NCBI GenBank assembly: GCA_016234735.1
Contig: JACRAN010000255.1
Coordinates: 1 to 44,683, forward strand
DNA from: Bacteroidota bacterium
GTDB taxonomy: Bacteria; Bacteroidota; Bacteroidia; Chitinophagales; Saprospiraceae
DNA length: 44,683 nt
Direction: 5' to 3'
Made by a program: the position numbers and the translations under genes
The notes under the pieces: generated by a model
Told to the model about the DNA's origin: nothing
The model's input: only the letters and a program-made list of their open reading frames with translations
Database searches by the model: none
In this document: positions 1 to 44,683 of the stretch, one piece after another
Numbering within the stretch: the first letter of the stretch is position 1
Layout of the letters: the number at the start of each line of letters is the position of its first letter

Positions 1-3000
1 CGATTGGGTTTTGCTCGGTGGAAGTGGCAGGTGTGCCACCAGGGAACGCCCAATCCCAGCCTGTTACGATGCCAGTGGACAGGTCGTTAAACTCCACTAC
101 GACCGGTGCACAAATTCCTGATAGGGATGCAATGAAATTGGCATTTGGCGGAGCAACAGCTATCACCACTTCCTGCTCAAAACTCGTTGACCCACAGTCG
201 TTTGTGGCAGTGAGCACGACGGTGTAAGTGCCATTGGCGGCGTAGGTGTGGAAGGCAAAATCTTCCATACTGGTGCTGCCGTCGCCGAAGTCCCACAGGT
301 AACTGGTGGCATACATGGTAAAGTTGGTGAAAGAGATATCCAACCCGTTCACCGTGAAATCAAAAGCCGCAAATGGCGCTGCATCGACCGTGATGATGTT
401 CATTTGCGTCGTCTCGCTGCTGCCAGCAGAGTTCGTCACGGTCAGCATAGCACTGTAACTGCCTGAGATGGTGTAGGTCACTATCGGGTTTTGCTCGGGG
501 GAAGTGGTGGGGCTGCCTCCGGGGAACGACCACGCCCAGGCCGTTGGCCCGCCCGCCGACTGGTCGGTGAACTGGACTTGCACCGGGGCGCAACCTTGCA
601 TGTTGTTTAGGGTAAATGCGGCCGTGGGCGCTATGGCGGATATTATCACGTTGGCGCTATATGTTGCGGTGCCGCAATCATTGGTCGCAATTAAAACCAC
701 CTCATAAGTGCCAGCACCTTGGAAATTATGGACGGGATTAAATTCGGTGCTTGTATTGCCTGAACCGTCATTAAATAGCCACTCATAAGTGAGGGCGTTA
801 TTTGAATTATTTACAAAAGAAACTTCCGTTCCATTTATGCTAAAATTAAAATCAGCCGTGGGCGCACTATTTATCGTGATTAAATTCGATTGGGCCAATT
901 CCGCGCTGCCCCAATTGTTCTCCACGACAAGCGTTGCGCTGTAAGTGCCTGAAATGCTGTAAGTTACGACTGGATTCTGTTCCATTGAGCTTGCCGGGTC
1001 GCCGCCGGGAAATGACCACTGCCAGGTATCCGGCTGTCCCGATGATTGGTCGGTAAATGTGACCGACAACGGTGCGCAACCAGCCGTTATATTGGCATTA
1101 AAACCTGCTACTGGCAAAAAATACGATATGGTTATATTTTCCAAAAAAGTGGACGTGCCGCAATTATTGTTTATCGTTAAATACACGTTATAAGTGCCCG
1201 GTGCGGCGAACGTATGCAACGGGTTTTGCTCACCGCTAATTCCGCCATCCCCGAAATCCCAGGTATATGTCACGCCACTCCCAGTCGAGGTATTTGAAAA
1301 CTGCGCCTCCGGACCATTAATCGTAGCGCTAAACCCCGCCACCGGGCCTTCACCAATAGAGATGAGGCTGCCCTGAAATGATTGGCTGCTACCCGCCGAA
1401 TTCGAGGCGGTCAACTGCACATCGAAACTGCCGCCGCTGTTGTACGTTACGGTCGGGTTTTGCTCGGTGGAACTGGCAGGGTTGCCACCGGGAAACGACC
1501 ACGCCCAATCGGTTGGCGAGTTGGAGGATTGGTCGGTGAAGGCCACCGTGAGCGGCGCACAACCCGTTGCCATGTTTGCCTCAAAACCGGCTACCGGCAC
1601 GAACGGTCCGATGGTGATGTCTTGCGTGAAAACGCCACTGCCGCAGTCGCCGTAGGTAGTCAGCGTGACGGTGTAGGTGCCCGCCCCATGGTAGCTGTGC
1701 TGAGGGTTGGCATCCGTACTGGTGCTGCCGTCGCCGAAGTCCCACTGGAGGTTGTTGTAATTGGTGGAGCCATTTGCGAAGCTAACCGTGAGGCTGTCAA
1801 CGCTGTTGGTGAAGGCTGCCGTTGGCGACGGGGCAATGACAACGAGGTCGTCCGCAGCGAGGTTGTAGGTGTTGCCGCCCATCGTCACCAGCTGTAGGCT
1901 GATGTCGTGGAAGCCGGGCACGGTGAACTCCACGATTGGGTTTTGCTCGGTGGAAGTGGCAGGGTTGCCGTTTTCAAAAGTCCAGGACCACGAGGCCACC
2001 ACGCCAGTATTTTCGAAGAAATCAATGGTCAGCGGTGCGCAGCCAGCAGTCGGGGCCGTGTAGCTGAAGGGCGGGAACGGGTTGATGACCAACGGCTCCA
2101 ACGCTACATCGAGGATGGTCAGTACGCCGTTTTCGAGGGTTGCCGGAACGGTTTTCGGAAAGTAGCCGGTGGCGCTGAACGTCACGTCGAAAACGCCGGG
2201 AATCGCCTGCCCGGTCTCGTAATTCCCCAGCAAGTCGCTCGTGCCAGCGTTCGCCTGTGGACTGGAGATGCTCACCGTTGCCCCCGACACAGCAGCGCTG
2301 GTGATGGCGTTCGTGACCTTGCCTTCCAGCCAGCAGGCCCGCACGTAGTTCACATCGTACACCAGCAGGCCGTTTTGCATGTCGGAAGCAATCACGATAC
2401 CCGAAGGGAAGTAGGGATAAACGCCCCAGACGCCGAAGAAGCCAGCCGGATTGGAAACAAAGGAGTCAAAATTGCCGACCTCAATCATGTTCTCTGGCCT
2501 TGATCCGTCAATGATGATGGTGCCGTTGGTGTAGTACGCCGTGACGACCCAGTCGTTCCAGACGTGTACGTTGTGGGGAATTGTGCCGATGCCGATGGTA
2601 GCCTCCGGACGGAACTGGTCGAGTTCCATGATATTGCCAAGGTCAGAAATATCGTAGGCCGTCACCGGGGCGTTGGCTTTTTCATCGGCGGTAAAAACCA
2701 CGTCGCTGGCATCGTTCAGCCAGGTGTTGTGGGTGAAGTTGAAGGGCGTCTGCTGCGTGGCCAACAGCACCGGGTTCGCCTTGTCCGTAATGTTGTACAC
2801 TTTAAAATTGCCAGCGTAAATGTCGGAGGTGAAGAGGATGTTGTTCCGGGCATAGCTGTCGTGGCAATAAATCGCTGGCATTTTGCCCACGTAAACGGGG
2901 TTGCCGTTATCTGCGGAAACGTCCACGATGAGTGGGCCACCGCCGTTGAGGTTCGAGCCGTTGAGGTAGAGGAAGCCGAACTCGTCCACCGTGATGGAGT

Positions 3001-3397
3001 GTACTTTGTTCAGTACGCCAAGGCCGGGGATGTTCGGTGCCCAGTGGGTGCTGGTGACGTTGGCCGGGTTGTTCATGTTGACCACCAACATGCCGCCGCC
3101 ACCTTCCGTCACGGCAAAGATGTAGTGGCCCCAGGATTTCACCTCCCGCCAAGACGAGTTCACGTCCGGCACGAAGGCGATTTCCTGCACGTCGTACGGG
3201 TCGGTGAGGTCCACCACGGCCAGGCCGGTGGAGGTGCCAACGGCTGCGTATTCCGTGCTGTCTTCCGGGTCGATGTAGCCCCAGAGGCTGCTCAGGTTTT
3301 GGGTGTAGTCAATCTGGTCGGTCAGGGTCATGTTCAATTGGGCAAACGCCGGAACCATCTGGCAGGCGAGCAAAAGAAGTAAAATCGTCTTTTTCAT
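1..3397 (-). CDS. Secreted choice-of-anchor-B protein with PKD repeats (partial)
   Basis: The reading frame is open from the ATG at 3397 to the left edge, so about 1132 N-terminal residues are visible and the C-terminus is missing. Residues 1-20 are a signal peptide (MKKTILLLLLACQM..., cut after AFAQ). Residues 20-350 read like the choice-of-anchor-B/LVIVD family (LWGYIDPE, SSWREVKSWGHY, VVNMNNP, HDSYARNN), a predicted beta-propeller. Residues 350-430 are a carboxypeptidase-regulatory-like domain (GATVSISS, DLLGNYET). From about 437 to the edge nine PKD domains can be counted, with WDFGDGSTS and WSFPGGNP motifs. Two PKD types alternate. The missing end probably carries a type IX sorting domain, which is inference. 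It is likely a surface adhesin or matrix protein; no enzymatic motif is visible. Confidence 0.85.
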   Translation of the reverse strand, partial: MKKTILLLLLACQMVPAFAQLNMTLTDQIDYTQNLSSLWGYIDPEDSTEYAAVGTSTGLAVVDLTDPYDVQEIAFVPDVNSSWREVKSWGHYIFAVTEGGGGMLVVNMNNPANVTSTHWAPNIPGLGVLNKVHSITVDEFGFLYLNGSNLNGGGPLIVDVSADNGNPVYVGKMPAIYCHDSYARNNILFTSDIYAGNFKVYNITDKANPVLLATQQTPFNFTHNTWLNDASDVVFTADEKANAPVTAYDISDLGNIMELDQFRPEATIGIGTIPHNVHVWNDWVVTAYYTNGTIIIDGSRPENMIEVGNFDSFVSNPAGFFGVWGVYPYFPSGIVIASDMQNGLLVYDVNYVRACWLEGKVTNAITSAAVSGATVSISSPQANAGTSDLLGNYETGQAIPGVFDVTFSATGYFPKTVPATLENGVLTILDVALEPLVINPFPPFSYTAPTAGCAPLTIDFFENTGVVASWSWTFENGNPATSTEQNPIVEFTVPGFHDISLQLVTMGGNTYNLAADDLVVIAPSPTAAFTNSVDSLTVSFANGSTNYNNLQWDFGDGSTSTDANPQHSYHGAGTYTVTLTTYGDCGSGVFTQDITIGPFVPVAGFEANMATGCAPLTVAFTDQSSNSPTDWAWSFPGGNPASSTEQNPTVTYNSGGSFDVQLTASNSAGSSQSFQGSLISIGEGPVAGFSATINGPEAQFSNTSTGSGVTYTWDFGDGGISGEQNPLHTFAAPGTYNVYLTINNNCGTSTFLENITISYFLPVAGFNANITAGCAPLSVTFTDQSSGQPDTWQWSFPGGDPASSMEQNPVVTYSISGTYSATLVVENNWGSAELAQSNLITINSAPTADFNFSINGTEVSFVNNSNNALTYEWLFNDGSGNTSTEFNPVHNFQGAGTYEVVLIATNDCGTATYSANVIISAIAPTAAFTLNNMQGCAPVQVQFTDQSAGGPTAWAWSFPGGSPTTSPEQNPIVTYTISGSYSAMLTVTNSAGSSETTQMNIITVDAAPFAAFDFTVNGLDISFTNFTMYATSYLWDFGDGSTSMEDFAFHTYAANGTYTVVLTATNDCGSTSFEQEVVIAVAPPNANFIASLSGICAPVVVEFNDLSTGIVTGWDWAFPGGTPATSTEQNPI
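4..1985 (-). repeat. ~480-bp tandem DNA repeat encoding PKD pairs
   Basis: A conserved stretch containing GGGTTTTGCTCGGTGGAA or close variants recurs near 4, 484, 972, 1452 and 1934. The spacing is 480-488 bp, about 160 codons or two PKD domains. This points to duplication of two-domain units rather than of single domains. The copy near 972 is the most diverged. Confidence 0.8.
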
Positions 3398-3564
3398 ACG
3401 GGCATTCTTTTTTGAGAAATTGAGTGAAGGCTGGTTTGCAGGAGTTGCTAACGGGGCTTAAACATAATTTAAAAAAATAAATCCGTCATTATTCAGGCGA
3501 TTTTTCCCAACAATTGTGTCCTGCCTTGCAAACAGTCGGGGAGGCGGAGGAAGTGGAGCAACGC

Positions 3565-4695
3565 TCACCCCAACCGCTGCTCCATGTAGAATCTCAAACT
3601 CTCCTCAATCAACCCCACCTCTACAAATTGGTCAATCACCGCCTGCCCGATGACAGGCAGCAGGGTGAAGTTGATGCGACCGCCCACGTTTTTTTTGTCT
3701 TTTTTCATCAAATCGAAAACAGCAGATAAGTCGTTGACCCTCAGCGGATAATGCGGGTAAAAACGCCGAACGAACGCCACGATTTCTTGTAAATCAACCT
3801 CCGGCAGCCCTGCCACTTTCCACGACAGCCAGCTCTCGCAAACGATGCCGAGCGCCACGGCCTCACCATGCGTCAATTGGGAATTGGGAATTAGGAATTG
3901 GGAATTGGGATTTCGGATTTCGGGAACACCCGCCGCAATCCGCAATCCGCAATCCGCAATCGAATGGCTTTCCACCGCATGGCCGATGGTGTGGCCGAAG
4001 TTGAGCGCCTTGCGGATGCCCTGCTCAGTGGGGTCTGCTTCCACGATGCGTTTTTTGATGGAGAGCGACGGGGCGAGCAGCGACGGCCAGCCCACTTCCC
4101 GCAGCGAGGTGATTTTTTGCAGTTCCCGCCATTGCGGAGCATCGGCGATGAGGGCGTGTTTGAACACCTCGGCGAAGCCGCTGCGAAGCTCGTCCTCCGG
4201 CAGCGTTTTCAAAAAAACGGGGTCCGCCAGCACGGCCTTCGGGTTCTGGAACACGCCGATGCTGTTTTTCACGAAGTTGAAATCAATGGCCAGCTTGCCG
4301 CCCACCGAGGCATCCACCTGAGCGAGGAGCGTGGTCGGGATTTGGATAAAATCGATGCCCCGCTGGTAGGTGGCGGCGCAAAAACCGCCCATGTCGCCGA
4401 TGACCCCGCCGCCGAGGTTGAGCAGCAGCGAGCGGCGGTCGAGGCCGAGGCGCATCATCTCCGCCCAGATGTGGCGGCAGGTGTCGATGTTTTTGTGCAG
4501 TTCCCCGGCGGGAATTTCTATTTCAACGACCTCAAAATCAATGCGTTGTAAAAAATACGGCAGGCAATGTCGGCGGGTGTTGGCATCGGTGAGCACGGCG
4601 ATTTTCGAGTACCGGCCTTGCTGCACCAGTTCCCGGAGCGGCGCTCCCATTTCACCGATGAAAATATCGTAACCGTTCAGCGGAAGTTTAAACAT
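3565..4695 (-). CDS. aroB: 3-dehydroquinate synthase, with in-frame repeat insertion
   Basis: Cyclises DAHP to 3-dehydroquinate, the second step of the shikimate pathway, in the cytosol. The ATG at 4695 gives 376 residues; a TTG two codons upstream is also open. Family motifs are NLGGGVIGDMGGF (93-105), PTTLLAQVDASVGGK (120-134), metal-ligand Glu176 in GFAEVFKHALI, GHTIGH (235-239 region) and THGEAVALG (275-283). Between VESH and LTHGE lie about 28 extra residues (245-273) encoded by heptameric repeats. These look like an insertion in the loop between two metal-ligand histidines. The frame is intact, so the enzyme may still work. The gene is divergent from kmo and precedes the PKD gene on the same strand. 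Confidence 0.93.
   Translation of the reverse strand: MFKLPLNGYDIFIGEMGAPLRELVQQGRYSKIAVLTDANTRRHCLPYFLQRIDFEVVEIEIPAGELHKNIDTCRHIWAEMMRLGLDRRSLLLNLGGGVIGDMGGFCAATYQRGIDFIQIPTTLLAQVDASVGGKLAIDFNFVKNSIGVFQNPKAVLADPVFLKTLPEDELRSGFAEVFKHALIADAPQWRELQKITSLREVGWPSLLAPSLSIKKRIVEADPTEQGIRKALNFGHTIGHAVESHSIADCGLRIAAGVPEIRNPNSQFLIPNSQLTHGEAVALGIVCESWLSWKVAGLPEVDLQEIVAFVRRFYPHYPLRVNDLSAVFDLMKKDKKNVGGRINFTLLPVIGQAVIDQFVEVGLIEESLRFYMEQRLG
3873..3964. repeat. Heptameric repeat array inside aroB
   Basis: Five units of TTGGGAA or one-base variants are followed by TTCGGAT-type units, a short spacer and four copies of CGCAATC. The array lies entirely within the aroB reading frame and adds residues such as IPNSQ. 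Confidence 0.85.
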
Positions 4696-4731
4696 GCGCA
4701 AGATTAGCGATTGGGCGGGCTTTTTTCACCA

Positions 4732-4760
4732 AAAACCACATAGTTTTACGCTGTGGTTTT
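4732..4760. other. Hairpin between divergent aroB and kmo
   Basis: AAAACCACA and TGTGGTTTT form a 9-bp inverted repeat with an 11-base loop. It lies between two divergent genes, so a terminator role is unlikely; it could be an operator or leader structure. The function is unknown. Confidence 0.4.
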
Positions 4761-4769
4761 GCCGGGGCA

Positions 4770-4786
4770 GCATCAAAAGTTGATGC
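4770..4786. promoter_or_regulatory. Perfect palindrome in the kmo leader
   Basis: GCATCAA-AAG-TTGATGC is a perfect 7-bp inverted repeat with a 3-base centre, 31 bases upstream of the kmo start. It could be a repressor site or a leader hairpin. No regulator gene is adjacent. Confidence 0.35.
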
Positions 4787-4816
4787 GGCTTCGAAAAAAA
4801 GCCAGTTGAAAAATTT

Positions 4817-6169
4817 ATGACAAACGAAAAAAAAGCAGTCATCGCCGGGGCCGGTTTGGTCGGCGCACTGTGGGCGGTCATTTTGGCCAGGCGGGGCTAC
4901 GAAGTGAATGTGTACGAGCAGCGCCCCGACTTTCGGCAGGCGGGCTACGCCGGGGGGCGCTCCATCAACCTGGCGTTGAGCGAGCGGGGCTGGAAGGCCG
5001 TTGAAATCGCAGGCATCCGTGCCGAAATCGAGGCGGTGGCCATCCCCATGCCGGGGCGCATGATGCACGGGCTGGATGGCTCGCTGACCTTCCAGCCCTA
5101 CGGCGAAGAGGGGCAGGCGATTTACTCGGTGAGCCGGGGCGGCCTGAACATCGAACTGGTGAAAATCGCCGACAGCCACGACCGGGTGCGCTTTCATTTC
5201 AACCAAAAATGCCTCGGCGTTGACCTCGAAAACGGCACCATTCAGTTTGAGGACACAAGAACGGGGGTCAAATACGCCATCGAAAATGCACTGATTTTCG
5301 GCACGGACGGGGCGTTTTCAGCGGTGCGCAGCAGCCTCCAGCGCCTGCCCCGCTTCAACTACTCGCAGCACTACATCGACCACGGCTACAAGGAACTTTG
5401 CATCCTGCCCAACCTTGACGGCAGCCACCGGATGCACACCAACGCCCTGCACATCTGGCCCCGGGGCCAGTTCATGCTCATCGCCCTGCCGAACCTCGAC
5501 GGCAGTTTCACCTGCACGTTGTTCCTGCCGTTCGAGGGGGAGGAGTCGTTTGCCAACCTCCAAACCGAGGCGCAGGTGCTGGCTTTTTTTGAAAAATATT
5601 TCCCCGACATCCTCCCGCTGATGCCCTCGCTGGCACAGGTTTTTTTTGAAAACCCGACCTCGGCACTGGCGACCATCCGCTGCTCGCCCTGGCACTACGG
5701 CCACCGGATGCTGCTCATCGGCGATGCCAGCCACGCCATCGTGCCGTTTTTCGGGCAGGGCATGAACGCCGGTTTCGAGGACTGCACCATCCTCGATGCG
5801 CTGATGGACAAGTACGACGAGGACTGGGAAGCCATCATCGAGGAGTTCAACGCCAGCCGACCGGAGGATACCAACGCCATCGCCGACCTGGCGCTCGGCA
5901 ACTTCCTCGAAATGCGGGACAAGGTGGGCGACCCGCAGTTTTTGCTCTGGAAAAAAATCGAGAAGCACCTGCACGAGCGTTTCCCGAAGGAATTTCAGTC
6001 GGTGTATTCGATGGTGAGTTTCAGCCACATCCCGTACAGCGAGGCGCTGGCAGCGGTGGCCGCTCACGAGCGGCTTTTTGGAAAGATGCTGAAAATCAAA
6101 GGTTTGGAGGAGAAATGGAACGGGACGGAGGTGGAGGGGGTGTTTCGGGAGTGGGTGAGGGGGCGGTGA
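4817..6169 (+). CDS. kmo: Kynurenine 3-monooxygenase
   Basis: FAD-dependent hydroxylase converting L-kynurenine to 3-hydroxykynurenine with NADPH and O2, in tryptophan catabolism or the de novo NAD route. The 450 residues match the family length. Seen: the N-terminal dinucleotide fold IAGAGLVG (9-16) with acidic E34 ending strand 2, the KMO-typical GYAGGRSINLALSERG around 45-60, and a second FAD motif IGDASHAIVPFFGQGMNAGFEDC around 300-323. It is transcribed alone and divergently from aroB. The downstream restriction-modification genes lie on the opposite strand. No other kynurenine enzyme is adjacent; an aminomuconate-deaminase-like RidA is encoded about 13 kb away. Confidence 0.92.
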   Translation: MTNEKKAVIAGAGLVGALWAVILARRGYEVNVYEQRPDFRQAGYAGGRSINLALSERGWKAVEIAGIRAEIEAVAIPMPGRMMHGLDGSLTFQPYGEEGQAIYSVSRGGLNIELVKIADSHDRVRFHFNQKCLGVDLENGTIQFEDTRTGVKYAIENALIFGTDGAFSAVRSSLQRLPRFNYSQHYIDHGYKELCILPNLDGSHRMHTNALHIWPRGQFMLIALPNLDGSFTCTLFLPFEGEESFANLQTEAQVLAFFEKYFPDILPLMPSLAQVFFENPTSALATIRCSPWHYGHRMLLIGDASHAIVPFFGQGMNAGFEDCTILDALMDKYDEDWEAIIEEFNASRPEDTNAIADLALGNFLEMRDKVGDPQFLLWKKIEKHLHERFPKEFQSVYSMVSFSHIPYSEALAAVAAHERLFGKMLKIKGLEEKWNGTEVEGVFREWVRGR

Positions 6170-6179
6170 ACTGTTACGC

Positions 6180-6881
6180 TTACAGCTTGCCAAGCCGTTC
6201 GATTTCTTGTTCAATATTTTTCAGGACATCCTTGTTGGCTATCTCGCCGTCAAGGCTGAAAACGATAAAAACACTGCCTCCAAACTCGGCTTCAAAGTCC
6301 CGAAAACTTGCTTTCATCCTTTCGGAAGCCGAATAGTTGCCAAAGTTTGACTTTGCGGTTACTGGTTTGATTTGTATGCCAAATGCTTTTTCACCGACAT
6401 AGCCGAGGTAATCAATATCGCCAGCATGGTCGAGTTCAGCCGGGCTTTCTTCAAATCTTACTGCGGGATATATCTGGGCCAACCCGTCGTTGACCACCGA
6501 TTTTTCCCGAACATAGCCGTCGAAAGTGCGGTTGATAGTGAGGTTATGGATGTAGTCGATACAATCTTGCAACGTGAGTTGGTGAAAGGCTTCCTGCCAT
6601 TCGGGTATCACGACTTCGGTGATTTTTTCGTGCAGGCGAATACCAAGTTCAATTAAACTTTCTTTGGTGATTTTGAAGGTATTTTTTCCGTCGGTGTGGG
6701 CATTTTCAAAGTACCACTGCTCCCATTCTTGAATGGTTTTTGGTTGACATTGCCGGATGAGTGCCATGACCGTACCTACTTTGTTGGGTCTTGAAAGTTG
6801 ATAGGTTTGGCAGGCGTAGTTTAAGACTTTCTCTTTCTTGCCAAATTCCAACGAGTATTTTTGGGCTTGCTTTTTAGCCAT
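6180..6881 (-). CDS. MjaI-like type II restriction endonuclease
   Basis: A 233-residue protein resembling the MjaI restriction endonuclease family. A PD-(D/E)XK-type core is visible: D155 and D157 in GDIDYLGY and a QIK triad element at 170-172 within GEKAFGIQIKP. The start overlaps the methyltransferase stop by 8 bases (ATGGCTAA), indicating translational coupling with the methyltransferase first, a usual safe order for such systems. MjaI itself recognises CTAG; applying that specificity here is inference from family resemblance. The two-gene unit sits between kmo and lspA and reads AT-richer than its neighbours, consistent with acquisition. Confidence 0.75.
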   Translation of the reverse strand: MAKKQAQKYSLEFGKKEKVLNYACQTYQLSRPNKVGTVMALIRQCQPKTIQEWEQWYFENAHTDGKNTFKITKESLIELGIRLHEKITEVVIPEWQEAFHQLTLQDCIDYIHNLTINRTFDGYVREKSVVNDGLAQIYPAVRFEESPAELDHAGDIDYLGYVGEKAFGIQIKPVTAKSNFGNYSASERMKASFRDFEAEFGGSVFIVFSLDGEIANKDVLKNIEQEIERLGKL

Positions 6882-8166
6882 TTTTTAAAGAGTTGAATTT
6901 TGTCCTGTACTTGTACTCAAACGAGTTATCAACCAAAACCAACCCCGCCTTGATCAAGTGGGCGTTCAGGAAGGTTTTGTTCTCTAAGTACAGGTATGCC
7001 ATCAGGTTGTTTTCGCTATCATGTTTGGTCACGTCATATTTCAGGAATACCCTTTTCCCCTTTGTTTTTGATACCAAAAACTCGCTGGCATTTCCGTTTT
7101 TACGACGGTCTTGCTTGATGCCAATCAACCTTACCGTCAAACCATTGCTCAACCGGATCAACTCCGGGCTGATGACTTCCTTGACGGTGAAATACTCGTC
7201 CCGTTGGGTTTTTCCGTTGGCATCCAGCTTCGAGCCGAACTGCAATTTTTTGACATCTATCTTTTTATCCAGCTTGTGTGTATCCACAAACACGTACGGC
7301 AGTTCCTTGATTTTGGCATTGAAGTCCGGCAATGGGTGGGCTTGTTTCACGAAATCAAACCTTGCACCGTCGAACAGCATGTTTTTATCAACGCCAAGTT
7401 TTTGCTTGATAATGGGAATAAAATCAGGGTTGATCTCGTACCCGCACGAATTTCGGCCAAGACTTTTTGCCACCAACGAAGTCGTGCCGCTGCCGAGGAA
7501 GGGATCCAGCACATTCTCTCCTGGAAATGAGAACATTTTAATCAGCCGTTTTGGCAATTCTTCGGGAAACATGGCCAGGTGGTTGTCCTGGCGTACGCCG
7601 CTGATGTACCAATGCCCGTTGAAGTAGGTGTTCCACTCCTCGGTGGTCATGGCCGATTGCTCCTTTTGTTCGGGAGTTGGTTTGGGCGCTGTTCCCTGTT
7701 TTTTGAAGAGGAGGATGTATTCGAAATCCAATTTTACGATGCCATTGCGGGGATACGGGAAGCTGCCCATGATGCTGGCACCGCCGGTGGTGTTCATGGT
7801 GGTGGTTTTTTGCCAAATGATGGAACCCATGAAGTCGAAGCCAACAGCTTCGCAAAACCGGATGATTTCGCTGTGGATGGGGATGATTTTGTACCGCCCG
7901 TAGTAAACCGAGCGGGCAAACTGGTCGCCGATATTGATGCACAGGCGGCAGCCTTTGTGTAACACCCGATGACATTCCGCCCAGGTCAGGTTCAGGTGGT
8001 TGATGTAGGTTTCATAATCGTCATGGAAGCCAATCTGGTTCTCCGTGCCATAATCTTTCAGTTGCCAGTAGGGAGGGGAGGTCACCACCAAGTGGATGCT
8101 CTCGTCTTTCAACTCCCCCAAGTGGCGGCTGTCGCCATTGATTATTTTATGGTAAGTACCCTTCAT
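6874..8166 (-). CDS. N4-cytosine DNA methyltransferase with SNase-like tail
   Basis: The modification half of the R-M pair. Residues 1-255 form a beta-class amino-methyltransferase: motif IV TSPPYW (29-34), typical of N4-cytosine enzymes, precedes AdoMet-binding motif I DPFLGSGT (221-228), with a target-recognition region between. Residues 325-430 read as a staphylococcal-nuclease-like OB fold: VRLIGI (345-350), KGKRVFLKYD (369-378), MAYLYL (389-394), NAHLIKAGLVLV (401-412). By alignment to SNase, Arg35 is kept (R346), but Asp40, Glu43 and Arg87 become K351, R354 and N387. The tail is therefore probably non-catalytic and may bind DNA or the endonuclease. The gene starts 50 bases after the lspA stop and has a TACCTTAG box (8182-8189) upstream. 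Confidence 0.85.
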   Translation of the reverse strand: MKGTYHKIINGDSRHLGELKDESIHLVVTSPPYWQLKDYGTENQIGFHDDYETYINHLNLTWAECHRVLHKGCRLCINIGDQFARSVYYGRYKIIPIHSEIIRFCEAVGFDFMGSIIWQKTTTMNTTGGASIMGSFPYPRNGIVKLDFEYILLFKKQGTAPKPTPEQKEQSAMTTEEWNTYFNGHWYISGVRQDNHLAMFPEELPKRLIKMFSFPGENVLDPFLGSGTTSLVAKSLGRNSCGYEINPDFIPIIKQKLGVDKNMLFDGARFDFVKQAHPLPDFNAKIKELPYVFVDTHKLDKKIDVKKLQFGSKLDANGKTQRDEYFTVKEVISPELIRLSNGLTVRLIGIKQDRRKNGNASEFLVSKTKGKRVFLKYDVTKHDSENNLMAYLYLENKTFLNAHLIKAGLVLVDNSFEYKYRTKFNSLKNG

Positions 8167-8216
8167 TTGCCTTATTTGAGGCTAAGGTATTACTTTTCCC
8201 ACTGCTCCGGTAGGAG

Positions 8217-8717
8217 TTAGGCAGCAGCCCTGCCCATGCTCCTGTAAAACACCAGCATGATTAAAATCCCCACCGTGATGCACACATCGGCCACGTTGAA
8301 AATGCCGGTGCGGAGGTCGTGGATGCCGAGGTTCATAAAATCAGGCACGAGGCTGTCGTTGAAAAAACGGTCGAAGAGGTTGCCGAAGCCACCGGAGATG
8401 ATGAGACCGAACCCGGCGAGGTGCACTGGCCTGAGTTGGTGGATATTTTTGAGGGCAAATCCCAAAACCAGCAGCAACACGCAGGTTGGCAGCAGCGTCA
8501 GCGACCAGAATTTGACCGCCGGGTTCCAGTCGGCACCGAAGCTCATCGCCGCCCCCGGGTTTTCCACGTACACCAGCCGGAAGGTGTCGTTCAAAAACGA
8601 CCGAACCCCCTGCCCTTCGAGGTGTTCCTTCGCAATGCCCTTCGTCACCCGGTCGCACCCGATGGACAGGAACACCAGCAGGCTGAACAGCAGTAGTTTT
8701 GTTTTTGCCAATTTCAT
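8217..8717 (-). CDS. lspA: Lipoprotein signal peptidase
   Basis: Membrane aspartyl protease (signal peptidase II) that removes signal peptides from diacylated prolipoproteins. Starting at ATG 8717 the product is 166 residues with four hydrophobic segments, the usual size. Family motifs: an N-terminal segment followed by CDRVTK, NPGAAMSFG, and the two catalytic-Asp regions ISGGFGNLFDRF and FNVADV. An in-frame ATG at 8741 and a start inside the E2 gene are possible but would add residues with no family likeness. The gene follows the E2 gene across a heptameric repeat. Several lipoproteins in this window would be its substrates. Confidence 0.92.
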   Translation of the reverse strand: MKLAKTKLLLFSLLVFLSIGCDRVTKGIAKEHLEGQGVRSFLNDTFRLVYVENPGAAMSFGADWNPAVKFWSLTLLPTCVLLLVLGFALKNIHQLRPVHLAGFGLIISGGFGNLFDRFFNDSLVPDFMNLGIHDLRTGIFNVADVCITVGILIMLVFYRSMGRAAA

Positions 8718-8731
8718 TTCAATGATTTGAA

Positions 8732-8772
8732 AATTCCTCATCCCTGATTCCTCGTCCCTTATTCCTGCCTCA
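8732..8772. repeat. Heptameric repeat array, E2 gene/lspA junction
   Basis: Units such as TCATCCC, TGATTCC, TCGTCCC and TTATTCC follow one another with 7-bp period. The array reaches the stop codon of the E2 gene. Confidence 0.65.
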
Positions 8773-10134
8773 CACCTCCCGCTTCCCGTCAAACGCCTCA
8801 AGGTAGTCGCCGACCCGGCGCAGGAAGGAGCCGCCGAGGGCACCGTCCACCACCCGGTGGTCGTAGCTGAGGGAGAGGAACATCATCTGGCGCACGGCAA
8901 TCAGGTCGCCGTACTCCGTTTCCACCACAGCGGGCTTCTTGCGGATGGCACCGGCTGCCAGGATGGCCACCTGCGGTTGGTTGATGATGGGGGTGCCCAT
9001 CACGTTGCCGAAGGTGCCGACGTTGGTGAGGGTGAACGTGCCGTCCTGGATTTCCTCGGGTTTAAGTTTGCCTTGGCGTGCCCGGCCTGCCAGGTCGTTC
9101 ACGGCTTTGGTGAGGCCGGGGAGGTTCATCAGGTTGGCGTTTTTGATGACGGGCACGATGAGGTTGCCGCTCGGCAACGCTGTGGCCATGCCGATGTTCA
9201 CGTCTTTTTTCACAATGATCCTCGTCTCGTCCACAGAGACGTTGACCATCGGGAAGTCGCCGATGGCCCTGGCGATGGCTTCGATAAAAATGGGCGTGAA
9301 GGTGATTTTCTCCCCGTATTTTTTCTCAAAAGCGACTTTGTTGCGCTCCCGCCAATTGACGAGGTCCGTCACGTCCACCTCCACGTAGGAAGTTACGTGC
9401 GGGGCCACCCGCTTCGACATTACCATGTGGTCGGCGATGAGCCTGCGCATCCGGTCCATCTCGATGATTTCGGAATTCGGATTGTGGATTGCGGATTGGG
9501 TGGGAGCAGGTGCCGACTGCCGACTGCCGACTGTCGAACTGTCAACTGAACTACGGTTCCCAACGTATGCCAAAATATCCTGCTTCGTGACCCGGCCTTG
9601 CGCTCCCGTGCCAGGCAACCGGTCCAGTTCTGCGATGCTGATGTTTTCTGTTTTGGCGATGTTTTTCACCAGCGGCGAATAAAAACGCTCGCTTCTCCCT
9701 GTGGGACTGGCGGCGGTGGTTGCAATGGCAGATGCCGCCGGGGCGGCTTCGGCGAGCATGGGTTCTGGTGCCGGTCGGGCAACACCGTTGGATTGGCCGT
9801 TCGCCCCTGTGGTGCCTGCCCCTTCGGGGTTGGCAGCGGCGGGAGCAGGTTCGTCCCTCACTGCCGGAGAGGGTTTTGCTGCTGTGGCTTCCCCTTCGGT
9901 GGCAATGATGGCGATGGTTTTGCCGACAGGCACCACGTCATTTTCTTTGAACAAAATTTCGGAAATCACCCCGGCAATGGGGGAAGGGATTTCGGAATCG
10001 ACTTTGTCGGTGGCAATTTCGAGGATGGTTTCATCGGCTTCCACCTGGTCGCCGACCTTTTTTGCCCACCGCAGGATGGTGGCTTCTATGATGCTTTCGC
10101 CCATTTTGGGCATTATCAGTTCTACCTGGGCCAT
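8770..10134 (-). CDS. 2-oxoacid dehydrogenase E2 (dihydrolipoamide acyltransferase)
   Basis: Core acyltransferase of a 2-oxoacid dehydrogenase complex in the cytosol. ATG 10134 gives 454 residues. Domains: lipoyl domain 1-80 with lipoyl-lysine K44 in EIATDKVDSEI; an Ala/Pro-rich linker 85-145; a peripheral-subunit-binding domain around 150-192 (SPLVKNIAKTE, GRVTKQDILAYV); and the catalytic domain from about 222 with LSYDHRVVDGALGG near the C-terminus. The second linker (about 195-222) is encoded by heptameric repeats. Substrate (2-oxoglutarate, pyruvate or branched-chain) cannot be decided from sequence alone and no E1 or E3 gene is adjacent. A TACCTTTG box lies about 85 bases upstream. Confidence 0.9.
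   Translation of the reverse strand: MAQVELIMPKMGESIIEATILRWAKKVGDQVEADETILEIATDKVDSEIPSPIAGVISEILFKENDVVPVGKTIAIIATEGEATAAKPSPAVRDEPAPAAANPEGAGTTGANGQSNGVARPAPEPMLAEAAPAASAIATTAASPTGRSERFYSPLVKNIAKTENISIAELDRLPGTGAQGRVTKQDILAYVGNRSSVDSSTVGSRQSAPAPTQSAIHNPNSEIIEMDRMRRLIADHMVMSKRVAPHVTSYVEVDVTDLVNWRERNKVAFEKKYGEKITFTPIFIEAIARAIGDFPMVNVSVDETRIIVKKDVNIGMATALPSGNLIVPVIKNANLMNLPGLTKAVNDLAGRARQGKLKPEEIQDGTFTLTNVGTFGNVMGTPIINQPQVAILAAGAIRKKPAVVETEYGDLIAVRQMMFLSLSYDHRVVDGALGGSFLRRVGDYLEAFDGKREV
9470..9550. repeat. Heptameric repeat array inside the E2 gene
   Basis: Three GGATTGN units, then a spacer, then CGACTGC, CGACTGC, CGACTGT and related units, all with 7-bp period. It encodes the flexible linker before the catalytic domain (VDSSTVGSRQS, HNPNSEI). 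Confidence 0.8.
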
Positions 10135-10216
10135 GTTGTTGTCATTGTTCGTTGCAGGCCAGTGAAACTGGCCGTTGCAACGGATTTTGGAAAAATTGGT
10201 TAGGGAAAACGCATCG

Positions 10217-10224
10217 CAAAGGTA
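10217..10224 (-). promoter_or_regulatory. Bacteroidota -7 box (TACCTTTG) for the E2 gene
   Basis: On the minus strand this reads TACCTTTG, matching the Bacteroidota TAnnTTTG element. It lies about 83 bases before the E2 start, leaving a moderate leader. Confidence 0.45.
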
Positions 10225-10255
10225 GGAAATTTGTAGCTGGAAGTACAACTTCCGG

Positions 10256-10906
10256 CTACTCCGGCTCCGTGCCCCCGATGAAGGGTACGAAACGAAAATC
10301 GCCCCAGTCTTCCTCCACATACTCGTTCTCCGTTTTTTTTATAATGCGCATCATTTTCTGCGAGCGCCTACCCAGCGGGATGACCAGCCACCCGCCGATT
10401 TTCAACTGGTCGAGCAGCGCTTGGGGCACTTCGGTGGCACCCGCCGTCACGAGGATTTTGTCGTAGGGGGCGAATTCCGGCAAGCCCTTCGTGCCGTCCC
10501 GGAAGTAGCACCGGATATTGGAGAAGTTCATTTCCGCCAGCAATTTCTTCGCCTGGTGGTAGAGTTGTTCCTGCCGTTCGACCGTGAAAACCCTGGCCCC
10601 CATTGTTCCCAAAATGGCAGCCTGGTAGCCGGAGCCGGTGCCGATTTCGAGTATCCTGTCCCGTTTTTTCACCTCCAACAATTGCGTCTGGAAGGCCACC
10701 GTGTAGGGTTGTGAAATGGTTTGTTCCCGCTCGATGGGCAGGGCTTTGTCATCGTAAGCCAGGTCGGCGAAGGCGCTGTCGAGGAAAAAATGGCGGGGCA
10801 CCACGTCCATAGCGGCCAGCGCCCGCTCATCGGTGATGCCTTTTTTTCGCAGGGACGCTACGAGCTTTTGGCGCAGGCCCTTGTGACGGTAGGATTCTTC
10901 TTGCAT
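10256..10906 (-). CDS. pcm: Protein-L-isoaspartate O-methyltransferase
   Basis: Repairs isoaspartyl residues in damaged proteins using S-adenosylmethionine. At 216 residues it has family length. Seen: VPRHFF (36-41), the signature QTISQPYTVAFQTQLLE (62-78), the AdoMet motif ILEIGTGSGYQAAIL (85-99), and VTAGATEVPQALLDQLKIGG near 153-172. It lies between accC and the E2 gene on the same strand, separated from accC by a heptameric hairpin array. Nothing unusual is seen in the protein. Confidence 0.93.
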   Translation of the reverse strand: MQEESYRHKGLRQKLVASLRKKGITDERALAAMDVVPRHFFLDSAFADLAYDDKALPIEREQTISQPYTVAFQTQLLEVKKRDRILEIGTGSGYQAAILGTMGARVFTVERQEQLYHQAKKLLAEMNFSNIRCYFRDGTKGLPEFAPYDKILVTAGATEVPQALLDQLKIGGWLVIPLGRRSQKMMRIIKKTENEYVEEDWGDFRFVPFIGGTEPE

Positions 10907-10912
10907 GGCAGG

Positions 10913-10982
10913 AGTTATGGGTTATGAGTTATGGGTTATGAGTTGTTGCGATTCTAACTCATAACTCAACACTCATAACTCT

Positions 10983-10985
<3 letters not shown>
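10913..10985. repeat. Inverted heptameric repeat pair, accC/pcm gap
   Basis: AGTTATG and GGTTATG units alternate, then after a short loop AACTCAT, AACTCAA and CACTCAT units run in the opposite sense. The halves can pair as a long hairpin. Nearly the same array is at 25629-25687. Confidence 0.85.
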
Positions 10986-12329
<1,344 letters not shown>

Positions 12330-12336
12330 AGTTTCA

Positions 12337-12408
12337 GGAATGAGGGATGAGGACGGAGGAATGAGGGGTGACGATTTGCATTCCTCACCCCACATTCCTC
12401 ATCCCTGA
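12337..12408. repeat. Inverted heptameric repeat pair, accB/accC gap
   Basis: GGAATGA, GGGATGA, GGAATGA and GGGGTGA units are followed by ATTCCTC, ACCCCAC, ATTCCTC and ATCCCTG, so the two halves are roughly inverted. Confidence 0.8.
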
Positions 12409-12411
12409 AGG

Positions 12412-12915
12412 TCAGTCTGGCTCGACGAGGAAAAGCACCTGGTCGTATTCGACCGGCAGGGCGTTGTCCACCATCACTTTGACAATGGTGCCGCCAATTT
12501 CGCTTTCAATTTCGTTGAACAGCTTCATGGCTTCGATGATGCAAACGACGTCGCCTTTTTTTATTTTTTGGCCCACTTCCACGTAGGCTGATTTTTCCGG
12601 TGTGGCAGAACGGTAGAAAGTGCCTACCATCGGGGACTTGATTTCTTTGTATTGCTGCCCGGCAGTTGCATCTTTTTTGGCCGTCGCTTCGGCGGGTTTT
12701 TCCGCAGCGGCGGGTGCCGGCGCGGCGGGTGCTGCCGGTGCCTCCTGCGCAAATGCGGGTGCGCTGACAGGCATGGCTGCTACGTGCGAAGTTTTCGTTT
12801 CGCGGTACAAGGCAGTGCGGATGGCCAGCTTGAAGTCGCCGTTTTCCAGCTTGAATTCTGCCAGGTTTGATTTGTTGAGGAGCCTGATCAGCTCCTGAAT
12901 TTCCTGAAAGGTCAT
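12412..12915 (-). CDS. accB: Acetyl-CoA carboxylase biotin carboxyl carrier protein
   Basis: Carries the biotin that AccC carboxylates. The 167 residues have the standard plan: a short N-terminal domain (QEIQELIRLLNKSNLAEF), an Ala/Pro-rich linker (about 48-85), and a C-terminal biotinyl domain with the biotinylation motif EAMKLFNEIESE. The thumb-like PMVGTFYRSATPE is also present. It lies between efp and accC on one strand, an arrangement common in bacteria. Confidence 0.95.
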   Translation of the reverse strand: MTFQEIQELIRLLNKSNLAEFKLENGDFKLAIRTALYRETKTSHVAAMPVSAPAFAQEAPAAPAAPAPAAAEKPAEATAKKDATAGQQYKEIKSPMVGTFYRSATPEKSAYVEVGQKIKKGDVVCIIEAMKLFNEIESEIGGTIVKVMVDNALPVEYDQVLFLVEPD

Positions 12916-12922
12916 GTTGTTG

Positions 12923-12991
12923 GATTTGCGATTTGCGATTTCGGGTTTCAGATTTTCCTAAAAGTAAGTTGAAAATCCGAAACCCGAATTT
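12923..12991. repeat. Inverted heptameric repeat pair, efp/accB gap
   Basis: GATTTGC, GATTTGC, GATTTCG, GGTTTCA and GATTTTC are followed by GAAAATC, CGAAACC and CGAATTT. A hairpin is possible. The array ends at the efp stop codon. Confidence 0.8.
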
Positions 12992-13552
12992 TTAAGCACG
13001 TCCCAGATAGTCGCCTGTTTGAGTGTCCACTTTGATTTTTTCACCTGTGCTGATGAAAAGTGGTACCCGCACCTCTGCGCCCGTATCTACAGTAGCCGGT
13101 TTCAAGGTATTAGTGGCCGTATCGCCCCTCATGCCCGGCTCCGTGTACGTGACTTCCACGACGACGAAAGTAGGCATCTCCAAGGTCAACGGTATGTCGT
13201 TTGCTGCATGGAAAAGCACTTCGACCTTCATGCCTTCCTGGAGGAACTGAGGATTGGTGACCAAATTTTCATTCAGTGCAATCTGTTCATAATTCTCCAT
13301 GTTCATAAAATTGTACCCCATGTCGTCCTTGTAAAGGTATTGAAAATGACGCCGTTCTACCCTGACTTCGGTGATGGCGTGGCCGGATGGGAAGGTGCGG
13401 TCCACCACTTTGCCTTTGGTCACTGATTTCAATTTCGTGCGAACGAAGGCGGGGCCTTTGCCGGGCTTGACGTGCTGGAATTCCACTACCGACCAGATGT
13501 CGCTGTCCATCTCCATGCACAAACCGTTTCGGATATCTGAAGTATCTGCCAT
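12992..13552 (-). CDS. efp: Translation elongation factor P
   Basis: Binds ribosomes stalled at polyproline and promotes peptide-bond formation. It has 186 residues and three beta-barrel domains. The N-terminal domain contains [16 protein letters not shown] with the loop lysine that is the usual site of modification. Domain II holds [11 protein letters not shown] and domain III ends with a [23 protein letters not shown] signature. It heads the efp-accB-accC group. A TACCTTTG box is about 75 bases upstream. Confidence 0.96.
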
Positions 13553-13622
13553 TGGATGCTAAGTTGATTGATGAAAAAATAATGCCTCCCTGTTGGCGGA
13601 CAGGGGTTTTTAAAAAGCGGCG

Positions 13623-13630
13623 CAAAGGTA
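13623..13630 (-). promoter_or_regulatory. Bacteroidota -7 box (TACCTTTG) for efp-accB-accC
   Basis: The minus strand reads TACCTTTGCGCCGC. The same extended context (AAAAAGCGGCGCAA on the plus strand) recurs before fabH at 14787, which supports a shared promoter element. The start of efp lies about 70 bases downstream. Confidence 0.5.
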
Positions 13631-13640
13631 GAAAAATTGT

Positions 13641-13722
13641 TTCATGGTCTCATTGCTTCATTGTTTCATGGACTCACGGCCAGACAATGAAACTATGAGC
13701 AATGAAACCATGCAACCATCAA
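13641..13722. repeat. Inverted heptameric repeat pair, fabH/efp gap
   Basis: TTTCATG, GTCTCAT, TGCTTCA and TTGTTTC units are followed by CAATGAA, ACTATGA, GCAATGA and AACCATG. The two halves are inverted, and the array touches the fabH stop codon. Confidence 0.8.
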
Positions 13723-14708
13723 ATCGCCCATTTTACCCAAATGGCCCCCCAGGTGTAGCCCCCGCCAAAGGCGGTGAGGATGAGGTTGTCGCCTTTTTTC
13801 AATTGGTTTTCCCATTCCCAAAGACAGAGGGGCAAAGTTGCGGAGGTCGTGTTGCCGTATCTATGGATATTGACCATGACCTTTTCCATCGGAAAATCGG
13901 CCATGCTGGCTACCGATTCGATGATGCGGAGGTTGGCCTGGTGCGGCACCACCCAGGCAATGTCATCGGCGGAAAGACCGTGGCGTTTCATCATTTCCTT
14001 TACCACGCTCGACATGCCCGCCACCGCTGCTTTGTAAACCGGCCTGCCATTTTGAAAAATGAAATGTTCTTTGGCGTCCACTGTCTCGTGGCTGGCGGGC
14101 TTGAGCGAACCACCTGCCCGCTGGTAGAGGTGTTCAGCGCCAATACCGTCTGACTTGAGTATGGCGTCCATGATGCCGTTGCCGTCTTTTGAGGGTTCGA
14201 GGAGCACTGCCCCGGCAGCGTCACCGAAGAGAATGCAGGTAGCCCTGTCCGTGTAATCGACAATGGACGACATCTTGTCGGCCCCAACGATTACCACTTT
14301 TTTATACATGCCCGATTCGATGTACTTCGCACCGGTGGCTACGGAAAACAAGAAGCTGGAGCAGGCCGCCCCCAAGTCGAAAGTGAAGGCGTTTTTTATC
14401 CCCGTTTTGTAGGCAATCAGGTTGGCGGTATCGGGGAACATCATGTCGGGGGTGGCGGTGGCGCAGATGACCAGCTCTATTTCTTCGGGCGAGGTGCCGG
14501 TTTTTGCCAGCAAGCCTTTCACCGCCTCGGCCCCCATGTCAGAGGAGGCCAGCCCTTCCCCTTTCAGTATCCGGCGCTCCCGGATGCCGGTGCGGCTCAC
14601 AATCCACTCGTCGTTGGTATCTACCATTTTCTCCAACTCGGCGTTGGTCAAAACGTAATCGGGGACATAGGCATGCACTCCGGTAATTGCTGCTCGGATA
14701 TTCGTCAT
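13719..14708 (-). CDS. fabH: 3-oxoacyl-ACP synthase III
   Basis: Condenses acetyl-CoA with malonyl-ACP to start fatty-acid synthesis. ATG 14708 gives 329 residues, the family length; an ATG 13 codons upstream adds an unlikely tail. The thiolase-fold triad is visible: Cys in [11 protein letters not shown], His in [13 protein letters not shown], and Asn in [13 protein letters not shown]. The N-terminus has [18 protein letters not shown] and [14 protein letters not shown]. It lies upstream of efp, accB and accC on the same strand, so the initiation and malonyl-CoA-forming genes are grouped. Confidence 0.95.
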
Positions 14709-14786
14709 AGATTCTTGCTGTTTGTTATTTAGTTTGTAATGTTTCAAGGGAAAGGAAACTGCTATCTTGCAACCTTAAAAAGCGGC

Positions 14787-14794
14787 GCAAGGTA
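14787..14794 (-). promoter_or_regulatory. -7-like box (TACCTTGC) for fabH
   Basis: The minus strand reads TACCTTGCGCCGC, sharing the GCGCCGC context of the efp box. It is about 80 bases before the fabH start. Confidence 0.4.
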
Positions 14795-14800
14795 AGGAAA

Positions 14801-14828
14801 ATTCGGATTTTGGGTTTCCGATTTTCAT
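14801..14828. repeat. Short heptameric array, fabH/nadD gap
   Basis: ATTCGGA, TTTTGGG, TTTCCGA and TTTTCAT run with 7-bp period. This is a short, degenerate member of the repeat family, in the divergent gap. Confidence 0.5.
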
Positions 14829-14904
14829 CTTTTCCCTCGCAGCGTTGGTTTTCCAGCGCACGAAAATCCGCTCATTCCGTCATTCACTTATTGGCTAATT
14901 TTTC

Positions 14905-15489
14905 ATGAAAACAGGCTTGTTTTTCGGCTCCTTCAACCCCGTTCACACCGGGCACATGATTATTGCCAACTTCATGGCGACGCAAACCGACCTCGCCCAG
15001 ATGTGGATGGTGGTGAGTCCGCAAAACCCGCTCAAGCCCAAAGCCACCCTCGCCAAGGACCACGACCGCCTGCACCTCGTACAGTTAGCCATCGGCGACA
15101 ACCCACTGCTGCGGGCCTCCAACATCGAGTTTACCCTCCCGAAGCCTTCCTACACCATCGACACGCTGGCTTTTTTGAAAGAAAAATACCCGGAGAAAAA
15201 CTTCGTGCTCGTCATGGGCGGCGACAACCTCGCCACGCTCCGCAAATGGAAAAACTACGAAATCCTGTTGCGGGACTATGAGATTTACCTTTACAAGCGC
15301 CCCAACTGCGAGTTGGGAGAATTTGCCGGACACCCCAATGTCCGCCATTTCGACGCACCGCTGCTCGACATCTCGGCCACCTACATCCGCCAGTGCATCA
15401 AGGAGGGAAAATCGGTGCAGTACCTCGTGCCGGATGCGGTGTTTGAGTATCTGGAGGGGAGCAATTTTTATAAAAACCTGCTTAAATGA
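14905..15489 (+). CDS. nadD: Nicotinate-nucleotide adenylyltransferase
   Basis: Adenylates nicotinate mononucleotide to deamido-NAD in NAD synthesis. At 194 residues it fits the family. The nucleotidyltransferase motif GSFNPVHTGH is at 8-17, MGGDNLATLRKWKNYE is mid-protein, and ISATYIRQCIKEGKSVQYLVPDAVFEYL is the C-terminal ISSTxIR region with Thr-Tyr in place of Ser-Thr. It is divergent from fabH. Its stop codon lies within a long imperfect inverted repeat that probably ends transcription. Confidence 0.94.
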   Translation: MKTGLFFGSFNPVHTGHMIIANFMATQTDLAQMWMVVSPQNPLKPKATLAKDHDRLHLVQLAIGDNPLLRASNIEFTLPKPSYTIDTLAFLKEKYPEKNFVLVMGGDNLATLRKWKNYEILLRDYEIYLYKRPNCELGEFAGHPNVRHFDAPLLDISATYIRQCIKEGKSVQYLVPDAVFEYLEGSNFYKNLLK

Positions 15490-15562
15490 GACGACACCTT
15501 TTCCCTGGCTGAACCTGCGATTTTACCAAGTCATGCCATGGGAAAAGATGTCGCCTCATTTT
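15484..15562. terminator. Long imperfect inverted repeat after nadD
   Basis: About 24 bases at 15484-15508 pair with 15536-15562 (CGACA, CTTTTCCC and GGGAAAAG blocks), with two mismatches and one bulge. The loop is about 27 bases. A short T run follows. A terminator or a relic of a small mobile repeat are both possible. Confidence 0.45.
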
Positions 15563-15575
15563 GGGTCAATTTCCA

Positions 15576-15891
15576 ATGCCAGTCCTCCCTGTCCATTTTT
15601 ACACCAACCCGGACGTGGTGCAAGTCGCCAAAGACCTGCTCGGCAAGTACCTCGTCATCTGCTTTGACGGGTTGTTGACCGCTGGCAAAATCGTGGAGAC
15701 GGAAGCCTACCGTGCGCCCGAAGACCGGGCCAGCCACGCCTTCGACAACCGCCGCACCCCCCATCATGTTTGCCGAAGGAGGTCGGGCTTCTGTTTAACT
15801 TTGCTACGGCATCCACCACCTCTCCAACGTGGCCGCCGGGCCGGAGGGCATGGCACACACCGTGCTTATCCGGGCAGTGGGACCCATTCAA
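15576..15891 (+). pseudogene. Broken 3-methyladenine DNA glycosylase (AAG/MPG family)
   Basis: The frame from 15576 reads [33 protein letters not shown] and DNRRTP, the AAG/MPG-family N-terminus. Near 15760 the frame is lost and continues one base over with [10 protein letters not shown], a TAA at 15796, then [10 protein letters not shown] and VLIRAVGP. Intact homologues read roughly YVYxxYGxHxxxNV and AVLIRAxEP here. The last third of the enzyme is absent. A frameshift, a nonsense codon and a lost C-terminus together make a sequencing slip unlikely. The intact enzyme would excise alkylated purines. Confidence 0.85.
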
Positions 15892-15899
15892 ATCATAAC

Positions 15900-15932
15900 A
15901 GCCCGCCGCAAGCCAACACCTGCAACGGGCTG
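15900..15932. terminator. Possible bidirectional hairpin terminator
   Basis: AGCCCG and CGGGCT flank a partly pairing interior, between the mpg remnant and the stop of the convergent gene at 15958. The following T run is weak on either strand. Confidence 0.35.
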
Positions 15933-15957
15933 TTTCCTTCTCCCTGCCCAACCTTCC

Positions 15958-16602
15958 TCACCCCCAATTCCACTCCTTCATGCCGTAGTGTTCCAGCACG
16001 TCGTCGGGCACACCGACATAGGTGTCGGGGGTGTTGCCCACGTAGCCGAGGTCGGCAAAGCCGATTTCGGTGGTGAAGAAGCCGGTGGCGGTCAGATCCC
16101 GCATCCGGTTGAAGAAGGCGGTGCCCTGTTCCAGGCTGGGCTTCACCTTGTTCGGGTAGGCGATGTCTTCCACCACTTGGAGGCGCTGCTCCGGGGTGCA
16201 GTCCACGAAGGCTTTTTCGAAGCGGCCGTAGCACTCCAGGTCGAGCCAGCGCAGGCCGCCCCGCATGGGCGTCTGGTGGTCGGGGATGTCCTTCACGATG
16301 AACTCGATGAAGTCGGGCACCCCGGCATCGGTGGCGCCGCCCGATTTCTCATCCTTCGGAATAATGATGTCGGCCAGCACGGCGATGGTGGCCATCTCGT
16401 GTTCGTCGAAGAATTTTTCGCCGAGCATTTTTTTGTCGTGCTCGATTTCAAACGCCTCCCTGCCTGCGGTGATGATGTCGGCTGACGCATCAGTGCCGGT
16501 GGACGTGGTGGCATCTTTCCCGTCCGTTTTGCAAGCCTCCCACAGTACGCCCGCCGTGATGGAGCCTACGCCTATGAATTTAAGTGATTCCCTGCGTTTC
16601 AT
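15958..16602 (-). CDS. Gluconate 2-dehydrogenase subunit 3-like protein
   Basis: A 214-residue small subunit of a GMC-type periplasmic dehydrogenase. The N-terminus [17 protein letters not shown] is a twin-arginine signal, so the folded complex is probably exported with its large subunit. Family features: [27 protein letters not shown] (around 75-100), [11 protein letters not shown], and [20 protein letters not shown] near the C-terminus. It lies directly after the GMC gene on the same strand, across a heptameric array. In related systems this subunit escorts or anchors the catalytic subunit; its exact role here is inference. Confidence 0.85.
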
Positions 16603-16603
16603 G

Positions 16604-16691
16604 GATTGGGTATTAGAAATTGGGAATTAGGTATTGAGGAATTGGCAGCAGGTCACAAATACCCAATACCTAATTCCCAATACCCAATTTC
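16604..16691. repeat. Inverted heptameric repeat pair between GMC gene and small subunit
   Basis: GATTGGG, TATTAGA, AATTGGG and AATTAGG units are followed by AATACCC, AATACCT, AATTCCC and AATACCC in inverted sense. It ends on the GMC stop codon. Confidence 0.85.
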
Positions 16692-18438
16692 AGATATTCA
16701 ACTGTTTTTTCTGTTCAACGATGTACTCTGCCGTGCGCATGGAGAGGGCGAGGATGGTCCAGGTGCAGTTCTTGTCGCCCTGTTGCACGATGGGACCGCC
16801 GTCCGCCACGAAGAGGTTGTCCACCTCGTGCGACTGGCACCACTTGTTGAGCACGGAGCGCTTGGGGTCGTCGCCCATGCGGGTGGTGCCTACCTCGTGG
16901 ATGATGCGGCCTGGCGTTTCGAGGCCGTAGGTGTTTTCCGGCCCCTGAATGCCCCAGGTGATGTCGGCACCCATCGCCTTCATCATGGCCTGGAAGGTCT
17001 CCTGCATGTGTTTGGCCTGCTTGACTTCGGCATCGCTCCATTTGTAGTGGAAGCGCAGCACTGGGATGCCCCATTTGTCCACTTTGTTCGGGTCGATTTC
17101 GCAGTAATTGGTTTCGTAAGCCAAACCGGTACCCCGGCCTGCCATGCCAACGCTGGCACCGTAGAAGCGGCGGTAGTCGTCCTTGAGCGAAGCGCCATAG
17201 CCGCCTGCCTCCTTCGTGGAGCCGTCACGGGCGGGGTACTTGCCGTTGAGGCCAGACACGCCGAAGCCGAAGCCGTAGGAAGGCATGCCCATGCCGCCCC
17301 AGTATTCGATGTGGTAGCCACGGGGGAAGTCGAGCCGTTCTTTTTTGTTGTCCTTCCACCAGGGCGAGTAGATGTGTACGCTGCCGACGCCGTCCTCGTT
17401 GTAGCGCTTGCGGTCGAGCAGTTGGGGCATGATGCCACCCATGGCCACGCCGGTGGAATCGTGGAGGTACTTGCCGACCACCCCATTGCTGTTGCCAATG
17501 CCGTTGGGGTGGCGGGTGGACTTGGAGTTGAGCATGATGCGGGCGCTGCTGCAAGCGCTGGCGGCCAGCACCACCACTTTGCCCATCGCCTGGTACTCCT
17601 GCCCGTCGTCTTTGCTCACGTAGGAAACGCCGGTGGCCTTGCCCTCGGCATCGGTCAGCACCTCCCGCACCATCGCATTGCACTCCAACTCGAAGTTGGT
17701 TTTCTTTTGCGCCGGAATCACGAGGCAGGAGGAGGAGGAAAAGTCACCGTAAATCTTGCAGGCCCGGCCACACTGGCCGCAGTAGAAACATTTCTGGCGG
17801 TCTTTGTTGTCTTTGAGTTCTTCGGTAAGCACCGAACCCCGACCGGGGATGACCGGCACACCGATTTTTTGCCCGGCTTTTTTGACAAAAAGCTCGTGGA
17901 GGCGGGGCTTGGGCGGTTTCATAAAAATGCCGTCCGGGTCGTTGGGCAGGCCCTCCTTCGTGCCGTAGATGCCGAGCATCACGTCGATTTTGTCGTAGTA
18001 CGGCTTCACGTCCTCGTAGCTGATGGGCCAGTCGTCGCCCACGCCGTCGTAGCTTTTCCCTTTGAAATCGAGCGGCCCGAAGCGCAGCGAGATGCGCCCC
18101 CAGTGGTTGGTGCGGCCACCGAGCATGTGCGAGCGGAACCAGTCGAACTGCGTACCGTCTTTGTTGGTGTACGGTTCGCCGTCGATTTCCCAGCCGCCCA
18201 TCGCCGCATCGAAATCGCCGAAGGGCCGCAGGGTGCCTGCCCCCCGCCGCAGCGACACCCAGGGCGGCAGCATCTGGTGGGAGTGCAGCCTGGGGTCGTA
18301 AAACGGCCCGGCCTCCAGCATCAGCACTTTCAGGCCGGCGTGGGCGAGCACGTAGCCCGCCATGCCGCCCCCGGCACCGGAGCCGACAATGATGGCATCA
18401 TAAACAGTAGGCTTCTTTTTTATTTGGAAGTCGCTCAT
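16690..18438 (-). CDS. GMC-family FAD oxidoreductase
   Basis: A 582-residue large subunit, a likely periplasmic sugar or glycoside dehydrogenase. The FAD fold is at the N-terminus (AIIVGSGAGGGMAGYVL, then MLEAG). Mid-protein there is a cysteine cluster CFYCGQCGRAC. The C-terminal GMC domain includes HEVGTTRMGDDP, NLFVADGGPIVQQ and NCTWTILALSMRTAEYI. These match the gluconate/glycoside-3-dehydrogenase branch rather than choline oxidases. It has no signal peptide of its own, consistent with export with the Tat-bearing small subunit encoded next to it. A TACCTTTC box lies at 18471-18478. The substrate is not known. Confidence 0.9.
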   Translation of the reverse strand: MSDFQIKKKPTVYDAIIVGSGAGGGMAGYVLAHAGLKVLMLEAGPFYDPRLHSHQMLPPWVSLRRGAGTLRPFGDFDAAMGGWEIDGEPYTNKDGTQFDWFRSHMLGGRTNHWGRISLRFGPLDFKGKSYDGVGDDWPISYEDVKPYYDKIDVMLGIYGTKEGLPNDPDGIFMKPPKPRLHELFVKKAGQKIGVPVIPGRGSVLTEELKDNKDRQKCFYCGQCGRACKIYGDFSSSSCLVIPAQKKTNFELECNAMVREVLTDAEGKATGVSYVSKDDGQEYQAMGKVVVLAASACSSARIMLNSKSTRHPNGIGNSNGVVGKYLHDSTGVAMGGIMPQLLDRKRYNEDGVGSVHIYSPWWKDNKKERLDFPRGYHIEYWGGMGMPSYGFGFGVSGLNGKYPARDGSTKEAGGYGASLKDDYRRFYGASVGMAGRGTGLAYETNYCEIDPNKVDKWGIPVLRFHYKWSDAEVKQAKHMQETFQAMMKAMGADITWGIQGPENTYGLETPGRIIHEVGTTRMGDDPKRSVLNKWCQSHEVDNLFVADGGPIVQQGDKNCTWTILALSMRTAEYIVEQKKQLNI

Positions 18439-18470
18439 TTTGTGATTGAGTTTTTTTGTAAAATCGGGCT

Positions 18471-18478
18471 GAAAGGTA
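18471..18478 (-). promoter_or_regulatory. -7-like box (TACCTTTC) for the GMC gene
   Basis: The minus strand reads TACCTTTC about 33 bases before the GMC start, close to the Bacteroidota TAnnTTTG consensus. Confidence 0.4.
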
Positions 18479-18510
18479 GGAGAATTTTCTTTTCCTGAAA
18501 AAATGAAAAA

Positions 18511-18939
18511 CTATTCACTCCCCACCACCGCCACACATTTCAACTCAATGGCAATCGGCGTGGGCAGTGAGTCGATGCCGACCGTGGTGCGGCAGGGCTG
18601 GTTGTCTTTGAAATACTCGGCGTAGATGCGGTTGTAGGTGTGAAAATCCCGCTGCATGTTGGTGAGAAAAACCGTGACATCCACCAGCGAATCCCAGGTG
18701 GCACCGGAGGCTTCCAGCACCGCCCGCACATTTTTAAAAACGGAGTGGCACTGCGCCTCGAAGTCGAACTCGGTGAAGTTGCCGCTGGCGCTGCGTTGCA
18801 GGCCGGGGATACCGTCTGTCTCCGCATCACGCGGCCCGATGCCGGAGAGGAACAGCAGGTTGCCCACCCGGCGGGCGTGGGGGTAGAGGCCGACAGGTTT
18901 GGGGGCGGCAGTTGCAATTATTTTTTCGGAATTGGACAT
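18511..18939 (-). CDS. RidA-family protein, 2-aminomuconate deaminase-like
   Basis: ATG 18939 gives 142 residues; the frame stays open far upstream but that part overlaps the next gene and lacks family likeness. RidA-fold features: GLYPHARRVGNLLFLSGIG, VFKNVRAVLEASGATWDSLVDVTVFL, CRTTVGIDSLP and IAIELKCVAV. The YPHxRRxGxLLFxSG stretch is closer to aminomuconate deaminases (AmnD) than to the short imine deaminase RidA. With kmo in the window, a role in tryptophan/kynurenine breakdown is possible, but it could equally deal with reactive imines from neighbouring dehydrogenases. Confidence 0.82.
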   Translation of the reverse strand: MSNSEKIIATAAPKPVGLYPHARRVGNLLFLSGIGPRDAETDGIPGLQRSASGNFTEFDFEAQCHSVFKNVRAVLEASGATWDSLVDVTVFLTNMQRDFHTYNRIYAEYFKDNQPCRTTVGIDSLPTPIAIELKCVAVVGSE

Positions 18940-19020
18940 TGTTGCATTGTTGCATGGTTTCATTGCTTCATTGTCAACAACGCGGCAATGAAACCATGAA
19001 ACAGTGAAGCCATGAATCAA
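18936..19020. repeat. Inverted heptameric repeat pair, Gfo/RidA gap
   Basis: TGCATTG, TTGCATG, GTTTCAT and TGCTTCA units are followed by CAATGAA, ACCATGA and AAGCCAT. The words are shared with the array at 13641-13722. Confidence 0.75.
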
Positions 19021-20168
19021 ATCCCCACCCACTTCTGCTTGCTTCTGCCGCTGGCAATCACTTTTTCGATGAAACGCATCCCCCGCACTCCGTCGTGGAC
19101 GGAGGGGAAATCCTGGTAAACGGCGGGAGCCTCCGTGCCGTCGAGCCTGGCCCGGACGCAGAGGGCGAAGTTGCGGTAAATGCTGGCGAACGCTTCGAGG
19201 TAGCCCTCCGGGTGGCCGCCTGGGATGCGGGTGTGGGCAGTCGATTCCGGGTAGAGTTTCCCAATGCCGGTACGCATGACCTCCATCGATTTGTCCAACC
19301 ACTTGACATACAGCGAGTTAGGCTCCATCTGGAACCACTGCAAGCCTGCCTTGGTGCCGTAGATGCGGATGTTGAGGTTGTTCTCCTCGCCCGCCGAAAT
19401 CTGGCTGGCGTGGAGGATGCCCTTCGCCCCGTTGTCGAAGCGGAGCAGCACATTGCCGTCGTCGTCGAGCAGGCGGCCCTCCACGAAAGTGCTGATGTCG
19501 GCGCAGAGTTCCTTGATTTTCAGGCCGGAAATGTACTCGGCGAGGTTCTCGGCGTGGGTGCCGATGTCGCCCATCGCCCCGGCGATGCCGGATTGCTTGG
19601 GATTGGTGCGCCAGCCAGCCTGCTTGCTGCCGGTGTCCTCCACCTTCGTGGTCAGCCAGCCCTGCGGGTACTCCACCACGATTTTACGGATCTGGCCGAT
19701 GTCGCCGTTTTTCACCATCGCCCTGGCCTGTTTCACCATCGGGTAGCCCGTGTAGTTGTGCGTGAGGGCGAAAAGTAGCCCGGTTTCTTCCACCAATTTT
19801 TGCAGGTGCAGGGCTTCTTTCATGTTGAAACACAGCGGTTTATCGCACACCACATGGAAGCCGTTTTCGAGCGCCATGCGAGCCGGGGCGTAGTGCATGT
19901 GGTTGGGCGTGACGATGGAGACGAAGTCCATCCGGGTGCCTTCGGGCAGTTTTTTTTCCTTCAGAATCATCTCCCTGAAGCTGCCGTACACCCGTTTCGG
20001 GTTCAAGCAAAAATCTTCGCCGGAGAGTCTCGACTTCTCCGGGTCAGAGCTGAAAGCCCCGCAAACCAGTTCGATTTCGCCGTCGAGGGCAGCGGCCATG
20101 CGGTGTACCCCGCCGATGAAAGCACCCCGGCCCCCGCCGACCATGCCCATTCTTATCTTCCGTTTCAT
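19017..20168 (-). CDS. Gfo/Idh/MocA-family oxidoreductase
   Basis: NAD(P)-dependent sugar-type dehydrogenase of 383 residues from ATG 20168. The N-terminal Rossmann fold has MVGGGRGAFIGGVHR; the family EKP motif appears as CDKPLCFN; FALTHNYTGYP and GDIGTHAENLAEYISG mark the substrate domain. The C-terminus ends VIASGRSKQKW. It is likely cytosolic, since no signal is seen. It sits between a DUF1080 lipoprotein gene and RidA/GMC genes. In keto-sugar clusters such enzymes reduce or oxidise C3; that assignment here is inference. Confidence 0.87.
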   Translation of the reverse strand: MKRKIRMGMVGGGRGAFIGGVHRMAAALDGEIELVCGAFSSDPEKSRLSGEDFCLNPKRVYGSFREMILKEKKLPEGTRMDFVSIVTPNHMHYAPARMALENGFHVVCDKPLCFNMKEALHLQKLVEETGLLFALTHNYTGYPMVKQARAMVKNGDIGQIRKIVVEYPQGWLTTKVEDTGSKQAGWRTNPKQSGIAGAMGDIGTHAENLAEYISGLKIKELCADISTFVEGRLLDDDGNVLLRFDNGAKGILHASQISAGEENNLNIRIYGTKAGLQWFQMEPNSLYVKWLDKSMEVMRTGIGKLYPESTAHTRIPGGHPEGYLEAFASIYRNFALCVRARLDGTEAPAVYQDFPSVHDGVRGMRFIEKVIASGRSKQKWVGI

Positions 20169-20174
20169 GTTTTT

Positions 20175-20259
20175 GAAATTGGAAATTGGGTATTGGGTAT
20201 TGGGTATTAGCGGCCTTGCGGCTACCAATACCTAATACCAAATTACAAATTACGAATCT
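20175..20259. repeat. Inverted heptameric repeat pair, DUF1080/Gfo gap
   Basis: GAAATTG, GAAATTG and three GGTATTN units are followed, after GCGGCCTTGCGGC, by CCAATAC, CTAATAC and CAAATTA units. The array extends into the last codons of the DUF1080 gene. Confidence 0.85.
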
Positions 20260-21007
20260 TAACGTTCCTGAACCGCACCTCGTGTTCGTGGTCTTGCAGG
20301 CCAACGTTGCCCGGAGTGGTAAGGCCGTACTGTGGGTAGCCTTTGAACTTGGATTTGGCAAGCTGCTCCTTCCATTTGGCGGAGCCGACCTGGTATTCGA
20401 GGCACTTGGCACCGTTGAGCCAATGCTCGACCTTGCCGTTGTTGTGGGTGATGCGGGCAGTGTTCCACTCGCCGACCGGCTTCATGTAGCGGCCAGCGCT
20501 GGCTTCCATGTCGTAGTTGTCGCCGGCGCGGTGCATGTCCATATTGAAGGTGGGGTCCATTTTGGCCCAAGTCTCGTAGTCGATGAGTTGGAATTCTGGC
20601 GCATTGTGCCAGATGGCGCTGTCTTTTTCCTCCGTTACGAAGTAAAAAATGCCGCTGTTGGCCGAGTCGGTGAGCATGAAATCGACCGAAAAATCGAAGT
20701 TCCCGAACTTGTCGTTCGTGATGAGGTCACCGCCAAAGTCTTCCGGCTTCGGTTTGGGCGTGGCTGCGATGACCAGTTCTCCGTTCTGCACTGACCAGCC
20801 GAGTTTGGGCAGGTCGGGGCGGTTGTAGCCGCGCCACCCCGTGAGGGTAGTGCCGTCGAAGAGCAGTTTCCAGCCTTCGGTTTTCTCCGCTTCCGTCAGC
20901 GTGTTGGCGGGAGCAGCAACTTGGTCAGCCGTTTCGGTGGGTTGGTTGGATTGGCAGGATGCCAACAGGAGTGCCGTGATGAGCAAGGTAAAAAAGTTGA
21001 TTTTCAT
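20243..21007 (-). CDS. DUF1080 lipoprotein (3-keto-disaccharide hydrolase family)
   Basis: 254 residues from ATG 21007. The N-terminus has a lipobox, LLLASC, so it is a lipidated envelope protein. The rest is a single concanavalin-like domain: EGWKLLFDGTTLTGWRGY, NGELVIAATP, GGDLITNDKFGNFDFSVDFML, NSGIFYFV, EFQLIDYE, and the ending GNVGLQDHEHEVRFRNVKIRNL. Some family members hydrolyse 3-keto-glycosides. The neighbouring GMC/small-subunit pair, which could make 3-keto sugars, supports that role. A TATCTTGC box lies at 21037-21044. Confidence 0.88.
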   Translation of the reverse strand: MKINFFTLLITALLLASCQSNQPTETADQVAAPANTLTEAEKTEGWKLLFDGTTLTGWRGYNRPDLPKLGWSVQNGELVIAATPKPKPEDFGGDLITNDKFGNFDFSVDFMLTDSANSGIFYFVTEEKDSAIWHNAPEFQLIDYETWAKMDPTFNMDMHRAGDNYDMEASAGRYMKPVGEWNTARITHNNGKVEHWLNGAKCLEYQVGSAKWKEQLAKSKFKGYPQYGLTTPGNVGLQDHEHEVRFRNVKIRNL

Positions 21008-21142
21008 ATCGTGCTGTTTTTTTTGTGAAACAGGGGCAAGATAGAAAATTTTCATACGGTGTCCGGCAATAGTCCGAACACTTTTTACAAGCACTTGGGA
21101 ATCTATTTTTTTGAACAGGGAAAATGGCAACGGGCAGGGAAC

Positions 21143-22783
21143 TCACCGTTTCACCACCCGGTACCTCCGCAAGACCTTCCGGTCCCCCTTCACGATGGCC
21201 AAGTACTTGCCGGGCGGCAAGTGGCTCATTTTCAGCGTTTTGAGATATTCCCTGGGCGACTGGTTGTTCAACTCGATGCGGGTGACTTCCTGCAATTTTG
21301 GGTTGATGACCCTGATGACCACATTGCCCTGGTCTTCGACGGTGTACTTGATTTGGGCATCGCCGGTGGCAGCATCCGCTGTGATGACCGGACAGGCTTC
21401 CCAGTTGGCGGTTTCGTCGGCAACCGAGGTGGTCGGGTGAGGTTCTTTGACCGTTGCCTTGGCAACAGCCTCTCCCGTCAGGCCGCCACGGGAGGCAAGG
21501 ATTTCTTCGTAGGGTTCCGGGATGCCCACATTTTTATTGGCGATGGTGATGACGTTACCCGTCGGTGGGCTCCAGATGCGCAGCCCGATGGGGGCTTTGA
21601 AAATGTTCTTTGGGTCAATGTCGGCTACCCTAGAGGCTCCGTCCGTTTGCACAAAGCGCACCTCGATTTTCTCCCGGTCGATGAAAATCCAGTTGAACTG
21701 ATTGAAACTGCCGCTGGCACGGGTCCAGTTTTTGTCGTCGTCGTTTTTGCGAAGCGGCGCACCCCAGCAGCCCTCCCCGACGTACACGGTTCCACTCTCG
21801 TCGTCACGGATGAAGCCCTCCTGGCTGCCGGGCCCGTTGTCGGGACGGATGGGCCAGGTGCTTTTCACCACATGCGCATCGCACTCCACGACGACATCCA
21901 TGTCGTAATTCAAAAAAAGCGGTGCCCAAAACGCTACCTGGTCGTTTTTTTCCGGTTTCCGGGCTGTGTGCGGGCGCATGGGGAAGTGGTACTGCCCAAT
22001 GCGCCAGGCATTGCGCCGGCCTTCGGTGCGAAGGTCGTTTTCAAGCCAATCCCGTTGCTCCCCGCCAACGGGGATGAGCGTGTTCAAGGTGTAGATCCGC
22101 ACGAGGTCTCCGCCCAACGAGAGGGCGTAAAACAACCCGGGCCGCTGCATGTCGAAGAGGTCGATGAGCGACCTGTTGCTTTCTTCGTGGTTCCCGCGGG
22201 TGACGATGATGGGGGTCATCCTCCCATCGTTTGAAATGGTGAGTTCCCAATCGTCAAACCACTCCTGCCACTCCTTCGGGGTGTCGTTTTCGGTAAAATC
22301 GCCGCCGAACATGACGCAGTTCGGTCGCAATTTGCCCACGAGCAAGTTGGCATCGCGGCGGGCATCGCGGTGGTTGCGGGAGTCGCCGCCTGCAATGATG
22401 GAGAGCCTGCGGTCGGGAGTATTGGGAGCAGTGGTAAAAAACAGGCGTTCGCTGGCACCTTCGCTGTCCTTGACCAAAAAATAATACGTCATGTTGGGGA
22501 TGAGGCCCTCTAAGCGCACGAAGTGGTTGCTCATGCCTTCGGCCAACTGGATGCGGTCGGGGCGCTTGCCGAGGCCGTACTCGTCGGCGTTTTGTCCAAA
22601 ATCGTTCACGTCAAGCAACAGCACGGGGTCGGTGCCGGATGCCTGGTTCCAGGCGATGGTGGCCGAGGAGGAAGGGTCGTTTTGCCAAATGACCCTGAAC
22701 TTGTTCGCACGTCCGAAAGCACCCAAGGCCAGCAAGACCAGGAGCAAAGTCAATTGAAATATTTTGGCTTCTTTCTTAAACAT
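21143..22783 (-). CDS. Secreted metallophosphoesterase, purple acid phosphatase-like
   Basis: 546 residues with an N-terminal hydrophobic signal (FQLTLLLVLLALGAFG). A fibronectin-like domain (RVIWQNDPSSSATIAW ... GLIPNMTYYFLVKD) precedes a calcineurin-like core: AGGDSRNHRDAR, MFGGDFTEN, TRGNHEES and a late His in VVECDAHVVKS. This matches the purple-acid-phosphatase layout. The last about 100 residues form a beta domain ending LPPGKYLAIVKGDRKVLRRYRVVKR, which resembles a type IX secretion sorting domain. The substrate is unknown. It is transcribed toward the DUF1080 gene, 135 bases away. Confidence 0.83.
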   Translation of the reverse strand: MFKKEAKIFQLTLLLVLLALGAFGRANKFRVIWQNDPSSSATIAWNQASGTDPVLLLDVNDFGQNADEYGLGKRPDRIQLAEGMSNHFVRLEGLIPNMTYYFLVKDSEGASERLFFTTAPNTPDRRLSIIAGGDSRNHRDARRDANLLVGKLRPNCVMFGGDFTENDTPKEWQEWFDDWELTISNDGRMTPIIVTRGNHEESNRSLIDLFDMQRPGLFYALSLGGDLVRIYTLNTLIPVGGEQRDWLENDLRTEGRRNAWRIGQYHFPMRPHTARKPEKNDQVAFWAPLFLNYDMDVVVECDAHVVKSTWPIRPDNGPGSQEGFIRDDESGTVYVGEGCWGAPLRKNDDDKNWTRASGSFNQFNWIFIDREKIEVRFVQTDGASRVADIDPKNIFKAPIGLRIWSPPTGNVITIANKNVGIPEPYEEILASRGGLTGEAVAKATVKEPHPTTSVADETANWEACPVITADAATGDAQIKYTVEDQGNVVIRVINPKLQEVTRIELNNQSPREYLKTLKMSHLPPGKYLAIVKGDRKVLRRYRVVKR

Positions 22784-23077
22784 TCAACGTCATTTTGGTG
22801 GCTTATCGAACGGCAAGCCGGTGTAGTTATTGTGGATCGGGGAATCCGTAGGGTTGTCGGCAAACCTGCAATTTGCCATTACATTGCTCGATGTAAAAAG
22901 AATTTTCACCGGGTTTTATTGTAAATTCGCCCCTCTTTTCGGGCAGGCAATTTTTATTTTAAAAGAAAAAAACCTGCTTACGCAGAAAAGGTTGTGCAAG
23001 ATTCGTTCCCGCTGATTGCACAGCGCATTTTCAACAAGACGGCCCGACGGCCCGAACTTCCTAATTTTCGTAAAATT
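22784..23077. other. Divergent gap, metallophosphoesterase/glyA
   Basis: This 294-base AT-rich gap separates divergent genes. A TAATTTTC element lies at 23062-23069, just before the glyA start, and could be a -7 box. No RNA gene or repeat is seen. Confidence 0.4.
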
Positions 23078-24373
23078 ATGACAAAAGACACTGCCGTTTT
23101 TCACCTGATAGACCGGGAACTGGAGCGCCAGCGCAAAGGTATCGAACTGATTGCATCCGAGAACTTCACCAGCGCCGAAGTGCTGCGGGCGATGGGTTCC
23201 TGTTTGACGAACAAATACGCCGAAGGCTACCCTGGCAAGCGCTACTACGGCGGCTGCGAGGTGGTGGACGAGGTGGAGCAGTTGGCCATCGAGCGTTTGA
23301 AAGAATTGTTCGGGGCGGAATACGCCAACGTGCAGCCCCACGCCGGTGCCCAGGCCAATGCGGCGGTTTTTCTGGCCGTATTGTCGCCCGGCGACAAAAT
23401 CATGGGCCTCAACCTCTCGCATGGCGGCCACCTCTCGCACGGCTCCCCGGTGAATTTTTCCGGCAAAGTTTACCAGCCCGTTTTTTACGGCGTGGAGGAA
23501 GCCACTGGCACCATCGACATGGACAGGGTGGAAGAACTGGCGCTGAAAGAACGGCCCAAACTCATCATCTGCGGCGCTTCGGCGTATTCCAGGGACTGGG
23601 ACTACCGCCGCTTCCGCGAAATTGCGGAGAACGTCGGTGCCCTGCTCATGGCAGACATCGCACACCCGGCGGGCCTCATCGCTGCGGGCCTGCTCAACAA
23701 CCCCATGGAACACTGCCATATCGTGACCTCCACCACCCACAAAACCCTGCGGGGGCCGCGTGGCGGCATCATCATGATGGGCAAAAACATTGACAACCCG
23801 TGGGGGCGCAGCCTGAAAAACGGCAGTCTGATAAAAATGGGCACCATCCTCAACAGCGGTGTTTTCCCCGGAATGCAGGGCGGGCCGTTGGAGCATGTGA
23901 TTGCGGCCAAGGCGGTCGCTTTCCGGGAAGCATTGCAGCCAGAGTTCAAGCGGTACGCTGCCCAGGTGATGAAAAATGCGCAGGCAATGGCGCAGGCGTT
24001 CATCGAAAAAGGCTACAAAATCATCTCCGGCGGCACGGATAACCACCTGATGCTCATTGACTTGCGCTCGAAAGGCGTGACTGGCAAGCAGGCCGAGGAA
24101 GCACTGGTGCGCGCCGACATCACGGTGAACAAAAACATGGTGCCGTTCGACACGGAATCGCCGGTCGTCACCTCCGGCATCCGCATCGGCACGGCGGCGG
24201 TCACGACCCGTGGCTTCCGGGAGGCCGACTGCCGCAGGGTGGTGGACTGGATTGATGCGCTCGTGATGGACGTGGAAAATGAAGATTTAATCATCGAAAC
24301 CAGCCGGGAAATCAACCGTTTCATGGAGCAGTTTCCGCTGTATGAACAGTTGGCAGTTGCCAGTGAGCAGTAG
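23078..24373 (+). CDS. glyA: Serine hydroxymethyltransferase
   Basis: PLP enzyme that interconverts serine and glycine and supplies one-carbon units. ATG 23078 gives 431 residues starting [18 protein letters not shown]. Seen: [11 protein letters not shown] (20-30), [23 protein letters not shown], and the PLP-lysine motif [13 protein letters not shown]. The last residues (EQLAVASEQ) are encoded by a heptameric repeat that runs over the stop codon, so the C-terminus may have been extended or replaced. The next gene, scpA, starts 35 bases later on the same strand. Confidence 0.96.
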
Positions 24374-24407
24374 GCCGTTCTCTCCTCCTGCCAACTGCCG
24401 AACTGAA
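24344..24407. repeat. Heptameric repeat array over the glyA stop, glyA/scpA gap
   Basis: GAACAGT, TGGCAGT, TGCCAGT and GAGCAGT units encode the end of glyA. CCAACTG and CCGAACTG follow in inverted sense before scpA. Confidence 0.75.
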
Positions 24408-24408
24408 G

Positions 24409-25155
24409 ATGAACACAGCCACCTACAATATCAAACTCCCCCAGTTCGAGGGGCCATTCGACCTGCTGCTTTTCTTCATCGAGCGGGACGAACTGGATAT
24501 TTACAACATTCCAATCGGCAACATCACCGAAGATTTTTTGGCGTACATCCGCCACATGGAGGAGTTGGATGTTGACCTCGCCAGCGAGTTCATCCTCGTG
24601 GCGGCCACGCTTTGCCGCATCAAGGCCAAGATGCTCATCCCCCGCAAGCCTGTGGACGAGGAAGGCAACGAGATCGACCCCCGTGAGGAATTGGTGAACC
24701 GCCTGCTCGAATACAAGCGCTACAAAAGTGTGCTGGACGAGATGCGCCAACTCGAAGAAGGCCGTGCCCTGCGGGAACACCGGGGCAACGTGAGCCGGGA
24801 ACTCCGCCAGATTGCCTCCAAAGCCCTCGTGGACGTGGAACTGGAGAGCCTCACCTTGTTCAAATTGCTGAAAACGTTCGAGCGGCTGGTGCAGCGCATG
24901 GAGGACGAGGGGAAAATACACGCCGTGCATACGATTGTCAGGTTCGACTACACAATTGACGGGCAGCAGGAGTACATTTTTTCAAAGTTGAAAAAAGGAA
25001 AAAAAGCAGATTTCAAAGCACTGTTTTCAAGGCTCGAAAACCGCATCCAGGCTATCGTCACCTTCCTCGCCCTGCTCGAATTGCTGAACCTCCAGCAATT
25101 GGCCATCACGCAGGGCCTCGGCATGAACAATTTCTGGGTCAGCTTGCCGGAATAG
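24409..25155 (+). CDS. scpA: Segregation and condensation protein A
   Basis: Kleisin subunit of the SMC-ScpAB condensin, which organises and segregates the chromosome. The 248 residues start with FEGPFDLLLFFIERDELDIYNIPI, the family hallmark. ASEFILVAATLCRIKAKMLIP follows, then an acidic linker and coiled helical region, and a C-terminal winged-helix part (TFLALLELLNLQQLAITQ). It is convergent with smpB, six bases apart. No scpB or smc gene is in the window. Confidence 0.93.
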   Translation: MNTATYNIKLPQFEGPFDLLLFFIERDELDIYNIPIGNITEDFLAYIRHMEELDVDLASEFILVAATLCRIKAKMLIPRKPVDEEGNEIDPREELVNRLLEYKRYKSVLDEMRQLEEGRALREHRGNVSRELRQIASKALVDVELESLTLFKLLKTFERLVQRMEDEGKIHAVHTIVRFDYTIDGQQEYIFSKLKKGKKADFKALFSRLENRIQAIVTFLALLELLNLQQLAITQGLGMNNFWVSLPE

Positions 25156-25161
25156 TTTCGA

Positions 25162-25620
25162 TTAACCCAACTTCGATTTCATCACCCGGTCAATATCCCG
25201 TTTCGTGTCTTTTTCCTTGATGGATTCCCGCTTGTCGAAGGATTTTTTGCCCTGGCCGAGGGCGATTTCGAGTTTCACCAGATTCCTGTCGGAGAAATAA
25301 ATCTTGTAGGGCACGATAGTCAGGCCCTTTTCTTTCACCCGTTTTTCGAGCCTGCGCAATTCCGATTTATGCAGCAGCAGCTTGCGGTCGCGGCGCGATG
25401 CGCGGTTGTTGTAGGTGGCGTTTTCATACTCCTTGATGTACATGCTTTTCACCCAAAGTTCCCCGTGAATGAACACGCAGTAGGCATCCGTCAAGCCTGC
25501 ATGGCCATGTCGGATGGACTTGAGTTCTGGCCCCGCTAGTACGATACCGGCCTCGTAGTTGGAGAGGAAGTGGTATTCGTGCGATGCCCGGCGGTTGACG
25601 ATTTCTTTGGTGTGTGCCAT
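25162..25620 (-). CDS. smpB: SsrA-binding protein
   Basis: Delivers tmRNA to stalled ribosomes for trans-translation. At 152 residues it fits. Seen: NRRASHEYHFLSNYEAGIVLAG at the N-terminus, ELKSIRHGHAGLTDAYC, RDRKLLLHKSELRRLEKRVKEKG, and the basic C-terminal tail GKKSFDKRESIKEKDTKRDIDRV. No tmRNA gene was recognised nearby. It is followed on the same strand by no gene; scpA converges on it. Confidence 0.96.
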   Translation of the reverse strand: MAHTKEIVNRRASHEYHFLSNYEAGIVLAGPELKSIRHGHAGLTDAYCVFIHGELWVKSMYIKEYENATYNNRASRRDRKLLLHKSELRRLEKRVKEKGLTIVPYKIYFSDRNLVKLEIALGQGKKSFDKRESIKEKDTKRDIDRVMKSKLG

Positions 25621-25628
25621 GTTTTATC

Positions 25629-25687
25629 GGGTTATGAGTTATGGGTTATGAGTTGTTTTGGAGCAACCCATAACTCATAACTATTTC
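25629..25687. repeat. Inverted heptameric repeat pair, ybjQ-like/smpB gap
   Basis: GGTTATG and AGTTATG units, then CCCATAA and CTCATAA units in inverted sense. It is nearly the same sequence as the array at 10913-10985, 15 kb away, showing that specific words recur. Confidence 0.85.
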
Positions 25688-26010
25688 AGTTTTACCGCAG
25701 TTCCATACGCCAAAATCTCAGCGGCGTGCTGGTTCACCATCGAAGTGATGAAACGTACGTTGATAACGGCATCAGCGCCAATTCGTTCAGCGTCGGCCAC
25801 CATCCTGTCCAGGGCGTGTTCCCTGGAATCCGCCATCAGCTTGGTGTATTCCGGTATCTCGCCCCCAACGATGTTGCGCAGCCCGGCCACGATGTCGCGA
25901 CCAATATTTCTCGCCCGAACGGTGTTCCCCCTGGCAATGTCGATGACTTCGACCACCTCTCTGCCGGGAATGAAGTCGGTGGTGGAAATGATGATTTCTT
26001 TGTTTTTCAT
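25681..26010 (-). CDS. YbjQ/UPF0145-family protein
   Basis: A 109-residue protein of the YbjQ family, sometimes called heavy-metal-binding-domain-like. Features: ISTTDFIPGREVVEVIDIARGNTVRARNI, then RNIVGGEIPEYTKLMADSREHALDRM, then ERIGADAVINVRFITSMV, close to full family length. Members form homopentamers; their cellular role is not settled. It lies downstream of the LysE-family exporter gene on the same strand, 27 bases apart, suggesting co-transcription. Confidence 0.88.
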   Translation of the reverse strand: MKNKEIIISTTDFIPGREVVEVIDIARGNTVRARNIGRDIVAGLRNIVGGEIPEYTKLMADSREHALDRMVADAERIGADAVINVRFITSMVNQHAAEILAYGTAVKLK

Positions 26011-26037
26011 GTTGGCAATAGATTGATTTTCAGTGTT

Positions 26038-26670
26038 TTAAATGACGTTCCCGGCCCTGGCCAGCAGCACGATTCCGAAAATAATCAGCGCCAGGCCTGC
26101 CACCCTCCGCATCCAGAGGATGAACGAAGGTTTGAGCCATCGGCGGATGAACTTGGCCAGCCCGACTTTGGTGCAATCTGTGGCGACGATGGTACCTATC
26201 AGCCCGCCGTAAAACAACTGCGCCTCCTGTGGCTGCAATGCTTTTTCAGTGAAAAGCATCCCCGACACGCCTATCCAGAAAAAAAACGTGAAGGGGTTGA
26301 TGGTGTTGATTAAAAAACCTTGCAGCCAGAGGGAGAACCATGAGGAGAACCGGATGGCTTTTTGCCCAAATCCCTCCATTGCGGGCGGTCTGAGCAGTAA
26401 TGCCCCGGCACCAAACACCAGCAGGATGATGCCACCGGCCAGGCCCAGCGTGAATTCGAGGTTGTCCCACTTCGACAATTCCACCACGTAGGAGAGGCCG
26501 AGGTAGGTGACGGAGATGAAAATCAGGTCGCTGACCCAGATGCCCATGCAGACCATCGAGCCTGCCCGAAACCCCTGCTCGATGCTGGTTTGCAGTATCG
26601 TAAACACGATAGGCCCGGTCAGAATGCTGAGTGCCAGCCCAAGTTTGATGCCGTTCCAGAATAGCTCCAT
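26038..26670 (-). CDS. LysE-family transporter
   Basis: A 210-residue inner-membrane protein with about six hydrophobic segments. The N-terminus WNGIKLGLALSILTGPIVFTILQTSIEQGF matches the LysE/RhtB-type exporter start, and FLINTINPFTFFFWIGVSG is the second conserved helix with its NP motif. Such proteins export amino acids or other small solutes; no substrate can be assigned. It is followed by the YbjQ-like gene. Confidence 0.85.
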   Translation of the reverse strand: MELFWNGIKLGLALSILTGPIVFTILQTSIEQGFRAGSMVCMGIWVSDLIFISVTYLGLSYVVELSKWDNLEFTLGLAGGIILLVFGAGALLLRPPAMEGFGQKAIRFSSWFSLWLQGFLINTINPFTFFFWIGVSGMLFTEKALQPQEAQLFYGGLIGTIVATDCTKVGLAKFIRRWLKPSFILWMRRVAGLALIIFGIVLLARAGNVI

Positions 26671-26776
26671 GTTTTAGGGGAATGATTGGCCCCCCTGTTT
26701 AAAATATTTTTTGTTTAATCTTAAAGTCGTTGAAAATCAGTTGTTTGGAACTCATTTGGCTTCTGCTTGGGGTACG

Positions 26777-27187
26777 CTAACTGTAAACCGTCGCAACCAA
26801 TTTACGCTTGCCTCCGTAATTTCTGAACTCACAAAGGTAAATTCCCTGCCAGGTGCCCAGGTTCAAATGGCCACCTGTGATGGGGATGGTGACGGAGGTG
26901 CCCGACAGCACCGATTTGACGTGGGCAGGCATGTCGTCCGGTCCTTCGGTGGTGTGCGTCAGGAACGGCAGGTTCTCCGGGACGAGCCGGTTGAAAAAAG
27001 CCTCGAAATCAACCCTGACCGACGGGTCGGCGTTTTCGTTGATGGCCAGGCCAGCGGAAGTGTGTTTGATAAACAAGTGCAACAAACCTTCAACCGGAAG
27101 CGGGCCGATTTGGTGAAGCACCTCCTCTGTGACCAAATGAAACCCTCGCGGGTAGGCTGGGAGTGAAAACTCGGTTTGCTTAATCAT
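26777..27187 (-). CDS. YjbQ/UPF0047-family protein
   Basis: 136 residues matching the YjbQ (UPF0047) family, sometimes annotated as a secondary thiamine-phosphate synthase because of weak side activity. Family motifs: FIKHTSAGLAINENADPSVRVDFEAF, FLTHTTEGPDDMPAHVKSVL, and ITGGHLNLGTWQGIYLCEFRNYG. Conserved histidines in HTSA, DDMPAH and GGHL likely bind a metal. It stands alone between the LysE-family gene and rpoN. The true function is not established. Confidence 0.9.
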   Translation of the reverse strand: MIKQTEFSLPAYPRGFHLVTEEVLHQIGPLPVEGLLHLFIKHTSAGLAINENADPSVRVDFEAFFNRLVPENLPFLTHTTEGPDDMPAHVKSVLSGTSVTIPITGGHLNLGTWQGIYLCEFRNYGGKRKLVATVYS

Positions 27188-27568
27188 TGGAAGGTGCGGT
27201 GGCTGATTTTTTCAAGGCAAATTTAGAAAGTTTGCGTCTTCCGGGTTGTTTTTTGTGGCCGCCAGCCAATCGGGGTTAAAGGCGGACGAGATGTGCTTCA
27301 AGGACTTGGTAAACAAGATGAATATAAATCAATTTTTTATGGCATATTTTTGGTTAGTCAATCTCTTGCCACTCTGGAAGCAATAGGGAAGTCCTTATTT
27401 TACTTATCTTATTAAATTTATTTACAAATCAAACAAGGATAGTTTTTTAGAAATAATTCACGCACCGACTGGATTTTTTCAAAAATATTGTATTATTTTG
27501 AAAAAAATTTCCCCCCGGCATTCACTGTGTACAAGGCTAGTTTAGAGAACACAAACCACGTAAAAACG
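27188..27568. other. 381-base AT-rich gap before rpoN
   Basis: No gene, tRNA or repeat array is seen. The stretch is clearly AT-richer than its surroundings, especially 27320-27500, and must hold the promoters of the two divergent flanking genes. No convincing TAnnTTTG box was chosen. Confidence 0.4.
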
Positions 27569-29134
27569 ATGCTGAAACAACATCTCGCTCAAAAATTACA
27601 ACAAAAATTATCGCCGCAGCAAATCCAATTGATGAAGCTGTTGCAGATACCAACGGCCATTCTTGACCAACGGATAAAGGAGGAATTGGAAGCGAATCCT
27701 GCGCTCGAAGAAGGGGATTTACTCGAAGACGATTTCATGGAAATGGGGCGGAACGGCGAGGAGGCCAAAACGGAAGAGGATCACGAACACGAGCAGGAAC
27801 AAGGCGAAAGAGAGGGCGATTCCGAAGAAATAGAACGGGATGAAGCTCCACCTGAAGAAGAAGTCCCTCTGGACGACTACCTCAACGACTACATGGACGA
27901 CGATGAGGCCAGCTACAAATATCAGGCGGAAAGCAACGGTCAGGAAGACGAAGGCAAGACCTTGCCCATCGCAGTGGAAGATACTTTCCATGAATACTTG
28001 GAGCAGCAATTGGGCATGCTCGATTTCAAGGAAGAGCGCGAGCGCATCATCGCCCGGCAAATTGTAGGCAGCATCGACGACGACGGCTACCTGCGCCGCG
28101 AGAACGATGCCATCCTCGACGATTTGGTTTTCTCGCAAAACGTGAGTGCCCGTCCCGAAGAAGTTGAATTCTGGTTGAGCAAAATCCAACGCTTCGACCC
28201 GCCGGGCATCGGTGCCCGGAACCTTCAGGAGTGCCTCCTGCTGCAAATCGAGAACAAAATGACCCGCGTCGAAACCTCCTACGATGAGAAACTCGTCCTT
28301 CAGATTTCCAAAAAAATCATTGCCCAGTATTTTGATGAGTTCACGAAAAAGCACTACCAGCGGCTGCAACGGCAGTTGAACCTGATAGAAGAAGAACTCA
28401 AGGAAGCCATTGACGAAATCCTGAAACTCAATCCCAAGCCCGCCAGCGGCTACGTTTCCAGCACCCGCAACCCGCACTACATCGTGCCGGATTTTATCAT
28501 CATCAACAACGACGGCGAGCTTGAACTGACGCTGAACTCCCGCAACGCCCCCGATTTGCACATCAACAACCATTACCGGGACATGCTCAGGGCTTACAAG
28601 AACACCGTCACCGGCAGGCGGGCGACATCGAGGGAGAAGGAAGCCATCATGTTCATCAAGCAGAAAATCGACAGCGCCAAGTGGTTCATCGATGCCATCC
28701 GGCAGCGGCAGCAGACGATGTTCAATACGATGTACGCCATCATGAACTACCAGTACGAGTACTTCACGAGCGGCGACCAGAAGCGCCTCCGCCCAATGAT
28801 TTTGAAGGACATTGCCGACATCACCGGCCTCGACATTTCGACCGTATCCCGCGTGGCCAACAGCAAGTTCGTGCAGACGGAGTTTGGCACCAAACGCCTG
28901 AAAGATTTCTTCTCGGAAAGTCTCCAGACACAGGACGGCGAGGAGGTGTCAACGCTGGAGGTGAAAAAAATCCTCACCGACATCATCAGCGCCGAAAACA
29001 AACGGAAGCCGCTTTCCGATGAAAAGCTGAAAAGTATGCTCCAAAAAAAGGGTTACAACATCGCCCGGCGTACCGTGGCGAAGTACCGGGAGCAGTTGAA
29101 TATCTCGGTTGCGAGGTTGAGAAAAGAACTGTAA
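27569..29134 (+). CDS. rpoN: RNA polymerase sigma-54 factor
   Basis: Alternative sigma factor for -24/-12 promoters that need AAA+ activators. ATG 27569 gives 521 residues. Region I is the Gln/Leu-rich LAQKLQQKLSPQQIQLMKLLQIP; region II is strongly acidic (about 50-120); the core-binding domain includes RFDPPGIGARNLQECLLLQ; the DNA-binding part has DIADITGLDISTVSRVANSKFVQTEFGTKRLKDFFSE and the RpoN box ARRTVAKYRE near the end. No sigma-54 activator is in the window. A strong terminator follows. Confidence 0.97.
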   Translation: MLKQHLAQKLQQKLSPQQIQLMKLLQIPTAILDQRIKEELEANPALEEGDLLEDDFMEMGRNGEEAKTEEDHEHEQEQGEREGDSEEIERDEAPPEEEVPLDDYLNDYMDDDEASYKYQAESNGQEDEGKTLPIAVEDTFHEYLEQQLGMLDFKEERERIIARQIVGSIDDDGYLRRENDAILDDLVFSQNVSARPEEVEFWLSKIQRFDPPGIGARNLQECLLLQIENKMTRVETSYDEKLVLQISKKIIAQYFDEFTKKHYQRLQRQLNLIEEELKEAIDEILKLNPKPASGYVSSTRNPHYIVPDFIIINNDGELELTLNSRNAPDLHINNHYRDMLRAYKNTVTGRRATSREKEAIMFIKQKIDSAKWFIDAIRQRQQTMFNTMYAIMNYQYEYFTSGDQKRLRPMILKDIADITGLDISTVSRVANSKFVQTEFGTKRLKDFFSESLQTQDGEEVSTLEVKKILTDIISAENKRKPLSDEKLKSMLQKKGYNIARRTVAKYREQLNISVARLRKEL

Positions 29135-29154
29135 ATCAGCAGTTTACGATAAAA

Positions 29155-29197
29155 GAAAACGGGCTTCGTCAATGTTGATGAAGCCCGTTTTTTGTTT
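29155..29197 (+). terminator. Rho-independent terminator after rpoN
   Basis: AAAACGGGCTTCGTCAA pairs with TTGATGAAGCCCGTTTT with one G-T wobble, followed by a T-rich run. It can also serve the converging gene at 29249. Confidence 0.9.
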
Positions 29198-29248
29198 TAA
29201 AAATCCATGACAAGGATATAAGATGATATAAAAATTACTTAGGGGAAA

Positions 29249-30157
29249 TTAATTGGCTGGTCTATTTGGAAGAGGAACTGCTTCTACGTACGTCACTCCT
29301 AGGTGGTTTTCAACTATCTTAACTGCATTTGAATGGGATAAGGAATGCATGAAAGCGTGATGGGTTGTTAAAATTTTGTCTTGCAAGTCGTTGTCATCTT
29401 CCATGTCCAGTACCGTCAAGCCAAGGCTTTTACATCTTTCTTTGGAAATATGTCGAGCATGGGACTTGTTCTTTGTGTGATCATTGAACTCGTCTAAAAT
29501 GGTTTTAACCATCTGGGTGTTACCTTTACACATATTCCTCACAAGCCATTCTTCCACTAATTCTACAGACCAATCTATTGCTTTTCGGCAGGCACCCAAG
29601 TAAGTTGGGTGGTATTTTGAAATGATAACCTGCCACAAAACTGCTGCGTGTGGATTTGCCCGAATGTCATTTTTTGCTACTTCAAATTCCTCCAAAACTG
29701 CTTGGCAGGCAACTCCGCCCATTTGAGGGTCTATTGGTCCCAAATTTGACTGTTTCCCCATCATTATTTCCCGACATGAAAGAGCAATCATAGTTCCTGC
29801 AGACATGGAAATCTGTGGTATAATGGCTCGGATGTCGTTTTTGAACATCGAGTGCAAGTAATCTACAATACTTTCGGTTGCTGCTAGATCTCCTCCTGGT
29901 GTGTGGAGAATCAAATCCAGTCCTTTACTTCTATCCATTTTGTGGATGTTCACCATAAAGGCTGATTTGTCCTTATCATTTATAGCATTGTCAGGATGCA
30001 GGGGCTTTTGAAGCCAACCAGAATAGTAGGCGATAACATTCCTTCCAGTCTTAATGGATACCTCTTTAAGGTATTTTCGTCTGACTGTGTCCAGTGCGTT
30101 TGGGTTTGTTTGGATTTCCTGCTGGATTTCTTGCAGAACTTCACTCCAATTTGGCAT
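29249..30157 (-). CDS. ClpP/SppA-fold serine protease (SDH_sah-like)
   Basis: 302 residues resembling the ClpP-crotonase-fold peptidases annotated as serine dehydrogenase proteinases. Features: GLDLILHTPGGDLAATESIVDYL (79-101) and IPQISMSAGTMIALSCREIMMGKQSNLGPIDPQ (113-145), in which S119 in SMSAG is the likely nucleophile. No signal peptide or membrane segment is seen, unlike SppA, so it is probably cytosolic. It lies 13 bases after a small unknown gene, likely one operon. The pair reads AT-richer than the surrounding genes, suggesting acquisition. The biological role is not known. Confidence 0.8.
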   Translation of the reverse strand: MPNWSEVLQEIQQEIQTNPNALDTVRRKYLKEVSIKTGRNVIAYYSGWLQKPLHPDNAINDKDKSAFMVNIHKMDRSKGLDLILHTPGGDLAATESIVDYLHSMFKNDIRAIIPQISMSAGTMIALSCREIMMGKQSNLGPIDPQMGGVACQAVLEEFEVAKNDIRANPHAAVLWQVIISKYHPTYLGACRKAIDWSVELVEEWLVRNMCKGNTQMVKTILDEFNDHTKNKSHARHISKERCKSLGLTVLDMEDDNDLQDKILTTHHAFMHSLSHSNAVKIVENHLGVTYVEAVPLPNRPAN

Positions 30158-30170
30158 TTGAGATGATTTT

Positions 30171-30407
30171 TTAGTAGGCGAGGTAAACTGTCCCGGACTC
30201 TGGTACGCTGACTAAGCTTTCATCATACATTGAAAATTTAATGAACGCATCTTTAGGATGAACCCATTGGGGTAAAGGGGGGGTAGGGATTATGGGAATA
30301 ACTATTGGAATAGCTTCGGTTTCTTGCTTAACTATTTTATTGTATTCGTTAGTATACCGTCGTTGAATCCGGTTTTGGCGGCGAGTTTTTTTGATAGTAC
30401 CGGGCAT
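30171..30407 (-). CDS. Unknown small protein, operon with SppA-fold protease
   Basis: 78 residues from ATG 30407; an ATG at 30449 would add 14. The N-terminus is strongly basic (KKTRRQNRIQRRY), followed by a Pro/Ile-rich stretch (IPIVIPIIPTPPLPQW) and a C-terminal part FIKFSMYDESLVSV. I do not recognise the family. The basic half could bind nucleic acid, which is speculative. Tight spacing to the protease gene suggests it is a partner or substrate. A CACTTTTG box and a palindrome lie just upstream. Confidence 0.5.
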   Translation of the reverse strand: MPGTIKKTRRQNRIQRRYTNEYNKIVKQETEAIPIVIPIIPTPPLPQWVHPKDAFIKFSMYDESLVSVPESGTVYLAY

Positions 30408-30461
30408 AGCAAGGATTTTTTTTGGAAGTTGTAGAAAAATGTTCCACATTGAATGAATGCA

Positions 30462-30493
30462 CAAAAGTGGAAAAAAGTTGAAATTATTTCAAC
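30462..30493 (-). promoter_or_regulatory. Putative promoter with palindromic operator for the protease pair
   Basis: The minus strand has CACTTTTG (30462-30469), close to TAnnTTTG. Immediately upstream, 30477-30493 is the perfect palindrome GTTGAAATTATTTCAAC with 8-base arms, overlapping where a -33 element should lie. A repressor site is likely but unproven. Confidence 0.45.
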
Positions 30494-30553
30494 ATCAAAT
30501 CAATTTTAACTTACCCACATTAAAAAATCGCACCAAAACCCCCTCAAACTATC

Positions 30554-30574
30554 ACGCTCATTGACAAAGAGCGT
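30554..30574. other. Small hairpin downstream of palindrome
   Basis: ACGCTC and GAGCGT form a 6-bp stem with a 9-base loop, between the protease operon and the end of the carboxylase gene. It lacks a T run, so it is a weak terminator candidate. Confidence 0.25.
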
Positions 30575-30650
30575 CTTTGGAAGAACTAAATTAACAGATA
30601 GATACTGTCCATTGTGCCCAGGATGCCCAATTTTGTTTTCAGAGGGTTCT

Positions 30651-32192
30651 CTACAACGGTATATTCCCATGCTTTTTCCTCGGCAACTTCTCCACCTTGT
30701 TCTCCAGCATCGCAAACGCCTTGATGAGTTTCCGCCGGGTATCCTTCGGGTCAATCACCTCGTCGATGAAGCCCCGCTGCGCCGCCCGGTAGGGGTTGGC
30801 GAAGGTCTCCTGGTACCCCCGCTCCTTCTCGGCGAGCAGGGCGGCGGGGTCGTCGGCTGACTCGATTTCCTTTTTGAAAATGATTTCCGAAGCGCCCTTG
30901 GCACCCATCACGGCAATCTCGGCGGAGGGCCAGGCGAAGTTCATGTCGGCACCGATGTGCTTGGAATTCATCACGTCGTAAGCGCCGCCGTAAGCCTTGC
31001 GGGTGATGACCGTGACACGCGGCACGATGGCCTCGCAGAAAGCGTACAGCAGCTTGGCACCGTTCACGATGATGCCCTTCCACTCCTGGTCGGTGCCGGG
31101 CAGGAAGCCGGGCACGTCTTCCAGCACCAGCAACGGGATGTTGAAACAGTCGCAGAAGCGCACGAAGCGGGCACCCTTGCGGCTGGAGTTCACGTCGAGC
31201 ACACCGGCCAGGCTGATGGGCTGGTTGCCCACGATGCCGATGCTGCGGCCTGCCAGCCGGGCGAACCCGACCACGATATTTTCGGCCCACTCCTCGTGTA
31301 TTTCAAAAAAAGAACCGTCGTCCACGATGCCACCGATGACCTCCCGCATGTCGTAGGGTTGGTTGGCGTTTTCCGGGATCAGGTCGGTGAGTTGCGGGCG
31401 CAGTTCATCCCCCACCTCGAAGGTGAGTCGGGGCGTTTTTTCTTCGCAATTTTGAGGGATGTACGAGAGCAGCCGTCTGATTTTTTCGATGCAGTCCAGT
31501 TCGTTCACGGCGGTGAGGTGCGTCACGCCCGACTTGGTGGCGTGGGTGTGCGCACCGCCCAATTCCTCGGCGCTCACCTCCTCGTTGGTCACGGTCTTCA
31601 CCACGTTGGGGCCGGTGACGAACATGTAGCTCGTGTGTTCGACCATGATGGTGAAGTCGGTCATGGCCGGGGAGTACACCGCACCGCCAGCGCACGGCCC
31701 CATGATGGCCGAAATCTGCGGGATGACGCCACTGGAGCGCACGTTCCGATAAAAAATATCGGCGTAGCCGCCCAACGAGTTCACGCCCTCCTGGATCCGA
31801 GCGCCGCCGGAGTCGTTCAGGCCGATGACGGGGGCGCCGTTTTTCATGGCCAGGTCCATTATTTTGCAGATTTTCTCGGCGTGGGTCTCCGAGAGCGAGC
31901 CGCCAAACACGGTAAAATCCTGTGCAAAAATGTACACCAGCCGCCCGCCGATGGTGCCGTAGCCGGTGACGACGCCGTCGCCCAGCACGATTTGCTCCTG
32001 CATCCCAAAGTCGCTGCTGCGGTGCGTGACGAGCATCCCGATTTCCTCGAAGGAGCCTTCGTCCAGCAGGAAGTGCAGGCGTTCCCGTGCCGTGAGTTTG
32101 CCTTTTTGGTGCTGCGCAACGATACGTTTTTTGCCGCCGCCGAGTTTTGCTTCGACTGTTTTTTGCTCCAGCAGTTCCAGTTTTTTGTTCAT
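30651..32192 (-). CDS. Acyl-CoA carboxylase carboxyltransferase (beta) subunit
   Basis: Transfers CO2 from biotin to propionyl-CoA or a related acyl-CoA. ATG 32192 gives 513 residues beginning [24 protein letters not shown]. Seen: [61 protein letters not shown], and [19 protein letters not shown] with [16 protein letters not shown]. These fit the PccB/MmdA branch better than AccD. No biotinylated alpha subunit is adjacent. The accC/accB genes are about 18 kb away and belong to the acetyl-CoA enzyme. A TACCTTTG box lies at 32214-32221. Confidence 0.92.
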
Positions 32193-32213
32193 AAAAATGA
32201 ATGTTGACGGGGT

Positions 32214-32221
32214 CAAAGGTA
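32214..32221 (-). promoter_or_regulatory. Bacteroidota -7 box (TACCTTTG) for the carboxylase gene
   Basis: The minus strand reads TACCTTTG about 22 bases before the start, an exact consensus match. Confidence 0.5.
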
Positions 32222-32262
32222 GCCACAAGGTTTTCAAACAAAAAAGCCATTCAAAAGGCAAG

Positions 32263-32290
32263 GGGCGAAGCTGCAACAGCAGCTTCGCCC
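32263..32290. terminator. 12-bp perfect stem-loop, end of the BFN gene
   Basis: GGGCGAAGCTGC and GCAGCTTCGCCC form a perfect 12-bp stem with a four-base loop, between the BFN gene stop and the carboxylase promoter. On the minus strand a pyrimidine-rich run follows after a few bases. Confidence 0.6.
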
Positions 32291-32292
32291 CC

Positions 32293-32328
32293 AATCGTAA
32301 ATCGTAAATCCGCAATCGTAAATTACTT
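32293..32328. repeat. Heptameric repeat array after the BFN gene
   Basis: AATCGTA, AATCGTA, AATCCGC, AATCGTA and AATTACT run with 7-bp period up to the BFN stop codon. There is no inverted partner array. Confidence 0.7.
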
Positions 32329-32945
32329 TACCCGCCCGCCTGCCGCCGGGTGAGTTCGTCCCTGATTTTGGCAGCTTGCTCGTAGTCTTCTTTGTTGAGT
32401 ACGTCATCCAGTAGCTTGTTGAGTTCCTCGACCGAGTAGGAGGTCAGTGCAGCGCCTTTCGCAGGGCGCTGCTTGGCAGCGGTGCGGCTGACCGACTTGC
32501 GGGCAGCGCTGCCGGTGCCTTCGGGTTCTTCGAGTACCACCCCGGCAGCATCGAGGATGAACTCGTAGGTGAAAATCGGGCAGTTGAAACGCACCGCCAT
32601 CGCCAGGGCATCGGAGGTGCGGGAGTCGATTTCGTAAATCTCGCCGTTTTTTTCGCAGACCAGCCGGGCGTAGAAAATGCCATCGAGCAGGTTGTTGATG
32701 ATGACTTCCTTGAGGTCGATGTTGAAGGTTTCAAAGGCGTTTTTGAACAAATCGTGGGTCAGCGGGCGGTTGGGGGCCATGCGCTCCATGGCCACGGCGA
32801 TGGCCTGCGCCTCGAAGCCGCCGATGACGATGGGCAGCCGCCTCGTGCCCTGCTGCTCGCCCAGCACCACGGCGTAGTTGTGCGATTGCGTGACGCTGTG
32901 CGAAAGTGCGACAATATCCAGTTCAATTTTTTTCATCGAAGCCAT
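32328..32945 (-). CDS. Bifunctional nuclease (DUF151) with UVR motif
   Basis: 205 residues. The first about 140 form a BFN/DUF151 domain: YAVVLGEQQGTRRLPIVIGGFEAQAIAVAME, RPLTHDLFKNAFETFNIDLKEVIINNL, and SRTSDALAMAVRFNCPIF. A basic linker follows, then a C-terminal UVR motif LNKLLDDVLNKEDYEQAAKIRDEL, which in UvrB/UvrC mediates contact with each other. Nuclease activity on DNA and RNA is reported for some members. A second in-frame ATG three codons in is equally plausible. It is the promoter-proximal neighbour of the acyl-CoA carboxylase gene. Confidence 0.88.
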   Translation of the reverse strand: MASMKKIELDIVALSHSVTQSHNYAVVLGEQQGTRRLPIVIGGFEAQAIAVAMERMAPNRPLTHDLFKNAFETFNIDLKEVIINNLLDGIFYARLVCEKNGEIYEIDSRTSDALAMAVRFNCPIFTYEFILDAAGVVLEEPEGTGSAARKSVSRTAAKQRPAKGAALTSYSVEELNKLLDDVLNKEDYEQAAKIRDELTRRQAGG

Positions 32946-33277
32946 AGGTGTTTTGTTGAAAAATGGCTGATTCCTGATGGCAGGGCTGTCGCTTGCTGCC
33001 GGTCGTTTTTTTCAAAAAGCCTGCGAATCTCTGCTTTTTTGTTGAAACGTAAAATCGACATTTTGAAAACCACCCCCTTCGCTGCAATTTTTTGGCCAGC
33101 GGTGCAACGGGGGCATCTATTTTTTGTAAAAGTAAAAAGAAGGTTGCAAAACTGTGAGGCGGGATTTGGTTTAAGCCGGAAAAGAATCAGGCCAAATCGG
33201 TTTGAACCAACGCAATTATCTGATAATCAGCCACTCCAAACTGATTCGACCTGTTGAAAACAATGTTTTGAAACACG
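32946..33277. other. 332-base gap, BFN gene/C1 peptidase
   Basis: No coding frame, RNA gene or repeat array is supported here. It must include the BFN gene promoter and the end of the peptidase transcript, but no clear terminator was found. Confidence 0.35.
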
Positions 33278-34849
33278 TTACTTGTCAATCTCAATCACCG
33301 TCGCCACGATGTTTTTCCCGTTCAAATCACAACTGAATTCCACCGCATCGGGCGCACTGAACTTCACGTTCGGCACCTCCTCCGGCCCGATGGCTTCCCG
33401 CACTTTGCCGAGGTAGCTGCTCTGGCGGCTGGTGTTGATGCGGCTGTTCAGTGCGTTCCAGTCGAGCGGCGATTTCGACACCACCACGGCGATGTAGTCC
33501 CGTTTGCCCTTGTCGTCGGGGGTCATGGAATGGTCCTTCGGGAAGAGCCGGGTGCCGGTGATGCCGCAGTACGGCGAGTGTTTTTCGGTGTACGGGAACA
33601 GCACGTAGCTCGACCCGTCCACCTCCTGCCCGAACACGTACACGTAACACTCGATGGAGTTCGTGATGGCCACTTTGAATTTGGTGCCGACTTTCATCGG
33701 GGCACGGGTGCGGAAGGTGCGGTCGCCCGCCGCCTGCAATGGCACGAGCGTCTTCGTGGTGTTCTCCACCAGCCCGAATTTCACGGCCAGCTTGTTCGCA
33801 TCGTACTTGGCCACATTGCCCATCGGGTAGAGGCCGTAGGCTTCTTTCGTGAAATGCTCGAACGCATCGTAGGGCACCCAGGCCACGCCGTTGTCGCCCC
33901 ACTCCGGCCCCCAACTGTTCATGATTTGCACCATCTGGCGGTTGTCGTCGTAACCGATGACGCACATGGCGTGGCCGGCGAAACCGTAGCCCTGCAAATC
34001 GCGCTGGGTGGGTTGCCAGGTCCCCCGTCCCACCATCTGGTGCATGAACGAGCCGCCGACCATCATGCCGACGACCACCGGGGCACCCTGCGCCAGGTGC
34101 TGCTTCACGCCTTGCAGGTCGAGGCTGTAATCTTCGCCGCCCTGCGAAAGTCGGTTGTAACCTTTGATGCGGAACTGCGCAGCCTCCGTCGCCTGCGATT
34201 GGGTAGGCTGGCGGTCGCAGGAGCTGTCGTCGTAGTCGAATTTTGAAAAAGGCAGGTCGCCATGCTGGAGGAGCGTCTCCATCGCATTGTTCATGTAGGC
34301 ACCCTCGCAGCCGTCGAGGGCGATTTGATTGTAGAGGTACGCCGGGCTGAATGTCACATTGTTTGGGTCGGCACCGGTAGCCCTGACTTGCAGGATGGTG
34401 CGGGCACCGTAGGAACTTGCCCACCCGACGCACGAACCCTGGTTGCCCTGGTGCATGCGTTGGGGCGCATATTTCAGCAGGGAAATAGAGGCGGGCAACT
34501 GGTTTTCCGCACCTCCGTAGCTCGTGGCCAGCGGTTCGAACACGTCGGCTTTGTCGTATTCCGCTTCGCTCAACGTGGCCCCGAACGAAAACTGCCCCGT
34601 TTCGGTATCGCCAACCCCCGACAGGTCGCCGTCGCCGGAAGACGACCCGCAGCCACCCCCGAAGAAATACCAAATGGCCGCCACAGCCAACACGAGCAGC
34701 AGCAGTTTCGGTTTTTTGAACAAAAAGCCGAGGAGAAGGGGAGCAAATTGCAGGATGCCTCCAAGACCGCCACCGCCTGTGTTGCGGCCTTGCCCGGAGT
34801 TGTTGCCCCTTCTCGGTGCTTCGGGGTCTTCTTCCATTCTGATGGGCAT
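33278..34849 (-). CDS. Membrane-anchored papain-like (C1) peptidase with DUF4384-like tail
   Basis: 523 residues from the ATG at 34849. A Gly/Asn-rich cytoplasmic stretch (1-45) precedes one membrane segment (about 47-63, LLLLVLAVAAIWYFF), placing the rest outside the membrane. The peptidase domain (about 115-335) has the oxyanion Gln134 and nucleophile Cys140 in QGNQGSCVGWASS, His293 in GFAGHAMCVIGY and Asn311 in MNSWGPEWGDNG, all intact. The C-terminal part (KFKVAITNSIECYVYVF, SSYVLFPY, DYIAVVVSKSPLDW) resembles DUF4384. No propeptide is obvious. Its target is unknown. The upstream R-M genes end 130 bases away. Confidence 0.85.
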   Translation of the reverse strand: MPIRMEEDPEAPRRGNNSGQGRNTGGGGLGGILQFAPLLLGFLFKKPKLLLLVLAVAAIWYFFGGGCGSSSGDGDLSGVGDTETGQFSFGATLSEAEYDKADVFEPLATSYGGAENQLPASISLLKYAPQRMHQGNQGSCVGWASSYGARTILQVRATGADPNNVTFSPAYLYNQIALDGCEGAYMNNAMETLLQHGDLPFSKFDYDDSSCDRQPTQSQATEAAQFRIKGYNRLSQGGEDYSLDLQGVKQHLAQGAPVVVGMMVGGSFMHQMVGRGTWQPTQRDLQGYGFAGHAMCVIGYDDNRQMVQIMNSWGPEWGDNGVAWVPYDAFEHFTKEAYGLYPMGNVAKYDANKLAVKFGLVENTTKTLVPLQAAGDRTFRTRAPMKVGTKFKVAITNSIECYVYVFGQEVDGSSYVLFPYTEKHSPYCGITGTRLFPKDHSMTPDDKGKRDYIAVVVSKSPLDWNALNSRINTSRQSSYLGKVREAIGPEEVPNVKFSAPDAVEFSCDLNGKNIVATVIEIDK

Positions 34850-34979
34850 GGCGAGTGTTTTTTTTGGTGATGAAATATGGGGGGAAGGTAGGGAAAAAAT
34901 GAGGTTGGGTGTTTCAAATGACTTCAAAATCAGTGTTGCAAAAGATGAAGTAGGATTTGTAGATTCCTCGACGATTGTG

Positions 34980-35885
34980 CTAATCCATAAACCTCCAAAT
35001 ATCTTCAAAAACCAATTTGTCAAACGTTTTGATGTGGTCTTTTAAAATGTTTTCCGCCAACATATTGGGCCGAATATCGCAGTAATAAACACCGTCCAAA
35101 GGGTTCAACTTAACCGTGTAACCTTTGAAATGCCCAGGCAAGAATGTCGAGTTGATGCCATACTCATTCTCCTTTTTTGTGTTTTTACGCTGCACATCGT
35201 TGAGAAAAATGGCAATGTGCGGAATGGCAGTTTCAGTCAGCCTGTTGTATAGAAATTTGTCCACGAAAATCTTGTCGAGCCTGTCTTTGCTGGATGTTTT
35301 CACCGAACCGAGTATCTTGATTTGCTCATCTTTTGAAATAATCAAGTCGTGTTGGTAGCTCATCTTGAAAGCAACTTCTCCATCCACCTCCACAGGGACT
35401 TGTACGATTCCAGCCTCACATTTCAAACCTAATTCTTTTACAATCAATCGAATGAAACGCTCAAACAAATCACCGTTCAGCTTACGGGCTGTGTTCGACT
35501 TCCCTGCTGGAAGTGCATCAAGAGCTGCTCCAATTGACTGCTGAATAGTATAAACGGAATTGTTCAAATTATCTCTTTGATAGGCCGATGGTGCTTTTGT
35601 GTTATTGGCATCCCGTAGCATTTTCAAAAACTCTTTCCTATTCTTCTCAAATTCTTCTGCCGAAAACATAAGTCGGTTGTTGATTGGGCGTGTAATCTGG
35701 TAACCCGCCGATTTGGCATATTGATAGAAGCAGTAGTGGTTTTCGTTTTGAGACACAATGGTCGCCTGTAAATTACCAGGAACAGCTATGTATTCCAGGT
35801 AGTCACGACAAAAGTCAACATACCCTTGAAGCGTTTGGAAACGAGATTTGTCTGTGACGTTGGAAAGCAATGTTTTCAGGTTCAT
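34980..35885 (-). CDS. Type II restriction endonuclease (specificity unknown)
   Basis: 301 residues, overlapping the methyltransferase stop by four bases (ATGA). A PD-(D/E)XK-like core is visible at HDLIISKDEQIKILGSVKTSSKDR: D180 and the SVK triad 194-196, with Ser where Glu or Asp is usual. Acidic residues that could complete the site precede it (LFERFIRLIVKEL, 140-152). I could not place it in a named isoschizomer family. The gene partner and translational coupling make the restriction role likely. It is AT-richer than uvrA upstream. Confidence 0.75.
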   Translation of the reverse strand: MNLKTLLSNVTDKSRFQTLQGYVDFCRDYLEYIAVPGNLQATIVSQNENHYCFYQYAKSAGYQITRPINNRLMFSAEEFEKNRKEFLKMLRDANNTKAPSAYQRDNLNNSVYTIQQSIGAALDALPAGKSNTARKLNGDLFERFIRLIVKELGLKCEAGIVQVPVEVDGEVAFKMSYQHDLIISKDEQIKILGSVKTSSKDRLDKIFVDKFLYNRLTETAIPHIAIFLNDVQRKNTKKENEYGINSTFLPGHFKGYTVKLNPLDGVYYCDIRPNMLAENILKDHIKTFDKLVFEDIWRFMD

Positions 35886-36835
35886 CTGATGGAGGTTCTA
35901 CGTTTGACGTTATCCGAATCAAACTTTACCCAATATTCCAATGGCTTTTGAGCGACACATTCCAAACGTTGAATTGACCATTCAAGATACTGTGGCGACA
36001 GGTCGCAACCCAACCATTTTCGCTGCAATTGTTCTGAACAAACTGCCGTCGTACCAGCGCCATTGAATGGGTCGAGCACGAGGTCGCCTGGGTTGGAGGA
36101 GGCAAGTATGATTTTGCGCAGCAACTCTTCCGGTTTTTGTGTTGGGTGCGGCGTTTTTTCGTTCATGCCGTTACAAGTGGTCGGAATTTCGATGACATCC
36201 TTGGGTTTTGCGCCATTGGGGTGGGGTTCCCATGTATCGTTGCTGCGTTTCCCATTCCCGTACTGGCTCGTTTCCGCTTGCGGGTGAACGGGGTATTTCA
36301 AAGTGTGGTTTCCATAAGGTATGCGCACATCGTCTGTATTGAAGACGAACTGCTTCGACTTGCGGAAATGTAGGATGCTTTCATGCGAGCGCCCCCAATC
36401 GTTGCCGAGGTTCCCCTTGTTTTTATAGTGCCAGATTATCCACCGGACGCTCTTGAAATACTGCATGGCGGGCGCTTGCAAATCGGCTAATATTTCGGAG
36501 AAACCGCAAATATACATTGTGCCTGTTGGCTTCAACAACCGGGCAGCTTCTACAATCCATTTGACAGACCAATCCACATATTCTTGGTGCGAGTCAAAAT
36601 CGTCCCAATCTGCCTTCTTGATATTGTAAGGCGGGTCGGCAAAAACCAAGTCCACCGAGGCTGTTTCCAGCGTTTTCATCCATTCGATGGAATCACCCGC
36701 CCATAATTGGCCGTTCTTGTGCGCATAGGCCAATTGCGGTTTTTGCGGCGAAAAGCTTGTTTCGTCAATATCGAATTTCTCCCCGTTCAGCACCTCGTCT
36801 GCGAAAAGTAGGCCGCCTTGTTCTTGCGTTTTCAT
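35882..36835 (-). CDS. N6-adenine DNA methyltransferase (type II R-M)
   Basis: 317 residues from ATG 36835; a TTG six codons earlier is open too. A beta-class enzyme: motif IV DPPYNIKKADWDDF comes first (about 67-80), then a target-recognition region, PHPTQKPEELLRKII, and AdoMet motif I DPFNGAGTTA (about 255-264). DPPY marks an adenine-N6 methylase. It lies 34 bases after the uvrA stop and is directly coupled to the endonuclease gene. Recognition sequence cannot be deduced by eye. Confidence 0.9.
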   Translation of the reverse strand: MKTQEQGGLLFADEVLNGEKFDIDETSFSPQKPQLAYAHKNGQLWAGDSIEWMKTLETASVDLVFADPPYNIKKADWDDFDSHQEYVDWSVKWIVEAARLLKPTGTMYICGFSEILADLQAPAMQYFKSVRWIIWHYKNKGNLGNDWGRSHESILHFRKSKQFVFNTDDVRIPYGNHTLKYPVHPQAETSQYGNGKRSNDTWEPHPNGAKPKDVIEIPTTCNGMNEKTPHPTQKPEELLRKIILASSNPGDLVLDPFNGAGTTAVCSEQLQRKWLGCDLSPQYLEWSIQRLECVAQKPLEYWVKFDSDNVKRRTSIR

Positions 36836-36869
36836 GGATTGTAGTTTTGACAAATGTCGGGAAAATATT

Positions 36870-39749
<2,880 letters not shown>

Positions 39750-39828
39750 GAAAAACTGGGTTTGCCGTGATTGAAAAATTAGCGGAAATCCGGCATGTAC
39801 GTTCGGGCGGAAAGGGTGCGAAGGTAGG

Positions 39829-39836
39829 AATTCAGT
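39829..39836 (-). promoter_or_regulatory. -7-like box (TACCTTCG) for uvrA
   Basis: The minus strand reads TACCTTCG about 80 bases before the uvrA start, one mismatch from TAnnTTTG. Confidence 0.35.
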
Positions 39837-39966
39837 AGCAAATTTTTGATAGCCATCAACTTCGGGCAGCTACATCATTGCCAAAAGTCAAACGCACACT
39901 GATTTGTTACATCAACTGGCTTGGTTGAATCTTTGCGCTGAAAAAAGGAGCAATAATTCCCCCCAC

Positions 39967-41082
39967 TCAATTACTCAACATCACCGGCATCACCAGCATC
40001 AGGATTTCCTCGCCCTCGGTCGCTTCCACGGGCAGCAGGATGCCTGCACGGGAGGGGGTGGAGAGTTCCAGTTTCACTTCGTCGGCTTCGAGCACACCGA
40101 GCATTTCCACCAGGAATTTGGCATTGAAACCGATGGTGAGCGGGTTTCCGTCGTAGGTGCAGGAAAGCTGTTCGTTGGCTTCATTGCTGAAATCGAGGTC
40201 TTGCGCCGACACGGTCAGGCTGTCCGGCGAGATGTCGAGGATGACCTGGTTGGTCGTTTTGTTGGCGTAGATGGCGATGCGCTTGAGCGAGCTTTGCAGG
40301 TCGGAGCGCTTGATGGCCAGTGTGTTCGGATTGTCCACCGGAATGACGGCGTTGTAGTCCGGGTAGCGGGCATCGATGAGGCGGCAGACGATGTGCGTAT
40401 TGCCGAAGGTGAAAAAAGCGTTGGCCTTGTCGAACGACATCTTCACGTCGGCCTCGGCGGGCAGTGCGTTTTTCAGGAGGTTGAGCGCCTTTTTCGGGAT
40501 GATGAACGAGGTGGCCACTTCGCCGGAAATACCGCTGAAAGTGTAGCGCACCAGCTTGTGCGCATCGGTGGCCACGAAGGTCAGTTTGTTGAAATCCAGC
40601 GTGACGTACACGCCGGTCATGGCCGGGCGCAGTTCGTCGTTGCTGGTAGCGAACAGCGTTTTGTTGATGGCCTTCACGAGCGTGGCAGCGGGTATGTTCA
40701 CCGAATCGACCCGTTCCGAGTCGGGGATGCGGGGATAGTCCTGCCCGTTTTCACCGGCCAGCCGGTACTTGCCGTAGGCCGAGGTGATGGTGATGCCGAA
40801 CGTTTCGTCGTCCACGGCGATGGTGATGGGCTGGTCGGGGAGCGCTTTCAGTGTGTCCAGCAAAATCTTGGCGGGGATGGCCACCGACCCGTCACCGTCG
40901 GACATGACTTCCACCTGGTTGGTGATGGAAGTTTCGAGGTCGGTGGCAGCGATGGTCAGCAGGTTTTTTTTGATGGAAAACAAAAAATCGTCGAGGATGG
41001 GCAACACCGGGCTGGTGGCGATGGCACCGCTGGCAATTTGCAACTGCTTAAGTAATTCGGAGGAGGAAACGCTGAATTTCAT
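39967..41082 (-). CDS. dnaN: DNA polymerase III beta sliding clamp
   Basis: Ring-shaped processivity clamp of the replicative polymerase. 371 residues with the three-fold domain plan. The N-terminus MKFSVSSSELLKQLQIASGAI and IPAKILLDTLKALPD mark domain I. Domain II has RPAMTGVYVTLDFNKLTFVATDAHKL, and the C-terminus ends EGEEILMLVMPVMLS, close to the usual MPMR-type ending. dnaA and recF are not adjacent, as is common in Bacteroidota. A TACTTTTG box is about 30 bases upstream. Confidence 0.96.
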   Translation of the reverse strand: MKFSVSSSELLKQLQIASGAIATSPVLPILDDFLFSIKKNLLTIAATDLETSITNQVEVMSDGDGSVAIPAKILLDTLKALPDQPITIAVDDETFGITITSAYGKYRLAGENGQDYPRIPDSERVDSVNIPAATLVKAINKTLFATSNDELRPAMTGVYVTLDFNKLTFVATDAHKLVRYTFSGISGEVATSFIIPKKALNLLKNALPAEADVKMSFDKANAFFTFGNTHIVCRLIDARYPDYNAVIPVDNPNTLAIKRSDLQSSLKRIAIYANKTTNQVILDISPDSLTVSAQDLDFSNEANEQLSCTYDGNPLTIGFNAKFLVEMLGVLEADEVKLELSTPSRAGILLPVEATEGEEILMLVMPVMLSN

Positions 41083-41110
41083 AAAACGCTTTGATTATGT
41101 TGTGTTTCCG

Positions 41111-41118
41111 CAAAAGTA
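41111..41118 (-). promoter_or_regulatory. Bacteroidota -7 box (TACTTTTG) for dnaN
   Basis: The minus strand reads TACTTTTG, an exact TAnnTTTG match, about 29 bases before the dnaN start. Confidence 0.5.
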
Positions 41119-41212
41119 AACTTTGATATAGAAAAGCAGGTAAAAATAATCAACACATTGTGGATAAAGTAGCGGTCAAAAGCGACCGCCCGTCTTGTTT
41201 TTTAAAAAACGC

Positions 41213-41220
41213 TACCTTTC
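41213..41220 (+). promoter_or_regulatory. -7-like box (TACCTTTC) for the lamin-tail gene
   Basis: On the plus strand TACCTTTC lies 19 bases before the ATG at 41239, so the leader would be very short. Confidence 0.4.
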
Positions 41221-41238
41221 GCACAAAACAAACCGACC

Positions 41239-43878
41239 ATGCTGCCTGCGAACCGTTTTTTGAACGCGGCGAAAGGTGCTTTCCTTGTTCCGCTCCTCTT
41301 TTTGGCCCATTACGCATCCGCCCAGGTGCAGGACAACTTCTCCGACGGCGACCTCACCGCCAGCCCTGCCTGGCTCGGCGATGCCGCCAATTTCCAGGTG
41401 AACACTTCGCTCGAACTCCAACTCAACGCCCCCGATGCCGGAACCTCCGCGCTCTACGCCCCTACCGCCATCACCGACAGCGCCGTGTGGGAACTCTACT
41501 TCCGCCTCGGTTTCGACCCCTCCAACGCCAACCGGCTGCGCATCTACCTGCAATCCGACTCCGAAAACCTGCTGACCGGCAGCGGCTACTACCTGCTCGC
41601 CGGGGCCGACGGCAGTGCTGACGCCATCCAACTCTATCGGCAGGACGCAGGCACGGCCATGCTGCTGGCCTCCGCTTCGACAGGCGGCGTGGCCGTTTCG
41701 CCGGAGGTGCGGCTGCGGGTGACACGGGAAGTCGGTAGCCTGTGGAAGCTCTCGGCGGACTACACGGGCGGGCAAAATTTTGCGCCGCAATTTGAGACAA
41801 CCGATGCCACCTACGGCGCAGGCGGCCAGTTTTTCGGCTTCCACTGCACCTACACGGCCACCCGGCGGGACAAATTTTTCTTCGACGACATCAACGTGGC
41901 GCCCCTGCTGCCCGACACCGAACCGCCGCTGCTGCTCTCCGCCACGCCCGTTTCGGCCACCGAAGTGGATGTTTTTTTCAATGAAAACCTCGATGAAACC
42001 ACCGCCACTGACCCCGCCAATTTCGCCTTCGACAACGGCATCGGGCAGCCCGCCGCCGCTTTTTTGGACGGGGTGAACAAAACGCTCGTGCATCTCCCGT
42101 TAGCCTTGCCGTTGCAAAACCTGACAGATTACACACTGACAATCAATGGGTTAAGCGACCTGAGCGGCAATATTGCGCCAGCGCAAACCACCGATTTCAC
42201 TTACGTCGAAGTGGCGCAGGCAGCGGTGTACGATATTTTAATCAACGAAATCATGGCCGACCCCACGCCCGCCGTGGCACTGAAGGAGGTCGAGTTCATT
42301 GAACTTTTCAACCGCAGCGGCAAGGTCATCGACCTCACCGGGTTTGGTTTTTCGAGCGGCAGTACGCCGCAGGTTTTTCCGGCGTTTCAAATGTTGCCCG
42401 GCAGCTACCTCCTCGTCTGCGACGGCTCCGATGTGGATTCTTTGGCTGCCTTCGGCAACGTGCTGGCGCTGCCCACCTTCCCCGCCCTCACCAACGACGG
42501 CGACGACCTCACGCTGACCGATGCCTCCGGCAACGCCGTCCATTACGTGCGCTACTCGCTCGACAGCTACCGGGATGCCCAAAAACAGGACGGCGGCTGG
42601 ACGCTCGAACTCGTGAACCCGCTCGCTCCCTGCGAGGGCGAAGCAAACTGGCGGGCCAGCGTGAACCTGCTTGGCGGCACGCCCGGCCAGCCGAATTCCG
42701 TGCTGTCAGCCGTGCCCGACAACACGGTGCCAGAACTGCTGAGGGTCTTCGCCAGCCCCGCTTCGCCCTCCGAGGTGCAGCTTTTTTTCAACGAGGCGCT
42801 CGACCCGGCGGTTGCCGAAACCCCGGCGAGCTACACCATCAACGAAATTGGCATTGCGTCAGCGAGCCTGTTGCCGCCGGGCAACGATGCGGTGCTGCTC
42901 CAATTGGCAACGCCGCTGGAGCCGAGCAAAATTTACGAGGTCAGGCTGAAGGCGCTGTCCGACTGCATCGGCAACCTGCTGACCAACTCCGGCTCGGCAT
43001 CGTTCGCTCTGCCCGAACCGATTCAACCGATGGACCTGGTGGTGAATGAAATCCTGTTCAACCCCGCCACCGGCGGCGCTGATTTTGTGGAGGTTTTCAA
43101 CCGCTCGGCCAAGATTTTCAACCTCGGCGACCTCGTCATCGGCAACCTGCGGGTGGGCATCGATACAACGACGGCGGACGTGAAAATTGACCGGCTCATT
43201 TTCCCCGGCGAGTACGCTGTTTTCACCGAAGACCCCGGCGACATCCTCAGCCGCTACACAGTTCAGAATGATGAAGCGCTGATTTTCAACGATTTACCTT
43301 CGTTCAATGACGATGCCGGGAACGTGACCATCTTCCGGGCAGGCACGGCCGAGGCCGTCATCATCGATGCTTTCGACTACTCGGAGGACTTCCACCACCC
43401 CCTGCTCGACGACCCGGAGGGGGTGTCGTTGGAGCGCCTCAGCCCTGCCAGCCTCACGCAAAACCCGGCCAACTGGCACTCCGCTGCCGCCGCTGCCGGA
43501 TGGGCCACGCCGACGTATAAAAATTCTCAATTCTTTGAAAACCAGGGAGTTGTGGATGATTTTTTTGAAATACCAGAGCCGACTTTCTCCCCGGATGGCG
43601 ATGGCTACAAGGATTTTTTGACCATCCATTACGAAGTGGATCAACCCGGCTACGCTGCCAAAGTCAAAATCTTTGACTCGGAAGGCAGGCCGGTGAAAAC
43701 GCTGGCGAACAACGAGTTGCTCTCGACGGAGGGCTTCCTGCGCTGGGACGGCGACACGGACGACGGGGCGAAGGCAAGAATCGGGATTTACGTGATTTGG
43801 CTGGAACTTTTCAACCCGGACGGAACGGTGCGGGAGTTCAAGAAGACCTGCGTGGTGGCGGGACGATTGGGAAATTGA
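41239..43878 (+). CDS. Secreted lamin-tail-domain protein, FlgD-like C-terminus
   Basis: 879 residues with an N-terminal signal (FLVPLLFLAHYASAQ). An N-terminal beta domain (about 27-225) is followed by two repeats of the pair Ig-like plus lamin-tail domain. Ig-like copies: LLLSATPVSATEVDVFFNENL and LLRVFASPASPSEVQLFFNEAL. Lamin-tail copies: ILINEIMADPTP with VEFIELFNRS, and LVVNEILFNPATGG with DFVEVFNRS. The C-terminus FSPDGDGYKDFLTI, VKIFDSEGRPVKTL and LRWDGDTDDG is an FlgD-like Ig domain, as found on type IX exported proteins. It is likely a surface protein; no catalytic motif is seen. The gene ends in a heptameric repeat. Confidence 0.87.
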   Translation: MLPANRFLNAAKGAFLVPLLFLAHYASAQVQDNFSDGDLTASPAWLGDAANFQVNTSLELQLNAPDAGTSALYAPTAITDSAVWELYFRLGFDPSNANRLRIYLQSDSENLLTGSGYYLLAGADGSADAIQLYRQDAGTAMLLASASTGGVAVSPEVRLRVTREVGSLWKLSADYTGGQNFAPQFETTDATYGAGGQFFGFHCTYTATRRDKFFFDDINVAPLLPDTEPPLLLSATPVSATEVDVFFNENLDETTATDPANFAFDNGIGQPAAAFLDGVNKTLVHLPLALPLQNLTDYTLTINGLSDLSGNIAPAQTTDFTYVEVAQAAVYDILINEIMADPTPAVALKEVEFIELFNRSGKVIDLTGFGFSSGSTPQVFPAFQMLPGSYLLVCDGSDVDSLAAFGNVLALPTFPALTNDGDDLTLTDASGNAVHYVRYSLDSYRDAQKQDGGWTLELVNPLAPCEGEANWRASVNLLGGTPGQPNSVLSAVPDNTVPELLRVFASPASPSEVQLFFNEALDPAVAETPASYTINEIGIASASLLPPGNDAVLLQLATPLEPSKIYEVRLKALSDCIGNLLTNSGSASFALPEPIQPMDLVVNEILFNPATGGADFVEVFNRSAKIFNLGDLVIGNLRVGIDTTTADVKIDRLIFPGEYAVFTEDPGDILSRYTVQNDEALIFNDLPSFNDDAGNVTIFRAGTAEAVIIDAFDYSEDFHHPLLDDPEGVSLERLSPASLTQNPANWHSAAAAAGWATPTYKNSQFFENQGVVDDFFEIPEPTFSPDGDGYKDFLTIHYEVDQPGYAAKVKIFDSEGRPVKTLANNELLSTEGFLRWDGDTDDGAKARIGIYVIWLELFNPDGTVREFKKTCVVAGRLGN

Positions 43879-43896
43879 GCAATTTTGAAATTGGGT
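43865..43896. repeat. Short heptameric array at the lamin-tail gene stop
   Basis: GATTGGG, AAATTGA and GCAATTT, then TGAAATTGGG. It is degenerate but of the same word family as arrays in aroB, uvrA and 16604-16691. Confidence 0.45.
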
Positions 43897-44250
43897 CATC
43901 GTCAAAAAAACAAAAAGCGGCGCTGCATTGCAGTCACCGCTTTTCCCAACTCCGGGCAGATGTTCGGCCTTTCATTTGGGAATGTGAAAAGGCGTGTTTC
44001 TTTTTTGTGAGACCAGTTTTTTTATCCGTGAGACCAAATCATAAATACGGTTCAAAGATGCAGGGTGTTTTCGGGAGGCGTACACCCCGTTTTCAAAAGA
44101 CTGTGACGTTAAACTTCGTTAAGTCTCGGTTAAAAAGCCTTAAATAGCTGGCACTTCCCCTCAAAAGGTGTTTAAATTTTCCGCCGGATTGCATAGGGGT
44201 CGGCATTCCGGCCCGGCATCTGAATTTCACAAAACATCTAAAGTTACTTT
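43879..44250. other. 372-base gap before the lipoprotein gene
   Basis: Besides the terminator there is a weaker hairpin at 44063-44087 (GGGTGT/ACACCC) followed by CGTTTTC, and two GTGAGACCA copies near 44009 and 44031. No coding frame is supported. The promoter of the downstream lipoprotein gene was not located. Confidence 0.35.
43912..43944 (+). terminator. Hairpin terminator after the lamin-tail gene
   Basis: AAAAGCGG and CCGCTTTT form an 8-bp stem with T residues at the end, 33 bases after the stop codon. Confidence 0.65.
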
Positions 44251-44683
44251 ATGAAAACACAGCATCTGGTTGTCATGGCCGTTCTCGGCCTCACGTTGCT
44301 CAGTTCTTGCAGCAACAAACTCAGTTACTTCACGCAGGACCTCCAGGAACGCTACCGCTGGAGAGACGATGAACTGAAAAAAATCCAGTTTTACGTCTCA
44401 CAGGACATTGTGCTGAAGCGGGAACTAACCGGCGGCTCCACGGACATCGTTTCGGGGAAAATCAAAATCGAAGACGGTCGGCAAATCGAGGAAGTTGTCA
44501 TCCGCAAAGGCACCCCCGGCGCTTTTCTTTTCAGTCCGAAGGACGAGCGTTTCGCCATTGGCTTCGAGGAAGGCAGTGAGCGCTACCTCATTTTTGGGCC
44601 AAGCCCCAAGTACAGTGACCGCTTCGTGCTGCTGGCCTCCGATTGGGACAAGCGCACCGGCAGCGTTACCTACGACAACAAAA
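44251..44683 (+). CDS. Lipoprotein of unknown function (partial)
   Basis: The frame opens at ATG 44251 and runs to the right edge, about 144 residues. The N-terminus MKTQHLVVMAVLGLTLLSSC is a lipoprotein signal with lipobox LSSC. Downstream, FTQDLQERYRWRDDELKKIQFYVSQDIVLKREL and GSERYLIFGPSPKYSDRFVLLASDWDKRTG suggest a soluble beta-rich domain. I do not recognise a named family. It is probably an envelope lipoprotein facing the periplasm or surface. Confidence 0.75.
   Translation, partial: MKTQHLVVMAVLGLTLLSSCSNKLSYFTQDLQERYRWRDDELKKIQFYVSQDIVLKRELTGGSTDIVSGKIKIEDGRQIEEVVIRKGTPGAFLFSPKDERFAIGFEEGSERYLIFGPSPKYSDRFVLLASDWDKRTGSVTYDNK

Follow-up and report, generated by a model that had tools for sequence, protein, structure and literature searches.

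In the available text of PMC5867850, M.MthZI is described as a characterized 4mC methylase of CTAG and is grouped with M.BfaI, M.MjaI and HVO_0794 as beta-type 4mC enzymes. Homologs of HVO_0794 are given there as 303 to 364 aa in length. CcrM consists of an N-terminal methylase and a C-terminal non-specific DNA-binding domain, according to the part of PMC6787082 that is available. As to solved structures, TTHA0409 (2zig, 2zif, 2zie) is the nearest relative of the methylase domain analyzed here, both by sequence (2zie, phmmer E 2e-56) and in a Foldseek search with the model of the full-length protein (2zif, E 2.6e-22). TTHA0409 is only 297 aa long and its match stops at residue 277, so there is no space in it for the tail carried by the 430-aa protein.

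The window, a stretch of 44,683 nucleotides from a Bacteroidota bacterium, encodes this methylase–SNase fusion of 430 aa on the minus strand (8166..6874; ORF list and Pfam). The stop of the methylase gene is overlapped by 8 nt by the start of a gene for a 233-aa restriction endonuclease of the MjaI type (6180..6881, minus strand; PF09568, E 6.2e-28, 98.1 bits, cut-off 22.7), which also matched the PADLOC model REase_II PDLC03450 (E 7.8e-106). With an RE_MjaI endonuclease (PF09568) adjoining the methylase, the pair has the composition of an MjaI-type system. The fusion would be the protective methylase of this two-gene type II restriction-modification system, in which the methylase gene comes first and the endonuclease gene overlaps it. 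The PADLOC model MTase_II PDLC03259 (423 positions) matched residues 4-424 of the fusion with model positions 2-419 (574 bits, E 3.8e-173). Given this coverage, PADLOC already lists the whole family, with its tail, among the type II methylases.

The methylase domain occupies residues 1-270 (7357..8166, minus strand). PF01555 (N6_N4_Mtase) matched residues 24-254 with positions 1-220 of the 221 in the profile (Pfam, E 1e-43). Motif IV (TSPPYW, residues 29-34) precedes motif I (DPFLGSGTT, residues 221-229), which is the beta order, and the profile match and the motif order together place the domain in the beta class. The SPPY motif points to an N4-cytosine product. On this motif rule and the MjaI-type partner, the window methylase is probably of the N4-cytosine type, as the sequence-only reading had claimed; the TSPPYW motif and the PF01555 match agree with that claim. 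A second ORF in the window (35882-36853, minus strand) has a methylase-like stretch with 38% identity over query residues 195-257.

The target of the window system is likely to be CTAG. This tetranucleotide was found five times in the window against 47 expected. In samples of 14 tail-bearing genomes it was present at 0.27 of the expectation (112 vs 418), compared with 0.67 (505 vs 756) in samples of 14 genomes without the tail. Nevertheless, some genomes without the system were equally depleted (0 vs 21 expected in G292, 0 vs 26 in G253) and the tail-bearing G039 was hardly depleted (24 vs 34), so that CTAG depletion is no proof of the target. In the host genome (G000; window plus L168-L170, 70 kb) GATC was found 31 times against 262 expected and CGCG 35 times against 262, which suggests that further restriction systems may be, or may once have been, present in the host.

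Residues 323-430 of the fusion (6877..7200, minus strand) were assigned to a catalytically degenerate SNase-fold domain by PF00565 and structure prediction. PF00565 (SNase) matched residues 359-416 (Pfam; E 1.8e-5, 25.6 bits against a cut-off of 21). The NCBIfam model of thermonuclease NucI matched the tail alone at E 1.1e-7, under the curated cut-off of the model. Two alignments, both gathered using the fusion protein or its tail, were searched with the SNase profile: it matched all 65 members of A2 (the window protein and 64 relatives; best E 4.1e-9) and all 33 members of A1 at E ≤0.01. Searching the PDB chains by sequence with the tail, singly and as a profile, gave no match. Among nine SNase loci from relatives, L209 was the best match to the tail profile (55.7 bits).

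An AlphaFold model of the last 156 residues, made with 72 sequences in the alignment, had a mean pLDDT of 80.7, with values of 85-93 by tens of residues across the SNase part. The predicted order of elements, beta-beta-beta-alpha-beta-beta-alpha-alpha, is that of SNase. The best PDB matches found with Foldseek were staphylococcal nuclease (E 1.4e-7, TM 0.72 by target), and VIA-align superimposed model residues 49-156 on 2f0w with a Z score of 16.1 and an rmsd of 1.6 Å over 107 aligned residues. The tail part of the full-length model (mean pLDDT 76.7) matches SNase as well. The tail is thus predicted to have the SNase fold, with a five-stranded barrel and three helices in SNase order. An SNase-like tail fused to the methylase had been read from the letters of the window, with a different predicted fold named as the outcome that would speak against it. 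The profile match over the cut-off and the predicted resemblance to staphylococcal nuclease bear this reading out, and no other fold was obtained.

The two domains are joined by a conserved linker (residues 275-338; 7153..7344, minus strand) that contains a Lys-rich motif around LDKKIDVKKLQFGSK. Y291, F293, D295, D304, K306, G311 and D315 are identical in all 65 alignment rows. A nearly invariant motif spans residues 285-325 (window positions about 7192-7314) and includes LPYxF and DKKIDVKKLQFGSK. In the full-length model, the pLDDT of residues 301-322 was below 50 and the packing of the domains was also poorly modeled. The low-confidence second half of the linker motif may become ordered only when bound to DNA or in a dimer.

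To read the catalytic positions, the tail was aligned with six canonical SNases encoded in genomes of the same phylum; these have D21, R35, E43 and R87 in 6/6 and D40 in 5/6. In the window tail four of the five residues are replaced (D21E, D40K, E43R and R87N). The two metal-ligand positions, D21 and D40, are taken by E335 (7162..7164) and K351 (7114..7116), the general base E43 by R354 (7105..7107) and the catalytic R87 by N387 (7006..7008), while R35 is kept as R346 (7129..7131; all on the minus strand). The same pattern was found among 99 distinct tails including that of the window: Glu is at the D21 position in 88 and Lys at the D40 position in 89, D40 itself is found in none, E43 is kept in four and R87 in 14, and the R35 position holds Arg in 61 and Lys in 37. 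Counted per tail, none of the canonical residues is kept in 38, one in 44, two in 15 and three in 2; all five occur together in 0/99. In addition, tails of the family have 6-8 residues in the loop that follows the D40 region, compared with 11-30 in the six canonical SNases. The Glu and the Lys co-occur in 84 of the 99 tails, and this co-occurrence suggests that a pair of the E335–K351 type may form a salt bridge at the former metal site.

The sequence-only reading had counted three of four catalytic positions as changed and had allowed that a better alignment might restore them. With the six canonical SNases the site is still degenerate, and the count is refined to four of five. The window tail does not hold the set of D21, R35, D40, E43 and R87 that marks an active nuclease, and with the catalytic residues gone, SNase-type nuclease activity of the tail is very unlikely. 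An active nuclease was rejected on the residue losses and the short loop. Nor is it credible to any real degree that the tail is still a nuclease by means of a rearranged active site. Such an enzyme could make use of R346, and two of the 99 tails (L094, from Thermoflexibacter ruber, and L112) keep R35, E43 and R87 together; against this stand the absence of D40 from every tail, the rarity of E43 and the shortened loop, and it would presumably be harmful for a protective enzyme to carry a free nuclease.

The tail alignment was searched against one genome per species, and tblastn matches were obtained in at least 461 of 588 candidate stretches. The best 80 of these were fetched; ordinary SNases are possible among the other 381. 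With three loci from viral contigs added, 83 loci were available. The methylase frame carries the tail in 82 of them, the exception (L120) starting at the end of its contig, part-way through the linker, and an endonuclease of the MjaI kind, whole or partial, lies downstream in 68. Record titles from this search name Bacteroidota, Ignavibacteria, Chlorobiota, Omnitrophota, Spirochaetes and a deltaproteobacterium, among others. Of the 395 genomes searched from the phylum of the window, 63 had a match to the endonuclease profile, above the cut-off in 61 of them, and 73 had a match to the tail at E 0.001; the sole weak tail match that was checked (G002, L083) is an ordinary SNase. The tail is kept in 51 of 55 methylase places of the lineage (at least 60% identity over most of the domain), the exceptions being G149, G268, G347 and a broken copy in G201.

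The SNase tail is under purifying selection. The median dN/dS was 0.071 for the SNase part (42 of 150 pairs usable) and 0.032 for the methylase domain (89 of 150). These values were calculated on 150 of 450 eligible pairs, of which saturation, a zero or an out-of-range value removed 61 for the methylase, 82 for the linker and 108 for the SNase part. The wide spread and the low dN/dS led us to reject chance, or decay at this one locus, as an explanation of the tail. As the fusion is kept in many bacteria though the cutting site is lost, the tail probably has another job, for example holding DNA.

A plasmid collection searched with the tail at E 0.001 gave no match. A scan of viral sequences with a single protein found no relative, and a scan with the alignment found three contigs classed as viral (L165-L167) that carry the methylase–SNase gene; L165 has the endonuclease too, and the frame in L167 is broken. 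In the genus of the window (G000, G395-G407), SNase-profile matches in frames of 430-460 aa were found in four of the 13 other genomes (G397, with a stop, G401, G402 and G403), and the remaining genomes had no SNase-profile frame of the size of the fusion. This patchy presence within the genus suggests gain and loss, or transfer.

Truncated methylase–SNase copies form arrays or repeats in one bacterial family (f18), at L067 (G303:C13:64000-78997), L065 (G311:C43), L066 (G185:C20), L068 (G229:C101) and L262 (G117:C3). At L067 the 5' end of the methylase gene is present five times, and its 134-nt upstream region at six places (seven register hits). The cargo between the copies is toxin-antitoxin-like and other, and consists of Gp49 with HTH, RelE with HTH, ParD, AAA_14/DUF4143 and a macro domain. 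The methylase–SNase gene looks like a recombination platform for a growing defense island.

With a probability of about one half, or marginally more (0.52), we take the tail to be an accessory, non-catalytic DNA-binding domain of the methylase. A bacterial SNase would have become fused to the C-terminus of a widespread methylase lineage, would then have lost its metal site and catalytic residues, and would have been retained as a non-catalytic SNase-fold domain. The tail and the conserved linker may bind DNA without sequence preference beside the methylase domain. Such binding could raise the affinity or residence time of the enzyme so that host sites become fully modified, the tail working like the C-terminal DNA-binding domain of CcrM. 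The net charge of the SNase part is positive in all 65 rows (mean +4.6 in 92 aa), and the mean net charge of the methylase domain (270 aa) is -0.5; it is this positive SNase part, with the precedent of CcrM, that leads us to favor DNA binding. A DNA-binding contribution of the tail had been one of the roles offered by the sequence-only reading, and it would be compatible with these data. The linker is Lys-rich, yet its net charge averages only +1 (from -4 to 5 across the 65 rows), which slightly lowers the confidence in DNA binding.

The charge and conservation of the tail are also compatible with a role in dimerization or stability. A module of this kind, making no DNA contact, would be constrained with or without an adjoining endonuclease, as was found for the tail, and would keep its fold but not its nuclease site; a linker of near-neutral charge is also in keeping with it. 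Nevertheless, the positive SNase part in 65/65 rows would be superfluous for such a module and no interface could be predicted, and we consider it rather unlikely. A more specific picture is that of a disarmed nuclease, its metal site apparently filled by the Glu–Lys pair, that the methylase lineage recruited to clamp DNA or to read unmodified or damaged sites, and that sets the extent of host protection in what are probably several hundred species, in Bacteroidota and other phyla; as a whole this picture is quite improbable.

The tail was shown to follow the methylase rather than the endonuclease. A tail lies within 3 kb on the same strand at 49 of 66 endonuclease places, a count into which 82 of 106 tail places were entered, the 24 weakest or most fragmentary being left out. 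Thirty loci were fetched by the endonuclease alone (L005-L034); the tail is nearby in 22 of them (in L030 by coordinates) and absent in eight. In a quick tree of 108 endonucleases, the rows of which lean towards the tail as many loci had been fetched by it, tailed methylases occur with endonucleases of two clades that are separated by a deep split. Of the 19 rows in the smaller clade, ten have a tailed methylase upstream on the same strand, five of them derived from tail-fetched loci, and nine have a tailless methylase on the opposite strand. Two of these nine belong to a single locus of G347 (L074, G347:C84:1-12000), which is a natural tail swap. At 4651-6036 of L074, a methylase of the same lineage has part of the linker followed by a different C-terminal part without a Pfam match; its neighbors are a 379-aa second methylase and a pair of MjaI-type endonucleases on the other strand.

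Copies of the methylase without an endonuclease were assessed in eight stretches from seven genomes. Searching these stretches by tblastn with four endonucleases at E 0.001 gave no match, and six of the seven genomes (all but G260) had no endonuclease match in the search of the phylum genomes. The contig of L257 ends about 370 nt past the methylase, so that its orphan state is derived from the phylum genome search only. Four of the eight loci, L257 among them, yielded genes by start pattern for the dN/dS table, and these four comparable orphan copies keep the full tail with a dN/dS of 0.08-0.17.

Loss of the tail was seen in G149 and G268, which share a tailless methylase ending at residue 315. 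Behind it lies an endonuclease remnant in G149, and none was recognized in G268; the joint loss of tail and endonuclease in the two genomes is probably one event. Their methylase is still constrained (35 differences, 26 of them at third positions; dN/dS 0.10), and the tail is therefore not indispensable for whatever keeps the gene.

These distributions bear on the suggestion, made from the window alone, that the tail senses the partner endonuclease, or restrains it, through protein contact. Loss of the tail together with the endonuclease in G149 and G268 is one point in favor of this suggestion, and the same-strand tails at 49/66 endonuclease places are another. It is nevertheless disfavored, since the two endonuclease clades served by tailed methylases are deeply split, tailless methylases also go with one of them, and four orphan copies have a constrained tail. 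We judge it decidedly improbable that the tail acts in this way.

N-terminal helix-turn-helix extensions of some other methylases repress their operon. By analogy, the tail could bind its own operator or mRNA and repress the methylase–endonuclease operon, and within the mixed endonuclease clade the tail does track the operon layout, with 10/10 tailed methylases upstream on the same strand and 9/9 tailless ones on the opposite strand. This layout is, however, confounded with methylase lineage, and orphan copies retain the tail. In the 150 nt upstream of 65 methylase genes, the palindromic 6-mers present in more than nine stretches, counted without a background control, were all A/T. CTAG was not enriched there either, with two sites in total, or 0.21 per kb compared with 0.24 in the flanks. 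An operator palindrome or CTAG sites upstream of the methylase were thus unsupported in the 65 upstream stretches, and repression of the operon by the tail seems unlikely.

DNA binding by an accessory domain stays our preferred reading of the tail, at the probability given above. If the tail controls DNA affinity, it would provide a simple, testable tuning of the methylase against its endonuclease. A nuclease fold stripped of its active site appears to have been reused inside the restriction-modification methylase of a common family, and the natural tailed, tailless, tail-swapped and orphan copies are material for asking what extra methylase domains do. The component domains have been described before, and the family has its catalogue entry as a methylase; a search of the literature on SNase together with methylase found no account of the SNase tail, most subscription papers being out of reach.

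Compared with the described systems, the window system resembles M.MthZI, M.BfaI, M.MjaI and HVO_0794 in its MjaI-family endonuclease, its beta motif order and the depletion of CTAG in the host. It is set apart by the lengths reported in the available text of PMC5867850, the homologs of HVO_0794 reaching at most 364 aa and the window protein having some 64 aa of linker plus an SNase domain in addition. PDLC03259 describes the same full-length family, and its name and description are silent on the SNase tail. With staphylococcal nuclease and thermonuclease (PF00565), the tail shares the fold over the 107 superimposed residues; its metal-binding and catalytic residues are replaced and its loop is shortened. 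CcrM differs from the window methylase in its target and in the fold of its C-terminal part. To our knowledge, the CcrM tail is not an SNase. Both enzymes are beta-class methylases extended by a C-terminal domain, and that of CcrM binds DNA (PMC6787082, available text). In the available text of PMC7641849, Tudor-SN and the extended Tudor domains are SNase-derived, with mutated catalytic residues, and are kept for other roles. Unlike the methylase tail, these domains are eukaryotic, belong to RNA and dimethylarginine biology and carry a Tudor insertion.
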